A stretch of DNA of 64,000 bases from Neobacillus sp. PS2-9 (lineage in GTDB: Bacteria; Bacillota; Bacilli; Bacillales; Cytobacillaceae): the NCBI RefSeq assembly GCF_030915525.1, contig NZ_CP133269.1, positions 1,327,001 to 1,391,000 on the forward strand, read 5' to 3'. Position numbers and translations under genes: made by a program. Position 1 is the first letter of the stretch. Each line of letters begins with the position of its first letter. Below the pieces are notes generated by a model. The model did no database searches, was not told the DNA's origin, and saw only the letters and a program-made list of their open reading frames with translations. Of this stretch, positions 1 through 64,000 are shown piece after piece.

Positions 1-2
1 AA

Positions 3-737
3 GAACATTTGGAGCGGTTTGTGAAAAGTGCTGAAAGTATTGGGATTACATTACCTTATTCCATTGATGATTGTACAGCTTTGTTAGAAGAACTAGTTAC
101 AAAAAATAATTTGGTTGAGGGAACCATTTATATGCAAATTACGAGGGGAACGGCTCCGCGTAATCATGTTTTTCCAACAAAGGATGTCGTTCCTACACTT
201 GTAGCCTATACGAAAGAAGTGGCACGTCCTGTTGAGAGCCTGACGAATGGTGTGAAAACCATTCGTACGGAGGATATTCGCTGGCTTCGTTGTGATATCA
301 AGAGTTTAAATTTATTGGGCAACCTATTAGCCAAACAAAAGGCTGCGGAGCAGGGATGCTTTGAAGCGATTCAATACCGTGGAGATCAAGTCACAGAAGG
401 TAGCAGCTCGAATATTTTTATTGTGAAAAACGGTGTGGTTATTACGCATGAATCAAATCATCTTATTTTGAAGGGGATTACTAAAGATGTAATCTTACAG
501 ATATGTTCCCAAAACAACATTCCATTTGAAGAACGCTCCTTTACCTTGGCTGAACTGGCTACGGCTGATGAAGTATTCCTGTCTAGTACGACTTCAGAGG
601 TTATGCCAATTGTTGAAATTGACAAAGATCAGGTTAAGGAGGGTTTACCTGGCCCTATCACAAGAAAGCTACAAAGCTTATTAACTGAAGAAATAGAGAA
701 GCAATGTGGGGATTTAAAAGAAAAGATTTCTTCATAA
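3..737 (+). CDS. dat: D-amino acid aminotransferase, 5' end missing
   Basis: PLP-dependent class IV aminotransferase that interconverts D-alanine and D-glutamate, supplying D-amino acids for peptidoglycan. The window opens inside the gene: the frame is open from base 3 and roughly 45 N-terminal residues are absent. The Schiff-base lysine lies in the segment CDIKSLNLLGN (residue 98 counted from the TTG at base 9) and the cofactor-binding Glu in VTEGSSSN (residue 130). Their 32-residue spacing equals that of K145 and E177 in the Bacillus YM-1 enzyme as I remember it. ILKGITRDV-like and STTSE motifs follow. The gene ends ten bases before a bidirectional terminator shared with the convergent cysteine synthase gene. 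Confidence 0.93.
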   Translation, partial: EHLERFVKSAESIGITLPYSIDDCTALLEELVTKNNLVEGTIYMQITRGTAPRNHVFPTKDVVPTLVAYTKEVARPVESLTNGVKTIRTEDIRWLRCDIKSLNLLGNLLAKQKAAEQGCFEAIQYRGDQVTEGSSSNIFIVKNGVVITHESNHLILKGITKDVILQICSQNNIPFEERSFTLAELATADEVFLSSTTSEVMPIVEIDKDQVKEGLPGPITRKLQSLLTEEIEKQCGDLKEKISS

Positions 738-744
738 CCAAAAT

Positions 745-774
745 GAGAGGCTGACCCTTAACGAGTCAGCCTCT
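745..774. terminator. Terminator between dat and ytkP
   Basis: An 11 bp perfect stem (GAGAGGCTGAC / GTCAGCCTCTC) with an 8-base loop follows the dat stop codon. The T-tract after it is interrupted, so it may be a modest terminator. Confidence 0.7.
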
Positions 775-786
775 CTACTTACTTAT

Positions 787-938
787 AAGAAAATATAAAA
801 TTTGACTTCGAGAATTGTCCAGCTCCAGCGCCTAGCCCCTCGGGTCAAATGTTCTTCTGCAATAAAAGTCAAAGAGCGACTTTTCTTGCAGAAGAACATT
901 TGCCTGTCGGGGCTGAACAAGGCGCTTACGCTTTTCTT
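787..938 (+). repeat. Hairpin repeat family B, copy 1 (divergent)
   Basis: First of four copies of a long hairpin repeat (others at 8055, 27553 and 53292). The conserved outer arms are AGCGCCTAGCCCC and GGGGCTGAAC-x-AGGCGCTT. This copy has a shortened left flank. Its inner stem differs from the other copies: a perfect 15 bp inverted repeat, 847-861 with 887-901, enclosing AAAAGTC/GACTTTT. The element stops two bases from the stop codon of the minus-strand cysteine synthase gene, so the hairpin would form just downstream of that reading frame. Confidence 0.85.
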
Positions 939-940
939 AT

Positions 941-1870
941 TTAATACTGAAACAAATCGCTCGATAAGTATCTTTCCCCGGTATCACAAGCAATGCAAAC
1001 CACTACATCATCAGGAGACAGACGCTTGGCAACCTCCAAAGCAGCGTAGCAAGCTCCACCAGAGGATGGGCCAACAAGAATTCCTTCTTCTTTCGCTAAC
1101 CTGCGAGCAATATCATATGCATCTTCATCTTCAATCGCATGAATTTCATCATACACATCTTGATTTAGAATTTCAGGGATAAAGCCAGGGCTTGTCCCTA
1201 CAAGCTTATGTTTACCAGGCTTGCCACCTGATAGAACAGGCGAACCTTTAGGCTCCACAACATGTACAGTTAATCCCTCAAAATGCTCTTTCAAGGTTTC
1301 ACCAGTACCCGTGATGGTACCTCCTGTTCCTGCTGTAGCAACAAATGCGGATAATGGTTTACCGATTTCTTTCATTGCCTCAATAATTTCCACAGCAGTA
1401 GTGTACCGATGCGCATCGGGGTTGGCTTCATTTTCAAATTGCATCGGAACGAAGCTATTTGGTATCTCACTAGCTAATTCCTGTGCCTTTCTTATGGCAC
1501 CAGGCATTTTTTCATCCCCTGGAGTAAGGACAACCTCTGCCCCGTAGGCTTTTAAAATATTAATCCGTTCCTGAGTCATTGTATCAGGCATAATAATAAT
1601 GGATTTATACCCTCGTGCAGCCGCATTCATGGCTAGGCCAATTCCTGTGTTTCCACTAGTTGGTTCAATAATGGTAGAGCCCGCTTTTAATAAACCAGCT
1701 TTTTCTGCTTCTATAATCATATTAAATGCAGCGCGGTCTTTTACACTTTTGCTTGGGTTATAAAACTCAAGCTTCAAATAAACAGAGGCCCCGCCTTTAG
1801 GAGCTAAGCGATTAAGTTTGACCAGTGGTGTTTCACCAATTAATTCAGCAATATTATTGACTACTTTCAT
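941..1870 (-). CDS. ytkP: Cysteine synthase family protein (YtkP-like)
   Basis: Fold-type II PLP enzyme of the O-acetylserine sulfhydrylase family, 309 residues, the usual length. The PLP lysine is in NPSKSVKDRAA (about residue 44), followed by the substrate loop EPTSGNTGIGLA and the glycine-rich phosphate-binding TAGTGGTITGTG (about 180). GPSSGGA near 268 completes the active site. Expected reaction: O-acetyl-L-serine plus sulfide gives cysteine. The position beside thpR matches B. subtilis YtkP rather than the housekeeping CysK, so its real substrate could differ. ATG start with upstream AAAGGATGGG. It is convergent with dat and its 3' end abuts a hairpin repeat. Confidence 0.88.
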   Translation of the reverse strand: MKVVNNIAELIGETPLVKLNRLAPKGGASVYLKLEFYNPSKSVKDRAAFNMIIEAEKAGLLKAGSTIIEPTSGNTGIGLAMNAAARGYKSIIIMPDTMTQERINILKAYGAEVVLTPGDEKMPGAIRKAQELASEIPNSFVPMQFENEANPDAHRYTTAVEIIEAMKEIGKPLSAFVATAGTGGTITGTGETLKEHFEGLTVHVVEPKGSPVLSGGKPGKHKLVGTSPGFIPEILNQDVYDEIHAIEDEDAYDIARRLAKEEGILVGPSSGGACYAALEVAKRLSPDDVVVCIACDTGERYLSSDLFQY

Positions 1871-2035
1871 AGGGACCCATCCTTTCTATCTTCTGTATCA
1901 TCTACAATTTTCTTATATACTCTATAATCATAAATAAAAAAAGGCGGCTTGTAAAAAATATCGATTATTCTTCTGCCACAAATAGATACAATCTGGGGAA
2001 AATAAACTAAAATTGAGTAAAGGACTGAATAAACA

Positions 2036-2605
2036 ATGGAACAGAAAACGCATTTCTTCTTTGCTGTTAGGATGCCCGAAGCAACAAAACTAATGATGAA
2101 GGAACATATTGAAAAAATAAAAGCTGTAATTCCTTTTAGCCGCTGGGTACATTTTCAAGATTTACATATCACCTTGGCTTTTTTGGGTGCAGCATCCCCA
2201 GAAAAACTAGCAACAGCTGCTAGCAATGTGAAAGATGCCTTAAATAATGCAAAGCCATTCCAATTAAAAATAAATAGACTTGGTTTTTTCGGAAGTAGTC
2301 ACTCTCCACGTGTTTTTTGGGCAGATACAGAGGAAAGTAATGAACTAAATCTTTTAAGGAATAAGGTGTTTTCAGCTTGTGAAGACGCGGGATTTGAACT
2401 GGAGACAAGGCCCTTCCGTCCCCATATTACCTTAGCAAGAAAGTGGATAGGCGAAAAAGCATTTCAACAGACACTTCTCGAAATATGGAACGAGCTCCAA
2501 TCAGAGCCGCTCGCTTTTCAAGCGAATGAGGTGGTTTTATATCAAACACATCTCCATAAAACACCAAAATATGAAGCAATCCAGGTATTTCCACTAACGG
2601 AATGA
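2036..2605 (+). CDS. thpR: RNA 2',3'-cyclic phosphodiesterase (LigT/ThpR family)
   Basis: A 189-residue 2H phosphoesterase. Both signature HxTx motifs are present: HITLAFLG near residue 43 and HITLARKW near 129. The family opens 2',3'-cyclic phosphates on RNA and can ligate tRNA halves in vitro. Its physiological role is not settled. The name corresponds to B. subtilis ytlP. Start ATG with AAAGGA about 11 bases upstream. A mobile repeat lies directly after the stop codon, separating it from the lipid-kinase-like gene. Confidence 0.87.
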   Translation: MEQKTHFFFAVRMPEATKLMMKEHIEKIKAVIPFSRWVHFQDLHITLAFLGAASPEKLATAASNVKDALNNAKPFQLKINRLGFFGSSHSPRVFWADTEESNELNLLRNKVFSACEDAGFELETRPFRPHITLARKWIGEKAFQQTLLEIWNELQSEPLAFQANEVVLYQTHLHKTPKYEAIQVFPLTE

Positions 2606-2615
2606 AAAACAAATA

Positions 2616-2798
2616 GGCTATGTTAAAGAACATTGTTGATTTTTATCCCCTGTTGATTGGAGCGGAAGACGCGAAGACTCCTGTGGGAGTACGGGTCAGG
2701 GGAGACCCCGCAGGCGCTAGCGCCGAGGAGGCTCGCCGAAACGCCCACGGAAAGCGAAGCGCCTGGAGCGGAAATCAACAGACACGTTTAACAGAGCC
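2616..2798 (+). mobile_element. MITE family A, copy 1
   Basis: A 183 bp non-autonomous element. Ends are GGCTATGTTAAAG and TTTAACAGAGCC, imperfect inverted repeats. It is flanked on both sides by the identical 8-mer AACAAATA (2608-2615 and 2799-2806), a target-site duplication. The interior has an outer CTGTTGATT/AATCAACAG stem and three local hairpins, ACTCCTGTGGGAGT, GGGGAGACCCC and GGCGCTAGCGCC. It contains no transposase. It sits between thpR and the ytlR-like gene, two bases from that gene's ribosome binding region. Confidence 0.93.
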
Positions 2799-2821
2799 AA
2801 CAAATAAAAAAGGTTGGTATT

Positions 2822-3805
2822 ATGAAAGAAATTTATTTTATTGTTAATCCAAAGGCAAAAAACGGTTACTGTCTTAAGATATGGGAGAAAATTGAAAATC
2901 AACTTAAAGAAAAACAAGTTAGTTATCTTGCTGTTTTTACAGAATATCAAGGACATGCAAAAAAACTGGCCAGCCAGATTGCCCAAAAAAACTGCGAAGA
3001 AAAAATCATCATTGCGGTAGGTGGAGATGGGACCATTCATGAAGTCATGAATGGTGTAGTAAAAAAAAATCATATTACCCTTGGCTTTATCCCAGGAGGG
3101 TCAGGAAATGACTTTTCAAGAGGGTTCCAAATCCCTTCAGAGCCGGTGGCAGCCTTAACGGTCATTCTTCGCTTGATGAAGCAGGAGGCGCTAGCTATTG
3201 ATATTGGTAAAATTAAAATGGCCAATCAGCAGGAATATAATTTTATTAATAATATGGGTGCTGGATTTGATGCAGTCATATCATACGAAGTCAATCAATC
3301 ACAGATGAAGGCACTGTTAAATAAGCTTTCGTTAGGCAGGCTTGTTTATGTTTATTTTCTACTCAAAAAGCTATTTACTTATAAAACCACAACAATCTAT
3401 TTATCAATTGACGGTCAAAAGCATATATTTGAACAAACATGGTTTGTAACTGTTTCCAATCAACCCTATTATGGCGGTGGGATGAAAATAGCTCCTGTTG
3501 CAGTGCCAGATGACGGGCTGTTTGATATTACTGTCGTTCACCAGTTATCAAGGCTAAAATTGCTGCTTGTTTTCGTTAGTGTTTTTTGGGGAAAGCACAT
3601 TCATTTTAAAGAAGTGAAAACGTATAAAGGAAAAGCCATTTCTATTCATTCTACTGATTCATTATTTGTTCATGCAGATGGGGAGCATGTGGGGCATACA
3701 CCACTGACTATTCAGCTTCAAGATAAAGCGGTTGAAGTGTTAACGCGAATACGTTCTAAAAAGGAAGTTGAGCTGAAAGAGAGGGGTAGGAATGATTGGT
3801 ACTGA
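2822..3805 (+). CDS. ytlR: Diacylglycerol/sphingosine kinase-like protein (YtlR-like)
   Basis: A 327-residue protein of the DAGK catalytic-domain family, which phosphorylates lipid hydroxyls with ATP. Visible motifs are VNPKAKNG near the N-terminus, the nucleotide-binding AVGGDGTIHEVMNG (about residue 65) and IPGGSGNDFSRG (about 93). A C-terminal beta domain carries YYGGGMKIAP and DDGLFDITVV. The lipid substrate cannot be read from sequence. DgkB is the confirmed DAG kinase in B. subtilis and this locus matches ytlR. ATG start with AAGGTTGG upstream. Its last 14 bases overlap the pullulanase gene, indicating cotranscription. Confidence 0.85.
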   Translation: MKEIYFIVNPKAKNGYCLKIWEKIENQLKEKQVSYLAVFTEYQGHAKKLASQIAQKNCEEKIIIAVGGDGTIHEVMNGVVKKNHITLGFIPGGSGNDFSRGFQIPSEPVAALTVILRLMKQEALAIDIGKIKMANQQEYNFINNMGAGFDAVISYEVNQSQMKALLNKLSLGRLVYVYFLLKKLFTYKTTTIYLSIDGQKHIFEQTWFVTVSNQPYYGGGMKIAPVAVPDDGLFDITVVHQLSRLKLLLVFVSVFWGKHIHFKEVKTYKGKAISIHSTDSLFVHADGEHVGHTPLTIQLQDKAVEVLTRIRSKKEVELKERGRNDWY

Positions 3806-5927
3806 CAGAAAATTTCTTGCCTATTTAGATGAGCTTCATATCATTACGATTCTTCTGCCACTTTCCTATCATGGAGGAGTGTCGTCCACTTTCTATCTTG
3901 TTAATGATTCAGGAAAGTGTCCATTGGACATTATTGCAAAGAGTGAAATAGTCGATCATCATAAATATATTTGTAGGTTTTCAGGAGATTATTCCTTTGA
4001 AAAGCAATATTGGGTAGTAGATGAGCATGGAGGGAAAACAGACCTTCAAATTGGTGCAGTGATTCGGACAGAGAGTTTTGACGAGAGATTTTACTATGAT
4101 GGAGATGACCTTGGTGTGACCCTGTGTGCAGAAGAGACTCGCTTTAAGCTTTGGGCACCAACGGCTATCCAGGTCAAGTTAAAAATTACTCCTCCAGAGA
4201 GCAGTTTTTCGGAAATCATCAAACTGAAGCGGGGGGATAGAGGCATATGGTCTGTTATGGTTCCGCGGGTTTTAGAGCTCTATCACTACAGTTTTCTGGT
4301 CCTAATCAATCAAGAATGGCGCGAGGCTGTTGATCCATATGTGAAAGCCGTAACGGTAAATGGAGAATTGGGTGTAGTAGTAATGCCAGACAGCCCTCCA
4401 AGACCTAGGCCTGATTTGCCTCCCTTAGAAAACCCTGTCGATGCAGTTATTTATGAAACCCATATAAGGGACTTTAGTATCCATCCCCATAGTGGAATAA
4501 AGAATAAGGGATTATATCTAGGAGCAGGTGAATTGCATACAAAAGGAAAAGACGATGAACCGACAGGGTTATCGTATGTAAAAGAGCTAGGGATTACGCA
4601 TCTTGAGTTTCTGCCTTTTCATGACTATGCAGGTGTAGATGAGTTGACGCCCAATAAGGATTATAACTGGGGATACAATCCTCTCCACTTCAATGCACCA
4701 GAAGGTAGCTATTCGACCAATCCTGCCGACCCTTACACTAGAATTAAAGAGTTAAAAGAACTAATTAATCGAGTCCATGAAAGTGGACTAAGGATCATTA
4801 TGGATGTAGTGTATAATCATGTATTTATTCGGGAGGATTCCCCCTTTGAAAAAATCGTTCCAGGTTATTATTTTCGTCATAACGAATTAGGATTGCCTTC
4901 AAATGGAACAGGTGTAGGAAATGATATCGCATCCGAGCGGAAAATGGTTAGGAAATTTATCATTGACTCTATTCGTTATTGGATGGAAGAGTACCATATT
5001 GATGGATTTCGCTTCGATCTAATGGGGATTTTAGATGTGGAAACGATGAGAGAAGTGCGAAAGACGTGTGACAGTATGGCAGACGACATACTGATCCTTG
5101 GAGAGGGATGGAATCTGAACACACCACTTCCCACAGAACTAAAAGCGACAATTGCTAATCAAGCAAAAATACCCCAGATTGCTCAATTTAATGATAAATT
5201 TCGTGATGTTATTAAGGGAAGCACTTTTAATATATTGGATAAGGGATATGCACTTGGGAATGACCATTACTTGGATGCAGCATTGGAGGTCATAACGGGG
5301 AGCATTGGGTTTAAGAAGAGAAATTTGCGACTTTTTAATGAACCCACCCAATCATTAAATTATGTTGAATGTCATGATAATCATACCCTTTGGGATAAAC
5401 TTCAATCCTGTCTTCCACACGTTGATGATACCACACGCGCACAATTTCATCGTCTGGCAACCGGAATGGTTTTGTTGTCACAAGGAATTCCTTTTCTCCA
5501 TAGTGGGCAGGAATTTTTCCGAACCAAGCAAGGAAAAGGAAATAGTTACTGTGCTCCTGATCAGATTAACCAACTTGATTGGGAGAGAAAGAGTCAATTT
5601 ATAGATAATGTAAATTACATTAAAGGTTTGATTGAGATCCGCCAAGCCTTCCCTTGTTTTCGAATGAGAACTTCTGATGAAATTCGAAGCAATATTCGTG
5701 CCCTCCCATCTTCACCTCCGACTCTAGCGTGCATCTATCAAATGGTTCACGATGAGGTAATTTTAATCATTAATCCCTCAACAAGGGAACAAGGATTTAC
5801 TCTTCCAAAGAGAGATTGGTCCATTTTGGTTGATAAAAATCAGGCGGGAATTTATTCCAAAGGAGTGCTACATGGTGGCGATGTCAAGATACAACCTATA
5901 TCTTTAAATGTTTTACTAAAAAAATAG
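3792..5927 (+). CDS. pulA: Type I pullulanase
   Basis: Glycoside hydrolase 13 debranching enzyme, 711 residues, which hydrolyses alpha-1,6 branches of pullulan and glycogen-type glucans. There is no signal peptide, so it is cytoplasmic like B. subtilis AmyX. The N-terminal beta domains include the DLQIGAVIRT segment, then the type I signature YNWGYNPLHF. Catalytic regions follow: MDVVYNHVF, the nucleophile Asp in DGFRFDLMGILD, the acid Glu in LGEGWNLN, and ECHDNHTLWDK. ATG start preceded by GAGGGGTAGGA, overlapping the upstream gene by 14 bases. The adjoining ytlR-amyX-ytmP order supports the assignment. Confidence 0.95.
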   Translation: MIGTDRKFLAYLDELHIITILLPLSYHGGVSSTFYLVNDSGKCPLDIIAKSEIVDHHKYICRFSGDYSFEKQYWVVDEHGGKTDLQIGAVIRTESFDERFYYDGDDLGVTLCAEETRFKLWAPTAIQVKLKITPPESSFSEIIKLKRGDRGIWSVMVPRVLELYHYSFLVLINQEWREAVDPYVKAVTVNGELGVVVMPDSPPRPRPDLPPLENPVDAVIYETHIRDFSIHPHSGIKNKGLYLGAGELHTKGKDDEPTGLSYVKELGITHLEFLPFHDYAGVDELTPNKDYNWGYNPLHFNAPEGSYSTNPADPYTRIKELKELINRVHESGLRIIMDVVYNHVFIREDSPFEKIVPGYYFRHNELGLPSNGTGVGNDIASERKMVRKFIIDSIRYWMEEYHIDGFRFDLMGILDVETMREVRKTCDSMADDILILGEGWNLNTPLPTELKATIANQAKIPQIAQFNDKFRDVIKGSTFNILDKGYALGNDHYLDAALEVITGSIGFKKRNLRLFNEPTQSLNYVECHDNHTLWDKLQSCLPHVDDTTRAQFHRLATGMVLLSQGIPFLHSGQEFFRTKQGKGNSYCAPDQINQLDWERKSQFIDNVNYIKGLIEIRQAFPCFRMRTSDEIRSNIRALPSSPPTLACIYQMVHDEVILIINPSTREQGFTLPKRDWSILVDKNQAGIYSKGVLHGGDVKIQPISLNVLLKK

Positions 5928-5981
5928 TTTCTCGAGATTACTTGACGAAAAAAGGCAATTGGAGATAAAATTTATTAAGAT

Positions 5982-6018
5982 GGCTATTGTGTGCAATGGT
6001 TTCAATAGCTTTTTTTTT
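5982..6018 (+). terminator. Terminator after pulA
   Basis: Stem GGCTATTG / CAATAGCT with a 13-base loop, followed by eight consecutive T residues. Confidence 0.82.
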
Positions 6019-6147
6019 GTTTTATAAAAAATAAAAGCTGTTGAATGAACTCTGGTTATTTTAAACCTTCCAGCAGCACAGGTTTTACCTCCGAATGATT
6101 TGGGGGAATAAGCCCAATAGAACGGCATAAATTGAAGGTGAACGATT

Positions 6148-6921
6148 TTGGAACATATACTAGGACAAGAGTGGGAAATTACCCCTGCCGGAGGCGCTAC
6201 TGGTGAAGCCTTTTATGCAGAATATGAGGATCAAAGGCTTTTTTTAAAGCGTAACTCCTCTCCATTCCTTGCGGTTCTTTCAGCAGAAGGCATTGTCCCA
6301 AAGCTTGTTTGGACCAAACGGTTGGAAAATGGAGATGTAATAACAGCACAACAATGGCTTCCAGGCAGAGAATTAACACCGGCGGAAATGAATCAAGAGC
6401 TTGTTGCCAGGCTTCTCAAGAAAATTCACTGCTCAAAGCCGATGCTTGGAATGTTAAGCAGGATAGAGAACTCGCCATTACACCCGGAAACCATTTTTCA
6501 ATCAGTGGTCAATGAGTTAGACGATCAAGTTCGATCCTTAGAAGAAACACAAAAAGCAATAAACTTTTTAAAAGATGAAGCATTACATGTCTATTGTGAT
6601 GAAAAAGTGGTTTGTCATGGAGATGTCAACCATAACAACTGGCTGTTAGCAGAAGACAACCAGTTGTATTTGATTGATTGGGATGGAGCCAGGATTGCAG
6701 ACCCTGCTATTGATCTTGGATTACTCCTATATTGGTATATCCCACAAGAAAATTGGCAGGATTGGCTAATCATGTACGGAAAAGAGCTAACAGATCATCT
6801 AAAGTTAAGAATGAAGTGGTATGTGACCGTGCAAACCTTATCTTCCATTCAGTGGCATAAAAATAAAAATCGCCTGGAAGAGATGAACAAATGGATCCAT
6901 TTTTTACATGAAATTCTATAA
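6148..6921 (+). CDS. ytmP: Phosphotransferase family protein (YtmP)
   Basis: A 257-residue small-molecule kinase of the choline kinase/aminoglycoside phosphotransferase fold. The Brenner motif VCHGDVNHNNWLL (catalytic Asp, Asn) lies near residue 153 and the metal-binding LIDWDGARIADPAIDLG near 173. The substrate is unknown. The start is TTG with GAAGGTG nine bases upstream. The stop codon is one base from the stop of the opposite-strand ytzH gene, with no terminator between. The first plus-strand terminator lies beyond ytzH at 7227-7265, so its transcript probably runs antisense through ytzH. Confidence 0.85.
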   Translation: MEHILGQEWEITPAGGATGEAFYAEYEDQRLFLKRNSSPFLAVLSAEGIVPKLVWTKRLENGDVITAQQWLPGRELTPAEMNQELVARLLKKIHCSKPMLGMLSRIENSPLHPETIFQSVVNELDDQVRSLEETQKAINFLKDEALHVYCDEKVVCHGDVNHNNWLLAEDNQLYLIDWDGARIADPAIDLGLLLYWYIPQENWQDWLIMYGKELTDHLKLRMKWYVTVQTLSSIQWHKNKNRLEEMNKWIHFLHEIL

Positions 6922-6922
6922 A

Positions 6923-7210
6923 TTATGAAAATTCATCAATATCGTTAACCCATTGTGATAAGTTATTCTGATTAGATAGAATATGTTGATCTAAATCAGC
7001 TGTTTGTGCACCATTTTGGCTATACTGGTACACTTCCTGTAGAATGTTCTTAACATTTTGATCAACTTGTGTGTTGACCATTAGAGATTTCACTAAGCGT
7101 TCTAGCTGTTCACATTCCGCTACGGAACCACAGCAATCGGACTGATGGTTGTTCAATATATCTTTTAGTAATGTTACTTGGTCACCATGACTTAATGGCA
7201 TAAAGGACAC
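6923..7210 (-). CDS. ytzH: YtzH-like protein of unknown function
   Basis: A 95-residue soluble protein that I recognise as YtzH-like from sequence and position between ytmP and trmB. The function is unknown. It contains a CCGS pair of cysteines in the first third and is otherwise helical and acidic. ATG start with GAGAGGGTG upstream. It is tail-to-tail with ytmP, one base apart. A terminator-like hairpin lies just upstream of its start, which on the minus strand would be in its leader. Confidence 0.8.
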   Translation of the reverse strand: MSFMPLSHGDQVTLLKDILNNHQSDCCGSVAECEQLERLVKSLMVNTQVDQNVKNILQEVYQYSQNGAQTADLDQHILSNQNNLSQWVNDIDEFS

Positions 7211-7226
7211 CCTCTCAAGTGGTATT

Positions 7227-7265
7227 TAAAAAGAATTCACACAGTTAGGTTGTGAATTCTTTTTC
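7227..7265. terminator. Strong hairpin upstream of trmB and ytzH
   Basis: Perfect 14 bp inverted repeat AAAAAGAATTCACA / TGTGAATTCTTTTT with an 8-base loop and T-runs on both strands. On the plus strand it would end ytmP readthrough. On the minus strand it falls in the short leader of ytzH. Confidence 0.75.
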
Positions 7266-7361
7266 TGTTTATGCGTTTTCTTATTTTCCAACAAGAACTG
7301 CTTGCATGCGAAGGTCTTGCATGATATGGTTTGAACGAAATTATTTTTTAGGAGTGTCGTA

Positions 7362-8009
7362 ATGAGACTTAGACATAAACCTTGGGCACAGGATAAATTA
7401 GATCAACATCCTCAATTTGTTGTAGCAAATCCCGAAATGCACAAGGGTAATTGGCATAATGTGTTTGAAAAAAACCAGCCACTTCATATTGAAGTTGGTA
7501 CAGGTAAAGGGCAATTCATTACAGGAATGGCAAAAGCAAATCCTGATATAAATTATATTGGTATTGAATTACATGTCAGCGTCATTGTAGCAGCCTTGGA
7601 TCGTTTAATTGAAGCAGATTTACCAAATCTAAAGCTTTTAAATGTGAATGCAGCTGATCTAGGTAAATATTTTTCGAAAAATGACGTAGACAGAGTGTAT
7701 TTAAATTTTTCTGATCCATGGCCGAAATCCCGTCATGAAAAGAGAAGGTTGACCTATAAAGATTTCTTGAAGTTATATGAGGATATTTTGGTCGATGGTG
7801 GGGAAATTCACTTTAAAACAGACAACCAAGGATTATTTGAATATTCCTTAACGAGCTTTTCTGCTTATGGACTATTACTAAAATATGTAAGCCTTGATTT
7901 CCATAACAGTGGGTATGAAGGAAACATCATGACCGAATATGAACAGAAGTTTTCTGAAATGGGACAGCGAATTTACCGTAGTGAAGTTAAATATCAAAAT
8001 GAAAAGTAG
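7362..8009 (+). CDS. trmB: tRNA (guanine-N7)-methyltransferase
   Basis: SAM-dependent enzyme forming m7G46 in tRNA, 215 residues, full length. SAM-binding motif [11 protein letters not shown] near residue 43, an acidic end to strand 2 in YIGIELH, and the family signature [16 protein letters not shown] near 117. The C-terminal TDNQGLFEY region is also typical. ATG start preceded by TTAGGAG. Corresponds to B. subtilis ytmQ. The gene ends at its own terminator. Confidence 0.95.
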
Positions 8010-8017
8010 ATCTTTTA

Positions 8018-8046
8018 GGGCAGTTCATTCCATGAACTGTCTTTTT
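8018..8046 (+). terminator. Terminator after trmB
   Basis: Stem CAGTTCAT / ATGAACTG with a three-base loop, followed by CTTTTTG. Confidence 0.8.
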
Positions 8047-8054
8047 GTTTCTAT

Positions 8055-8229
8055 AGGAAATTTTAAAAGGTACGAGAGTGGAAAACTGAACTAGTTGTCT
8101 GAATCTAGCTCCAGCGCCTAGCCCCTCGGGTCTAATAACCTTCGGCGAGAAAAGTCAAAAGGCAGACTTTTCCCACCGAAGAACATTTGCCTGTCGGGGC
8201 TGAACGAGGCGCTTCCGCTTTTTGTTCTT
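8055..8229 (+). repeat. Hairpin repeat family B, copy 2
   Basis: About 175 bp, closely similar to the copies at 27553 and 53292 from AGGAAATT to TTGTTCTT. It folds as one long hairpin: outer AGCGCC.../...GGCGCTT arms, GCCCC/GGGGC, an inner CTTCGG/CCGAAG and GAAAAGTC/GACTTTTC. It directly follows the trmB terminator and precedes ytnP by 60 bases. Confidence 0.88.
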
Positions 8230-8288
8230 CTCTACCCACCTTCCGAATGTTAAAATATAGAAAAATGAGGGAAGAGGAGGAATGGTAA

Positions 8289-9125
8289 ATGGAAACATTA
8301 AAGATTGGTCGTGTTTCATTCACATGGTTATCAGGCGGCGTTACAAATTTGGATGGTGGGGCCATGTTTGGAGTTGTCCCCAAAGGATTATGGTCGAAAA
8401 AGTATCCGTGTAACGATAAAAATCAAATTGAGCTCCCTACCGATCCCATTCTCATTCAAATGGATGGGAAGAATATACTGGTCGAATCAGGATTGGGAAA
8501 AGGAAAATTAACCGAAAAACAATTAAGAAACTTTGGTGTCACACAGGAATCTGAGCTTGATTCATCTTTGGAAGAGTTAGGATTGAGTACAGATGATATT
8601 GATTATGTTCTAATGACCCATCTGCATTTTGACCATGCAGGAGGATTGACGAAGCTTGTGGATGACCGTTATGTTTCAACCTTTCCTAATGCGAAAATCA
8701 TCACGTCACAAGTGGAATGGGATGAAATGCGAAATCCTAATATACGTTCAAAAAATACATATTGGAAAGAAAACTGGGAAGCTGTTGAAACTCAAGTTGT
8801 ATCATTTGAAGGTGAATGGTCTTTAGGAGCTATTAGGATGATTCATACCGGCGGGCATAGTAACGGTCATTCTATTGTTATGGTTGAAGATGGTGGAGAC
8901 ATCGCTATTCACATGGCAGATTTAATGGCGACACATGCCCATCAAAATGTATTATGGGTAATGGCATATGATGACTACCCAATGGACTCTATATTCGCAA
9001 AAGAGAAATGGCTCCCTTTTGGGTTAAAGAAAAATGCATGGTTTACCTTTTACCATGATGCCTTCTACAGAGCAGTAAAATGGGACAACGAAGGGAAATT
9101 AGCTGAAGTGATAAAAAGAAAATAG
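8289..9125 (+). CDS. ytnP: Metallo-beta-lactamase fold hydrolase, lactonase-like (YtnP)
   Basis: A 278-residue MBL-fold hydrolase with metal ligands in [11 protein letters not shown] (about residue 105), a later His in [10 protein letters not shown] (about 193) and an Asp in [12 protein letters not shown]. subtilis YtnP is reported to quench acyl-homoserine lactone-type signals, so a lactonase role is plausible but cannot be proven here. No signal peptide is visible. ATG start with GAGGAGGAA eight bases upstream. The overlapping ATG at 8282 is out of frame. Confidence 0.85.
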
Positions 9126-9129
9126 AGAC

Positions 9130-9164
9130 AAAAAAGTCGTACCCACTGAGGATACGGCTTTTTT
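9130..9164 (+). terminator. Terminator between ytnP and ytzB
   Basis: Imperfect stem AAAAAGTCGTACCC / GGATACGGCTTTTTT flanked by A and T runs, so it can serve both convergent genes. Confidence 0.75.
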
Positions 9165-9173
9165 GTTACTATT

Positions 9174-9485
9174 TTATAAGGGTGTAATGTCTATAAGAGT
9201 ACCCGTCTGCGCATCAGCAATAAATTCATATTGCTCAGTAGAGCCTTCATTATTTTTTGAAATTCCGCCTTTGTATACACGATAGTGTATATGCTGCTTT
9301 TCATATGGTTCGGTTTCCATATGTATCCAAGAGCCGCTGATGGGGCCATTTTGTTTAAACTGTCTTTTTACTTGTTCCAGTACCTTTTCGGGTGACACAT
9401 TCGTTTTTTGATCAATTACTTCTTTTACCACATAACCGCCAATTAAACCGACCGCAGCTCCAACGATGAAAGATTTCCAGTTCAT
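9174..9485 (-). CDS. ytzB: PepSY-like small membrane-anchored protein (YtzB)
   Basis: A 103-residue protein with one N-terminal hydrophobic segment (SFIVGAAVGLIGGYVV) and a PepSY-like domain ending FIADAQTGTLIDITPL. PepSY domains often inhibit or regulate proteases, but the role of this one is unknown. ATG start preceded by AGGTCC. It is a monocistronic unit convergent with ytnP. Confidence 0.78.
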   Translation of the reverse strand: MNWKSFIVGAAVGLIGGYVVKEVIDQKTNVSPEKVLEQVKRQFKQNGPISGSWIHMETEPYEKQHIHYRVYKGGISKNNEGSTEQYEFIADAQTGTLIDITPL

Positions 9486-9672
9486 AGTGAAGGACCTCCA
9501 AAAAATAAATTGGAAAAGATTACGTATAAGGATTCTCCTCTCAGTATATCGTATTTAGCAGTAAGAAGGTAATATTACTTATATCGGATGAAATATTGGT
9601 AAGAGACACGAAATTTCTGTAAAATAAAACTATACATAAGATCACAGAATCTATTCCTGAAGGAGTCTCAAA

Positions 9673-10746
9673 ATGAATGAACAAACATTAAAACTTTTTC
9701 AAACCTTAACGGAGCTTCCAGGTGCACCGGGAAATGAGCATTTAGTAAGAAAGTTTATGAAGGAGCAATTAGCTCTATACTCAGATGAAATTGTTCAAGA
9801 TCATTTAGGTAGTGTTTTTGGCCTGAAAAAAGGACATGGACAGGGACCGACAGTAATGGTTGCGGGCCATATGGATGAAGTGGGTTTCATGGTAACTTCC
9901 ATTACTGAAAACGGAATGGTTCGTTTTCAGCCGCTTGGAGGTTGGTGGAGTCAAGTGCTACTCGCCCAACGGGTTCAGATTATGACAAATAATGGTCCTG
10001 TCATTGGCGTAGTAGGTTCGATTCCGCCTCATCTTTTAGATGAGTCAAAACGAAACAAACCAATGGAAATCAAGAATATGTTGGTTGACATTGGTGCAGA
10101 TAACCGGGAAGATGCTGAGAAAATCGGAATTAAACCCGGTCAGGCTATTTTGCCGATTTGTCCATTCACTCCGATGGCAAATAAGAAAAAAATCATGGCA
10201 AAGGCATGGGATAATCGGTATGGCTGTGGCTTAGCGATTGAACTTCTACAAGAATTAAAGGATGAAACATTACCAAACATCCTTTATTCGGGTGCTACAG
10301 TCCAAGAGGAAGTAGGTTTACGCGGTGCTCAGACAGCCGCAAATATGATTAAGCCTGACATCTTCTTTGCACTTGATGCAAGCCCTGCTAATGACATGAG
10401 TGGAGACAAACTAGAATTCGGCCAATTAGGCAAGGGGGCATTGCTTCGAATCCTTGATAGATCCATGGTTACGCATCGTGGGATGAGAGAGTTTGTTCTT
10501 GATACTGCGGAAACACATCAGATTCCATATCAATATTTCGTTTCACAGGGTGGAACAGATGCAGGACGTGTTCATCAATCCCATGAGGGCGTTCCAAGTG
10601 CTGTAGTGGGAATTTGTTCACGCTACATCCATACCCATGCGTCAATCATCCATATTGATGACTATGCGGCAGCGAAAGAATTAATTGTTAAACTTGTTAA
10701 AGCATGTGACCGAACTACGGTTGATACCATTCGATCAAACAGCTAA
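9673..10746 (+). CDS. ytoP: M42 family glutamyl-type aminopeptidase (YtoP)
   Basis: Cytoplasmic di-metal aminopeptidase, 357 residues. Metal ligands are visible in [11 protein letters not shown] (about residue 66), [10 protein letters not shown] (about 178), the catalytic Glu pair in [11 protein letters not shown] (about 210) and ALDASPAND (about 233). A final metal-binding His lies near [12 protein letters not shown]42 enzymes release N-terminal residues from short peptides. ATG start with GAAGGAG nine bases upstream. A small terminator follows, then the DUF84 gene with its own ribosome binding site. Confidence 0.92.
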
Positions 10747-10751
10747 TTTTT

Positions 10752-10779
10752 CGGGAGGCATGATTCATGCTTCCTTTTT
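10752..10779 (+). terminator. Hairpin after ytoP
   Basis: Stem GGAGGCATGA / TCATGCTTCC followed by TTTTT, between ytoP and the DUF84 gene. Confidence 0.65.
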
Positions 10780-10800
10780 ACATCGATAGGAGATTTAGAA

Positions 10801-11313
10801 ATGAAAATTATTATCGGTTCTAAAAACCCAGCCAAAATTTTAGCAGTAAAAAATAGTTTCATTCATGAGGAAGTGGAGTTTTTAGTGTTAGATATTCCAT
10901 CGAATGTGAGCGATCAGCCTTTTTCTGATGAAGAAACGATCCAAGGGGCAATCAATCGAGCTATAGGGGCTTTAAAGCAGGGGAATGGTGATATTGGTAT
11001 CGGTCTAGAAGGCGGTGTACAAGAAACATCCCAGGGTCTGATGCTCTGTAACTGGGGAGCACTAGCCTCTCGAACTGGGGAGCCTATAATTGCAGGTGGA
11101 GCAAGATTTCTTCTTCCTGAAGAAGTTGCAGTAAGGCTTAGAGCAGGAGAAGAGCTTGGTCCAGTCATGGATGATTATGCAAAAATGAAGAACGTAAGGA
11201 AACACGAGGGAGCAGTAGGGATATTCACTAATGGTGTAATTAATCGGGTAGATATGTTTACACACCTTACAAATCTTTTAGTGGGTCAATATTACTATCG
11301 AAAAAGCAATTAA
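10801..11313 (+). CDS. DUF84 family inosine/xanthosine triphosphatase
   Basis: A 170-residue member of the YjjX/DUF84 family, which hydrolyses non-canonical purine NTPs (ITP, XTP) and so cleans the nucleotide pool. Supporting motifs are the start IIIGSKNPAK, SDQPFSDEETIQGAINRA (about residue 39), the GIGLEGG substrate segment (about 63) and the C-terminal EGAVGIFTNG. ATG start with AGGAG ten bases upstream. Confidence 0.82.
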   Translation: MKIIIGSKNPAKILAVKNSFIHEEVEFLVLDIPSNVSDQPFSDEETIQGAINRAIGALKQGNGDIGIGLEGGVQETSQGLMLCNWGALASRTGEPIIAGGARFLLPEEVAVRLRAGEELGPVMDDYAKMKNVRKHEGAVGIFTNGVINRVDMFTHLTNLLVGQYYYRKSN

Positions 11314-11365
11314 CAGAACAGAGTAGCTTTTTTTCGACATCCTCATTCGACAAAAGTCTTGTCTT

Positions 11366-11393
11366 TTGAATATTCAGGCAGGTATGATATATT
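11366..11393 (+). promoter_or_regulatory. Sigma-A promoter for the lipoprotein gene
   Basis: TTGAAT, 16 bases, TATATT. Transcription would begin near 11400, downstream of every ATG that could give a longer protein except the one at 11411. This supports the internal CTG start at 11431. Confidence 0.6.
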
Positions 11394-11430
11394 TATGGGA
11401 CTTTATTCGTATGAACGGGAGGCGAAAAAG

Positions 11431-11952
11431 CTGAAATTTTTAAAAACCATTACTATTTTCATACTATCGCTGCTTTTACTAAGTGCATGTAGCGACAATG
11501 CTTCCATAAAAGAAGAAAGTATAGCTGCAAAAAAAACAGCGAAAGCAACGTTCACTGAAAAAGAGAAAAAGCCAAATAAAAAGAGTGGAAAGATTCACTT
11601 TTTCTTACCTGCAGGATATGTTATAAAAAGTGTATTAGCTAATAATATTATTTTAAGAAACGGTTCAGATACGTATATTCTTTTCTTTAACCCAAAGGAA
11701 AGCACAACAAGTGATGTTGTGTACAAAGCAACTGTCGATCAATATAAGGAATTATATACAAATGAGAAATTTACTTCTACCGACAACAAGCTTGGGTTTA
11801 TAACCATTGACCAACTTAAGGACGATGGTTTAAATGAATTAACAATCGGAGTGGGCGGGGCAAAAATAACGACGCAATCTGAAACAAGTGATTTGGTACA
11901 AAATACGAAAATGATGATGCAAATAGTTAATTCAGTCAAGTTCACAGAATAA
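11431..11952 (+). CDS. Small secreted lipoprotein, apparent CTG start
   Basis: Predicted exported lipoprotein of 173 residues. From the CTG at 11431 the product would begin with KFLKTITIFILSLLLLSAC, a textbook lipoprotein signal with lipobox LSAC. GGGAGG (11417-11422) sits eight bases before that CTG. Upstream in-frame ATGs would put a charged extension before the signal, have no good ribosome binding site, and mostly precede the predicted transcription start. The mature domain is Lys-rich, then beta-rich. I do not recognise the family. The stop codon abuts the thioredoxin-like gene ytpP, whose Shine-Dalgarno begins at the next codon, so the two are cotranscribed. Confidence 0.72.
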   Translation: MKFLKTITIFILSLLLLSACSDNASIKEESIAAKKTAKATFTEKEKKPNKKSGKIHFFLPAGYVIKSVLANNIILRNGSDTYILFFNPKESTTSDVVYKATVDQYKELYTNEKFTSTDNKLGFITIDQLKDDGLNELTIGVGGAKITTQSETSDLVQNTKMMMQIVNSVKFTE

Positions 11953-11967
11953 ATGGAGGCGTTAATG

Positions 11968-12282
11968 ATGAAGAATTTAGAATCAATGGAACAATTTGAA
12001 CAACTTCGGGACCAAGGGAAAACCATTTTTATGTTTTCTGCAGGCTGGTGTCCAGATTGTCGGGTAATTGAACCAATCCTTCCAGAGATAGAAGCAAAAT
12101 TTAATGAATACACCTTTGTTCATATAGACCGTGACGACTACATTGATTTGTGTCAGCAATTAGATGTATTCGGCATTCCAAGCTTTATTGCTTTCGAAAA
12201 CGGAAAGGAACTCGGCCGCTTCGTAAGTAAAGACCGAAAAACACAAGAAGAAATCGAACAATTCATCAATGGTTTAAAATAA
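11968..12282 (+). CDS. ytpP: Thioredoxin-like protein (YtpP)
   Basis: Thioredoxin fold, 104 residues. Redox motif FSAGWCPDC near residue 25 (CPDC instead of the thioredoxin CGPC) and the cis-proline loop FGIPSFIAF near 68. It likely reduces or isomerises cytoplasmic thiols, partner unknown. Two adjacent ATGs (11965, 11968) are possible. The ATG at 11953 contains the Shine-Dalgarno GGAGG itself and is not a start. Follows the lipoprotein gene directly and ends at a terminator. Confidence 0.87.
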   Translation: MKNLESMEQFEQLRDQGKTIFMFSAGWCPDCRVIEPILPEIEAKFNEYTFVHIDRDDYIDLCQQLDVFGIPSFIAFENGKELGRFVSKDRKTQEEIEQFINGLK

Positions 12283-12290
12283 TAAGTTCC

Positions 12291-12330
12291 GGGGCTGGCT
12301 CTTTGCTTTTGAGTCAGCCTCATTTTTATT
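12291..12330 (+). terminator. Terminator after ytpP
   Basis: Stem GGGGCTGGCTC / GAGTCAGCCTC with wobble pairs and a 9-base loop, then ATTTTTATT. Confidence 0.8.
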
Positions 12331-12368
12331 GTACAATGGATTAGCAGCCCTTGAAGGGAGGAACAAAC

Positions 12369-13163
12369 ATGAAAATGGACAGTAAAAAAATGAGAAAAGA
12401 ATTAGAAACTCGTTTAGCAAATGAGGAACGAGTCATTTCCTATGACCGAGATAAAGACACTCTCAGATTTGAAAATAAAGCAACAGGTAAGGGGATTACC
12501 GTCACAATACCTGGAATTATAGCCAAATGGCATACCGAAAAAGAAAAGGCGATTGATGAAGTCGTTTATTATGTAAATGAAGGTCTGCAAGCAATGGAGG
12601 ATACCGTTCAGTTAACAGATCATGAAAAGAATATTTTTCCGGTTATTCGGTCTACGTCTTTTCCTAATGAATCAGAAGAGGGAAACCCGTTCATGAGCGA
12701 TGATCATACCGCCGAAACGAAGATCTATTACGCTTATGACATGGGGAAGACGTACCGGTTAATTGACCGTCGAATCATGGAAAAGGAAGGCTGGGAAGCG
12801 AACAGAATTAAGGAAATTGCCTTATTCAACGCAAGATCCCTGTCAACTCCTTTTAAGGAAGATCAGGTCGCTGGGAATAGTTTTTATTTTCTCAACACCA
12901 ATGATGGATATGATGCAAGCCGAATCCTAAATAAAGGCTTCCTCAATGAAATGCAGAAACGAATGGTTGGGACGATGGTTTTAGCCGTTCCCCACCAAGA
13001 TGTATTAATCATGGCGGATATTCGTAACGACAGAGGATATGATGTTATGGCCCAGATGGCTATGAGCTTTTTTGCGAATGGGCGTGTTCCAATAACAGCT
13101 TTGTCATTCATCTATGAAAATGGGGAGTTAGAACCCATTTTCATTTTAGGGAAAAATAAATAA
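12369..13163 (+). CDS. ytpQ: DUF1444 family protein (YtpQ)
   Basis: A 264-residue soluble protein that I recognise as YtpQ/DUF1444. Function unknown. No membrane segments or clear catalytic motif. The C-terminal half ([16 protein letters not shown], then [12 protein letters not shown]) is the most family-like part. Start chosen at ATG 12369 with AGGGAGG upstream, because the earlier in-frame TTG at 12351 precedes the ribosome binding site. In B. subtilis ytpR lies between ytpQ and sftA. Here it is absent. Confidence 0.8.
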
Positions 13164-13175
13164 AATGAATGAAAG

Positions 13176-13201
13176 AAGGATCACATCAAGTGGTCTTTTT
13201 T
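13176..13201 (+). terminator. Weak terminator after ytpQ
   Basis: Stem AAGGATCAC / GTGGTCTT with a 5-base loop followed by TTTT. Confidence 0.6.
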
Positions 13202-13325
13202 CATTACTTCTTTGGAGGATATATCCAATTCGAATATATTTCGACTTATTCTGAGAAATTATCTCGAAAAAATATCAAATACTGATAAAATAGAATGATA
13301 GATGAAAGTAGAAAGAGTGATAGTT

Positions 13326-15734
13326 TTGAGCTGGATCCAAAACTTTTTTCAAAAGTTTAAAAAAGATGGGGAAGAGGAATTAAACGAATTTGTTATACAT
13401 AACCATAGAAACGATGAACTTCCACATCTAAACCAATACGAAAGTTTAAAGGATTTAGATACGAGAATTTCCTATCAATATCCAAAAGGTGGCCTGCGTT
13501 CTTCCACTACACCTTTATCTGAGGTCAAGCCCAAAGTTAGGGAGAATGTCCGACAGCAAAGGATTTTAGAGAAACAGCCTGAAAAGAGAAGCAGAAGGGA
13601 ACAAAAAGAAACCCAACCTGTAAAAACGGAAGTCCCAAAACCAATCAAAGAGCCAAAGCAACAACCGAGAATGAGGGGCCCATTTCACCCAACAGAAATT
13701 CCTTCTCCTATTTTCGGGTTTAACAGGCCTAAGAAGACAGAGACGGTTGTAGAGCATGAGTTGAGCCACTTTTTAAACGAAGAGGATAAAGATCTGCTTA
13801 ACCATTCAGCAGTATTTGAAGAGATAATTGCTGAAGCGTCCCTTATTACGAATGAGGAATCTAGTATTGAATTTGAATCCTTGCAAGAAAATGTGATAGA
13901 GGCGATTGAATATGAGCCTGAGCCAATGGAGCTCGAACCGAATTTACCGGTTGAAACTTCTGTCGAACTACAAGCTGAATCTGAGAATGTAGCCGAACCC
14001 CAACCCGAGCAGCCTGAGACCAAGCGTTCTCGTTTGCCATTTAATGTAATGATGTTAAAGCAGGATAAACTAAAATGGGAAGAAAAAATACAAAGAAGAG
14101 AACGTGAGCAGCCTATTCAGGCACGGAAGAACACTTTAGTAGAAAAAACAGTTGATACTTCATTAGAAAGACTACTAGAAAGAGATATGGTGGAGCCAAA
14201 AGATAGTACGATAGAAATACCAGTAGAAAAGCCCATTGAAAAACCAACTGATAAGACAATTATTCAGACGGTTGTTTCCTCTCCAACCGTGGCGGAGAAA
14301 GTTGAACAGGTAACGTCCAATGGGACTTATATGCTCCCTCCATCAACTCTATTACATCCGCCCGTTAAAGAAGATAAAGATATTGGTTGGTTGTTAGAGC
14401 AAGAAGAACTCCTAAATATTACATTGAAAAACTTTAATGTTGGTGCAAGTGTAGTCAACGTGACCCAAGGTCCATCTGTTACCCGCTTTGAGGTACAACC
14501 CGAACCAGGAGTAAAAGTAAACAAAATTACTAATCTAAGTGATGATATTAAATTAAGTCTGGCAGCAAGGGATATTCGGATTGAAGCACCTATACCGGGA
14601 AAGCATACCATTGGTATTGAAGTGCCAAATCAAAAGTCAAGACCTGTTTTAATAAATGAAATCATTCAAAGTAGTGTGTTTCAAGAATCTACGTCTCCTT
14701 TAACAGCAGTAATGGGGCTAGATATTGCAGGAAAACCGATTGTAACTGACTTAAAGAAAATGCCACACGGGCTAATTGCTGGGGCAACAGGTTCAGGTAA
14801 AAGCGTATGTATTAATACAATTTTAGTTAGCCTGTTATGTAAAGCCAGTCCAGAAGATCTAAAGCTATTGCTGATTGATCCAAAAGTGGTAGAACTTGCA
14901 CCGTATAACCGAATTCCACACCTTGTCAGCCCTGTCATTACCGATGTAAAAGCGGCAACAGCTGCATTAAAGTGGGCTGTGGATGAAATGGAAAGGCGAT
15001 ATGAGCTTTTCGCTCATGCGGGTGTTCGTGATATCAACCGATTTAATGAACTTGCAATAAAGCATAAGCGCTATTCTGATAAGCTGCCTTTTATTGTGAT
15101 AATCATTGATGAGTTAGCTGATTTAATGATGATGTCACCAGCTGATGTGGAAGAAGCAATTTGTAGAATAGCTCAAAAAGCAAGGGCATGCGGTATTCAT
15201 CTTATTGTAGCCACACAAAGACCATCGGTTGATGTTATAACTGGATTAATAAAAGCCAATATTCCAACCCGAATTGCTTTTTCTGTCTCTTCCCAAGTGG
15301 ATTCACGTACCATTATTGACATTAGCGGGGCGGAAAAATTACTCGGCCGTGGCGATATGCTGTTCTTAGAAAATGGATCATCGAAACCTGTAAGATTGCA
15401 GGGAACGTTCGTATCGGATGAAGAAATTGATCTTGTGGTTGCCCATGTAAGGGATCAACGCGAGCCAGAATATTTATTCGAACAAGAAGAGCTGCTGAAA
15501 AAGGCCCAAGTAACAGAGGAAGAAGATGAACTCTTTTATGAAGCTTGTGAATTTATTATTGAGCAAGGGGGAGCATCCACTTCAAGCCTGCAACGGCGCT
15601 TTAAAATTGGCTATAATAGAGCAGCAAGATTAATGGATATACTTGAACAAAATGGATATATTACAAGTGCAAATGGGAGTAAGGCTCGTGAGGTCTTAAT
15701 AACAGGAGCTGATTTAGAGGCCATTCAAGAATAA
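13326..15734 (+). CDS. sftA: DNA translocase SftA (FtsK/SpoIIIE family)
   Basis: Septum-associated soluble DNA pump that clears trapped chromosome ends from the division site. From the TTG at 13326 it has 802 residues beginning MSWIQNFFQKF, matching the start of B. subtilis SftA as I recall it (MSWLHKFF). There is no transmembrane region, unlike SpoIIIE. A long, acidic, low-complexity linker rich in Glu, Pro and Lys spans about 80-330. The motor domain has Walker A GATGSGKSVCIN (about 487) and Walker B IVIIIDELADLMMM. A C-terminal winged-helix gamma domain (SSLQRRFKIGYNRAARLMD) reads KOPS-type sequences. The linker makes it shorter than the roughly 950-residue B. subtilis protein. Confidence 0.9.
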   Translation: MSWIQNFFQKFKKDGEEELNEFVIHNHRNDELPHLNQYESLKDLDTRISYQYPKGGLRSSTTPLSEVKPKVRENVRQQRILEKQPEKRSRREQKETQPVKTEVPKPIKEPKQQPRMRGPFHPTEIPSPIFGFNRPKKTETVVEHELSHFLNEEDKDLLNHSAVFEEIIAEASLITNEESSIEFESLQENVIEAIEYEPEPMELEPNLPVETSVELQAESENVAEPQPEQPETKRSRLPFNVMMLKQDKLKWEEKIQRREREQPIQARKNTLVEKTVDTSLERLLERDMVEPKDSTIEIPVEKPIEKPTDKTIIQTVVSSPTVAEKVEQVTSNGTYMLPPSTLLHPPVKEDKDIGWLLEQEELLNITLKNFNVGASVVNVTQGPSVTRFEVQPEPGVKVNKITNLSDDIKLSLAARDIRIEAPIPGKHTIGIEVPNQKSRPVLINEIIQSSVFQESTSPLTAVMGLDIAGKPIVTDLKKMPHGLIAGATGSGKSVCINTILVSLLCKASPEDLKLLLIDPKVVELAPYNRIPHLVSPVITDVKAATAALKWAVDEMERRYELFAHAGVRDINRFNELAIKHKRYSDKLPFIVIIIDELADLMMMSPADVEEAICRIAQKARACGIHLIVATQRPSVDVITGLIKANIPTRIAFSVSSQVDSRTIIDISGAEKLLGRGDMLFLENGSSKPVRLQGTFVSDEEIDLVVAHVRDQREPEYLFEQEELLKKAQVTEEEDELFYEACEFIIEQGGASTSSLQRRFKIGYNRAARLMDILEQNGYITSANGSKAREVLITGADLEAIQE

Positions 15735-15969
15735 TATAAATCAATAATCCACCGTATTCTTTCCAGGTATGAACAAATAATAATGAATGCAAATTCTGGG
15801 TGGATAGAAAGATAATTGACACTAATAGTTTTTACGCGAAAACAATGTTATAATAATTAAATGATTTTAAATAAGTAAGCTTACTTGTTCAGTAATTCTA
15901 TAAACAATGTCAAATACAGACAGATGTCATATACTGTTTTACAGATAGACGTTGGTTGGAGGTTCTTCT

Positions 15970-17271
15970 ATGACTATTTACCATTTTGTAGGTATTAAGG
16001 GGTCTGGGATGAGTGCATTAGCACAAGTTCTGCATGATATGAAATTTGAGGTTCAAGGCTCCGATGTCGAAAAGCGCTTTTTTACTCAACTTGCCCTTGA
16101 ACAATCCGGTATAAAGATATTTCCCTTTCAAAAGGAAAATATCAAGCCAGGAATGACCATTATTGCAGGAAATGCCTATCCAGATACGCATGAAGAGATT
16201 CAAGAGGCAATGAAACTTGGACTTCCAGTAATAAGGTACCATCGTTTCTTAGGCGATTTTATGCAGAATTTTACAAGTGTTGCGATTACAGGTGCACACG
16301 GAAAAACCTCTACGACTGGTTTACTGGCTCATGTTATTAAAGGAGCTAAACCTACGAGCTTTTTAATTGGCGATGGAACTGGGAAAGGACAAGAAGGGGC
16401 AGAATATTTTGTTTTTGAAGCGTGTGAATACAGAAGGCACTTCTTATCGTACTTCCCTGATTATGCCATTATGACAAACATTGATTTTGATCATCCAGAT
16501 TACTTTGCCAATATTGAAGATGTATTCTCAGCCTTCCAAGAGATGGCTGTTCAAGTGAAAAAGGGAATATTTGCTTATGGTGATGATGAGCAGCTTCAGA
16601 GAATCCAGGCGAAGGTTCCTGTATTGTTTTATGGATTTGGCGACGAAAATGATTACCAGGCAAAAAATCTTGTCAAATCCACCAATGGAACAACCTTTGA
16701 TGTATTTATACGTAATACTTTTTATGACACATTCTCAATCCCTACATTTGGGGATCACAGCGTGTTAAATGCGCTTGCAGTCATCGGTTTATGCCACTAT
16801 GAAGAGATTGATGTTACTATCGTGAAAGAACAATTGCTAACATTCCAAGGTGTGAAAAGAAGATTTACTGAAAAGAAAATTGGAACGCAAATCTTAATCG
16901 ATGATTATGCCCATCATCCGACTGAAATCAAAGCAACCATTGATGCTGCAAAGCAGAAATATCCTGATAAAAGAATTGTCGCTGTATTCCAACCACATAC
17001 TTTTACACGTACCCAAGCCTTTTTAGAAGATTTTGCAGAGAGTCTTCGTCTAGCTGATAAAGCGTACTTGTGTGAAATTTTTGGGTCAGCTCGTGAGAAT
17101 CATGGAAAGCTGACAATTAAGGACCTACAGGAAAAAATTGATGGGTCTGAGGTTCTATCAGAAGAAAATACTTCAGTATTAAATGAATACGACAATAGTG
17201 TAATTATATTTATGGGTGCAGGGGATATTCAAAAGTTCCAGGAATCTTATGAAAAACAATTCAATCAATAA
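15970..17271 (+). CDS. murC: UDP-N-acetylmuramate--L-alanine ligase
   Basis: Cytoplasmic peptidoglycan precursor enzyme that adds L-Ala to UDP-MurNAc using ATP, 433 residues, standard length. N-terminal Rossmann motif [19 protein letters not shown]-loop [16 protein letters not shown] (about residue 105), EACEYRRHF and [11 protein letters not shown] in the central domain, and a C-terminal [12 protein letters not shown] and FQPHTFTRT. The start is ATG 15970 with TTGGAGG seven bases upstream. A TTG further upstream lacks support. The roughly 235 bases before it show no other feature. Transcript ends at a bidirectional terminator. Confidence 0.96.
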
Positions 17272-17276
17272 ACAAA

Positions 17277-17310
17277 AGAGAGGCTGACACAAATAAGTGT
17301 CAGCCTCTCT
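17277..17310. terminator. Bidirectional terminator between murC and ampS
   Basis: Perfect 14 bp stem AGAGAGGCTGACAC / GTGTCAGCCTCTCT with a 6-base loop, T-rich on both sides. The GAGGCTGAC stem core resembles that of the dat terminator. Confidence 0.9.
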
Positions 17311-17315
17311 TTTGT

Positions 17316-18431
17316 TTATTTTAAATTATCAGGATTTAATACTTCTAATTCTGGTAGTACGAAAAGACCATCTTTTCGAATGAGTACATCGTCAAAATAG
17401 ATTTCCCCTCCGCCATACTCCGGACGCTGAATGTTTACCATATCCCAATGAATATTAGAGTGGTTTCCATTAAACGCATCATCATAGCATTGTCCAGGAG
17501 TGAAGTGGAAGCTGCCGGCAATTTTTTCATCAAATAAAATATCCTGCATCGGATTTAAGATGAAAGGGTTCACTCCGATTGCAAACTCTCCCACGTAGCG
17601 TGCTCCCTTATCTGTATCAAAGATTTTGTTAATACGATTAGAATCATTAGACTCAGCCTCAACAATTTTTCCATCTCTAAAAGTGAGCTTAACATTTTCA
17701 AAGGTAAAGCCTTGGTAAGGAGACGGTGTGTTATAAGTGATAACTCCATTTACTGAATCACGAACTGGAGCTGTGTATACTTCACCATCAGGAATATTTA
17801 ATCTTCCTGCACATTTAATGGCAGGTATATCTTTTATAGAGAAGCTTAAATCTGTTCCAGGTCCAGTGATGCGAACCTTGTCTGTTCGATTCATCAGTTC
17901 AACCAAGCTGTCCATGGCTTGATCCATTTTCCCGTAATCCAGGTTACACACGTTAAAATAAAAGTCTTCAAATGCTTCTGTGCTCATCTTGGCCAATTGC
18001 GCCATTGATGACGTAGGATATCTAAGAACAACCCATTTTGTTTTTGGTACACGAATATCACGGTGTACCTTCTTTCCAATTGTAGAGCCGTGAATTTTCA
18101 TTTTTTCATCAGGAACATCAGCTTGTTCATTGATGTTATCTCCAGAACGCAACCCTATGTATGCATCCATTTTACTCATGACGTTTGCTTCAAAATCAGC
18201 CATCATATTATATTGCTCTTCTTCGGCACCAAATAATAGCGCACGGTCAACCTGATGATCTTTTAATAGAACAAATGGATAGCCACCTGCAGCATAGGCT
18301 TCCTTCACGAGCGCAGTTACAAGTTCACGTTGCAACCCAAAATTCTCAATTAACACCTTTTCACCTTTTTGTAGCTGCACAGAATAATTAATTAAATTCT
18401 TTGCCAGTTTCTCGATACGAGGATCTTTCAT
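17316..18431 (-). CDS. ampS: M29 family aminopeptidase
   Basis: Metal-dependent cytoplasmic aminopeptidase, 371 residues. Family traits include the N-terminal KLAKNLINYSVQLQKGEKVLI, the GPGTDLSFSIK segment in the middle, and the metal-site region GNHSNIHWDMV near residue 332. The start is ATG 18431 with GGAGG seven bases upstream. The six codons before it lie over the ribosome binding site. Convergent with murC. AmpS of B. subtilis is longer, so PepS-type is an equally good family name. Confidence 0.88.
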   Translation of the reverse strand: MKDPRIEKLAKNLINYSVQLQKGEKVLIENFGLQRELVTALVKEAYAAGGYPFVLLKDHQVDRALLFGAEEEQYNMMADFEANVMSKMDAYIGLRSGDNINEQADVPDEKMKIHGSTIGKKVHRDIRVPKTKWVVLRYPTSSMAQLAKMSTEAFEDFYFNVCNLDYGKMDQAMDSLVELMNRTDKVRITGPGTDLSFSIKDIPAIKCAGRLNIPDGEVYTAPVRDSVNGVITYNTPSPYQGFTFENVKLTFRDGKIVEAESNDSNRINKIFDTDKGARYVGEFAIGVNPFILNPMQDILFDEKIAGSFHFTPGQCYDDAFNGNHSNIHWDMVNIQRPEYGGGEIYFDDVLIRKDGLFVLPELEVLNPDNLK

Positions 18432-18594
18432 GGTAGCGCCTCCAAACAATTATGTAAGTACAATACTATTGTAACCGAATAATGACTGAAAGTTGAAAAA
18501 TAAAGTAATTTCTTCCGTATGAATAGTGAATTTTTTTAATGGAATAGCAGGAAAACAAGACAAATGAATGGAAGTAGTATAAGATATTAGCGAG

Positions 18595-18619
18595 GTTTAT
18601 ATCCATGATGGATGGGTAA
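18595..18619 (+). promoter_or_regulatory. Candidate sigma-B promoter of ytxGH
   Basis: GTTTAT, 13 bases, GGGTAA: each hexamer is one base from the sigma-B consensus GTTTAA/GGGTAT. In B. subtilis the ytxGHJ operon is known as a general stress operon under sigma-B and sigma-H, which fits. Confidence 0.6.
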
Positions 18620-18652
18620 TACATATTGATATAGTTAAGGCGGAGGTGCACG

Positions 18653-19117
18653 ATGCAAATTATTTTATACTTAAGCGTAGCCTTGATAGCCATTGCGTTT
18701 TTTGTGCTAGTTATCTACTTATCAAAAACGCTTAAATCACTTCAGGGTACACTTACAAGCGTTTCAAAAACGCTGTCAGGATTAGAAAAACAGTTGGATG
18801 GGGTTACAAGCGAAACGACAATACTTTTACAAAAGACCAATGCGCTTGCTGAAGATATTCAGCAAAAATCCGAAAGTTTAAATAGTGTGGTGGATTCTGT
18901 AAAGGACGTTGGGGTGACCGTTTCCAAATTCAACGGAACGTTACTGAACTTAACCCATACTGTTGATCAGCAAGTAGAAGATAGTAAAGAAAAAATCTCA
19001 CAAATAGTTCAATGGAGTAATGTGATCCTTGAATTGAAGGATAAATGGCAAGCTAGAAAGCAAATAAAACAAGAAAAAGAATCAGAGCAAATGATTAAAA
19101 GGGTAAGATCTCATTAG
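18653..19117 (+). CDS. ytxG: DUF948 general stress protein (YtxG)
   Basis: A 154-residue protein with one N-terminal membrane segment (IILYLSVALIAIAFFVLVIYLS) followed by a long heptad-rich coiled coil, typical of DUF948. Function unknown. B. subtilis YtxG is a sigma-B-controlled general stress protein. ATG start preceded by GCGGAGGTG. Followed after 18 bases by ytxH with its own AAGGAGG. Confidence 0.88.
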   Translation: MQIILYLSVALIAIAFFVLVIYLSKTLKSLQGTLTSVSKTLSGLEKQLDGVTSETTILLQKTNALAEDIQQKSESLNSVVDSVKDVGVTVSKFNGTLLNLTHTVDQQVEDSKEKISQIVQWSNVILELKDKWQARKQIKQEKESEQMIKRVRSH

Positions 19118-19135
19118 AATTAAGGAGGAACGAAG

Positions 19136-19618
19136 ATGTCTAATAGAGAATATGAGTCAAGGGAAGCGAATCAAAATCGTAACGACGAATCTTCCAGCAG
19201 CTTTATCCTAGGAGCTTTTATTGGAGGGGTAGTTGGAGCTGCAGCAGCTTTACTTTTTGCACCTAAAACAGGGAAAGATCTCCGTTCAACATTAACTAAC
19301 CAAGCAGGTTCAATTATGGACAAGAGTGGTTCATTACGGGAGAATGTAGTTAGCAAGAGCAGTGAATTAGCATCTAAAACGGCATCCCTTTCCCAGGGGA
19401 TTGTGCTTCAATCCTCCGAACTAGTAAATAAGGTAAAGGGAAAGCAATCTCCCAAAGAAGAATCTGAGTTAACTTATATTCCAATCCAGCATGGAAAGGA
19501 AAAGGGAACTGTAAAAAAGTCGAATGAATCAGTGCCACATGACAGTGAAGAAATTCGAAAAAAATTAGAAGAAGCTCAAAAAGCTTTTGATGAAGAAGAG
19601 AGCAAGGTAAAACTTTAA
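19136..19618 (+). CDS. ytxH: YtxH domain general stress protein
   Basis: A 160-residue membrane-associated stress protein. The YtxH signature is the glycine-rich hydrophobic stretch FILGAFIGGVVGAAAALLFA followed at once by PKTGKDLR (about residues 23-50). The remainder is Ser/Lys/Glu-rich and repetitive (SSELASK, SSELVNK). ATG start with AAGGAGG seven bases upstream. A terminator and then a MITE follow, which separate it from ytxJ. Confidence 0.88.
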   Translation: MSNREYESREANQNRNDESSSSFILGAFIGGVVGAAAALLFAPKTGKDLRSTLTNQAGSIMDKSGSLRENVVSKSSELASKTASLSQGIVLQSSELVNKVKGKQSPKEESELTYIPIQHGKEKGTVKKSNESVPHDSEEIRKKLEEAQKAFDEEESKVKL

Positions 19619-19639
19619 TAGTTATATTATTTGTGATAC

Positions 19640-19680
19640 AAACGGTGAAGTGATAAAATGACTTCACCGTTTATTTTTAT
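19640..19680 (+). terminator. Terminator after ytxH
   Basis: Stem AAACGGTGAAGT / ACTTCACCGTTT with a 9-base loop, then ATTTTTATTTA. The T-tract overlaps the target duplication of the adjacent MITE. Confidence 0.82.
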
Positions 19681-19683
19681 TTA

Positions 19684-19865
19684 GGCTTTGTTAAAGAAGA
19701 TAGTTGATTTTTATACCCTGTTGATTGGAGTGGAAGGCTCGAAGACTCCTGTGGGAGTACGGTTCAGGGGAGACCCCGCAGGCGCAAGCGCCGAGGAGGC
19801 TCGCCGAAACGCCCACGAACCGCTCGAGCCTGGAGCGGAAATCAACAGACAAGTTTAAAGAGAGC
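19684..19865 (+). mobile_element. MITE family A, copy 2
   Basis: 182 bp. The left end GGCTTTGTTAAAG is well kept. The right end is decayed to TTTAAAGAGAGC. Flanking 8-mers TTTATTTA and TTTTTTTA agree at 7 of 8 positions. The internal stem GGCTCGA (19736-19742) pairs with TCGAGCC (19824-19830), and GGTTC pairs with GAACC inside it. Inserted in the T-tract of the ytxH terminator, ahead of ytxJ. Confidence 0.9.
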
Positions 19866-19928
19866 TTTTTTTAAAGTAGGTCGGGTTCATTGCTGACAGT
19901 ATGCTTTTTTTAATGGAGGAATGTAAAG

Positions 19929-20261
19929 ATGTTAGAAAAAATTGATTCAATTGAACAGTTTGATGAAATAGTAAAAAGAGAAAGTAGATTTTATTTGTTA
20001 AAGCACAGTTTAACATGCCCGATCAGTCATGCTGCGTACAAGGAGTACGAAAAATATGCAAATGAAAATCAGAATATGCCAACATATTTCATAGCGGTAC
20101 AAGATTCACGGCCACTTTCTAACGAGGTTGCAGAAAGATTTCAAATTAAACATGAATCACCACAAGCAATCCTATTTTCGAATGGAGAAGCAACTTGGAA
20201 TGCTTCACATTGGAAAATTACCAACAAGGCACTACTAACTGCAAGTAATGTAACTCAATAA
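19929..20261 (+). CDS. ytxJ: Bacillithiol system redox-active protein (YtxJ)
   Basis: A 110-residue thioredoxin-fold protein with a single redox cysteine in KHSLTCPISHAA (about residue 30), the monothiol TCPIS signature of YtxJ. It is thought to act with bacillithiol in de-thiolation of proteins. The cis-proline region is ESPQAILF. ATG start with GGAGG seven bases upstream. In B. subtilis it is the third gene of ytxGHJ. Here a terminator and a MITE intervene, so it needs its own promoter or readthrough. Confidence 0.88.
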   Translation: MLEKIDSIEQFDEIVKRESRFYLLKHSLTCPISHAAYKEYEKYANENQNMPTYFIAVQDSRPLSNEVAERFQIKHESPQAILFSNGEATWNASHWKITNKALLTASNVTQ

Positions 20262-20276
20262 GTAATACTAAATACT

Positions 20277-20306
20277 AAAGAGGATGAACGTTCATCCTCT
20301 TCTTTA
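20277..20306 (+). terminator. Terminator after ytxJ
   Basis: Stem AAGAGGATGAA / TTCATCCTCTT with a two-base loop, followed by CTTTAT. Confidence 0.75.
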
Positions 20307-20372
20307 TAAAAAATTTAGACACGTATGTTAAGTAGGTAACATACAATACTTTTATATACCTAATGATACTTT

Positions 20373-20388
20373 AACGCTTAAAAGCGTT
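20373..20388. promoter_or_regulatory. Palindrome upstream of the aroA promoter
   Basis: AACGCTT-AA-AAGCGTT, an inverted repeat 22 bases upstream of the aroA -35 box, in otherwise AT-rich DNA. It has no T-tract, so an operator is more likely than a terminator. The binding protein is unknown. Confidence 0.4.
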
Positions 20389-20409
20389 TAATTAATAAAG
20401 AAAAAATGA

Positions 20410-20438
20410 GTGACAAAGAAATATATTTCCGCTATAAT
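20410..20438 (+). promoter_or_regulatory. Sigma-A promoter of aroA
   Basis: GTGACA, 17 bases, TATAAT. Perfect -10 box about 95 bases upstream of the aroA start codon. Confidence 0.7.
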
Positions 20439-20534
20439 AAAGCCTAATTATTGAAATATTATAAAATTAAAAAATTTTAAGTGTAAATCATTATGAGTTT
20501 AGTAAGATTTGCAAATGAAAGGACGGGGACGAAT

Positions 20535-21614
20535 ATGGGCAAAAAGGTTGAATTGGATCAATTAAGAACACGTGTCGATGAGTTAAACTTGGAATTATTG
20601 AGGCTAATTAATGAAAGAGCTCAGCTCGTCCAAGAGATTGGACGGGTAAAAGAAAATCAAGGTGTGTACCGTTACGATCCAGTCCGTGAAAGAAAAATGC
20701 TTGATATCATTAAAGAGCATAACGATGGACCATTTGAAAATTCTACAATCGATCATATTTTCAAAGAAATTTTTAAAGCAGGTTTAGATCTTCAAAAGGA
20801 TGATCATGAGAAAGCCCTGCTTGTATCTAGAAAGAAGAAGCCTGAAAATACGATTGTAAACCTAAAGGGAGAAACTATAGGTGATGGCAAGCCACATTTT
20901 GTGTTTGGTCCATGTGCGGTTGAATCCTATGAGCAGGTAGCGACGGTTGCTAAGGCGATGAAGGAAAAGGGCTTAAAGCTTCTCCGTGGTGGTGCATATA
21001 AACCAAGGACATCTCCTTACGATTTCCAAGGATTAGGTGTGGAAGGGCTAAAAATCTTAAAGCGTGTAGCAGATGAATACGATATGGCAGTAATTAGCGA
21101 AATCGTAAACCCAGCCGATATTGAAATGGCTTTAGATTATATTGACGTTATCCAAATTGGTGCACGGAACATGCAGAACTTTGAACTATTAAAAGCTGCA
21201 GGGGCAGTAAATAAACCTGTATTGTTAAAAAGAGGGATTGCTGCCACGATTGAAGAATTTATCAATGCAGCAGAATACATTATGGCACAAGGGAATGGCC
21301 AAATCATCCTTTGTGAACGAGGTATTCGGACATACGAGCGTGCTACTAGAAACACACTTGATATTTCGGCAGTTCCAATTCTTAAACAAGAAACCCATTT
21401 ACCAGTAATGGTAGATGTTACTCATTCTACTGGTAGAAGAGACTTGTTATTACCTGCTGCAAAAGCGGCGATTGCCATTGGTGCAGACGGAGTCATGGCT
21501 GAAGTTCATCCAGATCCGGCAGTGGCCTTATCCGACCAAAAGCAACAAATGGACCTTGACCAATTTGACAAATTTTATAATGAATTACTAGCATCAAACT
21601 TTGTACGGATTTAA
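20535..21614 (+). CDS. aroA: Bifunctional chorismate mutase / DAHP synthase
   Basis: First enzyme of the shikimate pathway fused to a chorismate mutase, 359 residues. The N-terminal AroQ domain (about 1-90) has [20 protein letters not shown] and RVKENQ. The C-terminal type I-beta DAHP synthase domain has VFGPCAVES (metal Cys), [27 protein letters not shown] and [14 protein letters not shown]. Fused chorismate mutase gives feedback inhibition by chorismate or prephenate in Bacillus. Start chosen at ATG 20535. A longer in-frame start at 20493 has no ribosome binding site. Named aroA in B. subtilis (aroG elsewhere). A MITE lies between its stop codon and its terminator. Confidence 0.96.
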
Positions 21615-21620
21615 TTTTTT

Positions 21621-21805
21621 GGTTGTGTTAATGAACAGTGTTAATTTTTTATAACCTGTTGATTGGAGCGGAAGGCACGAAGACTCCTGTGGGAGTATGG
21701 TTCAGGGGAGACCCCGCAGGCGCAAGCGCCGAGGAGGCTCGCCGAAACACCCACGGAAAGCGAAGTGACTGGAGCGGAAATCAACAGACAAATTTTAACA
21801 GAGCC
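21621..21805 (+). mobile_element. MITE family A, copy 3
   Basis: 185 bp. Ends GGTTGTGTTAAT and TTTAACAGAGCC. Perfect 8 bp direct repeats AATTTTTT flank it (21613-21620 and 21806-21813), the left one starting inside the aroA stop codon. Because the aroA terminator lies beyond it, the element is transcribed as part of the aroA 3' untranslated region. The distal arm of the covarying stem is diverged here (GGCACGA versus AAGTGAC). Confidence 0.93.
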
Positions 21806-21819
21806 AATTTTTTAAAAAA

Positions 21820-21850
21820 ACCTCCTGCACATGCTTGCAGGAGGTTTTTT
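21820..21850 (+). terminator. Terminator of the aroA transcript
   Basis: Stem CCTCCTGCA / TGCAGGAGG with a 6-base loop, preceded by A7 and followed by T6. Confidence 0.88.
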
Positions 21851-21880
21851 AATGACTTTTAGAAAAATATACGAAAAATG

Positions 21881-21908
21881 TTGACAAATGCAATTGCGGC
21901 TTTAATAT
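21881..21908 (+). promoter_or_regulatory. Sigma-A promoter of ccpA
   Basis: Perfect TTGACA, 16 bases, TAATAT. It leaves a leader of about 115 bases before the GTG start of ccpA. Confidence 0.72.
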
Positions 21909-22031
21909 TCTTATCGTATCATTAAATACATACTAAGATTGTTTATTATCTCACAATCAATATTATGACTAGGTTTTTAATAACAGATGTAAAATAAAGA
22001 AAACAATGTACGTTACAGGAGAGTGTTATAA

Positions 22032-23030
22032 GTGAATATAACGATTTATGATGTGGCTAGGGAAGCAAATGTATCAATGGCGACAGTTTCCCGTGTAGTA
22101 AATGGAAATCCAAATGTTAAGCCAGTAACCCGGAAAAAGGTGTTAGAAGTTATTGAAAGATTAGGGTACCGCCCTAATGCCGTAGCAAGAGGATTAGCTA
22201 GTAAAAAAACAACAACAGTTGGAGTAATTATTCCAGATATATCTAATATCTTTTTTGCAGAGTTAGCTCGAGGCATAGAAGATATTGCAACTATGTACAA
22301 GTACAATATCATTTTGAGCAATTCTGATCAAAACATGGACAAGGAATTACACTTACTTAATACGATGCTTGGGAAGCAAGTAGATGGAATCGTGTTCATG
22401 GGAGGAAATATTACTGCAGACCACGTGGAGGAATTTGAGAAATCTCCAGTACCGATTGTTCTTGCGGGTTCTATTGAGGAGTCAAATAAAATTCCTTCAG
22501 TAAACATTGATTATGAAGAAGCAGTATATGATTCCGTAAAGGAATTCATTCAAAAGGGCCATAAGAATATTGCCATTGTGGTGGGACCACTTCATGAACC
22601 GAAAAATGCCCAGAAAAAACTTAAAGGGTATCAAAGGGCGCTTCAAGAAGCCGGGCTTCCTTATAATGAAGAGCTTATAGTTGAAGGAGATTATACGTAC
22701 GATTCAGGTATTGAAGCCTTTGATAAATTACTCGAGGCAGCAGCAAGACCAACAGCCATTTTAGTTGGAGCGGATGAAATGGCACTGGGAGTCGTTCATG
22801 GTGCCGAGGATAAAGGTTATAAAATTCCTGAGGATTTTGAAGTAATCACATCAGATAATACCAGATTATCACTAATGGTTCGTCCACAGCTTACAACGAT
22901 TGTGCAGCCGTTATATGATATTGGCGCTGTTGCAATGCGACTCTTAACAAAATTAATGAATAAAGAAGGCGTTGAAGAACAAATTGTCGTACTTCCTCAC
23001 CGCATTGAGCATCGTGATTCAACTAAATAA
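22032..23030 (+). CDS. ccpA: Catabolite control protein A
   Basis: LacI-family global regulator of carbon metabolism, 332 residues. The N-terminal helix-turn-helix [22 protein letters not shown] is followed by the hinge helix [12 protein letters not shown] and the HPr-Ser-P/effector-binding periplasmic-binding-like core (about 60-332). With seryl-phosphorylated HPr it binds cre sites. Three strong candidates occur near its neighbours acsA, megL and ackA. GTG start with AGGAGAG eight bases upstream. In B. subtilis motP and motS follow. Here ccpA is followed directly by the convergent acuC. Confidence 0.97.
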
Positions 23031-23045
23031 CTAATAGATGTAAAA

Positions 23046-23080
23046 AAGGGCTTGCCATTAAGATGGCAGGCCCTTTTGGC
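23046..23080. terminator. Terminator shared by ccpA and acuC
   Basis: Stem GGGCTTGCCAT / ATGGCAGGCCC with a 4-base loop and runs of A and T outside. The right arm lies within the last codons of acuC, so this hairpin is partly coding. Confidence 0.85.
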
Positions 23081-24239
23081 TTTTTTGTTGATTACGAATT
23101 GGGTATAGAGCTTTTTCTAACGTAATTTCATTCTTCTCTGTAATCTCAGCTTTTCTTGGGATAGGTGTATATAAGTTGTCAGGGTCGTCCCATTCCTTCG
23201 GTAAAGTAACGGGCGACTCTTTTTGCCACTGTTCAATCCATGCATCAGGTAGATTCCCTGAACAATTTGAGTTTTCTGTCATCTCAAGCCAGATAAGTGC
23301 CCATGCTCTTGGAACCACTCGCCAAATGTCATACCCACCGCCGCCAACTGCAATCCATTTTCCATTACAGTATTGATGAGCAATTTCATGAGCAATCTTG
23401 GGGATTTCACGATAAATTTTCATCGTTGCCGATAAGTGTGTTAACGGATCAAAATAATGGGAATCAGCTCCATTTTGAGTAAGTATCACATCAGGCTTAA
23501 AAAATTCAGCCACTTCTTTTATGGAGTTTGTATAGGCATGGAGCCAGGAATCATCTTCTGTAAAAGCATCCACAGGTATGTTAAAAGAATACCCATAACC
23601 AGAGCCCTGGCCTCTTTCATTGATATTTCCGGTACCTGGAAATAAATATCGTCCGGTTTCATGAATGGAAAGGGTGCAAACATTGGGGTCGTCGTAAAAG
23701 GACCATTGGACACCATCCCCATGGTGGGCATCAGTATCTACATATAACACACGTGCATGATATTTTTCCTGAAGGTACTTAATAGCAACCGAACTATCAT
23801 TATATACACAAAATCCAGACGCCTTTCCTCGGAACCCATGGTGTAAACCGCCTCCAAGGTGAAGAGAATGGAGAGACTTACCTGTCATAACCTGGTCAAC
23901 TGCGGCTAAGGTACCGCCTACTAATAAGGCGCTGGCTTCGTGCATGTTCGGGAATATGGGTGTGTCTTCTGTACCTAATCCATAATTTTCAGCGATTTCT
24001 TTTGAAAGTTCTCCGTGTCCTGCTTTCTTAACCGCTTCTATGTAACTTCGATCATGTATAAGGGCTAACTCTTCATCCGTTGCCATCTTAGGGGAGATGG
24101 TATGCGCAGGATCTAACGCATTCATCTTCTCTAACAAGTCAACAGTTAGTTTAAGCCTAAATTGGTTAAAAGGATGATGACTGCTGAATTTATAATTCAA
24201 CAGTTCTTCTGAGAATACAAAGGAACACCGATCACTCAT
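23058..24239 (-). CDS. acuC: Acetoin utilization protein AcuC (histone deacetylase family)
   Basis: NAD-independent, zinc-type lysine deacetylase, 393 residues. Active-site motifs are [19 protein letters not shown] (catalytic His pair) and [15 protein letters not shown] (zinc Asp and His), then [11 protein letters not shown]. In B. subtilis AcuC deacetylates and reactivates acetyl-CoA synthetase. The start at 24239 overlaps the acuB stop codon by four bases (ATGA), so acuABC is one operon with translational coupling. The C-terminal codons form one arm of the terminator. Confidence 0.93.
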
Positions 24240-24883
24240 ATGGAAATCCCCGGGAGGTTCGGCCATAGGACATGATACCCGGCCTGCTTAAGATCCTGAA
24301 TAAGGGCTGTTGGATTCATTGTCTGAACTCTAATGACCAGGATTTTAAAATGTTCATCTGTCTTATCTGGATAAACGAGAACACTCAAAATGTTAGCCTT
24401 TCGATTTTTAATCACATTTGTAATGTCGCTAAGAATACCAGCGAGATTCGGAACCTTTATTTCGATCTGAGACCCCGGCTGATGGGCCCCTGTTAATTCA
24501 ACCAAGGTTCGGAGTAAATCGGTTTCTGTAACGATTCCCACTAGTTTACGGTCATTAATGATGGGAATACAACTGATTTTATGTTCATAAAATAGGCCAG
24601 CCACTTCTTCGACGAAATCCAGTGGATGCCCTGTAATCATATCTCTTTCCATAATCGTCTCAAGCGGCTTTTTCAAATCTTCGGGATGCTCATTTGCATG
24701 AAAAATGGAGGGCGTTGCTTCCCTTATTTTAGCGACAGTGACTAACCCCATTAGATGTCTTTGATTATCAATGACGGGTATATGACGGATTTTTTTTGTT
24801 TCCATTAATTTCATAGCATCAGCAATGGTGTCTGTTGGTAAAAGTGTGGCCACATCTGTTTTCATAATTTCTTCCACTATCAT
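24236..24883 (-). CDS. acuB: Acetoin utilization protein AcuB (CBS and ACT domains)
   Basis: A 215-residue ligand-sensing protein. Two CBS motifs occupy about residues 1-135 ([21 protein letters not shown] and [18 protein letters not shown]), and an ACT-like domain follows ([19 protein letters not shown]). The biochemical role in the AcuABC acetylation switch is not established. ATG start with GAGGTGAT upstream. Second gene of acuABC. Confidence 0.92.
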
Positions 24884-24922
24884 AAAATCACCTCAGGTCT
24901 CAAGTGAATTTCAGCTAAATAT

Positions 24923-25555
24923 TTAATACATAAACCGGTTCATAAACCGAAGACGGTCAAATCTTTGGATGGATTCCATATCGACTCTCTTGCCCATTCG
25001 AGCCATCAGGCAGTTAGCTGGATGGGAGCAAATTTCCGGATCATCCGTCGCATACCATTCAAGCCCACCGGCATTCATCATTTTTTCCATTACTTTTCGA
25101 TAATCCCACACATTTAGCTTGGTACCTTTAAGATCCCAATGCCAATAGTACTCTGTTGTGATCGTAATATAATCTTCCATTGCATCATCCATCATGGAAA
25201 CGATTAACAGGTTTTTTCCTACAGAGCAGCCTCTAAATTGTGGAATTACCTCGATGGCACCCAATTCAATTAAATTATCCATTTTCCCTTCAGACCATCT
25301 TTCAAGCGGGTCTGGATATAAATAAGTAACGTAACCTACAATGGTGTGCCTATGTCTAGCAATAATAATTCTACCTTCTGGAAGATTGGCAATACCCACT
25401 AAAGCTTTATGCTGTTGTACAGGAGGACGAAAAGCAACAAGGTCTTCGTGAAATTCATAACCTGCTAATTTATCAGATGGAATAGGGCCTTCAATGATTA
25501 AATTCCCATGAGGTGTTTTCAATTCTTTTGCATTGTATGTTTTCTTGTGTTCCAT
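24923..25555 (-). CDS. acuA: Protein lysine acetyltransferase AcuA
   Basis: GNAT-family acetyltransferase, 210 residues, which in B. subtilis acetylates the catalytic lysine of acetyl-CoA synthetase and inactivates it. The acetyl-CoA loop is visible as VIPQFRGCSVGKNLL around residue 98. ATG start with AGGTGACC upstream. It is divergent from acsA, with a cre-like site over the position of its -35 region and a TATAAT (minus strand, 25596-25601) upstream. Confidence 0.93.
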   Translation of the reverse strand: MEHKKTYNAKELKTPHGNLIIEGPIPSDKLAGYEFHEDLVAFRPPVQQHKALVGIANLPEGRIIIARHRHTIVGYVTYLYPDPLERWSEGKMDNLIELGAIEVIPQFRGCSVGKNLLIVSMMDDAMEDYITITTEYYWHWDLKGTKLNVWDYRKVMEKMMNAGGLEWYATDDPEICSHPANCLMARMGKRVDMESIQRFDRLRFMNRFMY

Positions 25556-25617
25556 AAGGTCACCTGCCTTAAAAAATCGTTAGTACATTAATTCTATTAT
25601 ACATAAAATCTAGTAAG

Positions 25618-25631
25618 AGAAAGCGATTTCA
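25618..25631. promoter_or_regulatory. cre-like site at the acuABC promoter
   Basis: AGAAAGCGATTTCA, 12 of 14 consensus positions of TGWAANCGNTNNCA. It begins 16 bases upstream of a minus-strand TATAAT, so CcpA bound here would cover the -35 region of acuABC. Confidence 0.55.
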
Positions 25632-25724
25632 CAAAATTTTCTGTTTTATACAGGGGTTTTGCGCCGTCTACTCCAATCAACATATCAATAAATCAATTAT
25701 TCGTGAATAATAATATTTAAAAAA

Positions 25725-25753
25725 TTGTGAATAGTTCCTATTTGTACTATAAT
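25725..25753 (+). promoter_or_regulatory. Sigma-A promoter of acsA
   Basis: TTGTGA, 17 bases, TATAAT. The start of transcription is predicted near 25760, about 25 bases before the ATG. Confidence 0.75.
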
Positions 25754-25784
25754 AATCTCTATAAAGCATGAGGGGGAGATAGTA

Positions 25785-27503
25785 ATGAAAGTGGAAGCGC
25801 TACCAGTTGTGCAAGGAGACCATAATCTAAGTAATTATGATGAAATGTACAAACAATTTGACTGGAAGGAAACAGAAAAGACATTCTCCTGGAGTGAAAC
25901 AGGGCTTGTTAACTTGGCATATGAGGCCATTGATCGCCATGCAAAGACCTTCCGAAAAAATAAAATTGCTCTTTACTATCGAGACGGTTTTCGTAATGAA
26001 AAGTACACATTTAAGGAAATGAAGGATCTCTCAAGCAAAGCCGGTAATGTGTTAAAGAGTTATGGAGATGTAGAAAAAGGAGACCGCGTATTTATTTTTA
26101 TGCCTCGTTCTCCAGAGCTTTACTTTACTGTTCTTGGTGCTATTAAGCTTGGAGCTATCGTTGGTCCATTATTTGAAGCCTTTATGGAAGGCGCGGTTCG
26201 TGACCGTCTGCAGGATAGTGAAGCTAAAGTTCTAGTAACTACACCTGAATTATTGGATCGTGTACCTGTGGAAGATTTACCTGCCTTAAAGCATATTTTC
26301 CTTGTTGGAAAAAATGTGGAGGAACAAGGTCAATACATTGACTTCCTTGGGAAATTTGAGAAGGCAAGTAAAGAACTTAAGATCGAATGGGTAGACAGAA
26401 CAGATGGCTTAATTTTGCATTACACATCAGGTTCAACCGGCAAGCCTAAAGGGGTTTTGCATGTACATAATGCAATGATTCAGCATTATCAAACGGCAAA
26501 GTGGGTTCTTGATTTAAAAGAGGATGATGTGTATTGGTGTACGGCAGATCCAGGCTGGGTAACAGGAACGTCGTATGGTATTTTTGGACCGTGGTTAACG
26601 GGAACCTCTAATGTCATTGTGGGAGGGCGTTTTAGCCCTGAAACTTGGTATCAGATGATTGAGGACTTTGGGGTTACCGTTTGGTATAGTGCTCCTACTG
26701 CCTTCCGGATGTTAATGGGTGCGGGAGATGAACTCGTAAAGAAATTTGATTTAAGCAGCCTGCGTCATATTCTAAGTGTGGGTGAGCCATTGAACCCAGA
26801 AGTGGTCAAATGGGGTGTAAAGGTATTTAACCATCGTATTCATGATAACTGGTGGATGACAGAAACAGGAGCACAACTAATCAGTAACTATCCATGTATG
26901 AAAATTAAACCTGGTTCGATGGGTAAGCCGATTCCAGGTGTGCAGGCTGCAATTGTCGATAATCAAGGAAACGAATTGCCGCCATATCGAATGGGGAATC
27001 TGGCTATTAAAAAGGGCTGGCCTTCCATGATGCACACCATTTGGAATAATCCTGAGAAATTTGAATCCTACTTTATGCCAGGTGACTGGTACGTATCCGG
27101 GGATTCGGCTTATATGGATGAGGATGGTTATTTCTGGTTCCAAGGTAGGGTGGATGATGTTATTATGACATCAGGAGAGCGTGTAGGACCATTTGAGGTG
27201 GAAAGCAAGCTTGTGGAACACCCAGCAGTAGCAGAGGCAGGCGTAATTGGTAAACCAGACCCTGTACGTGGTGAAATCATTAAAGCGTTTGTTGCGCTGC
27301 GTGACGGCTTTGAGGCTTCTGAAGAACTGAAAGAGGAAATCAGACAATTTGTCAAAAAAGGATTAGCAGCCCATGCTGCACCAAGAGAAATTGATTTCCG
27401 AGATAAACTGCCAAAAACAAGAAGTGGTAAGATTATGCGACGCGTATTAAAGGCGTGGGAGCTTAATTTGCCGACGGGTGATCTTTCAACTATGGAAGAT
27501 TAA
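25785..27503 (+). CDS. acsA: Acetyl-CoA synthetase
   Basis: AMP-forming acetate--CoA ligase, 572 residues, for acetate scavenging. The adenylate motif is LHYTSGSTGKPKGVLH (about residue 213), then the acetyl-pocket region NWWMTETGAQ and YVSGDSAYMDEDGYFWFQGR. The catalytic lysine in KTRSGKIMRR is residue 549, the same number as the AcuA-acetylated Lys of B. subtilis AcsA. ATG start with GAGGGGGAGA upstream. Codons 3-7 contain a strong cre palindrome. Divergent from acuABC, whose products acetylate and deacetylate this enzyme. Confidence 0.97.
   Translation: MKVEALPVVQGDHNLSNYDEMYKQFDWKETEKTFSWSETGLVNLAYEAIDRHAKTFRKNKIALYYRDGFRNEKYTFKEMKDLSSKAGNVLKSYGDVEKGDRVFIFMPRSPELYFTVLGAIKLGAIVGPLFEAFMEGAVRDRLQDSEAKVLVTTPELLDRVPVEDLPALKHIFLVGKNVEEQGQYIDFLGKFEKASKELKIEWVDRTDGLILHYTSGSTGKPKGVLHVHNAMIQHYQTAKWVLDLKEDDVYWCTADPGWVTGTSYGIFGPWLTGTSNVIVGGRFSPETWYQMIEDFGVTVWYSAPTAFRMLMGAGDELVKKFDLSSLRHILSVGEPLNPEVVKWGVKVFNHRIHDNWWMTETGAQLISNYPCMKIKPGSMGKPIPGVQAAIVDNQGNELPPYRMGNLAIKKGWPSMMHTIWNNPEKFESYFMPGDWYVSGDSAYMDEDGYFWFQGRVDDVIMTSGERVGPFEVESKLVEHPAVAEAGVIGKPDPVRGEIIKAFVALRDGFEASEELKEEIRQFVKKGLAAHAAPREIDFRDKLPKTRSGKIMRRVLKAWELNLPTGDLSTMED
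25792..25805. promoter_or_regulatory. cre operator inside the acsA 5' coding end
   Basis: TGGAAGCGCTACCA matches TGWAANCGNTNNCA at 13 of 14 positions and is nearly palindromic. It lies about 32 bases downstream of the predicted transcription start, a roadblock position for CcpA repression. Confidence 0.75.
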
Positions 27504-27510
27504 TTGAAAC

Positions 27511-27543
27511 AAAAACCGCACCGACATTTCGGTGCGGTTTTTA
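27511..27543 (+). terminator. Terminator after acsA
   Basis: Perfect 12 bp stem AAACCGCACCGA / TCGGTGCGGTTT with a 4-base loop, then TTAC. Confidence 0.9.
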
Positions 27544-27552
27544 CTATTGTTT

Positions 27553-27727
27553 AGGAAATTATAAAAAGGTCCAAGTGTGGATAACTAAACTAGTTGTCTG
27601 AATCTAGCTCCAGCGCCTAGCCCCTCGGGTCAAATAACCTTCGGCAAGAAAAGTCAAAAGGCGGACTTTTCCCGCCGAAGAACATTTGCCTGTCGGGGCT
27701 GAACGAGGCGCTTCCGCCTTTTGGTCT
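27553..27727 (+). repeat. Hairpin repeat family B, copy 3
   Basis: About 175 bp from AGGAAATT to GGTCTT, with the same fold as the copies at 8055 and 53292. Inner stem CTTCGGC/GCCGAAG. It starts just after the acsA terminator, and its right edge touches the stop codon of the minus-strand penicillin-binding protein gene. Confidence 0.9.
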
Positions 27728-30502
27728 TTACGGTGCGGTTGTATCAGATGGAGGTGGTACTGTTGCTCCTACCTCAACTAGATTAGACGGAGCGGATTCT
27801 TTACCGGCTATATCTATTGCTGTTACATAAAATGAACCATTTCCTACCTTATAGGAAAGCTTTGAGCCATTTATAATACTAGCTACTTTGGTCGATATCA
27901 GCCCGCCTTGATATACTCGGTAACCGACCACATCATTGTCCCCTGAGGAAGACCAAGATAATGTATTACCGGTAATACTTAAGTTAACAGCATTAGGTTT
28001 TTTTCCGTTATCCACCATTTTTGCTGTAGGTACAAGAATTTTACCCCATCGGTCCTTTTGTGGAATGAGCTGGCTATAGTCTTTAAACGTTTTTCCAACC
28101 ATACGTGTAATAAAGTCTGGGTTTAATATTAAGCCATATTGAGCAAATTCCTTTGGAGTAGAATCCAATGCTAAATACTTTTTGCCGCTAATAGTAACGA
28201 AATTTCCTTCAATTAAGCTATCGTCCACTTTTGTTGGCACATCATTCACATTAAAATAATCACTTTCGATCAGGCCGGCCTTCGAGCAAGCATTTGAAGG
28301 AAGCATACCTGAAACAGCACAATATGAACGCTTAACAATTCCACTTGGCATTTGGAATGATTCTTTAGGATTGATTACATCAGGTTTAATTTTATAAGCT
28401 GCATTGATTAATTCAGCCCAAAGATTATTTGTTCGTTGACTATACGACATACCTGAAATCTTTAATGATTTGGGCGTATCATACCCTGTCCATAAACCAA
28501 ATGTAATATTAGGGTTGGTCGCAACGAACCATGAGTCCTTATATTCATTTCCTGTTCCTGTTTTACCAGCCCAATCTGCTCTGAAATTTAATTTGCTATT
28601 AATTCCAGCTGCAGTCCCCATTTTGATAACATCACGCATCATATCAAGTGTTAAATAAGCTGTTTGTGGTTTGAAGACATCGACAGGCGTTACTTCGTGC
28701 TGATAAATCACTTTGCCGCTTTTATCTACGATTTTATCAATCATATAGGCATCGATGAATTTCCCACCGTTTGAAAATGTGCTAAACGCATTTGTATTTT
28801 CCTCAACCGTTACACCATAAATGGAACCGATGGCAGCTGAAAGGTTTGTATGATCATCCTTCGTTAGTGAAGTAAATCCCATCTTTTCCAAATATTTTGC
28901 TGGGTTTTGATTAACAATTTCGGAATATACCTTAACCGCTGGAACGTTATACGATTTCGCAAGTGCATACCGAGCAGACACAATCCCGCTGTAGCGGTAG
29001 TCGTAGTTTTGTGGCCAAGGCTTACTCCTACCTGGAATAAAATTCAACGCAACATTTGGTATTGGCGTTCCAGGTGCTGCTTTTCCCAATTCAATCGCTG
29101 GTCCATAGACGAGCAGCGGTTTCATGGTAGAGGCATTAGGCCGTAGAGCGGTTGTGGCATGATTCATTTGTTGGTTTTCATAGTTTCTTCCGCCAACAAA
29201 ACTGATAATCCTACCCGTTTTATTTTCAATTAACTCGGCTCCGACTTCAACAGGCTCCATCACGGTTTTTATTTCACCCGTTTCTGGATCCTTTTTTTCC
29301 TGTGCTTTAGCAGGGCCGTAGTTCTTATAGCTATCTTTTACCTTTTGCATCGCATCGTAAATATCTTTGTTGATGGTTGTGTGAATTTCATAACCATTTT
29401 GGTGTAAATCACGGGTTGCTAAAGTTTTATATTTGTAAAAAAGTTGGTCATCATTTTTTAATTCTTTCTCGGTGTAGCCGTCTTTCTTTGCAAGTACGGT
29501 AGTAAGGACCTCGACAGAACGTTTTTCAATTTCGTCTGTAAGGAAAGTATTTGTTTGAGAATAAACAGTAGGTTTGAGAAAATCTTTTCTAATGTCATAG
29601 GATGATGCCTCAGCATACTGTTTTCCATCTATGTAGCCACCATCATACATTCTTTTTAAAACCGTTTTCATCCGTGTGAGACCTGGTTCAAGATTATTCT
29701 TTAAAACCGGTTTTCCATTGTCATCCCTTGTAAAAGGAGTATAACCAAACGGGCTCTGAGGCAAGCCAGCAATGAACGCTGCTTGTGGGAGTGTTAACTC
29801 ACTAGCCTTTACACCAAAAATTCCTTTTGCTGCTGCCTGAACACCAGCTATGTTTTGCGCGGAAGCATTTCTTCCAAATGTAGAAACATTAAGATAGGCT
29901 TCGAGGATTTCCTTTTTGTCGAAAAATTTCTCTAAACGGAGTGCAAGTAGAATTTCATTCGCTTTCCGTTGGAAGGATACCTCATTGGTTAAAAGTTGAT
30001 TCTTAATTAATTGCTGTGTTAAGGTACTTCCACCTGATTGGACAGAAGAATTCGTTACTTCTTGGAAAAGGGCCCGGAAAACTGCCTTGGGAACCACCCC
30101 GTTATGCTGATAGAAGTACTCATCTTCAGTTGCCACTACGGCATTAATTAAATTTTCTGAAACTTGATCCAACTTTACTTCTTCGCGTATAAGGTCACTG
30201 CGAAGCCTGCCGAGGTAAACATTATCAGCATAGTATAAATCGGATGTTTCCGTGTAATTATAAATATCCTTTTTCATACTCTCGTAAGGACGGACCGGTT
30301 CATCTTTCACAAGGGAGGCAAAATAACCAGCTCCTACACCTGTTGCAAATGAACCTCCAAGAATGGCAACCGTCATCACAAGGAGAAAAAGGTTCCAAAC
30401 TACTTGATAGGTAATTCGTGCACTTTTTACCGTTTTTTTATGGGTAAATAAGTTGAGTATGGACTTTGCTTTTTCCATCCAGGCTTGCATTTTTTCATTC
30501 AT
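27728..30502 (-). CDS. Class A penicillin-binding protein with C-terminal FN3 domain
   Basis: Bifunctional peptidoglycan glycosyltransferase/transpeptidase, 924 residues from the ATG at 30502. Domains in order: cytoplasmic tail, a membrane anchor (WNLFLLVMTVAILGGSFATG), GT51 domain with catalytic Glu in TEDEYFYQHNG and GGSTLTQQLIKN, transpeptidase with SxxK in NASTMKPLL, SxN in AKSYNVPA and KTGTG. One fibronectin type III domain ends near residue 910. The protein stops at PPPSDTTAP, a typical inter-domain linker, exactly where a hairpin repeat begins, so a further C-terminal part may have been lost. A TTG one codon upstream of the ATG is an alternative start. The 55 further codons upstream look non-coding. 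Confidence 0.92.
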   Translation of the reverse strand: MNEKMQAWMEKAKSILNLFTHKKTVKSARITYQVVWNLFLLVMTVAILGGSFATGVGAGYFASLVKDEPVRPYESMKKDIYNYTETSDLYYADNVYLGRLRSDLIREEVKLDQVSENLINAVVATEDEYFYQHNGVVPKAVFRALFQEVTNSSVQSGGSTLTQQLIKNQLLTNEVSFQRKANEILLALRLEKFFDKKEILEAYLNVSTFGRNASAQNIAGVQAAAKGIFGVKASELTLPQAAFIAGLPQSPFGYTPFTRDDNGKPVLKNNLEPGLTRMKTVLKRMYDGGYIDGKQYAEASSYDIRKDFLKPTVYSQTNTFLTDEIEKRSVEVLTTVLAKKDGYTEKELKNDDQLFYKYKTLATRDLHQNGYEIHTTINKDIYDAMQKVKDSYKNYGPAKAQEKKDPETGEIKTVMEPVEVGAELIENKTGRIISFVGGRNYENQQMNHATTALRPNASTMKPLLVYGPAIELGKAAPGTPIPNVALNFIPGRSKPWPQNYDYRYSGIVSARYALAKSYNVPAVKVYSEIVNQNPAKYLEKMGFTSLTKDDHTNLSAAIGSIYGVTVEENTNAFSTFSNGGKFIDAYMIDKIVDKSGKVIYQHEVTPVDVFKPQTAYLTLDMMRDVIKMGTAAGINSKLNFRADWAGKTGTGNEYKDSWFVATNPNITFGLWTGYDTPKSLKISGMSYSQRTNNLWAELINAAYKIKPDVINPKESFQMPSGIVKRSYCAVSGMLPSNACSKAGLIESDYFNVNDVPTKVDDSLIEGNFVTISGKKYLALDSTPKEFAQYGLILNPDFITRMVGKTFKDYSQLIPQKDRWGKILVPTAKMVDNGKKPNAVNLSITGNTLSWSSSGDNDVVGYRVYQGGLISTKVASIINGSKLSYKVGNGSFYVTAIDIAGKESAPSNLVEVGATVPPPSDTTAP

Positions 30503-30667
30503 CAATAGCATCACCTCATCTAAAATCACATACATTATAGCATATAGAAGGTATAAAAACTGACAACCTTCTACATTTTTCTGAAATTTCCAGTGGATGT
30601 TTGACATGCTCTTTGAAATGTGATAAAAAAAGCTATAGTTAATTTTAATAAAAAGCTTTGACAGGAA

Positions 30668-32165
<1,498 letters not shown>

Positions 32166-32170
32166 TAGTA

Positions 32171-32199
32171 AAGGGCTTTGAGGAATCAGAGCCCTTTTT
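32171..32199 (+). terminator. Terminator after tyrS
   Basis: Stem AGGGCTTTGA / TCAGAGCCCT with a 4-base loop, then TTTTTC. Confidence 0.85.
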
Positions 32200-32215
32200 C
32201 TTGAAGAGAAATATA

Positions 32216-32253
32216 AAAAAAGTCCTCATACCAAATGGTATGAGGACTTTTTT
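32216..32253 (-). terminator. Terminator after rpsD
   Basis: Perfect 12 bp stem AGTCCTCATACC / GGTATGAGGACT with a 4-base loop. T-rich on both strands, so it can also back up the tyrS terminator. Confidence 0.88.
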
Positions 32254-32257
32254 ACTA

Positions 32258-32860
32258 TTAACGTGAGTAGAACTCAACGATAAGAGCTTCGTTAATTTCA
32301 GCAGGTAACTCAGAACGCTCAGGTAAGCGAGTGAAAGTACCTTCTAATTTGTCAGCATCAAATGTTAAGAAATCAGGTACGAAGTTTGTCACTTCGATTG
32401 CTTCTTTAATAACATCTAGGTTGCGTGACTTTTCACGAACGCTGATTGTTTGACCAGCAGTTACACGGTAAGATGGGATATCTACGCGTGATCCATTAAC
32501 TAGGATGTGACCGTGGTTAACTAATTGGCGAGCTGCACGACGAGTGCGAGCAAGACCTAAACGGTAAACAACGTTATCAAGACGTGACTCAAGTAACGCC
32601 ATGAAGTTTTCACCGTGGATACCAGATAATTTGCCAGCTCTATCGAAAAGAGTACGGAATTGGCGCTCGTTAACACCATACATGTGACGAAGCTTTTGCT
32701 TCTCTTGTAATTGTAATCCGTATTCAGAAAGCTTTTTGCGTTGGTTTGGACCGTGTTGTCCAGGAGCGTAAGGACGCTTTTCTAATTCTTTACCTGTGCC
32801 GCTTAGAGAGATTCCAAGACGACGAGATAATTTCCAGCTTGGGCCAGTATATCGAGCCAT
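32258..32860 (-). CDS. rpsD: 30S ribosomal protein S4
   Basis: Primary 16S rRNA-binding protein of the small subunit, 200 residues, standard length for Bacillus. It begins [19 protein letters not shown] and has an S4 RNA-binding domain at about 92-150 ([32 protein letters not shown]). The N-terminus lacks the zinc-binding cysteines, as in Bacillus. ATG start with AAGGAGGAG nine bases upstream. Monocistronic, unlike the alpha operon of E. coli, and preceded by a long leader consistent with autogenous control. Confidence 0.98.
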
Positions 32861-33060
32861 GAATGACTCCTCCTTAGTGTTTTTATTTTGGTAAAATAAA
32901 AACCGGTATGAGACTCGTTGACAGTCATTTTGTTTTCATGCACCTTCGCCCTAGCAGCTAAGGGTTACAAGATACACCATCAAATGAGATAGCAAAACTC
33001 TCATGAGGAACAAAATGAGACTATTCAAGTGAACTCAATAGGCTGCAATATTTTACACAA
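32861..33060 (-). promoter_or_regulatory. Candidate autoregulatory leader of rpsD
   Basis: About 200 untranslated bases lie between the predicted rpsD transcription start and its ATG. In B. subtilis the rpsD leader binds S4 and represses translation. The length and position here fit, but I did not verify the pseudoknot. Self-complementary pieces such as TGAGAGTTTTGCTATCTCA (minus strand) are visible. Confidence 0.55.
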
Positions 33061-33065
33061 AGAGT

Positions 33066-33095
33066 ATTATATTATTTTTATTACTCTAAAGTCAA
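33066..33095 (-). promoter_or_regulatory. Sigma-A promoter of rpsD
   Basis: On the minus strand: TTGACT, 18 bases, TATAAT, with an AT-rich region upstream. Strong match, as expected for a ribosomal protein gene. Confidence 0.8.
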
Positions 33096-33260
33096 GTATA
33101 TTTTTGTTAACTCAGAGTTCGAGGAATGACATTCAAACATGTTTGTAAAAAAAATTAATAAATTATTCAAAAAAAGTATATCAATTGCTAACATAAATTA
33201 ACTATAATTAGGTTGCGATGTATATATTTGGGATTTTAGCTAAAGAGGAGAACAAATATT

Positions 33261-34664
33261 TTGGACATAGTTGATTTTAGAAAATTATATGGAATATCAG
33301 AAAAGCTACATTCGTTTTTAGATGAAGAAGGTCTTCTGAGCGAACTATTGGTTATTCTTAAAGAAGAATATCCAAACTTTTCATATTTCCTGTTATTGTC
33401 ACAGACTACCTACAAACATAGCGACCTCCCAGTCATTGACCTGGAATATGATAGTGAAAATATTGCAGCAACAACAGCGTATTTATCAGGTAATGTTCAA
33501 TATGAGTTTTCTCATACGGAAAAGAGTACCATACTTTATGCACCTTTAAAAGGCAAGCAGGGGGTTTATGGGGTATTACAGATTATTGCACCTAATGCTC
33601 AGGATATTCCGACTAAAGAAGTGGAATTTATGACCTTGTTGGCAGAAAGTGCAGGAGCCGCTCTCGAAAATGCCCACCACTATCAGCAGTCAAGAAAGAC
33701 CATTTTAGAGCTTCAATTAATTAACGAAACTTCCTATCGTTTAAATTCTAACCTGCCATTAGCTGATACATTGACATTTATGGCAGAACAAATTAAATCT
33801 TCCTTTAATGCAAAAGAGGTTGGTTTCTTTTTAGGCTCTACTGAGAAAGCCAAGGTCAAAATACTCCCTGGTTCCACACCCTTCTTTTTTTCAACAACTG
33901 CTCAAACCTATATAGAATACATAAAAGGAAAATTAAATACTGAAAATGATCCACTATTATTTGGGGATATAAGTCTTCCGCTTACCAATCCTAGTACATG
34001 CTTTCATTCCATAATGGTTGTACCATTAGTACTTGGTAAGAATTTAAAAGGTTTTTCAATGATCATGCAGGAAAAACCCTATTTCTTTTCTTTTGAGACA
34101 TTTCAACTTCTTCAGACATTAGTACATCATTTATCGCTTTCCCTAACCAACTCCATGTTGAGAGAGGAACTCAAGAAATTAGTTACCACTGATCATCTAA
34201 CAAAGCTCCATTCACGTAATTATTTAGATGAAAAAATTCAGACTTCTATGAAAGTAGATAGTGAAGGAACCTTTATTCTTATTGATATTGATAATTTCAA
34301 GGAAATCAATGATACCTACGGTCACCAAATAGGCGATGAAATACTTATACAAGTCGCAAATTTCATTAAAGGAAATATCAGGGGGAATGATGTGGGAGCA
34401 CGCTGGGGCGGAGAAGAACTCGCCATCTATCTCCCCAAAGTTCCTTTATCATCCGGAGCGGTTATCGCTGAAAGATTAGTGACAAAGGTATCTGAGAGTT
34501 CTAACCCTCACATTACTGTGTCGTGTGGTGTTTCCTATTGGAATAGCGAAAAACCTGATACGTATCAATATCTATTTAAAAGAGCAGATGAAGCATTGTA
34601 CCACGCAAAAGGCACGGGGAAAAATAAAGTAGTTACACAAGCTGACAATAGTAAAGCAAGTTAA
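33261..34664 (+). CDS. dgcP: Diguanylate cyclase with GAF domains (DgcP/YtrP-like)
   Basis: Makes c-di-GMP from two GTP, 467 residues. An N-terminal GAF-like sensor (about 5-140), a second GAF-like region (about 150-300) and a GGDEF domain (about 305-460). The active-site loop is GARWGGEEL (GGEEL variant, both catalytic acids kept). The inhibitory I-site RxxD (RGND) sits five residues upstream, so product feedback should work. TTG start with AAAGAGGAG ten bases upstream. B. subtilis DgcP is at the same locus beside rpsD but, as I recall, is over 100 residues longer. Confidence 0.9.
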   Translation: MDIVDFRKLYGISEKLHSFLDEEGLLSELLVILKEEYPNFSYFLLLSQTTYKHSDLPVIDLEYDSENIAATTAYLSGNVQYEFSHTEKSTILYAPLKGKQGVYGVLQIIAPNAQDIPTKEVEFMTLLAESAGAALENAHHYQQSRKTILELQLINETSYRLNSNLPLADTLTFMAEQIKSSFNAKEVGFFLGSTEKAKVKILPGSTPFFFSTTAQTYIEYIKGKLNTENDPLLFGDISLPLTNPSTCFHSIMVVPLVLGKNLKGFSMIMQEKPYFFSFETFQLLQTLVHHLSLSLTNSMLREELKKLVTTDHLTKLHSRNYLDEKIQTSMKVDSEGTFILIDIDNFKEINDTYGHQIGDEILIQVANFIKGNIRGNDVGARWGGEELAIYLPKVPLSSGAVIAERLVTKVSESSNPHITVSCGVSYWNSEKPDTYQYLFKRADEALYHAKGTGKNKVVTQADNSKAS

Positions 34665-34705
34665 GGGGCTGAAACTTGACAGAATTCAGCCCTTAACGAT
34701 TTTTA
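34661..34705 (+). terminator. Terminator after dgcP
   Basis: Stem TTAAGGGGCTGAA / TTCAGCCCTTAA with an 11-base loop, then GATTTTTA. The dgcP stop codon is inside the stem. Confidence 0.78.
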
Positions 34706-34735
34706 CATACCCATCATAGTTTATAAGTAAAAAAA

Positions 34736-34749
34736 TGATAACGCTTACA
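34736..34749. promoter_or_regulatory. cre operator before megL
   Basis: TGATAACGCTTACA, 13 of 14 positions of the cre consensus, four bases upstream of the megL Shine-Dalgarno. It would act as a CcpA roadblock or repressor site. Confidence 0.68.
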
Positions 34750-34766
34750 ATTAGGAGGAGTCTACA

Positions 34767-35951
34767 TTGAAAGATAAAAAACCTCGTTTTGAAACTGAAG
34801 TCATTCATTTTGGCTATCATGCGGAAAATCATCAAGGAAGCTTAGTTCCCCCGTTATATCAAACATCCACCTTTACCTTCGAGAGTGCGGAGCAAGGGGA
34901 AAGTAGGTTTGCTGGGAAAGAAGAGGGATATATTTATTCAAGATTAGGAAATCCCACCGTAAAAATTCTGGAAGACAGAATGGCTGCACTTGAAAAGGGG
35001 GAAGCTGCTTTAGCTTTTTCGTCAGGCATGGCTGCCGTGAGTGCAGTGCTAATTGCTTTAACAAAATCAGGTGACCACATTCTATGCTCTCAGGGTGTTT
35101 ATGGTTGTACATTTGGATTGCTCGAATTATTACAGGAGAAGTATCATATTGAACATGATTTTTCACTAATGGATACAAGGGAGACCCTTGAAAACCAAAT
35201 TAAACCAAATACAGCTTGTATCTATATTGAGACTCCCATTAATCCAACAATGAAGCTTGTTGATCTTCAAATGGTTGCAGATGTGGCGAAAGAAAAGGGA
35301 ATTCCCGTAGTAGTGGACAATACGTTTTGCTCTCCTTATTTACAAAATCCAATTAGAAATGGCTGCGATATTGTCATACACAGTGCAACAAAATATATTT
35401 GCGGACATGGCGATGTCATCGCTGGAATCGTGGTTGGAGGAAGAGAGACTATTAACCAAGTTTCAAGGACAACTCAAAAGGATATAGGGGGAATTATCTC
35501 GCCATTCGATGCGTGGCTGTTGTTACGGGGGTTAAAATCGCTTCCGGTACGGATGGATCGCCATTGTGAAAATACAACTGTCTTATTTGACTTTCTTAAA
35601 CAACATCCGAAGGTGGATGCTATTTATTATCCCGGGGATTCAGAGCACCCTGATTACTCAATAATGAAAAAACAAATGAAAAAACCAGGAGGGCTTATAT
35701 CATTTTCGATTAAGGGAACGAAAGAAACGGCTCAAATGTTTATGAATCAGCTCAACTTAATTAAAATTGCGGTCAGTCTTGGGGATGCAGAGACATTAAT
35801 TCAACACCCGGCTACCATGACACATGCCGTTGTTCCAGACGAGGAACGGTTAAAAATGGGGATTAATCAAACCTTGCTTCGTCTTTCAGTGGGTCTTGAA
35901 GCCTGGGAGGATATTAAAGAAGATTTAGAGCAGGCATTTGATAGGATCTAA
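34767..35951 (+). CDS. megL: Methionine gamma-lyase or cystathionine gamma-type PLP enzyme
   Basis: Cys/Met metabolism PLP-dependent enzyme, 394 residues. PLP lysine in IHSATKYICGHGDV (about residue 206), EGYIYSRLGNPT, and FSSGMAA. The segment VYGCTFGLL carries the cysteine that marks methionine gamma-lyases (Cys116 in Pseudomonas putida), favouring cleavage of methionine to methanethiol, 2-oxobutyrate and ammonia. Cystathionine gamma-lyase is the main alternative. TTG start with AGGAGGAG six bases upstream. A cre site precedes it. Convergent with the free methionine sulfoxide reductase gene across a shared terminator. Confidence 0.82.
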   Translation: MKDKKPRFETEVIHFGYHAENHQGSLVPPLYQTSTFTFESAEQGESRFAGKEEGYIYSRLGNPTVKILEDRMAALEKGEAALAFSSGMAAVSAVLIALTKSGDHILCSQGVYGCTFGLLELLQEKYHIEHDFSLMDTRETLENQIKPNTACIYIETPINPTMKLVDLQMVADVAKEKGIPVVVDNTFCSPYLQNPIRNGCDIVIHSATKYICGHGDVIAGIVVGGRETINQVSRTTQKDIGGIISPFDAWLLLRGLKSLPVRMDRHCENTTVLFDFLKQHPKVDAIYYPGDSEHPDYSIMKKQMKKPGGLISFSIKGTKETAQMFMNQLNLIKIAVSLGDAETLIQHPATMTHAVVPDEERLKMGINQTLLRLSVGLEAWEDIKEDLEQAFDRI

Positions 35952-35980
35952 AAAAACTCGCCTAAGCGAGTTTTTGTTTT
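35951..35980. terminator. Bidirectional terminator between megL and fRMsr gene
   Basis: Stem ACTCGC / GCGAGT with a 4-base loop, A7 before and T5GTTTT after. Confidence 0.8.
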
Positions 35981-36462
35981 TACAGATAGGTAACGAGAAT
36001 TTCTACGAATTCTTCAAGTTTTTGTTGGTCGAGCTTATCAAACCGATTTAATTCAGGAGAATCAACATCTAAAACGCCGATTAATTGCTCTCCTTTTAGC
36101 AGTGGAACAACTATTTCTGATTGTGAAGCAGCATCACATGCAATATGACCTGGGAACTGATTCACGTCTTCAACAAGAAGGGTTTCCTTTTTTAATGCAG
36201 CAGTACCGCAAACACCCTTGCCAAGAGGGATGCGTATGCATGCTGGGAGTCCTTGGAAGGGACCCAACACTAGTTCGTCATTCGTATCTAGTAGATAAAA
36301 TCCTACCCAATTAACGCGGTCTAGAAATTGGTTCAATAAGGCAGAGGCATTGCTAAGATTGGCAACTTGATTTTTCTCATCGTGAAGGAGAGCCTGTAAT
36401 TGCTTCTTAACAAGTTCATAATTTTCTTCTCGATTTCCGGTGTACATTTCGACGTTAAACAC
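35980..36462 (-). CDS. msrC: Free methionine-(R)-sulfoxide reductase (GAF type, YtsP)
   Basis: A 160-residue GAF-domain enzyme that reduces free L-methionine-R-sulfoxide. All three characteristic cysteines are seen: LPACIRIP, GKGVCGTA and HIACDAAS. NWVGFYLLDTNDELVLGPFQG is the family's N-terminal half. Electrons come from thioredoxin. ATG start with AGGTGAAATACC upstream. It faces megL, which degrades the same amino acid. Corresponds to B. subtilis ytsP. Confidence 0.92.
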   Translation of the reverse strand: MFNVEMYTGNREENYELVKKQLQALLHDEKNQVANLSNASALLNQFLDRVNWVGFYLLDTNDELVLGPFQGLPACIRIPLGKGVCGTAALKKETLLVEDVNQFPGHIACDAASQSEIVVPLLKGEQLIGVLDVDSPELNRFDKLDQQKLEEFVEILVTYL

Positions 36463-36619
36463 GGTATTTCACCTTTTTCTCTTATAATTTATATTTTATT
36501 TTATCAAAAATCAGAGAAAATGAGCATACTTTGTCGATATTTTCTTAAAGGAATCAATTGTGACACCAAGAATCATTATGATAAGGGGATTATGGGAATT
36601 ACCTGAAGGGGGAGAATGG

Positions 36620-37252
36620 ATGAAGAAAAATGCAAAAGAAGCAATTGTTAAGGCCGCTATCACGTTATTTAATTCCAATGGGTACTCAGGAACGTCAATA
36701 AGGGAAATTGCTCATGCAGCTAATGTAAATACCGCAACGATTGCCTATCATTTTAATAATAAAACAGGTCTCTTAGAATATTGCTTTATGCATTTTTTTG
36801 AACAGTACACCCGAAAGATGGAAGCTGCTTATGCATCTATTGATAGAGGGGCAAAAGAGTGCTTAAAACGTGTGGTATCTGATTTGCTCCATTACCAATG
36901 TGAGAACTACCAGCTTGCTAGTTTCATTTACAGGGAGATGTCGATGGATTCCCAAGTAGTAAGGGAAATCATGTCCACCTATTCTTTAAAAGAAAAATAT
37001 TATTTTCAAAAAATATTTGAACGGGGTTTTGAATGGCATGAATTCAGACCACATTCCATTCCTTATTTAATTATACAGCTAAAAGGATTAATCATGATGC
37101 CGTTTATGAATAGCAATTATATGAGAGAAGTACTATATGTATTTCCGAATGAGCCATTTTTCGAGCAGAAATATCTTAAGGATCTTCACTTATGGATTGA
37201 TAAAACACTTTGTTCAGACATACCTATCAAAAAGGGAGCAGTACTAAAATAG
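36620..37252 (+). CDS. refZ: TetR-family regulator of FtsZ, RefZ (YttP)
   Basis: DNA-binding protein of 210 residues. TetR helix-turn-helix at the N-terminus (KEAIVKAAITLFNSNGYSGTSIREIAHAANVNTATIAYHF, residues about 5-45), then a helical regulatory domain. In B. subtilis RefZ binds sites around the origin and inhibits FtsZ during polar septation in sporulation. The start is ATG 36620 with AGGGGGAG seven bases upstream. The longer in-frame start at 36560 lacks a ribosome site. Neighbour of ezrA, another FtsZ regulator, as in B. subtilis. Confidence 0.88.
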   Translation: MKKNAKEAIVKAAITLFNSNGYSGTSIREIAHAANVNTATIAYHFNNKTGLLEYCFMHFFEQYTRKMEAAYASIDRGAKECLKRVVSDLLHYQCENYQLASFIYREMSMDSQVVREIMSTYSLKEKYYFQKIFERGFEWHEFRPHSIPYLIIQLKGLIMMPFMNSNYMREVLYVFPNEPFFEQKYLKDLHLWIDKTLCSDIPIKKGAVLK

Positions 37253-37274
37253 CGGTAATCGCTATTTTTTTTTT
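37249..37274 (+). terminator. Terminator after refZ
   Basis: Short stem ATAGCG / CGCTAT with a 5-base loop and a T10 tract. The refZ stop codon lies in the left arm. Confidence 0.8.
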
Positions 37275-37421
37275 ATTTTACAAAAAAATTGAAAATAATA
37301 GTCAAAAAATGTCGTTTACATGGTATCATAAAAGCATTGAATTGAACTTAATGAGTTTTTCTAAAATAGATGATTTGAATACATAGTGGAATCAATGTTG
37401 TTTGAAATAGGGGGCTTACTT

Positions 37422-39110
37422 GTGAAATTTATCATTGGATTTTTCATCCTATTATTAGCCTTATTTATAGTGGGATATTTAATAAAGAAAAAGTATTTTA
37501 AAGAAATGGATCGATTGGAAGCGTGGAAAATCGATATTATGAATCGTCCCATACTAGATGAAATGTCGAAAGTTAAACAGTTAAATATGACGGGTCAGAC
37601 TGAGGAGCTTTTTGAGCGTTGGCGTAGTCAGTGGGATGATGTGGTAACGGTTCAGCTTCCTGATTTAGAAGAAATGCTTTTTGATGCAGAAGAATATATA
37701 GATCGCTATAGATTCAAAAAGGCAAAAGAAGCCCAACAGGCGATTAATACGAAGCTAATGGAAACAGAGGAACAAATTAAAAAGGTACTAGAAGAGCTGC
37801 ATGAACTAGTGGGCAGTGAAGAAAAGAACAGAGTGGAAATTGAGGAACTTAAGGAACTTTATAGAGAATCAAAAAAAATGTTACTTGCTCATCGTCATAG
37901 TTTTGGTAAGTCTGAAAAGCACTTAGAAGCAAAACTAAATGAAGTGGCACAGAAGTTCCAGGAATTTGATGAAAAAACGGAGCTCGGTAATTATCTTGAA
38001 GCTCGAGAAGTAGTTTTACTTATTCATAGTCAGCTTGGAACAATCAAGAACCATATGGATTTAATTCCTCAGCTTTTAATTGAAAGTCAATCTCTTCTTC
38101 CAAATCAGCTAGCAGATTGTCTTGAGGGCTATCGAGAAATGACAGAGCAGGATTATCACTTAGAGCATTTAAATGTAACCACTGAAATACAACGCCTTGA
38201 AGAGAAAATTGCTGAAAATATTCGCTTGATTGAAACCACCGAAATTGAAAAAGCAGAAGAGGGCATTAAGGAAGTAAAGGATCGAATTGATATTCTTTTT
38301 GACCTCTTGGAAAAGGAAGTACACGCAAAACATTATGTCATGAAAAATAATAAGGTTGCTGCTGAACAACTTGCTTCTGCTCAAGAGGAAAATAAGAATC
38401 TTTCAAATGAATTAATTCATGTTCAAGCGAGCTATCAATTATCAGATAGTGATTTAGAGGTTCAAAATAATCTAGAAAAAGAACTTTCAACGGTGTATAA
38501 GCATTATGAAATTTTGGTTGAAAAGTTAAAGATGAATGAAACGGCTCAATCAGCGATTAGTGAAGAATTAAGTGAGTTAAAAGACCAACTGGATATGATA
38601 TGTGAAGGGCAGCAAGCTTTTGCCCAAAAACTTCAAGCCTTGAGAAAGGACGAACTTGAAGCAAGGGAAAAAATTAAGGAACTTACCAAGAAAGTAGCAG
38701 AAACTGTTCGTCTTGTTTCAAAGAGTAACGTTCCTGGGTTGCCTGAGGATTATAAATATTTAATAGAAGATACAAACGAAAGCATCAATAATGTCCGATA
38801 CCAACTTGAAGAAAAGCCTCTAAATATATCTGCTCTAAATCAGTATTTAGAAATTGCAGTACTGACAGTTGAAAAACTTGTAAATTCAACGATTGAGCTT
38901 ATTGAGAATGTCACTTTAGCTGAAAAAGCAATTCAATATGGAAATCGTTATCGTAGCCACCATCCATCAGTTGCTAAAGGATTAGCTGATGCTGAAACGG
39001 CATTCAGACAGTATGATTTTCAAGAAGCTTTAGAACAGGTAGCGGCATCTTTGGATGGGGTTGACCCTGATGCGTTAAAGAAGATAAAGGCTACAATTGA
39101 AATGGAATAA
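37422..39110 (+). CDS. ezrA: Septation ring formation regulator EzrA
   Basis: Negative regulator of Z-ring assembly, 562 residues from the GTG at 37422, the same length as I remember for B. subtilis EzrA. One N-terminal membrane segment (FIIGFFILLLALFIVGYLI) gives an N-out topology, followed by EzrA repeats of antiparallel coiled coil through the rest. The conserved QNR-like patch is near the C-terminus (GNRYRSHHP). GTG has AGGGGG seven bases upstream. An ATG 36 bases earlier would place charged residues before the membrane helix. Ends at a terminator. Confidence 0.93.
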   Translation: MKFIIGFFILLLALFIVGYLIKKKYFKEMDRLEAWKIDIMNRPILDEMSKVKQLNMTGQTEELFERWRSQWDDVVTVQLPDLEEMLFDAEEYIDRYRFKKAKEAQQAINTKLMETEEQIKKVLEELHELVGSEEKNRVEIEELKELYRESKKMLLAHRHSFGKSEKHLEAKLNEVAQKFQEFDEKTELGNYLEAREVVLLIHSQLGTIKNHMDLIPQLLIESQSLLPNQLADCLEGYREMTEQDYHLEHLNVTTEIQRLEEKIAENIRLIETTEIEKAEEGIKEVKDRIDILFDLLEKEVHAKHYVMKNNKVAAEQLASAQEENKNLSNELIHVQASYQLSDSDLEVQNNLEKELSTVYKHYEILVEKLKMNETAQSAISEELSELKDQLDMICEGQQAFAQKLQALRKDELEAREKIKELTKKVAETVRLVSKSNVPGLPEDYKYLIEDTNESINNVRYQLEEKPLNISALNQYLEIAVLTVEKLVNSTIELIENVTLAEKAIQYGNRYRSHHPSVAKGLADAETAFRQYDFQEALEQVAASLDGVDPDALKKIKATIEME

Positions 39111-39116
39111 AATGAT

Positions 39117-39149
39117 AAACCGATTTAGCAATAGCTAGGTCGGTTTTTT
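39117..39149 (+). terminator. Terminator after ezrA
   Basis: Stem AAACCGA / TCGGTTT enclosing TAGC/GCTA, then TTT. Confidence 0.75.
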
Positions 39150-39232
39150 GTATAATATTATTTTTCAAATGTTTCGGTTTTTATGTTAAGATTTTATTTT
39201 GTAAGTTCGTCTTCTTATGGAGGGGAAAGTTA

Positions 39233-40375
39233 GTGATTTATTTAGATAATAGTGCAACGACAAAGCCATATAAAGAGGTACTTGAATCTTATGTTACTGT
39301 TTCAAGTGAATATTTTGGAAATCCCTCTTCATTGCATGGATTGGGAATACAGGCAGAAAAGCTGTTAACTCATGCGAGGGAGCAAGTGGCAAAGCTTTTA
39401 ACTGTAGAACCTAATGAAATTTACTTTACTTCAGGTGGAACAGAAAGTAACAATATAGCGATAAAAGGTGCGGCATTATTAAATAAAAAAAGAGGTCGTC
39501 ACCTTATTACTACAAGTGTGGAGCACGCCTCTGTTCGTGCAGTTATGGAGCAGTTGGAACAGAATGGATTCGATATTACCTATCTCCCTGTCAATCCTCA
39601 GGGGAGGGTGAGTGTGGAAGATGTTGAAAAGGCCATTCGCAAGGACACCATCTTAATTTCGATTATGCACGTTAACAATGAAGTGGGTACAATTCAACCG
39701 ATTAAAGAGGTAGGAGAAATGTTGAAAAAATACCCAACCATCCTTTTTCATGTAGACGCTGTCCAAGGTGTGGGAAAGGTTCCTCTAGCTATTCACCAAA
39801 ACAGAATCGATCTTTGTTCCTTTTCTGCTCATAAATTTCATGGACTTAAAGGGACAGGTGCTCTTTTTATTCGAGAAGGGGCCAAGCTTGCCCCTTTATT
39901 ATCGGGTGGGAATCAGGAAAGGACTATTCGAAGCGGGACAGAAAATGTGGCAGGTGCTGTAGCAATGGCAAAAGCACTTCGGATGACCTTGATGAAAAGT
40001 GAAGCAGGTATAGCAAAAATGAAGACCATCCTGAGCATGCTAAGAACAGGGTTAACTAACATAGAGCAAGTAACTATTCATACTCCTGTAGAGAATGCAG
40101 CTCCACATATATTAAATATATCGTTAAAAGGATTGAAGTCTGAGGTATTAATTCATACCCTTGAGCAGGAAGAAATATTTGTTTCAACAACGAGTGCGTG
40201 TTCGTCAAAGAAGAAATCACCAAGTGGTACATTGCTTGCAATGGGTGTGCCAGAAGAGAAGGCAGACAGTGCGATTAGGATAAGCTTATCCTTTGAAAAT
40301 ACGCCTGAGGAGGCGCAAGTAGCGATTGAAGCTATAAATAAAGCTGCTAAACATATACGAAAGGTTATGAAATAA
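39233..40375 (+). CDS. nifZ: Cysteine desulfurase (NifS/IscS family, NifZ-like)
   Basis: PLP enzyme of 380 residues that removes sulfur from cysteine. PLP lysine in SFSAHKFHGLKGTG (about residue 204), TSGGTESNN (about 66), and the persulfide cysteine in TTSACSSKKKSP (about 327). It lies directly upstream of thiI with zero spacing, so it most likely delivers sulfur to ThiI for 4-thiouridine in tRNA, as reported for B. subtilis NifZ. GTG start with GGAGGGG upstream. Confidence 0.92.
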   Translation: MIYLDNSATTKPYKEVLESYVTVSSEYFGNPSSLHGLGIQAEKLLTHAREQVAKLLTVEPNEIYFTSGGTESNNIAIKGAALLNKKRGRHLITTSVEHASVRAVMEQLEQNGFDITYLPVNPQGRVSVEDVEKAIRKDTILISIMHVNNEVGTIQPIKEVGEMLKKYPTILFHVDAVQGVGKVPLAIHQNRIDLCSFSAHKFHGLKGTGALFIREGAKLAPLLSGGNQERTIRSGTENVAGAVAMAKALRMTLMKSEAGIAKMKTILSMLRTGLTNIEQVTIHTPVENAAPHILNISLKGLKSEVLIHTLEQEEIFVSTTSACSSKKKSPSGTLLAMGVPEEKADSAIRISLSFENTPEEAQVAIEAINKAAKHIRKVMK

Positions 40376-41587
40376 ATGAAATATGATCGTATACTCATAC
40401 GTTATGGAGAAATCTCAACCAAAGGACGGAATCGTCATAAATTTGTAGAAAAACTTAGAAGAAGTGTTGTTAATTCACTTACTTCCTTTCCAAATATTAA
40501 AGTTGAAGCAAGTCGCGACCGGATGTATGTCATTTTAAATGGTGAAGACGGAAAGGAAATAATTGAAAAGCTAAAGGGGATATTTGGGATTCAGTCCTTT
40601 AGTCCTGCGATTAAGGTAGAAAGAGATGTAGAAAACATCAAACAAACCACTTTGGAGCTAGTAAGTTCAATATTTCGTGCAGGGCAGACCTTTAAGGTTA
40701 CTCCTAAGCGTTCTGACAAGACCTTTGAATTGGACACAGACGGAATTAATCGAGTCATAGGGGCACATCTGCTAAAGAATATCCCAGGTCTCAAAGTGAA
40801 TGTGAAAGAACCCGATATCAATGTGAGAATCGAGGTTAGACAAGAAGCCGTTTATTTATCTTGTGAAACCATACAAGGTGCGGGGGGACTGCCGGTTAAA
40901 TCAGCTGGCAAAGCAATGCTGATGTTATCTGGTGGGATTGATAGTCCAGTTGCAGGTTATTTATCGATGAAACGGGGATTAGAAATTGAAGCTGTCCACT
41001 TTTTTAGTCCTCCGTTTACAAGTGAGAGATCAAAAGAGAAAGTAATCGATCTAACTAAAAAACTAGCGGAAATTTATGGATCGCTGACACTTCATATTGT
41101 GCCGTTTACAGAAATTCAGCAGGCCATTAAAGAGCAAGTTCCTGAAAACTATACTATGACTACGATGAGAAGAATGATGTTGCGTATTACGGATGAAATT
41201 CGAAAGCAACGAGAAGGTTTAGCGATTATTACCGGAGAAAGCCTAGGTCAGGTAGCTAGTCAGACGTTAGAAAGTATGTTTGCCATAAATGAAGTGACGA
41301 ATACCCCTATTTTACGTCCCTTGATTTCGATGGACAAAACCGATATTATAAAAATCGCGCAAGAAATAGATACTCTTGAGATTTCTAATCGGCCGTTTGA
41401 AGATTGCTGTACGATTTTTGTACCTGCTTCTCCAAAAACGAAGCCAAGAAGAGAAAAGGTCCATCGTTATGAAAGCTTTGTTGATTTTGAAAAACTGATT
41501 GAGGAAGCTGTACAAAAAATTGAAACTCTTAATATAACTACGGATGATGCTCATGATTTACACTCAGAGTTTAATGCATTATTCTAA
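40376..41587 (+). CDS. thiI: tRNA 4-thiouridine synthase ThiI
   Basis: Transfers sulfur to U8 of tRNA, 403 residues. N-terminal ferredoxin-like region, THUMP domain (about 60-165) and adenylating PP-loop MLSGGIDSPVAGYL (about 183). The C-terminal rhodanese domain of E. coli ThiI is absent, as in B. subtilis, where the paired desulfurase supplies the sulfur. The ATG directly follows the nifZ stop codon, so translation is probably coupled. Confidence 0.95.
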   Translation: MKYDRILIRYGEISTKGRNRHKFVEKLRRSVVNSLTSFPNIKVEASRDRMYVILNGEDGKEIIEKLKGIFGIQSFSPAIKVERDVENIKQTTLELVSSIFRAGQTFKVTPKRSDKTFELDTDGINRVIGAHLLKNIPGLKVNVKEPDINVRIEVRQEAVYLSCETIQGAGGLPVKSAGKAMLMLSGGIDSPVAGYLSMKRGLEIEAVHFFSPPFTSERSKEKVIDLTKKLAEIYGSLTLHIVPFTEIQQAIKEQVPENYTMTTMRRMMLRITDEIRKQREGLAIITGESLGQVASQTLESMFAINEVTNTPILRPLISMDKTDIIKIAQEIDTLEISNRPFEDCCTIFVPASPKTKPRREKVHRYESFVDFEKLIEEAVQKIETLNITTDDAHDLHSEFNALF

Positions 41588-41634
41588 TAAAGGAAATTAA
41601 GAATTTTTTGTGAACATTTACCATTTGTAAGATA

Positions 41635-41664
41635 GAATGAAGAACCTCACTTCTACACATTCTA
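41635..41664 (+). promoter_or_regulatory. Sigma-G promoter of the SASP gene
   Basis: GAATG, 18 bases, CATTCTA. This matches the sigma-G consensus (GHATR, 18, CATWMTA) at every defined position, as expected for a forespore-expressed spore protein. Confidence 0.78.
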
Positions 41665-41687
41665 TACTCACAAGGAGGTGATATCAC

Positions 41688-41894
41688 ATGGCTAGAAGCA
41701 ACAATTCTAATCAATTACTAGTTCCTGGTGTTGAGCAAGCTCTTGACCAAATGAAATACGAAATTGCTACTGAATTTGGAGTACAACTTGGTGCTGATAC
41801 TACTTCACGTGCTAACGGATCTGTTGGTGGTGAAATCACTAAGCGTTTAGTCGCTATGGCTGAACAACAATTAGGCGGCGGATTTGCTCGTTAA
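41688..41894 (+). CDS. sspA: Alpha/beta-type small acid-soluble spore protein
   Basis: DNA-binding spore protein, 68 residues, which coats and protects spore DNA from UV. The germination-protease site [11 protein letters not shown] and the DNA-binding [17 protein letters not shown] are both intact. ATG start with the very strong AAGGAGGTGAT seven bases upstream. It sits downstream of thiI as sspA does in B. subtilis and has its own promoter and terminator. The paralogue letter cannot be fixed from sequence alone. Confidence 0.95.
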
Positions 41895-41917
41895 TCCAAA
41901 ACAAAATACGATGGCTA

Positions 41918-41950
41918 CAGAGAGTGGGATTTATCCCGCTCTCTTTTTTG
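41918..41950 (+). terminator. Terminator after sspA
   Basis: Stem AGAGAGTGGGA / TCCCGCTCTCT with a 4-base loop and T6. Confidence 0.88.
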
Positions 41951-42041
41951 TGGAAAATTACTCTTAAGGGAATAATAATTTTAAATTTTTAAATAATTTT
42001 GTATAATAAGGTTTGTGGGATATTTGTAAAGGGGGAGAACG

Positions 42042-43628
42042 ATGAAAAGGGAAGATTTGATTGCACCTGAAAAGTATAATCTTGTTTCTGAAGTAGAACG
42101 TTTTGCAAAAGATCCAAACAAAGTAGCATTGAAATGGGAAAGTGAGTTTGGGGAGACAAGGCAGGTTACATACGAGAATTTATTGAAGCAAGTAAATCAA
42201 GCAGGCAATGTTTTTATCGAAAATGGCTTAAAAAAAGGCGATGTTGTTCTTGTTATTGTACCGCGTCTCATTGAAGCCTACGTAGTCTATTTAGCTGCAT
42301 TAAAAGCAGGAATGGTTGTTATTCCAAGTTCTGAAATGTTAAGGGAAAAAGATTTGCAATACCGAATTACACATGGCGATGTGAAGGCGGTGGTCAGCTA
42401 TTATCCATATGTAGACCAATTTAAAAACATAAACGAAACACAACCAATTGTAAAGTTTACAATTGGGGCAGAGGAAGAGGGCTGGATTCATCTAGATGCA
42501 GAAATGAAACAGGCAAAAAATGATTTCCTACTTGCAGATACATTAAGAGATGATATGGCGTTTTTATCTTATACTTCTGGTACAACGGGAAATCCGAAAG
42601 GTGTTGTCCATACCCACGGTTGGGCGTTTGCTCATTTAAAGACCGCTGCACCAAAATGGCTTGCTATTGAAGAAGGGGATACCGTTTGGGCGACGGCAGG
42701 TCCTGGCTGGCAAAAGTGGATATGGAGTCCGTTTTTATCAGTACTTGGTTCAGGGGCAACGGGGTTAGTATATAACGGAAAATTCGAGCCAAAAAATTAT
42801 TTAAGCCTTTTGCAAAAATATGCAGTTAATGTATTATGCTGTACACCAACTGAGTACCGCTTAATGGCGAAGGTAGATAATTTAACTGATTATCAGTTAC
42901 CAAACCTTCATAGTGCGGTATCTGCTGGGGAGCCATTAAATCGTGAGGTTATTGATACGTTTAGGAAATATTTTAACGTTGAAGTTCGTGATGGTTATGG
43001 TCAAACGGAAAACACATTGCTTGTAGGTGTAACAAAAGGAATGGAATTGAAACCAGGATCAATGGGAAAACCAACGCCTGGAAATAGGGTGGAAATTATT
43101 AACGAAGAAGGCCAGGTGTGTGCCGTTGGAGAGGTTGGAGATATTGCTGTCCACGTAGAAACACCGGCATTATTTAAAAATTATTACAAAGATCCTGAAA
43201 GAACCGCTATGCAATTCCGTGGGGATTATTATGTAACGGGTGATAAAGCTAAAATGGATGAAGATGGATATTTCTGGTTTGAAGGACGCGGGGATGATAT
43301 TATTATAAGCTCTGGCTATACCATTGGACCATTCGAAGTAGAGGATGCTCTAGTTAAGCACCCATATGTTAAGGAATGCGCAGTGGTGGCTAGCCCAGAT
43401 GAAATTCGGGGATTCATTGTTAAAGCATTTGTTGTCTTAAAAGAGGATGTAGACCCTGCTGACCCAGAATTAACAAAAAACCTGCAGGAACATGTAAAAA
43501 CATTAACTGCACCATATAAATATCCTAGAAAAATCGAGTATTTAACTGAGCTTCCGAAAACGACTTCAGGAAAAATCCGTCGTATAGAGCTTAGGCAAAA
43601 AGAGTTTGCAGCGGCTAAACAGGTTTAA
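42042..43628 (+). CDS. ytcI: Acyl-CoA synthetase / acetate-CoA ligase-like (YtcI)
   Basis: AMP-forming ligase of 528 residues from the medium-chain acyl-CoA or acetyl-CoA synthetase branch. Adenylate motif SYTSGTTGNPKGVVHTH (about residue 175), YGQTENT, YYVTGDKAKMDEDGYFWFEGR and the catalytic lysine in KTTSGKIRR at residue 511. The acid substrate cannot be read from sequence. It is a paralogue of AcsA in this window, and AcuA might also acetylate its Lys511. ATG start with AGGGGGAG seven bases upstream. Confidence 0.88.
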   Translation: MKREDLIAPEKYNLVSEVERFAKDPNKVALKWESEFGETRQVTYENLLKQVNQAGNVFIENGLKKGDVVLVIVPRLIEAYVVYLAALKAGMVVIPSSEMLREKDLQYRITHGDVKAVVSYYPYVDQFKNINETQPIVKFTIGAEEEGWIHLDAEMKQAKNDFLLADTLRDDMAFLSYTSGTTGNPKGVVHTHGWAFAHLKTAAPKWLAIEEGDTVWATAGPGWQKWIWSPFLSVLGSGATGLVYNGKFEPKNYLSLLQKYAVNVLCCTPTEYRLMAKVDNLTDYQLPNLHSAVSAGEPLNREVIDTFRKYFNVEVRDGYGQTENTLLVGVTKGMELKPGSMGKPTPGNRVEIINEEGQVCAVGEVGDIAVHVETPALFKNYYKDPERTAMQFRGDYYVTGDKAKMDEDGYFWFEGRGDDIIISSGYTIGPFEVEDALVKHPYVKECAVVASPDEIRGFIVKAFVVLKEDVDPADPELTKNLQEHVKTLTAPYKYPRKIEYLTELPKTTSGKIRRIELRQKEFAAAKQV

Positions 43629-43635
43629 TGAAAAT

Positions 43636-43663
43636 AAAGCAGGCGGTGGCTACCGTCTGCTTT
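43636..43663 (+). terminator. Terminator after ytcI
   Basis: Perfect 12 bp stem AAAGCAGGCGGT... / ACCGTCTGCTTT (one wobble) with a 4-base loop, then ATTATTTT. Confidence 0.85.
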
Positions 43664-43674
43664 ATTATTTTCAA

Positions 43675-43856
43675 GGCGCTGTTAAACTTGCCTGTTGATT
43701 TCCGCTCCAGGCACGAGCGGTTCGTGGGTGTTTCGGCGAGCCTCCTCGGCGCTTGCGCCTGCGGGGTCTCCCCTGAACCATACTCCCACAGGAGTCTTCG
43801 TGCCTTCCGCTCCAATCAACAGGGTGTATAAATCAACACTGTTCTTTAACACAGCC
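43675..43856 (-). mobile_element. MITE family A, copy 4
   Basis: 182 bp, inverted relative to copies 1-3. Ends GGCGCTGTTAAAC and TTTAACACAGCC. Perfect 8 bp duplication ATTTTCAA (43667-43674 and 43857-43864). The covarying stem reads GGCACGA (43710-43716) and TCGTGCC (43798-43804). It lies just past the ytcI terminator. Confidence 0.93.
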
Positions 43857-43947
43857 ATTTTCAAGTCAAATTAATCCCCTATTTTAAGTTATTCGGGTTA
43901 TAATAGAGATTATTTCGATACTAGAAAGAATAGGGGCTCGAGAATAT

Positions 43948-44880
43948 ATGAAACGGACGGAACTTCAGCAGGGAGCCATCCATGCCGGCTTTTCCTATTT
44001 ACTTTGGGGATTATTGCCGATTTATTGGAAGTTTTTAGACCAGGTTAATGCACAGGAAATACTGGCGAACCGAGTATTTTGGTCATTTATTTTTATGATT
44101 GTAGTGTTGATTTTTACAAAAAAGTGGGAACTGTTTGTCCAAACGTTTAAAGGATTTGCTCAAAACAAAAAACAGCTGTATGCATTAACGATTGCTTCAC
44201 TACTAATAAGTGTCAATTGGTTTGTTTATATTTGGGCAGTTAATAGTGGGCATATGATTGAAGCGAGTTTAGGGTATTATATTAATCCACTTGTTAGCAT
44301 CTTATTAGGAATGGTGGTTTTGAAGGAGAAATTAACGATTTATCAATATATCTCCTTTGTTCTGGCTGCCGTTGGGGTTGTCATTTTAACAGTAGCCCAT
44401 GGTGCATTTCCTTGGATTGCAATTACCTTAGCTGTATCGTTTGGCTTGTATGGATTAGCAAAGAAACTGATTAATGTTGAATCTGCAGTGGGATTGACTT
44501 TAGAAACCATGGTGGTTGCCCCAATTGCTGCTATTTATATGATAATCTTATTTAGTCGTGGTGCGAATACTCTTTTCTCTTCAACTTTGGGAACGGATTT
44601 ACTTTTAATTGGAGCAGGAGTAGCAACCGCTGTGCCTTTGCTTTATTTTGCAAAAGGAGCTCAGAAAATCCCATTATCCCTATTAGGGTTTTTACAATAT
44701 ATTGCACCTACACTTACTTTGATTTTAGGTGTTTTTGTGTATAATGAACATTTCTCGAAGGTTCAGCTTTTGTCATTTATGTTCATTTGGTCAGCGTTAA
44801 CTATTTATTCGCTTTCTAAAACAAAGCTGATTTCGGAAAAGGGTTTGAAATGGCGGAGAGAAAAGAGAACAAGTATGTAA
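43948..44880 (+). CDS. rarD: EamA-family transporter RarD
   Basis: Integral membrane protein of 310 residues with about ten hydrophobic segments in two EamA halves. It opens with the RarD signature GFSYLLWGLLPIYWK and has NWFVYIWAVN and LGYYINPL. RarD proteins are predicted drug/metabolite exporters, with substrate unknown. ATG start with a poor Shine-Dalgarno (GGGGCTCGAG). It is bracketed by two MITE copies. Confidence 0.87.
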   Translation: MKRTELQQGAIHAGFSYLLWGLLPIYWKFLDQVNAQEILANRVFWSFIFMIVVLIFTKKWELFVQTFKGFAQNKKQLYALTIASLLISVNWFVYIWAVNSGHMIEASLGYYINPLVSILLGMVVLKEKLTIYQYISFVLAAVGVVILTVAHGAFPWIAITLAVSFGLYGLAKKLINVESAVGLTLETMVVAPIAAIYMIILFSRGANTLFSSTLGTDLLLIGAGVATAVPLLYFAKGAQKIPLSLLGFLQYIAPTLTLILGVFVYNEHFSKVQLLSFMFIWSALTIYSLSKTKLISEKGLKWRREKRTSM

Positions 44881-44887
44881 TATAAGG

Positions 44888-44920
44888 GGCAGACTCCATA
44901 TAAGATGAGTCTGCCTTTTA
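44888..44920 (+). terminator. Terminator after rarD
   Basis: Stem GGCAGACTC / GAGTCTGCC with a 10-base loop, then TTTTATTATTAT. The final AT-rich tract is the left target duplication of the next MITE. Confidence 0.82.
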
Positions 44921-44927
44921 TTATTAT

Positions 44928-45108
44928 GACCATGTTAAACTTGCCTGTTGATTTCCGCTCCAGGCGCGAGCGGTTCGTGGGCGTTTCGGCGAGCCTCCTC
45001 GGCGCATGCGCCTGCGGGGTCTCCCCTGAACCGTACTCCCACAGGAGTCTTCGCGCCTTCCGCTCCAATCAACAGGGTGTAAAATCAACACTGTTCTTTA
45101 ACACAGCT
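44928..45108 (-). mobile_element. MITE family A, copy 5
   Basis: 181 bp, same orientation as copy 4. The left end GACCATGTTAAAC has drifted and the right end is TTTAACACAGCT. Flanking 8-mers ATTATTAT (44920-44927) and ATAATTAT (45109-45116) agree at 7 of 8. The covarying stem is GGCGCGA (44963-44969) with TCGCGCC (45051-45057). The right duplication includes the stop codon of the NAD kinase gene, which stays intact. Confidence 0.9.
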
Positions 45109-45112
45109 ATAA

Positions 45113-45916
45113 TTATAAATAGGTTCTTTTTACTTTTTCCCAGAAGGAGTTGTCTTTTAGTTTTAATGTTTTTAGCTTTTTATCACTAATTTTTACTTGG
45201 ATTTTATCAACATGGCGGATGCTTAAGGCTTCGTTATCCATGCCCATGGTTGGATGATCATTTCCTTCAGAAATGACTTTAAGTGTCAGGGTACGCTCAC
45301 TTCCTAAAATAAAGGAAGCGCCGAGTGTCCGGTAACGATTGGTATTCACTGACGCAACCTCGCTTACCTGCATACAAGATAATAGAGGATCGACTACTGA
45401 ACCATTTACTGATTTATTATAGGCTGTACTTCCTGTTGGTGTTGCAACAATTAAACCATCTCCGCGAAAGGTTTCGAAATGTAATTGGTCGACAAATACA
45501 TCCAAAACAAGTGTTTTAATGATAGAAGATCGAATGCTGAACTCATTCAAACATGGGAACGTCCCTTGGCCATCAACAGTTACTTCAATGGTTGGATAGC
45601 GACGGACCTCAATATGTTCATTAGTTGTAATGGCTTCTATCATTTTTGAGGTATCACTGATTCGAAAATCACAATACATACTTAAACTATTTTTAGTGGA
45701 GATTCCCATATAAAGACAATCATCACGAAAGCCTGTTTTTCTAACAGCTTGCAGAAAGGTCCCATCATCGCCAATACTGGCAATAATATTCGCTTTCCGA
45801 TAATCATTTACCATGGTAAAACCGTAGCGGTCAGCCAATTCAAAAAGTGGAGCGGCTTTTGAAAGCATGTCTGCATCACGCTTATGATAAAAATAAATGT
45901 TACGTCTTAATTCCAT
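45113..45916 (-). CDS. nadK: NAD kinase (YtdI-like)
   Basis: ATP-dependent NAD kinase forming NADP, 267 residues. The phosphate-binding motif is ASIGDDGTFLQA (GDDGT in place of the usual GGDGT), then NEFSIRSS, DGLIVATPTGSTAYNKS and a C-terminal MGMDNEALSIRHVDKI. This is the second NAD kinase type in Bacillus (YtdI), which can also use polyphosphate or other NTPs in some species. ATG start with AAAGGAGGC ten bases upstream. Its stop codon is next to a MITE. Confidence 0.9.
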   Translation of the reverse strand: MELRRNIYFYHKRDADMLSKAAPLFELADRYGFTMVNDYRKANIIASIGDDGTFLQAVRKTGFRDDCLYMGISTKNSLSMYCDFRISDTSKMIEAITTNEHIEVRRYPTIEVTVDGQGTFPCLNEFSIRSSIIKTLVLDVFVDQLHFETFRGDGLIVATPTGSTAYNKSVNGSVVDPLLSCMQVSEVASVNTNRYRTLGASFILGSERTLTLKVISEGNDHPTMGMDNEALSIRHVDKIQVKISDKKLKTLKLKDNSFWEKVKRTYL

Positions 45917-46078
45917 AAATTGTGCCTCCTTTAAATGTTGGTGAAAATATTTATTATTAAAAATTAAACACTGATAAAATTAGGTTAGTCTGAAATTAGT
46001 TTAGCATTTTTTAGAGACATTATGAAAGCAGTTACAACCTATTAGATAAAAGAAAGAGGGGAAAAGAACATTGTAATG

Positions 46079-46113
46079 ACCTGTCAACAACAAGTTGGCA
46101 GGTTTATTTTTTT
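46079..46113 (+). terminator. Orphan terminator upstream of ytfI
   Basis: Stem ACCTGTCAAC / GTTGGCAGGT with a 5-base loop, then TTATTTTTTT. It lies between the divergent nadK and ytfI genes with no gene in front of it. Confidence 0.72.
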
Positions 46114-46155
46114 ACGATAAGCGAATAATAATAGGCTGAAAGGTGGTGAAGGAAT

Positions 46156-46848
46156 TTGGTTTGGGTCCTGATCATTGTATCAATAATAATGCTCTTATTC
46201 GTCCTACTTATTTTTTCTAAATTAACGATTCTTTTAAATTACTACCATTTTAATGACAATGATGACTTGAAGGTAGAGTTTCGGTTATGGTTCGGATTAA
46301 TTAAATACAAAATAGATGTTCCCTTAATAAAAATCGATGATAATTCCCCTAGCATTATTGTTAAGAGGAAGAAGAAAAAGGAAAATGAAAAAACGAAAAA
46401 AGACAATGTGTCAGTGAACCAGATTGATAAAAGTGATGTTATGACAAGTTTCAATAATACAAAAGAACTGCTCGAGCATGTGTTTAAGCTGCACCTGATT
46501 GTTAGGAAGTTTTTTAAAAAGGTATCTATTAAAAAGCTTGAATGGCATACGATGGTTGGAGTAGGTGATGCAGCGTATACGGGTATCATAACTGGAGGGC
46601 TATGGGCGGTTAAAGGAAGTATAATAGGACTTCTCAGTCATTACCTTGCCATGAAACAAATTCCGGAATTATCAGTTACCCCTCATTTCCAAGCTGCTGT
46701 CATTCAAACACGATTTACAGGTATTTTTCAGTTCCGAATCGGGCATGCTATTCTCGCAGGATTAAAGCTGATTAAATTCTGGAAGGGCGGTAAACCGCAC
46801 TTAAAAAGTAAAGAAAAGTATGCAAATGAAAAAACTAATTCTGTTTGA
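46156..46848 (+). CDS. ytfI: DUF2953 family membrane protein (YtfI)
   Basis: A 230-residue protein with an N-terminal membrane segment (VWVLIIVSIIMLLFVLLIF), a highly charged Lys-rich central linker (KRKKKKENEKTKK), and a C-terminal DUF2953 domain with WHTMVGVGDAAYTGIITGGLWAVKG. Function unknown. Its pairing with gerW/ytfJ is conserved in Bacilli, suggesting a sporulation or spore-related role. TTG start with AGGTGGTGAAGGA upstream. gerW follows after 17 bases. Confidence 0.85.
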   Translation: MVWVLIIVSIIMLLFVLLIFSKLTILLNYYHFNDNDDLKVEFRLWFGLIKYKIDVPLIKIDDNSPSIIVKRKKKKENEKTKKDNVSVNQIDKSDVMTSFNNTKELLEHVFKLHLIVRKFFKKVSIKKLEWHTMVGVGDAAYTGIITGGLWAVKGSIIGLLSHYLAMKQIPELSVTPHFQAAVIQTRFTGIFQFRIGHAILAGLKLIKFWKGGKPHLKSKEKYANEKTNSV

Positions 46849-46865
46849 AATAGGAGGAAAGATCC

Positions 46866-47354
46866 ATGTCCGACCATCCAATTCAAGGTTTGATGACAAC
46901 TGCAATGGAAAGTTTAAAAGAAATGATTGATGTAAATACCATTATTGGGGATCCTGTTGAAACCCCTGATGGTAGTGTTATTTTAACAGTTTCTAAGGTA
47001 GGGTTTGGATTTGCTGCTGGTGGTAGCGAGTTTAAATTAGATAGCGGCCAGTCTCAAGCGCAGAGCCAGGGCCAGGGTCAGAGTCAAGGCCAACCGAAGC
47101 TTCCGTTTGGTGGAGGAAGCGGGGGGGGTGTATCCATTACTCCAATCGCCTTTTTAATTGTTAACTCAAATGGGGTTAAGATGCTACACCTGGATGAAAG
47201 CACTCATTTATACGAGAAAATATTGGAGCTTGCTCCACAAGCAGTTGATAAGATTCAGCAAATGTTCTCGAAGAAAGATGAGAACAAACAACAGCAACAA
47301 AATCATCAACAGACCCAACAGTCACAGCAGCATAAACAAGAGCTTGAGTTTTAA
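46866..47354 (+). CDS. gerW: Sporulation protein GerW (YtfJ)
   Basis: A 162-residue YtfJ-family protein, needed for proper spore germination in B. subtilis. The family core is DHPIQGLMTTAMESLKEMIDVNTIIGDPVETPDGSVILTVSKVGFGFAAGG, followed by SITPIAFLIV. Two Gln-rich low-complexity parts are notable: QAQSQGQGQSQGQ near residue 63 and a longer Gln/His/Asn tail. ATG start with AGGAGGAAA upstream. Second gene of ytfI-gerW, ended by a terminator. Confidence 0.9.
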   Translation: MSDHPIQGLMTTAMESLKEMIDVNTIIGDPVETPDGSVILTVSKVGFGFAAGGSEFKLDSGQSQAQSQGQGQSQGQPKLPFGGGSGGGVSITPIAFLIVNSNGVKMLHLDESTHLYEKILELAPQAVDKIQQMFSKKDENKQQQQNHQQTQQSQQHKQELEF

Positions 47355-47361
47355 ATGAATG

Positions 47362-47397
47362 GGTTAATCTTCTCTTTAGGGAAGGTTAACTTTTTTC
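47362..47397 (+). terminator. Terminator after gerW
   Basis: Stem GGTTAATCTTC / GGAAGGTTAAC (wobble pairs), then T6. Confidence 0.75.
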
Positions 47398-47411
47398 TTG
47401 ATGCTCAATAA

Positions 47412-47440
47412 TTGCAAAATAGAATTTGAAAAGATATATT
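47412..47440 (+). promoter_or_regulatory. Sigma-A promoter of tpx
   Basis: TTGCAA, 17 bases, TATATT, about 65 bases upstream of the tpx start codon. Confidence 0.65.
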
Positions 47441-47511
47441 TACACTGTACATATTAAAGCAAATTCATCTTTTTCATGTATTGCTTTAACACGACAAAGG
47501 AGGATGTAAGG

Positions 47512-48012
47512 ATGGCAAATGTAACTTTTAAGGGTAATGCAGTAACATTGTTAGGGAATGAAGTGAAGGTAGGAGATAAGGCTCCAAATTTCACAGTATT
47601 AGCTAATGACTTATCACAAGTGACTTTAGACGATACGAAGGGACAGGTTCGTTTAATCAGTGCAGTACCTTCTCTAGATACTGGTGTTTGTGATGCGGAA
47701 ACACGCCGTTTCAATGAAGAAGCTAATGGTTTAGGGCATGTTAAGATCTTAACTGTAAGCGTGGACCTACCATTTGCTCAAAAACGTTGGTGTGCAGCAG
47801 CAGGAATTGAAAACGTTCAAACCTTATCTGATCACCGTGATCTTTCATTCGGAGAGGCATATGGCGTTGCGATTCAAGAATTAAGACTATTAACTCGCGC
47901 TGTGTTCGTAGTAGATTCTACAGATACAGTGACATACGTAGAATATGTGAGTGAAGCAACGAATCATCCTAACTATGAAGCGGCAATTGAAGCTGCTAGA
48001 AATGCAAAATAA
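47512..48012 (+). CDS. tpx: Thiol peroxidase Tpx
   Basis: Atypical 2-Cys peroxiredoxin of 166 residues that reduces alkyl hydroperoxides using thioredoxin. Peroxidatic Cys in [15 protein letters not shown] (about residue 60) and resolving Cys in KRWCAAAGI (about 94). The start is ATG 47512 with AAAGGAGG eight bases upstream. The earlier in-frame ATG at 47476 lies before that ribosome site. Confidence 0.96.
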
Positions 48013-48023
48013 AATAGGAATAA

Positions 48024-48056
48024 CAAGGCCTCGGCATTATGGCGAGGCCTTTATAC
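48024..48056 (+). terminator. Terminator after tpx
   Basis: Stem AAGGCCTCG / CGAGGCCTT with a 9-base loop and TATACTTG after it. Confidence 0.8.
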
Positions 48057-48118
48057 TTGTTTAAAAAATACATACTCGTATAAAATGAATAAGGAAATTT
48101 AGTAACGGAGGGGAATAG

Positions 48119-49102
48119 ATGAAAATTTCTCCAATAGAGCAACTATTTACTGTATTTAATGAAACGGCACTTGTTTTACAAGAGGAATTGTCTTGTAGTT
48201 ATCTGGAGGCATTAGCCGAAACAGGAGAAAACATGTTCCAAGGCACAATTCTACAGGATGAGTTAAGTGAACTAACTACAAAAAGGTTAAAAAAGCAGTA
48301 CGAAGAAATCCATTTAGACAAGTATTCCAAGGAAGATATACGTAAAGCCTACCAGCTAGTTATTTTAAAAGGGATGAAGGAAAATGTTCAACCCAATCAC
48401 CAAATGACTCCTGATACGATTGGACTACTGGTAGGATACTTACTTGACCGATTTGTAAAACAATCCACGTTTAGGCTTCTCGATCCGGCGGTTGGAACAG
48501 GGAATTTACTAACGACTGTTTTAAATCATGTGCCTAAAGAGATAACCTCAATAGGAGTAGATGTCGATGATATTCTCATTAAACTTGCCTATGTAAACGC
48601 GAATTTACAGGAACATCCAATTCAGTTATTTAATCAGGACGCCTTAGAGCCTTTATTTATTGATCCAGTAGAGGCTGTAATAGCTGATTTACCTGTTGGA
48701 TTTTATCCAAATGATGTACGGGCAGCAGATTATCAATTAAAGGCAAATACTGGACACTCGTATTCGCATCACTTATTTATTGAGCAAAGTGTACGACATA
48801 CAGTACCTGGTGGATATTTGATCTTCCTAGTTCCAAGTGGTCTTTTTGAAAGTGAACAAGCAGCACAGCTTCATGAATTCTTAAAAGAACATGTAATCAT
48901 TCAGGGTCTTCTACAATTGCCTGAAACAATGTTTAAAAATAAAAGTGCAGCTAAAAATATTTTCATTTTGCAAAAAAAGGGTGAGGGGATTCAGCCTCCG
49001 AAGCAGGCTATGCTCGTAAACCTACCGAGTCTGTCAAAGCAGTATGAAATGGACCGAATCTTATCACAAATTGAAAAATGGTTCCAAGAAAATAAAGGAT
49101 AA
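48119..49102 (+). CDS. ytxK: Class I SAM-dependent methyltransferase (YtxK)
   Basis: A 327-residue protein related to N6-adenine DNA methyltransferases of type I systems. SAM motif I is RLLDPAVGTGNLLTTVLNH (about residue 120). The catalytic motif IV position reads IADLPVGFYP rather than the NPPY/NPPF of active DNA methylases. C-terminal LVPSGLFES and AKNIFILQK are also type I M-subunit-like. Substrate unknown. No specificity or restriction subunit is nearby, so it is a housekeeping protein here. It precedes ackA as in B. subtilis. ATG start with GGAGGGG upstream. Confidence 0.88.
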   Translation: MKISPIEQLFTVFNETALVLQEELSCSYLEALAETGENMFQGTILQDELSELTTKRLKKQYEEIHLDKYSKEDIRKAYQLVILKGMKENVQPNHQMTPDTIGLLVGYLLDRFVKQSTFRLLDPAVGTGNLLTTVLNHVPKEITSIGVDVDDILIKLAYVNANLQEHPIQLFNQDALEPLFIDPVEAVIADLPVGFYPNDVRAADYQLKANTGHSYSHHLFIEQSVRHTVPGGYLIFLVPSGLFESEQAAQLHEFLKEHVIIQGLLQLPETMFKNKSAAKNIFILQKKGEGIQPPKQAMLVNLPSLSKQYEMDRILSQIEKWFQENKG

Positions 49103-49135
49103 AATCGGTGAAAAATCCCGATTTTATCCTTTATT
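49094..49135 (+). terminator. Terminator after ytxK
   Basis: 15 bp stem AAAGGATAAAATCGG / CCGATTTTATCCTTT with a 9-base loop. The ytxK stop codon lies inside the left arm. Confidence 0.82.
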
Positions 49136-49183
49136 AGTTTTAGTAAAAAAGAGAGAAAAATTTGAATATAATTACATTTGCTC

Positions 49184-49197
49184 TGTAACCGTTGTCA
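49184..49197. promoter_or_regulatory. cre operator upstream of ackA
   Basis: TGTAACCGTTGTCA matches TGWAANCGNTNNCA at every position. It lies about 150 bases upstream of the ackA start. In B. subtilis CcpA activates ackA from an upstream cre, so an activating role is expected. Confidence 0.8.
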
Positions 49198-49344
49198 AGC
49201 AATTTATTCCTTGTAATGTCCTAAATTCAGTGATTAAATGAGGAATTGAGGGAAATAAACAAGGTCGGTTTGCGCAAAATAAAAGTGTACTTAACCAAAA
49301 TTGTATATTCACGACGTTGTTATATAAAAGGAGCGGTAAGCTAA

Positions 49345-50532
49345 ATGGCAAAAATTATTGCAATCAATGCGGGGAGTTCTTCCTTAAAGTTTCAATTATT
49401 TGAAATGCCAAGTGAAGAAGTAATTACAAAAGGTCTTATCGAAAGAATTGGATTAAGCGATTCAATTTTTAATATTACAGTTAACGGTGAAAAAGTCCAA
49501 GAAATAACCGATATACCTGATCATGAAATAGCAGTAAAAATGTTATTAGATAAATTAACTACACTAGGTATCATTCAATCACTTGATGAAATTGAAGGAA
49601 TTGGTCATCGTGTTGTACACGGTGGTGAAGCATTTAATGACTCTGTAATAATTACAGATGAAGTTTTAAATAAAATCGAAGAACTTTCGGAGCTTGCACC
49701 ACTGCATAATCCAGCAAACTTAACTGGAATCCGTGCATTCCAAAGTGTACTTCCAAATGTACCAGCGATTGCTGTGTTTGATACAGCTTTCCATCAAACA
49801 ATGCCGGAAAGTTCTTTCCTTTATAGCCTTCCATATGAATACTACAAAGAATACGGTATCCGTAAATACGGCTTCCATGGGACATCTCACAAATATGTTT
49901 CACAACGTGCAGCAGAATTACTAGGTCGCCCAGTTGAACAACTTCGTTTAATTTCTTGTCACTTAGGAAATGGTGCAAGTATTGCAGCTATCGAAGGTGG
50001 AGAATCTATCGATACATCAATGGGCTTTACACCACTTGCAGGTGTAACAATGGGTACACGCTCAGGTAATATTGACCCTGCTTTAATTCCATATATCATG
50101 GAAAAAACGAACCAGACTGCTGATGAAGTTCTAGATGTATTAAATAAGAAGAGCGGTATGTTAGCTGTTTCTGGATTCTCAAGTGACCTAAGGGATATTG
50201 AAATTGAAGCCAAGAAAGGCAATGAGCGTGCACAGCTAGCATTAGATGTATTTGCAAACCGAATTCATAAATATATTGGTTCATACGCGTCCCGTATGTA
50301 TGGTGTAGATGCGATTATCTTTACTGCAGGTATTGGTGAAAATAGTGATACCATTCGTGAAAATGTGCTAAAAGGTCTTGAATTTATGGGTGTATATTGG
50401 GATCCTGCTCTTAACAAAGTAAGAGGGGAAGAGGCTTTCATTAACTATCCTCACTCTCCAGTTAAAGTTATTATTATCCCAACTAATGAAGAAGTAATGA
50501 TCGCGCGCGACGTTGTTCGCTTAGCACAATAA
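49345..50532 (+). CDS. ackA: Acetate kinase
   Basis: Converts acetyl phosphate and ADP to acetate and ATP in overflow metabolism, 395 residues. Signatures: [16 protein letters not shown] at the N-terminus, [13 protein letters not shown] (about residue 86), [38 protein letters not shown] and [11 protein letters not shown] start with AAGGAGCGG upstream. With acsA in the same window, both acetate excretion and acetate re-uptake are encoded, and cre sites mark both. Confidence 0.98.
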
Positions 50533-50555
50533 CTCTCTTCAACTTAAATCTCCAA

Positions 50556-50595
50556 AGAGGCAAAAGCTAACAATAAATGGCTTTTGCCTTTTTAA
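50556..50595 (+). terminator. Terminator after ackA
   Basis: Perfect 10 bp stem AGGCAAAAGC / GCTTTTGCCT with a 12-base loop, then TTTTTAAC. Confidence 0.85.
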
Positions 50596-50652
50596 CGTTC
50601 TCTCGCTTTATGCTATACTGTTAGGAGAAGCATGTTGGAGGAGGTTCATACG

Positions 50653-51495
50653 ATGCCATATACAGACCGGGAAACTAAAGTATGGAATGAAATAAGCGAA
50701 TGGGAAAAGAATCTATTCAATTACGAACCAAATGACATTCAATTAACTTATGAAAAATATTTGGAGCGTTCTTTCTCCTTATTGCCTGAAACAGTTCAGA
50801 AGCAATTTTTTTCCCTTGTTGATACATGGCTGTTCCATTTGCATGGTATGATTCAAGGCTCTCAGCTTCAAATGGATGCAAAAGAAAGAATTCTTTCATC
50901 TGGAAGGGTTTTTATCCCTAATTTAGAAAATATATCAGACTTAAAAAATTTGGATATTAATCAATTACAATACATAGCAGAACAGCACATTGCTAGGCAT
51001 CGCCTTTATTCCTTAGCTCAAGGAGGATTAGCGGGAACCGGAAGTTCCTTGCTTTTGGGGATGGATATCCCAGCAATGGCCGTTATTAATTTGAGGGTTG
51101 TCCAATTAATAGCCATGACTTATGGATATGAAGTTAACACTCCTTATGAAATGATGACATCCCTTAAGGTATTTCATATAGGTACCTTGCCTCCTAGAAT
51201 ACAAAAAGAAGGCTGGATCATGTTAAAAGATGAATTAGAAAAGTACGATAATCCGTATTTTTATGAGGGGACAGAAGAGATTTCCAATATCACCTGGCTT
51301 GAACAACCCTTGCAACAAGTATTTAAAGCGATGGTTATTGCCTTGTTTCGGAGAAAGATGATTCAAGGGATGCCGCTCGTCAGCATAGCCATTGGTGCAG
51401 GAGCAAATTATCAGTTAACGAGGAAAGTAACGGAATTAGCTCATAAATATTATCAATACCGCTATCTAAAAGAAAAAGAGGAGTTTCAAATATGA
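50653..51495 (+). CDS. EcsC family protein
   Basis: A 280-residue protein that I assign to the EcsC family, from the central LAQGGLAGTGSSLLLGMDIPAMAVINLRVVQLIAMTYGY region and C-terminal GMPLVSIAIGAGANYQLTRKVTELAHKYY. Both stretches are weakly hydrophobic and could associate with membranes. Function unknown. Start chosen at ATG 50653 with GGAGGAGG eight bases upstream. The ATG at 50632 precedes that site. Its stop overlaps the moaB start (ATGA), indicating an operon. Confidence 0.82.
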   Translation: MPYTDRETKVWNEISEWEKNLFNYEPNDIQLTYEKYLERSFSLLPETVQKQFFSLVDTWLFHLHGMIQGSQLQMDAKERILSSGRVFIPNLENISDLKNLDINQLQYIAEQHIARHRLYSLAQGGLAGTGSSLLLGMDIPAMAVINLRVVQLIAMTYGYEVNTPYEMMTSLKVFHIGTLPPRIQKEGWIMLKDELEKYDNPYFYEGTEEISNITWLEQPLQQVFKAMVIALFRRKMIQGMPLVSIAIGAGANYQLTRKVTELAHKYYQYRYLKEKEEFQI

Positions 51496-52004
51496 GCACG
51501 CAGGAACATAAACGGGAAGCCCCTAAGAGTATTAATTGTAAGATAATCACAGTCAGTGATACAAGAAATAAGGACACAGACAAAAGTGGTAAGCTGATGA
51601 TTGAATTGCTTGAGCAGTCCGGACATCAAATTTCTGATTATGTGATTGTAAAGGATGAAGCAATCCCAATTCAAGATGAAATTTTAAAAGCCTGTAACCG
51701 GGAAGATATTGACGCTATTCTTATTAATGGCGGGACGGGGATAGCCAAGCGGGACGTCACAATTGAAACAGTCAAAAGCCTTCTTAATAAAGAAATTGTT
51801 GGCTTCGGAGAATTGTTTAGGATGTTGAGTTATCAAGAAGATATCGGTTCTGCAGCAATCCTTTCAAGAGCAATTGCTGGTGTAGTGAATAATAGGGCGG
51901 TATTTTCTACCCCTGGTTCCACTGGTGCGGTAAAGCTTGCGATGAATAAATTAATTTTGCCCGAATTAGGGCATGTGGTAAGAGAAATAAAGAAAGATTT
52001 GTAA
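51492..52004 (+). CDS. moaB: Molybdenum cofactor biosynthesis protein B
   Basis: MoaB/MogA-fold molybdopterin adenylyltransferase-like protein, 170 residues. Motifs TVSDTRNKDTDKSG, the substrate loop ILINGGTGIAKRDVTIET (about residue 78), and FSTPGSTGAVKLAMNKLI. The start overlaps the EcsC-like stop by four bases. In B. subtilis moaB is followed by argGH. Here no arginine genes follow. Confidence 0.92.
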   Translation: MSTQEHKREAPKSINCKIITVSDTRNKDTDKSGKLMIELLEQSGHQISDYVIVKDEAIPIQDEILKACNREDIDAILINGGTGIAKRDVTIETVKSLLNKEIVGFGELFRMLSYQEDIGSAAILSRAIAGVVNNRAVFSTPGSTGAVKLAMNKLILPELGHVVREIKKDL

Positions 52005-52010
52005 TAGAGA

Positions 52011-52046
52011 GAAAGAGGATGACGATTTAGTGTCATCCTCTTTTTA
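52011..52046. terminator. Terminator after moaB
   Basis: Stem AAAGAGGATGAC / GTCATCCTCTTT with an 8-base loop and T-run. It touches the stop codon of the minus-strand gene downstream. Confidence 0.85.
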
Positions 52047-52358
52047 ATGATGAGCTTTTGTGGAAAGTGTTTGGTTTGCTCTATACCAAAGCCATAAGTC
52101 ATTGATGATGGAGGCAAGTTCTGCAATTTCTTTGTTCAGTTGACAAGAACGAATGAAGTCACTTTCATCAGAAAGCTCTGCTTGTTTATGATTAATTTGA
52201 TCTTCTAGGTCTACAATTCGGTCAGGAATTGAGCCGCGTATTTGTTCCCAATGAAAAAGAATATCTTGTTGAGTATCTTTGCTATGTTGTTCCCAATCTA
52301 CTGTTAAGTTAGGAAGAAAGATACCTAGTCGCTGATCGAAAGAAAAATGGTCCTTCAT
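52044..52358 (-). CDS. Unrecognised 104-residue protein
   Basis: Soluble, acidic, predicted mostly helical protein with a coiled-coil-like middle (LEDQINHKQAELSDESDF) and a conserved-looking tail EIAELASIINDLWLWYRANQ. No catalytic motif and no membrane segment. It looks like a Bacillaceae-restricted small protein, but I cannot name the family. ATG start with GGAGGC nine bases upstream makes it a credible gene. Convergent with moaB. Confidence 0.7.
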   Translation of the reverse strand: MKDHFSFDQRLGIFLPNLTVDWEQHSKDTQQDILFHWEQIRGSIPDRIVDLEDQINHKQAELSDESDFIRSCQLNKEIAELASIINDLWLWYRANQTLSTKAHH

Positions 52359-52448
52359 TTGGCTGCCTCCAAGCTGTGTAATAATTTTTATTTTACTACA
52401 AATAGTTGTTTCCTACCTATCATAACTCTTTTTCAATGGAATAAGTGA

Positions 52449-52477
52449 AAAAAGGACATGCAGTAAATGCTGCATGC
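52449..52477 (-). terminator. Terminator after uspA-like gene
   Basis: Minus-strand stem GGCATGCAG / CTGCATGTCC with a 6-base loop followed by T5 (complement of AAAAA at 52449-52453). Confidence 0.68.
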
Positions 52478-52492
52478 CCTGTTATTTATTGT

Positions 52493-52939
52493 TTATTCTT
52501 TTTCAGTTCGAACTACTAGAACATCACATGGTGCATATCGTGTAATATGTTCTGATACACTACCGATAAAGAATCTTTCTACTACATTCATTCCTGTGGC
52601 ACCACAAATTATTAAGTCAACATTATGTTTTTTTGCCACATCTCTAGGGATTCGAACCTTTGGAGAACCGAATTCAATTTCATATTGAACCTCTTTTACA
52701 CCTGAATCAACAGCTTGCTTTTGATAGTTATCTAGCATGTCTTTTGCCAGCTTTTCTGCGCGATCGCCAATAACGGTGTCATAGGCTTCGATTAACGCGA
52801 ATGACCGAGTATCTATTACATGAACTAGAAGTAAGGCAGCATCATTTCTTTTCGCGATTTCAATACCCTTTCGTAAGGCCCAATCTGCTTCTTTCGATCC
52901 ATCAATAGCGACTAAAATATTTTTATATTTGAGTCCCAT
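52493..52939 (-). CDS. Universal stress protein UspA family
   Basis: A 148-residue Usp-fold protein. It starts KYKNILVAIDGSKEADWALRKGIEIAKR and has the ATP-binding glycine signature GATGMNVVERFFIGSVSEHITRYAPCDVLVVR, which places it in the nucleotide-binding UspA/MJ0577 type. The physiological role is unknown, with stress or stationary-phase expression typical. The ATG at 52939 has AAGGAGATG nine bases upstream. Longer in-frame starts run through that site. Confidence 0.9.
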   Translation of the reverse strand: MGLKYKNILVAIDGSKEADWALRKGIEIAKRNDAALLLVHVIDTRSFALIEAYDTVIGDRAEKLAKDMLDNYQKQAVDSGVKEVQYEIEFGSPKVRIPRDVAKKHNVDLIICGATGMNVVERFFIGSVSEHITRYAPCDVLVVRTEKE

Positions 52940-53046
52940 GATCATCATCTCCTTACCTAAATTATACATTATTTAACAACGAATAACTGTTGCAATTTTT
53001 CGAACAATAATGAAGTAGTAGCTTAGAATGAAAGGAGATTTGCGTG

Positions 53047-53235
53047 ATGGAAAAAAGAAATCCAAATAACCAATATTCATTTGAATTCGATGAACAAGGT
53101 TCGAATGAAGTAAGTCAACAGATAATGAATTCCTATAATAGCGGTTTTATAGGAGAGGGAGCGGCAGTAGCCGACCAAGCTGATTTTAACGCTGCCACTG
53201 CATCAGTAGATACTGACGGGTACACAGAAAGCTAG
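53047..53235 (+). CDS. Unrecognised 62-residue acidic protein
   Basis: Small, hydrophilic, Asn/Gln/Glu-rich protein without Cys or Trp, composition reminiscent of Bacillus spore-core or DUF4025-like small proteins. I cannot assign it. Core segment SQQIMNSYNSGFIGEGAAV. Start ATG 53047 with AAAGGAGAT nine bases upstream. A GTG one codon earlier is also possible. Followed by its own terminator, which supports a genuine gene. Confidence 0.65.
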   Translation: MEKRNPNNQYSFEFDEQGSNEVSQQIMNSYNSGFIGEGAAVADQADFNAATASVDTDGYTES

Positions 53236-53253
53236 GCAATAAGATGTTCGAAC

Positions 53254-53287
53254 GAAGGCTGTCCATAATAGGATGGCCTTTTCTTTG
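53254..53287 (+). terminator. Terminator after the 62-residue gene
   Basis: Stem AAGGCTGTCC / GGATGGCCTT with a 6-base loop, then TTCTTTG. Confidence 0.8.
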
Positions 53288-53291
53288 TTCC

Positions 53292-53467
53292 AGGAAATTA
53301 TAAAAAGGTCCGAGTGTTGATAACTGAACTAGTTGTCTGAATCTAGCTCCAGCGCCTAACCCCTCGGGTCAAATAACCTTCGGCAAGAAAAGTCAAAAGG
53401 CGGACTTTTCCCGCCGAAGAACATTTGCCTGTCGGGGCTGAACGAGGCGCTTCCGCCTTTTGTTCTT
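53292..53467 (+). repeat. Hairpin repeat family B, copy 4
   Basis: About 176 bp, almost identical to the copy at 27553. Inner stem CTTCGGC (53378-53384) / GCCGAAG (53413-53419) and GAAAAGTC/GACTTTTC around an 8-base loop. It fills most of the 361 bases between the small acidic protein gene and the Gly-rich protein gene. The remaining 53468-53580 shows nothing clear. Confidence 0.9.
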
Positions 53468-53596
53468 GTTGCAAAAGGTATTTAGTAGACATATATCTAG
53501 GAATTTTCCTTTATGAGGGGCATTTACCCAAGAGTTTCCCGTTAGATATGCATATTCTTTAGTGTGTGAAGTAAATAAAATGAGGAGGAATAAACA

Positions 53597-53965
53597 TTGA
53601 GTACTGAAATTTATGGAATGCCTGCGATGAACCAAGCGGATGAACGGATCCGTCCTGGTTTTGGTGGATTTGGACATTTTGGTGGTGGATTTGGTCGCCC
53701 TGGATTTGGCTTTGGAGGCTTTGGCCGTCCAGGATTTGGGTTTGGTGGTTTCGGTCGTCCAGGATTTGGCTTTGGAGGCTTTGGCCGTCCAGGATTTGGA
53801 TTCGGTTTTGGCCGTCCATGGGGCTGGGGCTTTGGTGGATTCGGATTACCGTTCCTGGGTGGATTAGCTGCAGGGGCGTTATTATCAGCTCCTTATGGTT
53901 ATGGATATGGATACCCTTATTATGGTTATCCTTATTATGGAGACCCATATTACCCTTATTATTAA
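53597..53965 (+). CDS. Gly/Phe-rich tandem-repeat protein
   Basis: A 122-residue low-complexity protein. After a short polar head (MSTEIYGMPAMNQADERI) come tandem units RPGFGFGGFG, then a hydrophobic GLPFLGGLAAGALLSAPYG and a Tyr/Pro-rich tail (YYGYPYYGDPYYPYY). No known enzyme motif. The composition resembles spore-coat, exosporium-associated or surface proteins of Bacillus, but I do not recognise the gene. TTG start with GAGGAGGAA eight bases upstream and a strong terminator after the stop, so expression is likely. The repeat is at 53651-53812. Confidence 0.75.
   Translation: MSTEIYGMPAMNQADERIRPGFGGFGHFGGGFGRPGFGFGGFGRPGFGFGGFGRPGFGFGGFGRPGFGFGFGRPWGWGFGGFGLPFLGGLAAGALLSAPYGYGYGYPYYGYPYYGDPYYPYY
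53696..53812 (+). repeat. 30 bp coding tandem repeat
   Basis: Three 30-base units and one 27-base unit encoding RPGFGFGGFG (last unit RPGFGFGFG). Units differ mainly at third codon positions, so the protein repeat is conserved. A looser unit precedes at 53651. Confidence 0.9.
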
Positions 53966-53974
53966 ATTGCTAGA

Positions 53975-54013
53975 AAAAAGCTTTGTCGTTAATTTAGCGT
54001 CAAAGCTTTTTTA
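53975..54013 (+). terminator. Terminator after the Gly-rich gene
   Basis: Perfect 12 bp stem AAAAAAGCTTTG / CAAAGCTTTTTT with a 14-base loop. Confidence 0.85.
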
Positions 54014-54158
54014 AGATTAAGGGAATTTGTGGTTATTTGAAGAACTTATACTAGAATAAGTTTGGGTAACTCCTATTTTTTTGGTAAAATAAAATTGCTT
54101 TTACTTTCGGAATTATTTGAACTATTTTCTACTGCTTATATTAATTGGAGGTATGGAC

Positions 54159-55280
54159 ATGCGAATCGGAATACCTAAAGAGATAAAAAATAATGAAAAC
54201 CGTGTAGCAATGACGCCTGCTGGAGTGGTCAACCTTGTGAAATTTGGCCATGAGGTCTTTATTGAGAATGGAGCTGGTTTAGGCTCTGGTTTTTCAGATG
54301 AAGACTATAGAGATGCAGGAGCAAAGTTAGTAGAAACACCAGCCGAAGCATGGTCCATGGAAATGGTCATGAAAGTTAAGGAACCACTTCCAAGCGAATA
54401 TCAATATTTTCGCGAGGGATTAATCTTATTTACATATTTACATTTAGCTCCGGAACCTGAACTGACTAAAGCACTAATTGATAAAAAAGTTATAGGGATT
54501 GCTTATGAGACAGTTCAGCTTCCTAATCGAAGCCTACCATTATTAACGCCAATGAGTGAAGTGGCTGGGAGAATGGCCGCACAAATTGGTGCCCAATTCC
54601 TTGAAAAAGTTCACGGAGGGATGGGAATTTTACTATCCGGTGTTCCCGGTGTACAAAGAGGGACTGTTACGATTATTGGCGGTGGAGTTGCTGGTACCAA
54701 TGCAGCTAAAATGGCGATTGGATTAGGGGCAAAAGTGACCATTATTGATTTAAATCCAGACCGCCTTCGTCAATTGGATGATATTTTCGGATCTGATGTG
54801 ACAACATTAATGTCGAACCCTTATAATATTGCAGAAGCAGTGAAAGAATCTGATCTAGTCATTGGAGCAGTTTTGATTCCAGGTGCAAAGGCACCAAAAC
54901 TTGTTTCTGAAGAAATGATTAAGACCATGAAGTCGGGGAGTGTTGTTGTTGATATCGCCATTGATCAAGGTGGTATTTTTGAAACAACAGATCGTATAAC
55001 TACGCACGATAATCCAACGTATGTAAAGCATGGTGTAGTCCACTATGCAGTGGCCAATATGCCTGGAGCAGTACCGCGAACATCGACTATTGCATTAACA
55101 AATGTAACCGTTCCATATGCGGTTCAAATTGCGAACAAGGGCTATCGTAAGGCATGTTTAGATAATGAGGCCTTGCTAAAAGGAATTAACACATTAAACG
55201 GCTATGTGACTTATGAAGCAGTCGCAGAAGCACACGGCCTTGAATTCTTAGATACAAAAACATTGTTAGAGAAACAATAA
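54159..55280 (+). CDS. ald: Alanine dehydrogenase
   Basis: NAD-dependent oxidative deamination of L-alanine to pyruvate, 373 residues, important for alanine use and for sporulation in B. subtilis. N-terminal [36 protein letters not shown] (catalytic Lys), the Rossmann motif [22 protein letters not shown] (about residue 168), and [14 protein letters not shown]. The start is ATG 54159 with GGAGG seven bases upstream. An in-frame ATG at 54117 would overlap the ribosome site. Confidence 0.97.
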
Positions 55281-55293
55281 TAAATTATGTTGC

Positions 55294-55328
55294 AGAAGAG
55301 GTGGTCCGGAAGCCCGCCTCTTCTTTTG
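55294..55328 (+). terminator. Terminator after ald
   Basis: Stem AGAAGAGG / CCTCTTCT with a 15-base loop and TTTTG. Confidence 0.75.
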
Positions 55329-55344
55329 TAATAATTGTAGTAAA

Positions 55345-55585
55345 CAAAAAAACCAGCTTCTAGTCAGAAACTGGTTTTGAGTGCTAAGTATGTAGCCGCC
55401 ATTGCCGTAAGAAATATAAGAAAGTTTTAAACCACCACTCCTCAAAGTGGGTGTTTTCAGAAGCTTTTCTGCGTGTCCTCCATGTCTTATAGACAAAGGC
55501 TTGTCATTCCAGCTTCAATGGTTAAACTCCCTATTACAGCTTAAAGGTTAAAACTTTATTATGATTACGTACAACGCAGCTTGTA
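55345..55585 (-). ncRNA. Candidate structured small RNA or IS200/IS605-derived RNA relic
   Basis: Minus-strand unit of about 240 bases with its own promoter (55591-55619) and intrinsic terminator (stem AAACCAG / CTGGTTT, then T7, at 55347-55378), and no credible reading frame. Long-range pairing joins 55546-55562 to 55416-55433 (16 of 18 positions). Inside it are GAAGCT/AGCTTC (55460-55465 with 55511-55516), TGTC/GACA (55483-55486 with 55492-55495) and hairpin CCACT/AGTGG (55435-55450). Weaker outer pairing also brings the ends together. The rod shape suggests a 6S-like RNA. The internal text instead recalls the right end of IS200/IS605 (TnpB/omega-RNA) elements. Neither is proven. Confidence 0.5.
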
Positions 55586-55590
55586 TTAGT

Positions 55591-55619
55591 ATATTACCTC
55601 AATTAAAACAAAAATACAA
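55591..55619 (-). promoter_or_regulatory. Sigma-A promoter of the candidate small RNA
   Basis: On the minus strand: TTGTAT, 17 bases, TAATAT, located 23 bases downstream of the M24 peptidase stop codon. Confidence 0.62.
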
Positions 55620-55641
55620 TGCTAAAATCATCCAAATCTGC

Positions 55642-56739
55642 CTACTTCACAATTTGCAGTTCTTTTGGGAATTTGGTTAAAATCTTTGCCCCATCAGCAG
55701 TAATAAACACATCATCCTCGATACGCACTCCGGCTACATTAGGGACATAGATTCCTGGTTCAATGGTATAAACCATTCCTTCTTCAATAATCAGTTGATT
55801 TGTCTCGGTTAAGGATGGATATTCATGAACACTAATTCCTAGGCCGTGTCCAAGACGGTGTGGAAAATATTCACCGTATCCTGCTTCAGCGATAATACGA
55901 CGAGCAGTAAGGTCAACGTCTGCTGCACTCACACCAGGTTTACTTGCTTCAATCGCTGCCAATTGGGCTTTTAACACTGTATCATATATTTCTTTTTGCT
56001 TGTCGTTAATGTCACCATATGCAACGGTTCTTGTGATATCTGAACAATAGCGATCCACAACTACACCCAAGTCAAATAAAACTAAATCACCTTTTTGAAT
56101 TTTAGTAGTGCCTGGATTACCATGAGGAGAAGCAGCATTCGCACCAGTTAGAACCATTGTTGAAAAAGACATCTCAGTCACGCCTTTTTGCTTTAAGGCA
56201 AACTCTAATGCATTAAGAATTTCTAGCTCTGTTTTCCCTTCCTTGATTTCATTAACCCCGAATTCAACCGCATAATCAGCAAGTGCACAAGCCTCTTCGA
56301 TAATTTTTAATTCGGAAGCATCTTTGACCATTCGAAGGAGTCTTAATTTTTCCTCACCTGAAACAAAAGTGGAATGAGGGAATAATCGTAAGAGCTGTTC
56401 ATACCGCTCTACATTCATATGCTCTTTCTCGATAGCAACCTTTGACACGCGATCCATTCTTTTATTGATAGATTTCAAAATCATTTCCCATGGATTATCA
56501 ATGTCACTATAGCCGATTAATTCATGATCCCATCCAGATCGTTTAGCATCATGTACTTCCATCCCTGGGCAAACTAGGAACGGCTCTTCCTCTTGGAACA
56601 CAGCGAGGGCGAGTAAGCGTTCATGTGGATCGGTATAGTAGCCGCTTAAATAAAATACATTTTCGGAAGAAGTAACAAAACTGACTTCAATGTCATTCTC
56701 CTTCATCCATGCTTGCAGTTTGTTCAATCTTTGATTCAT
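55642..56739 (-). CDS. pepQ: Xaa-Pro peptidase, M24 family
   Basis: Dinuclear-metal peptidase acting on Xaa-Pro bonds, 365 residues. An N-terminal creatinase-like domain (about 1-125) precedes the pita-bread domain. Metal ligands lie in LVLFDLGVVVDRYCSDITRTV (two Asp), HRLGHGLGISVHEYP (His), and the Glu residues of YTIEPGIYVP and GVRIEDDVFIT. Whether it acts on dipeptides or longer peptides is not clear. Adjacent ATGs at 56742 and 56739 follow AGGGGGAG. The second gives better spacing. Confidence 0.9.
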   Translation of the reverse strand: MNQRLNKLQAWMKENDIEVSFVTSSENVFYLSGYYTDPHERLLALAVFQEEEPFLVCPGMEVHDAKRSGWDHELIGYSDIDNPWEMILKSINKRMDRVSKVAIEKEHMNVERYEQLLRLFPHSTFVSGEEKLRLLRMVKDASELKIIEEACALADYAVEFGVNEIKEGKTELEILNALEFALKQKGVTEMSFSTMVLTGANAASPHGNPGTTKIQKGDLVLFDLGVVVDRYCSDITRTVAYGDINDKQKEIYDTVLKAQLAAIEASKPGVSAADVDLTARRIIAEAGYGEYFPHRLGHGLGISVHEYPSLTETNQLIIEEGMVYTIEPGIYVPNVAGVRIEDDVFITADGAKILTKFPKELQIVK

Positions 56740-56911
56740 CATTTCTCCCCCTAATTTCAAATCCAATTTGAGAGTAACAATATAAATTTGAATTGTAAAC
56801 TATCTGAGGTTATCTTGTGCTAAAACGGGTGGTTTATGGGTATAAATGAGGAAGGAATTTCTATATTATTTATGGAAGTACTATTAAAAGAACTTTGGGA
56901 GGGTTACAAAA

Positions 56912-57595
56912 ATGAAAGTATCTTATCATGGTCATTCAGTGGTACAAATTCAAACCAATGGAAAAACAATTATCATTGACCCGTTTATTACTGGAAACAG
57001 TTTAACAGATTTATCAATAGACGAAGTGAAACCGGATGTTATTATCCTCACACATGGTCACGGAGATCACGTAGGTGATACGGTGGAACTAGCAAAAAGA
57101 AACAATGCCCTTGTCATAGCGAATGCTGATCTATGTGCATTTTTAAGCTTTCAAGGGGTAAAGACCCATGCCATGCATATTGGAGGGGCCTATCAATTTG
57201 AATTTGGTAAAGTAAAACTGACACAAGCTTTCCATGGCTCGGGCTATGTCATTGCTGGCAGCCAGGAGATTATTTACTGCGGAATGCCCGCCGGTATTCT
57301 TTTTATGAATGAAGGCAAAACCATATATCATGCAGGTGATACGGGGCTCTTCTCAGATATGAAACTAATAGGTGAACGTCATCCGATTGACTTGGCCTTC
57401 TTGCCAATAGGAGATAATTTTACCATGGGACCGGAAGACGCGGCCTATGCAGCCAAATTATTAGCAGCCAAAACAGTTGTACCGATTCATTACAATACAT
57501 TCCCACCAATTAAGCAGGATCCAAATACGTTTTTAGAAATGCTCGATGATAAAAACGGTAAAATCCTTCAACCTGGAGAATCTATCGAAATTTAA
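56912..57595 (+). CDS. ytkL: UPF0173 metal-dependent hydrolase (YtkL)
   Basis: MBL-fold hydrolase of 227 residues. Metal ligands in [18 protein letters not shown] (about residue 50), later His in AFHGSG, Asp in [12 protein letters not shown] (about 147), and final His in [12 protein letters not shown]. Substrate unknown. ATG start with GGGAGGG seven bases upstream. No terminator is obvious in the 88 bases before the next gene. Confidence 0.92.
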
Positions 57596-57683
57596 TCATC
57601 TTCTTTTGGAATCACCTACTTTTTTTTCCCTCTCTTGCATAAAGATGGAACAAGCAGTCTTTTTTATAGGGAGGAAATGAAAG

Positions 57684-57920
57684 ATGAAAAAGAACCGATA
57701 CTTACTTTGCCTGCTCCTTTGTGGCCTTATGCTTTATTTTGCTGTTCCTAGATTATCAATTCATGCAGATGGTCTTCAAGGAATATTCTCATTAGCTTGG
57801 TTGACCTTTGCATTGATGGTCATTGCGGGGAACTTAACAGGGTTGCTTTATAGTCCAAAAAGGCAAATACAAAAGTCTCAAGCTGGCCGATTAAAGAAAA
57901 AGTCCAGGTCTTTTCACTGA
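57684..57920 (+). CDS. Small two-helix membrane protein
   Basis: A 78-residue protein with two hydrophobic segments (YLLCLLLCGLMLYFAVP and IFSLAWLTFALMVIAGNLTGLLY) and a basic tail (RLKKKSRSFH). Family not recognised. ATG start with GGGAGGAAA six bases upstream supports translation. Confidence 0.7.
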   Translation: MKKNRYLLCLLLCGLMLYFAVPRLSIHADGLQGIFSLAWLTFALMVIAGNLTGLLYSPKRQIQKSQAGRLKKKSRSFH

Positions 57921-58044
57921 GATTTAGACAACAATGTGAGAAACCGCATTGAATCAAGGCTTTTAACACTTTATAATGAAATTTAGACTAATCTGGTCGT
58001 GTTGTCACCAGGTAATGGGAATTCAAATATAAAGGGTGAAGGTC

Positions 58045-59364
58045 TTGGCTACTAAGCACGAACAAATTTTGCAATATATTGATGGACTTCCTGTAGGGGA
58101 AAAAATTTCAGTTCGCCAAATCGCCAAGGCGATGACCGTCAGTGAAGGTACAGCCTACCGAGCGATTAAGGAAGCTGAAAATAAAGGATACGTCAGCACC
58201 ATTGAAAGAGTAGGAACAATTAGAATTGAACGTAAGAAGAAAGAAAATATTGAAAAGCTTACATTTGCGGAAGTAGTAAATATCGTTGATGGGCAGGTCG
58301 TAGGCGGAAGAACGGGCTTGCACAAAACACTAAATAAATTTGTCATTGGTGCCATGAAGCTTGAAGCTATGATGCGGTATACGGAGGCAGGGAACCTGTT
58401 AATTGTCGGTAACCGCACGCAAGCACATGAGCTAGCATTAAAAGCAGGGGCAGCTGTACTGATTACAGGTGGATTTGATTCTGAAGAACACGTGAAAAAG
58501 CTTGCTGATAGTCTTGAACTACCTGTCATTTCAACTAGCTATGACACCTTCACTGTGGCTACAATGATTAATAGAGCAATTTATGACCAATTAATCAAAA
58601 AGGAAATTATTTTAGTCGAAGATATTCTAACCCCTTTATCTGAGACCTATTATTTAAAAACAATAGATAAGGTTTCTAAATGGCATGAGTTTAATCAGGA
58701 AACAAGACACAGTCGCTATCCTGTAGTCGATCAAAATATGAAAATTCAAGGTATGGTAACAAGCAAGGATATTTTAGGACAGGATTTAGACACGTCGATT
58801 GATAAGATTATGACGAAGCAGCCAATGACGGTGAATGGAAAAACGAGTGTCGCTTCGACTGCCCATACGATGGTATGGGAGGGAATAGAAGTACTTCCAG
58901 TTGCGGACGACTCCAATCGATTAGAAGGAATCATAAGCAGACAGGATGTATTAAAGGCATTACAAATGAATCAAAGACAGCCACAAGTCGGTGAAACAAT
59001 CGATGATATTGTCACAAATCAAATGGCCCTCATTCAGGGTAAGGTTAAAGGAGAAGAAGTATATTCCTGTGAAGTAACACCTCAAATGACCAATCATCTA
59101 GGAACCATTTCATATGGTGTATTTACAACCATCGTATCCGAAGCAGCTAACCGGGTCATGAGAAGCTATAAAAAGGGAGATCTTGTAGTTGAGAATATGA
59201 CCATCTATTTTATCAAGCCCGTTCAAATGGAGAGTACCTTAGAGGTATATCCGAGGATTCTTGAAGTCGGACGGAAATTCGGAAAGGTAGATGTTGAGGT
59301 TTTCAACGAAGGAATTTTGGTAGGAAAAGCGATGATGATGTGCCAATTGATTGATAGACAATAA
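58045..59364 (+). CDS. ytoI: DRTGG/CBS/thioesterase multidomain regulator (YtoI)
   Basis: A 439-residue protein, the same length I recall for B. subtilis YtoI. Order: N-terminal winged-helix (VRQIAKAMTVSEGTAYRAIKEAENKGYVS), DRTGG domain (about 70-180), two CBS motifs (about 190-310), then a hot-dog thioesterase-like domain (about 325-435). It looks like a transcription regulator sensing a nucleotide and perhaps an acyl-CoA. Ligand and targets are unknown. Start TTG 58045 gives MATKHEQIL, matching YtoI, rather than the GTG at 58036 that overlaps the AAAGGGTG ribosome site. Confidence 0.9.
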   Translation: MATKHEQILQYIDGLPVGEKISVRQIAKAMTVSEGTAYRAIKEAENKGYVSTIERVGTIRIERKKKENIEKLTFAEVVNIVDGQVVGGRTGLHKTLNKFVIGAMKLEAMMRYTEAGNLLIVGNRTQAHELALKAGAAVLITGGFDSEEHVKKLADSLELPVISTSYDTFTVATMINRAIYDQLIKKEIILVEDILTPLSETYYLKTIDKVSKWHEFNQETRHSRYPVVDQNMKIQGMVTSKDILGQDLDTSIDKIMTKQPMTVNGKTSVASTAHTMVWEGIEVLPVADDSNRLEGIISRQDVLKALQMNQRQPQVGETIDDIVTNQMALIQGKVKGEEVYSCEVTPQMTNHLGTISYGVFTTIVSEAANRVMRSYKKGDLVVENMTIYFIKPVQMESTLEVYPRILEVGRKFGKVDVEVFNEGILVGKAMMMCQLIDRQ

Positions 59365-59366
59365 GA

Positions 59367-59391
59367 AATGCTAGGCGCTGGAGCTGGACAA
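59367..59391 (-). repeat. 24 bp relic of hairpin repeat family B
   Basis: The reverse complement, TTGTCCAGCTCCAGCGCCTA, matches the left edge of copy 1 at 815-834. Only this edge remains, three bases after the ytoI stop codon. Confidence 0.72.
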
Positions 59392-59397
59392 TAATAA

Positions 59398-59430
59398 AAG
59401 AGGTTGACTCCTTTCCGAGTCAACCTCTTA
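59398..59430. terminator. Bidirectional terminator between ytoI and ytpI
   Basis: Perfect 13 bp stem AAGAGGTTGACTC / GAGTCAACCTCTT with a 6-base loop. Confidence 0.85.
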
Positions 59431-59434
59431 ATTA

Positions 59435-59746
59435 TTATTTCTGCGCTTCGTATAGCTTAGCTTCCTCTACTGCGAATGGAAGGTAATGTTTATACTTTTT
59501 AAAACCTATCCAACTGAAAAATGCACCATAAATAATAAAAATAGCGGAAACAATAAGAGTTGAAGTAGATTCAGAAATAAATAGTAAATAATTTAAACCA
59601 AAGAAACAAACAAAAAGACCGAGTGCTATATTTGATTTTGCGGAAAGCCATTTCTTTTCTACTTCACGGTTGCTTCTAAAGTATTTTGTCTTATAAAATA
59701 AATAGAAAGCGAATAATATGAAAACTAATACAGCAAATACAAACAT
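59435..59746 (-). CDS. ytpI: YtpI family membrane protein
   Basis: A 103-residue integral membrane protein with three hydrophobic segments (VFAVLVFILFAFYLFY, IALGLFVCFFGLNYLLFI, LIVSAIFIIYGAFFSWIGF) and a C-terminal Glu/Lys tail. Function unknown. The ATG at 59746 has TTGGAGG eight bases upstream. The earlier in-frame ATG precedes it. Convergent with ytoI. Confidence 0.85.
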   Translation of the reverse strand: MFVFAVLVFILFAFYLFYKTKYFRSNREVEKKWLSAKSNIALGLFVCFFGLNYLLFISESTSTLIVSAIFIIYGAFFSWIGFKKYKHYLPFAVEEAKLYEAQK

Positions 59747-59833
59747 GATTGGATCCTCCAAGTCTTGAAAATCATTATTATTTTACCTTTTTTTTTATAA
59801 AAAAGCCATGATTGGTTCTAAGGAGCAGTGTTT

Positions 59834-60778
59834 ATGATTGAGCAAATTTTAGCAACAATTGAACAATATGAAACCATCATTGTTCATCGACATGTCCGAC
59901 CTGACCCGGATGCCTATGGTTCACAGGGTGGACTGGTAGCCATTTTACAAGAGTCGTATCCGGATAAAAAGATTTACGCAGTCGGCCAAGAGGAACCAAC
60001 TCTTCATTTTATGCGCAGACTGGATGTGATTGAGGATGAGTTGTACAAAGGTGCCTTGGTCATTGTTTGTGATACAGCAAATGCAGCAAGAATTTGTGAT
60101 GACCGATATTCATTAGGTGATAAGCTTATTAAAATTGATCATCATCCAAATGAAGATCCATATGGTGATTTATTATGGGTAGACACCAGTGCCAGTTCGT
60201 GCAGCGAGATGATTTATGAGTTTTATTTAACCGGTAAAGAAAAAGGGTTGAAGATGAATGATGAAGCAGCAAGACTGCTATTCGCTGGTATTGTCGGTGA
60301 TACAGGAAGATTCCTTTTTCCTAGCACTACAGAGAAAACCTTTGCTTACGCAGGTGAACTGATCCATTATCATTTCTCTCGTACAGAAGTATTTGATAAG
60401 ATGTATGAATTGGATGCTCATATCATCAAGTTGAACGGGTATATCCTTCAGAACTTTGAACTTCAGGAAAACGGAGTCGCATCCGTGATGCTTACGAAGG
60501 AATTGTTAAAGGAATATGGAGCAAGACCTGCAGAGGCTTCCTTACTAGTCGGTATTTTAGGGAATGTAAAAGGCATTAAAGCATGGGTCTTTTTCATTGA
60601 GGAAGAGGATCAAATTCGGGTTCGTCTTCGTTCAAAGGGGCCGGTCATAAATGGTGTTGCTAGAAAGTTTAAAGGTGGAGGCCATCCACTTGCATCAGGC
60701 GCTTCCATATATTCTTGGGATGAAGTAGATCAAGTCTTAAAAGAACTAGATGAGGTATGCCGGAATTATACAAAATAG
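59834..60778 (+). CDS. nrnA: Oligoribonuclease NrnA / pAp phosphatase
   Basis: DHH/DHHA1 phosphoesterase of 314 residues that degrades nanoRNAs and dephosphorylates 3'-phosphoadenosine 5'-phosphate from sulfate assimilation. Motifs HRHVRPDPDAYGSQGG, VIVCDTANAAR, the DHH box KIDHHPNEDPYGD (about residue 105), GIVGDTGRF, and the C-terminal GGGHPLASGAS. The start is ATG 59834 with AAGGAG eight bases upstream. Corresponds to ytqI. Confidence 0.95.
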   Translation: MIEQILATIEQYETIIVHRHVRPDPDAYGSQGGLVAILQESYPDKKIYAVGQEEPTLHFMRRLDVIEDELYKGALVIVCDTANAARICDDRYSLGDKLIKIDHHPNEDPYGDLLWVDTSASSCSEMIYEFYLTGKEKGLKMNDEAARLLFAGIVGDTGRFLFPSTTEKTFAYAGELIHYHFSRTEVFDKMYELDAHIIKLNGYILQNFELQENGVASVMLTKELLKEYGARPAEASLLVGILGNVKGIKAWVFFIEEEDQIRVRLRSKGPVINGVARKFKGGGHPLASGASIYSWDEVDQVLKELDEVCRNYTK

Positions 60779-60780
60779 AA

Positions 60781-60815
60781 AAAAAACGGCCCCAATGTGT
60801 GCGGGGCCGCTTTTC
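60781..60815 (+). terminator. Terminator after nrnA
   Basis: GC-rich stem ACGGCCCC / GGGGCCGC with an 11-base loop, A6 before and TTTTC after. It also faces the ytrI stop. Confidence 0.85.
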
Positions 60816-61316
60816 TTACTCAAATTGTATCTCAAGTTGTATGGATAGGTTAGTGTAGACTACCATTTCTTTTACTTTAAGTTTGTATCGTTTATCATTT
60901 ATTTTAATCAGTTTATTTTCAATTATTTTTTTCAGGAGATCCTTACTTTTATAGACGGTATCTAAATCCTTTGCGAGCATCATACTGATATCATCTTTGA
61001 CGGAGTCTTCTGTCTCGGAAACACTGAGTAAATCTAGCTTATATTTTTCCCAGTTTGTAATCTTTATATTTATTTTTTGGACAGTTAGCTGTTCGATATT
61101 CCGCTTATTCATTTCCTTATATTCTTCCTGCCAAATTTTTTTTTCTTCGTTTAGGTCTATAATCTTTTGTTGTTGTATCCTTAATAATTCTGTGTTTTCT
61201 TCCTGCCATACCCCGTAAATATATAAAAAGATACACCAGCTTATTGCACCGCCTACTGCGGCACCTGCAAAAAAACGCTGCCAGGAGGGTCTTCGATAAT
61301 AGGGTGGAATCCTCAT
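60816..61316 (-). CDS. ytrI: Sporulation membrane protein YtrI
   Basis: A 166-residue protein, one N-terminal membrane segment (FFAGAAVGGAISWCIFLYIYG) then a coiled coil (LRIQQQKIIDLNEEKKIWQEE) and a C-terminal beta-rich extracytoplasmic part. Start MRIPPYYRRPSWQRF is as in YtrI. B. subtilis YtrI is a mother-cell protein needed for efficient sporulation. Its ATG overlaps the ytrH stop by four bases, so the two are translated as a pair. Confidence 0.9.
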   Translation of the reverse strand: MRIPPYYRRPSWQRFFAGAAVGGAISWCIFLYIYGVWQEENTELLRIQQQKIIDLNEEKKIWQEEYKEMNKRNIEQLTVQKINIKITNWEKYKLDLLSVSETEDSVKDDISMMLAKDLDTVYKSKDLLKKIIENKLIKINDKRYKLKVKEMVVYTNLSIQLEIQFE

Positions 61317-61651
61317 GATGAAATATGCTCCTGTGTTAACCAATTGATAATTAGGGCACCTGTTTGCGCGCCGCCTAATGCGGAGAGAATTAATAAAAAT
61401 TGTTTAAAAATATCTTTAGTATCTGCATTAAACAAACCTCTTTCGAAGGTATATACCGTATCGAATGTACCTCCTATTGCTGCTACGATTGCCCAAATTC
61501 TGAGTGCTGCAGATAAGCGATAGACGGTTGTTAGTGGAGGTTGGCCCGTTAAAAAAGAAGCAATACCGCCAATGAGCGACCCCCCAAGTACAACTCCTAA
61601 AGCAATAAAGTAGCTTTCAATAAATGTAGGAAAAAATCCAATTTCTTTCAT
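61313..61651 (-). CDS. ytrH: Sporulation membrane protein YtrH
   Basis: A 112-residue membrane protein with about three hydrophobic segments (IALGVVLGGSLIGGIASFL, IWAIVAAIGGTFDTVY, FLLILSALGGAQTGALII). B. subtilis YtrH is sigma-E-dependent and localises to the outer forespore membrane. ATG at 61651 chosen to match the family's start. GAGG lies about 11 bases upstream. Divergent from dnaE across about 170 bases. Confidence 0.9.
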   Translation of the reverse strand: MKEIGFFPTFIESYFIALGVVLGGSLIGGIASFLTGQPPLTTVYRLSAALRIWAIVAAIGGTFDTVYTFERGLFNADTKDIFKQFLLILSALGGAQTGALIINWLTQEHISS

Positions 61652-61821
61652 CCCTTCAACCGCCTCTTTACATAATAAAGACCTATATATCATTTATATG
61701 GACAAGTATGTGCATTTATGTTTTTTGATTACCTTAAGGATAACAATGAGAACATATTTTCTTTTTTTGAGATTAAGTTTTATAATAATTAATAGATTAA
61801 GTTAAGGAACGGTGTAGTATT

Positions 61822-64000
61822 ATGTCTTTTATTCACCTTCATGTATATAGTGCCTATAGTTTGTTGACGAGTACAGCGTCTGTCCCAGAGTTAATTAACA
61901 CTGCACATAAAAAAGGGTTTACTGCGCTTGCTTTAACCGATCGAAATGTGATGTACGGTGCTATTGAGTTTTATAAAATGTGTAAGAAGAAAAATGTAAA
62001 ACCAATAATGGGGTTAACTGTAGATGTGGAAAGTGAAATCACAACGAACGAATCCTATCCTCTCGTTTTACTTGCAGAAAATGATATAGGCTTTAAAAAT
62101 CTCTTGAAAATATCCAGTGCTGTTCAAACAAAATCCAATCAAGGAATCCCGCTAAAATGGCTAAAACATTATGCGGAAGGAATTATTGCCTTAACACCTG
62201 GAACAGAGGGTGAAATTGAACAATCAATCATTAATGGCAATGTTGAATCGGCTAGGAATCTAACTAAAAAATTGGCTGGCATTTTCGGTAACGGAAACTT
62301 TTTTCTCTCCATCCAGAATCATGAGTTAGAGCAAGAAGCTGTAGTTAACAACCAATTGAGACAAATAAGTAACGAGTTAAATGTTCCGCTTGTTGCGACC
62401 AATCAAGTACATTACTTAGAAAAAGAGGATATGTTTGCCCATGAATGCCTGTTAGCTATTAAAAACGGAGATAAGCTACAAGACGATCATCGGGATAAAT
62501 TAGATGGTGACCAATATTATTTGAAAACGGCAGCGGAAATGGTAAATACCTTTTCTGAAATACCTGAAGTTTTGGAGAATACACTGCACATTGCCAATCG
62601 GTGTAATGTAAACATTGAACTAAACAAAACCTACCTACCTTCATTTCCAACTGAAAACAATCTGCCAGCAGATGAATATTTAGAAATGTTATGTAAGAAA
62701 GGATTAAGTGAGCGGTTCTCTTCACCTGAAAAGGGTTATTTTGAACGGCTATCCTATGAACTTTCCGTTATTAAACGGATGAATTTTAGCAATTACTTTT
62801 TAATTGTTTGGGATTTTATGAGGTATGCACGGGAAAATAGAATTTTAACAGGCCCGGGAAGGGGCTCAGCTGCTGGTTCACTTGTTGCATATGTTTTGTA
62901 CATTACCGATGTTGATCCCATCGAACATCAGCTTCTTTTTGAACGGTTCTTAAACCCTGAACGAATTTCCATGCCTGATATTGATATCGATTTTCCTGAT
63001 CATCGTCGTGATGAAGTCATTGAATATGTTGCCGAGAAATATGGAAAGCTGCATGTTGCTCAGATTGTTACCTTTGGAACGCTCGCTGCAAAAGCGGCGC
63101 TGCGAGATGTAGGCAGGGTTTTTGGATTGAATTCGAAAGAATTAGAGCAGTTATCCAGATTTATTCCATCCCGATTAGGAGTAGACTTAAAATCTGCCTA
63201 TAAAGAATCTGAACCATTTAGAAGGTTTATTAACGAAAGCCCAATGAACCAAAGGCTCTTTCATGTTGCTGTGAAGCTTGAGGGGCTTCCTCGCCACACA
63301 TCCACACATGCGGCAGGTGTGGTCATTAGCGAGAAACCGCTAATAGATTTGATTCCTATTCAACAAGGATCATCTGATGTTTATTTAACACAATACTCAA
63401 TGGAATACCTTGAGGAAATCGGCCTGCTTAAGATGGACTTTCTAGGTTTACGAAATTTAACTTTAATTGAATCAATTTTGTCTTCTATCTATCGGAGCAC
63501 CAAACGAAGAATCAATATAGGTTCCATACCGCTACATGACCCCGAGACCTTTCAATTATTAGCAAGGGGTGAGACAACTGGAATTTTCCAACTAGAATCA
63601 GAAGGGATGAGGAAGGTATTAACTCGTCTAAAGCCTTCCAGGTTTGAAGATATTGTTGCGGTTAATGCATTATACCGCCCTGGTCCAATGGAAAATATCC
63701 CACTATTTATTGAACGTAAACATGGCGATAAAACCGTAGAATATCCCCATCCAAATTTGAAGCCGATCCTTGAGAATACGTATGGTGTCATTGTGTACCA
63801 AGAACAAATCATGCAGATTGCCTCCATAATGGCGGGATTCTCGCTAGGAGAAGCAGATCTTTTAAGAAGAGCAGTTGGGAAAAAGCAAAAAGAGGTCCTA
63901 GACGAAGAGAGAAATCATTTTGTTCAAGGAGCACTTCAAAAGGGATATAATCAGTCCCTAGCCAATGAGATATACGATTTGATTGTTCGCTTTGCCAATT
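61822..64000 (+). CDS. dnaE: DNA polymerase III alpha subunit DnaE, 3' end beyond window
   Basis: Replicative polymerase that extends primers on the lagging strand in Bacillus. About 726 of some 1,115 residues are present. N-terminal PHP domain (FIHLHVYSAYSLLTS, ALTDRNVMYGAIEFYK), then the palm with catalytic aspartates in PDIDIDFPDHRRDE at residues 386 and 388, and ALYRPGPMENIPLFI downstream. There is no internal proofreading exonuclease, which separates it from PolC. ATG start with AAGGAACGG upstream. The reading frame is open through the last base. Confidence 0.97.
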   Translation, partial: MSFIHLHVYSAYSLLTSTASVPELINTAHKKGFTALALTDRNVMYGAIEFYKMCKKKNVKPIMGLTVDVESEITTNESYPLVLLAENDIGFKNLLKISSAVQTKSNQGIPLKWLKHYAEGIIALTPGTEGEIEQSIINGNVESARNLTKKLAGIFGNGNFFLSIQNHELEQEAVVNNQLRQISNELNVPLVATNQVHYLEKEDMFAHECLLAIKNGDKLQDDHRDKLDGDQYYLKTAAEMVNTFSEIPEVLENTLHIANRCNVNIELNKTYLPSFPTENNLPADEYLEMLCKKGLSERFSSPEKGYFERLSYELSVIKRMNFSNYFLIVWDFMRYARENRILTGPGRGSAAGSLVAYVLYITDVDPIEHQLLFERFLNPERISMPDIDIDFPDHRRDEVIEYVAEKYGKLHVAQIVTFGTLAAKAALRDVGRVFGLNSKELEQLSRFIPSRLGVDLKSAYKESEPFRRFINESPMNQRLFHVAVKLEGLPRHTSTHAAGVVISEKPLIDLIPIQQGSSDVYLTQYSMEYLEEIGLLKMDFLGLRNLTLIESILSSIYRSTKRRINIGSIPLHDPETFQLLARGETTGIFQLESEGMRKVLTRLKPSRFEDIVAVNALYRPGPMENIPLFIERKHGDKTVEYPHPNLKPILENTYGVIVYQEQIMQIASIMAGFSLGEADLLRRAVGKKQKEVLDEERNHFVQGALQKGYNQSLANEIYDLIVRFAN

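Follow-up and report, generated by a model that had tools for sequence, protein, structure and literature searches.

The window analysed here is a stretch of 64,000 nucleotides (G000:C1:1327001-1391000) within the 5.19-Mb one-contig chromosome of Neobacillus sp. PS2-9. It contains five copies of a MITE, all of which were re-found with the coordinates, strands and lengths of 181-185 bp that a first-pass annotation had given them. The copies and their parts are the following.

2608..2615, + strand: left 8-bp duplication of copy 1, AACAAATA; the site is uninterrupted in the relative G142
2616..2798, + strand: MITE copy 1, 183 bp, starting 11 bp past the stop of the open reading frame 2036-2605 (+)
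2649..2784, + strand: structured core of copy 1, CCTGTTGATTGGAGC ... GGAAATCAACAG plus the bases that follow, placed by alignment and pair counts
2799..2806, + strand: right 8-bp duplication of copy 1, AACAAATA, forming a perfect pair with the left one
19684..19865, + strand: MITE copy 2, 182 bp; duplication 19676-19683 / 19866-19873, TTTATTTA/TTTTTTTA, matching at 7 of 8 positions; empty in G142
21621..21805, + strand: MITE copy 3, 185 bp, 7 bp past the stop of the open reading frame 20493-21614 (+); perfect duplication AATTTTTT at 21613-21620 / 21806-21813; empty in G142
43675..43856, - strand: MITE copy 4, 182 bp; perfect duplication ATTTTCAA at 43667-43674 / 43857-43864; empty in G142
44928..45108, - strand: MITE copy 5, 181 bp, adjoining the stop of the open reading frame 45113-45916 (-); duplication 44920-44927 / 45109-45116, ATTATTAT/ATAATTAT, matching at 7 of 8 positions; empty in G142

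Three of the duplications are perfect and two match at 7 of 8 positions, just as had been claimed. An element of about 182 bp has no room for a transposase gene. The window also holds a T-box leader (30649-30867, + strand) and a 6S RNA gene (55389-55585, - strand), both above the Rfam gathering score.

The window copies are members of a large family. With up to 2 mismatches allowed, a 16-mer from the core matches the chromosome 195 times (101 on the forward strand, 94 on the reverse), against a single match for the reversed-pattern control. The exact 16-mer occurs 136 times, the highest count of the 151 genomes searched; it is present in 85 of these sampled genomes, and in 13 of 25 genera of Bacillaceae. 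From 100 fetched stretches and the window, 152 unique copies were located, 129 of which have sufficient flank and no more than 4 mismatches of 13 at either end; the other 23, without two recognisable ends, were excluded from the counts of ends, duplications and gene context. Most genomic copies had been expected to carry flanking direct repeats, and 93 of the 129 indeed match at 7 of 8 positions or better, 65 of them perfectly, where re-paired random flanks give chance levels of 2.6% and 0.2%, respectively. Other duplication lengths from 4 to 12 yield at most 8 perfect cases of 130 (length 4 gives the 8, and no other length exceeds 5; one copy is counted twice in this test). The target logo of the 93 copies shows T at -1 (88%) and A at +8 (87%) around eight mostly A/T positions, and the reconstructed target is palindromic, T-rich before and A-rich after. 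Mini-elements of 71-90 bp lacking the core centre make up 5 of the 129 copies, including G000:C1:5172978 and G000:C1:1113533, the latter of which retains a 7/8 duplication. The exact sequence GGCTNTGTTAAAY has 68 matches in this chromosome, and 29 of the 30 fetched carry a MITE match; the remaining one lies inside a response-regulator gene and is taken as chance. Phage sequences gave no MITE match, only weak matches to the end sequence, and the exact end pattern is absent from the scanned viral contigs. Two Nostoc plasmid hits (H35, H36) were set aside, as they have only a short stretch in common (within the transposase gene in L258) and no end pair.

The comparison with the relative G142 provides direct views of unoccupied sites. 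The joined flanks of all five window sites align there as five single contiguous alignments, with 94-98% identity. For 45 of the 152 copies, matches to both flanks were obtained in a G142 stretch of 800 kb: 43 sites are without element, none is filled, and 2 mapped elsewhere. The junction is clean at 38 of the 45, with flanks overlapping by 5-11 bp, approximately as expected from a single 8-mer. Five more sites show small differences (-14, -3, -2, +9, +11) and no element in G142; the +11 site is 1445144, where the local sequence differs in G142. The first-pass annotation had staked its reading on orthologous empty sites with one copy of the 8-mer, which these 38 junctions and the five uninterrupted window sites provide, and its claim of real insertion events is borne out by the duplications together with the empty sites. 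The G142 stretch itself has three matches to the MITE plus a fragment of 33 bp, and the complete G142 genome has 13 exact cores. Since the sites are empty and G142 has few copies, most of the tested copies are recent; as judged from these alignments, they arrived once this lineage had separated from a relative with 94-98% identity in the flanks of the window sites.

It could be argued that many copies are old and that G142 lost them through precise excision, a reading to which the more distant genome G094 brings both support and objections. In a comparison over 400 kb, with flanks about 78-95% identical, 18 sites of the studied chromosome were mapped (one more, 2208137, was discarded as falsely mapped). 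Nine of the 18 share their spacer with one of 24 G094 elements. Under random placement the mean would be 1.7 to 2.6, and none of 5000 trials reaches 9 under each of three weightings. At site 1445144 the two elements rank 1 of 24 and 2 of 145 in similarity, and this element looks inherited in common with G094. The descent of the one at site 1219006 appears ambiguous: it ranks 2 of 24 and 63 of 145, with the same orientation and, by eye, the same duplication position. The element pairs in the other seven shared spacers do not stand out in similarity, ranking no better than unrelated copies, and the same seven sites show a single-copy junction (-7 or -8) in G142. Insertion points, compared by eye in the alignments, either coincide to the base or lie up to about 15 bp from each other; one pair is in opposite orientation, and one pair besides 1445144 opposes a long to a short variant. 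Some of the seven pairs indeed have insertion points as much as about 15 bp apart, one pair is oppositely oriented and one mixes two subfamilies, so that old copies precisely excised from G142 are improbable as a general explanation. Independent insertion into the same spacers is the simplest reading, although gene conversion between copies could mimic the lost similarity.

The element ends give the main clue to the mobiliser. The inverted repeats are bipartite, with GGCTNTGTTAAA followed by TGTTGA at +18; of the 129 copies, 117 have this second box at offset 18 of the left end and 113 at offset 18 of the right end, one mismatch being allowed. The terminal inverted repeats first described are thus present, but their proposed length of 12 bp falls short of a longer, two-box structure. 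The IS1595 ends of the Bacillales group read GGCTNTGTTAAA-N6-TGTTGAT, with identical box spacing, and Bacillales IS1595-family elements agree with the MITE in ends, 8-bp duplication and T-W8-A target. Plasmid searches with the MITE end sequences led to elements with such ends. A full-length IS1595-family element from Pontibacillus (L265) measures 1392 bp and has a perfect duplication, TAATATAA, and a right end with 5 mismatches; its 347-aa transposase matches NF033547 (E 2.5e-62) and PF12762 (E 4.4e-12). A scan of named genomes produced 158 IS1595 relatives, 80 of which were kept. Both ends score at least 16/18 in 35 of them; when the ends were selected without regard to the duplication, 33 of these 35 have one of at least 7/8, perfect in 32. 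At the other 45 loci, no good second end was found up to 700 bp away from the match, or the contig ended. Genus-wide, 13 of 30 fetched IS1595 loci, counted by hand, have both ends (scores of at least 15) and a duplication of at least 7/8. IS1595 insertions in Neobacillus niacini (L312) and N. cucumis (L341) have flanks and ends equal to those in the same-genus genomes G155 (L427) and G167 (L424).

Elements without transposase occur with the same type of ends: L257 (1924-2710, 787 bp), which carries a GNAT gene, and L260 (2501-2970, 470 bp) have perfect duplications, ATTTTTTA and TAAATAAT, and L256 (2501-3118, 618 bp) has a 7/8 duplication and a right end with 5 mismatches. These three lie on Aneurinibacillus and Alkaliphilus plasmids, their cargo being the GNAT gene or small unknown genes. 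Seven other plasmid loci have only one such end each. The IS1595 elements themselves have a varying open frame downstream of the transposase, of at least 80 codons in 25 of 33 resolved elements. Twenty of these 25 frames were tested and 13 match Pfam at E <=0.001: GNAT (four), glyoxalase-type (three), and one each of NUDIX, M50 (just below its cut-off), HIT, DUF3916, pentapeptide and 2'-5' RNA ligase. Loci L269-L346, from named Bacillales genomes, associate related IS1595 transposases with different single passenger genes between transposase and right end. The MITE body has no convincing match in the IS1595 elements searched, apart from short end matches; one partial MITE match lies in the flank of L272.

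Since its ends, duplication and target all match IS1595, the MITE family is regarded as IS1595-related, and IS1595 insertion sequences most likely move it. In the proposed mechanism, a DDE transposase of the IS1595 type, provided in trans, would bind the ends at their two boxes and place the MITE in a palindromic, A+T-rich target (TTT, then eight A/T bases, then AAAA), which would leave the 8-bp duplication behind. Mobilisation in trans had been proposed at first pass; mobility is supported by the duplications and empty sites, and we infer the trans component from the shared ends. On this sequence evidence, the five window copies are very probably part of about 195 IS1595-related MITEs mobilised in trans by a transposase of the IS1595 type.

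Other families, such as IS6, ISL3 and IS256, can produce 8-bp duplications. Among the candidates first named (IS6, ISL3 and IS1595), only the last is retained, on ends, duplication and target, since no IS6 or ISL3 transposase has a match in this genome. Multi-copy IS256 elements are present in it, but 30 IS256 loci of the genus show no such end pair around the gene, and IS1595 elements matched on ends, duplication and target together. Mobilisation by another 8-bp-duplicating family is therefore highly improbable.

The expected driver is nevertheless absent from this genome or unseen; the sole IS1595 match there has an internal stop and one recognisable end, of a different type (GGCTGTTTTCGTAAA). 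No autonomous IS1595 partner with matching ends was found in the chromosome, which is taken as absence of the driver and not as absence of the relationship. Across 28 genomes of the genus, core count and IS1595 count are not correlated (Spearman -0.10, p 0.61), and neither G094, with 85 exact cores, nor G144, with 66, has an IS1595 match. Given the single broken IS1595 and this lack of correlation, the transposase would have been lost, lie on an unseen replicon, or act intermittently. The copies have a median identity of 94% to their own consensus (121 copies), a divergence which exceeds that from one very recent source.

Structural features of the core were analysed on an alignment of 56 cores from G000, G094, G039, IS1182 elements and plasmids, selected among 40 cores from elsewhere and 45 drawn at random from G000, with fragments and long-insert variants set aside. 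The hairpin predicted from it comprises 31 pairs; 97.6% of the cells are paired, and slid versions pair in at most 51%. Changes on both sides are observed at 10 pairs; the covariation score is reached by none of 500 shuffles, and the number of further pair types is within the shuffle range (80/500). Copy 4 folds better than shuffles on both strands (z -4.1 and -4.7). The excess of G-U over A-C, counted by hand, comes almost entirely from column pair 52-103, and either strand fits. Rfam gave no match at the MITE copies, either over the whole window at gathering scores or over 43400-45400, which includes copies 4 and 5, with E values of up to 1 admitted. A core variant with about 60 bp extra is seen in Neobacillus G094 (L197, L223, G094:C1:1576223), and a Peribacillus plasmid copy (L065) has an insert similar to this long variant.

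The core has a second home in IS1182, beside or inside which it lies in 9 of 30 loci of the genus. It flanks the element on both sides, pointing outward, in L070, L073, L079 and L086, and it lies in the 5' leader of plasmid IS1182 transposases (L063 by annotation, L062 by resemblance). The whole MITE is found within IS1182 in L068; its ends are decayed in L071 and hardly recognisable in L075, with the core kept in both. This retention of the core while the MITE ends decay suggests, from the sequences compared, that the core of about 130 bp may have a value of its own. Eight of eight fetched IS1182 loci (L469-L476, in G098 and G166) have, by eye, a terminator-like stem-loop on both sides, and these targets look as if the whole hairpin had been duplicated upon insertion.

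All of the 8 further fetched copies of two IS1182 types hold the core, in blocks at least 99.9% identical, which might suggest that the copies spread chiefly as passengers of multi-copy IS1182 elements and were then left behind. The 8-bp duplications, however, flank the MITE itself, and the chromosome with the most exact cores of the 151 genomes has no IS1182 match. Spread as IS1182 passengers is thus contradicted for this genome, and deserves very little credence as the main route; it could hold for single copies elsewhere.

Gene context was assessed for the 129 copies with a simple open-frame gene caller. None of them falls inside a continuing open frame, bearing in mind that a cut gene would appear as two flanking frames. 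In spacers between tandem genes, 60 copies are co-directional with the genes and 21 antiparallel (p 1.7e-5); 25 more lie between convergent and 22 between divergent genes, one being unclassified. In the first 15 listed copies, the co-directional to antiparallel ratio is 8:3 for G039 and 13:0 for G094, together 21:3. The palindromic target does not set the orientation, so either transcription guides insertion or selection removes the opposite orientation. The co-directional share is 27/40 in copies with a perfect duplication and 33/41 in the rest, and, as a test of selection by age, this higher share without perfect duplication is only suggestive. A replichore bias was considered and rejected: the first listed G039 matches are all on the + strand, but the fuller list mixes both strands. 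The MITE strand agrees with the smoothed GC skew in 81 of 129 copies, and gene direction is no worse a predictor: next to lagging-strand genes there are 12 copies, 8 pointing the same way as the gene and 4 the opposite way.

The co-directional position behind genes and the strongly covarying core would also be expected of a REP/BOX-type hairpin family kept for regulation and not a transposon. Duplications and empty sites contradict this as a sole explanation, which leaves it barely credible, and a function of the core could still come on top of transposition. That the core is a functional RNA or DNA hairpin, taken up by two unrelated transposon families and kept by selection, is a tentative proposal, and rather doubtful at present. 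If true, the core, lying co-directionally behind many of its roughly 200 sites, could act on transcript 3' ends (stability, read-through, insulation) or shield the transposons from outside transcription.

Among known systems, the IS1595 family, as represented by IS1595-annotated Bacillales elements, resembles the MITE in ends, 8-bp duplication and A+T-rich target. This family is reportedly the subject of a paper by Siguier, Gagnevin and Chandler in 2009. The MITE differs from it in having no transposase, a length of 182 bp and a body not found in the IS1595 elements searched. The bcr1 repeats of the Bacillus cereus group are likewise intergenic, high-copy Bacillus repeats, regarded as mobile; a 5-bp duplication and a different sequence would set them apart. 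MITEs and mobile insertion cassettes are named classes in PMC3129680; they are likewise short, with inverted repeats, duplications, no transposase and presumed movement in trans, whereas the body here is a covarying structured module recurring in a second, unrelated transposon family. That source also mentions passenger-bearing 'transporter ISs', with the IS1595 paper cited alongside. The IS1595 relatives of the MITE fit this description, as they carry a varying gene after the transposase, or in some cases only a gene (L257); the MITE, in contrast, carries none. Searches by sequence pieces and by topic found no description of this MITE family in the literature covered, which is mostly other than subscription papers; nine papers contain one of the 12-mers searched, and going by title or the opening of the abstract none of them concerns a Bacillus repeat.

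The repeat is thus a real, recently amplified IS1595-related MITE family of about 195 copies in a Neobacillus chromosome. Three of its features were unforeseen by the first-pass annotation, namely the core in common with IS1182, the gene-directed orientation and the re-hit spacers. A specialist would not expect the conserved core, its second home in IS1182 or the re-hit spacers. An abundant Bacillaceae repeat is now linked to a transposase group, and a conserved fold is carried by two unrelated transposons, with a role that is directly testable. Two species appear to have acquired insertions in the same spacers independently, so that a common position is not in itself a sign of common descent.
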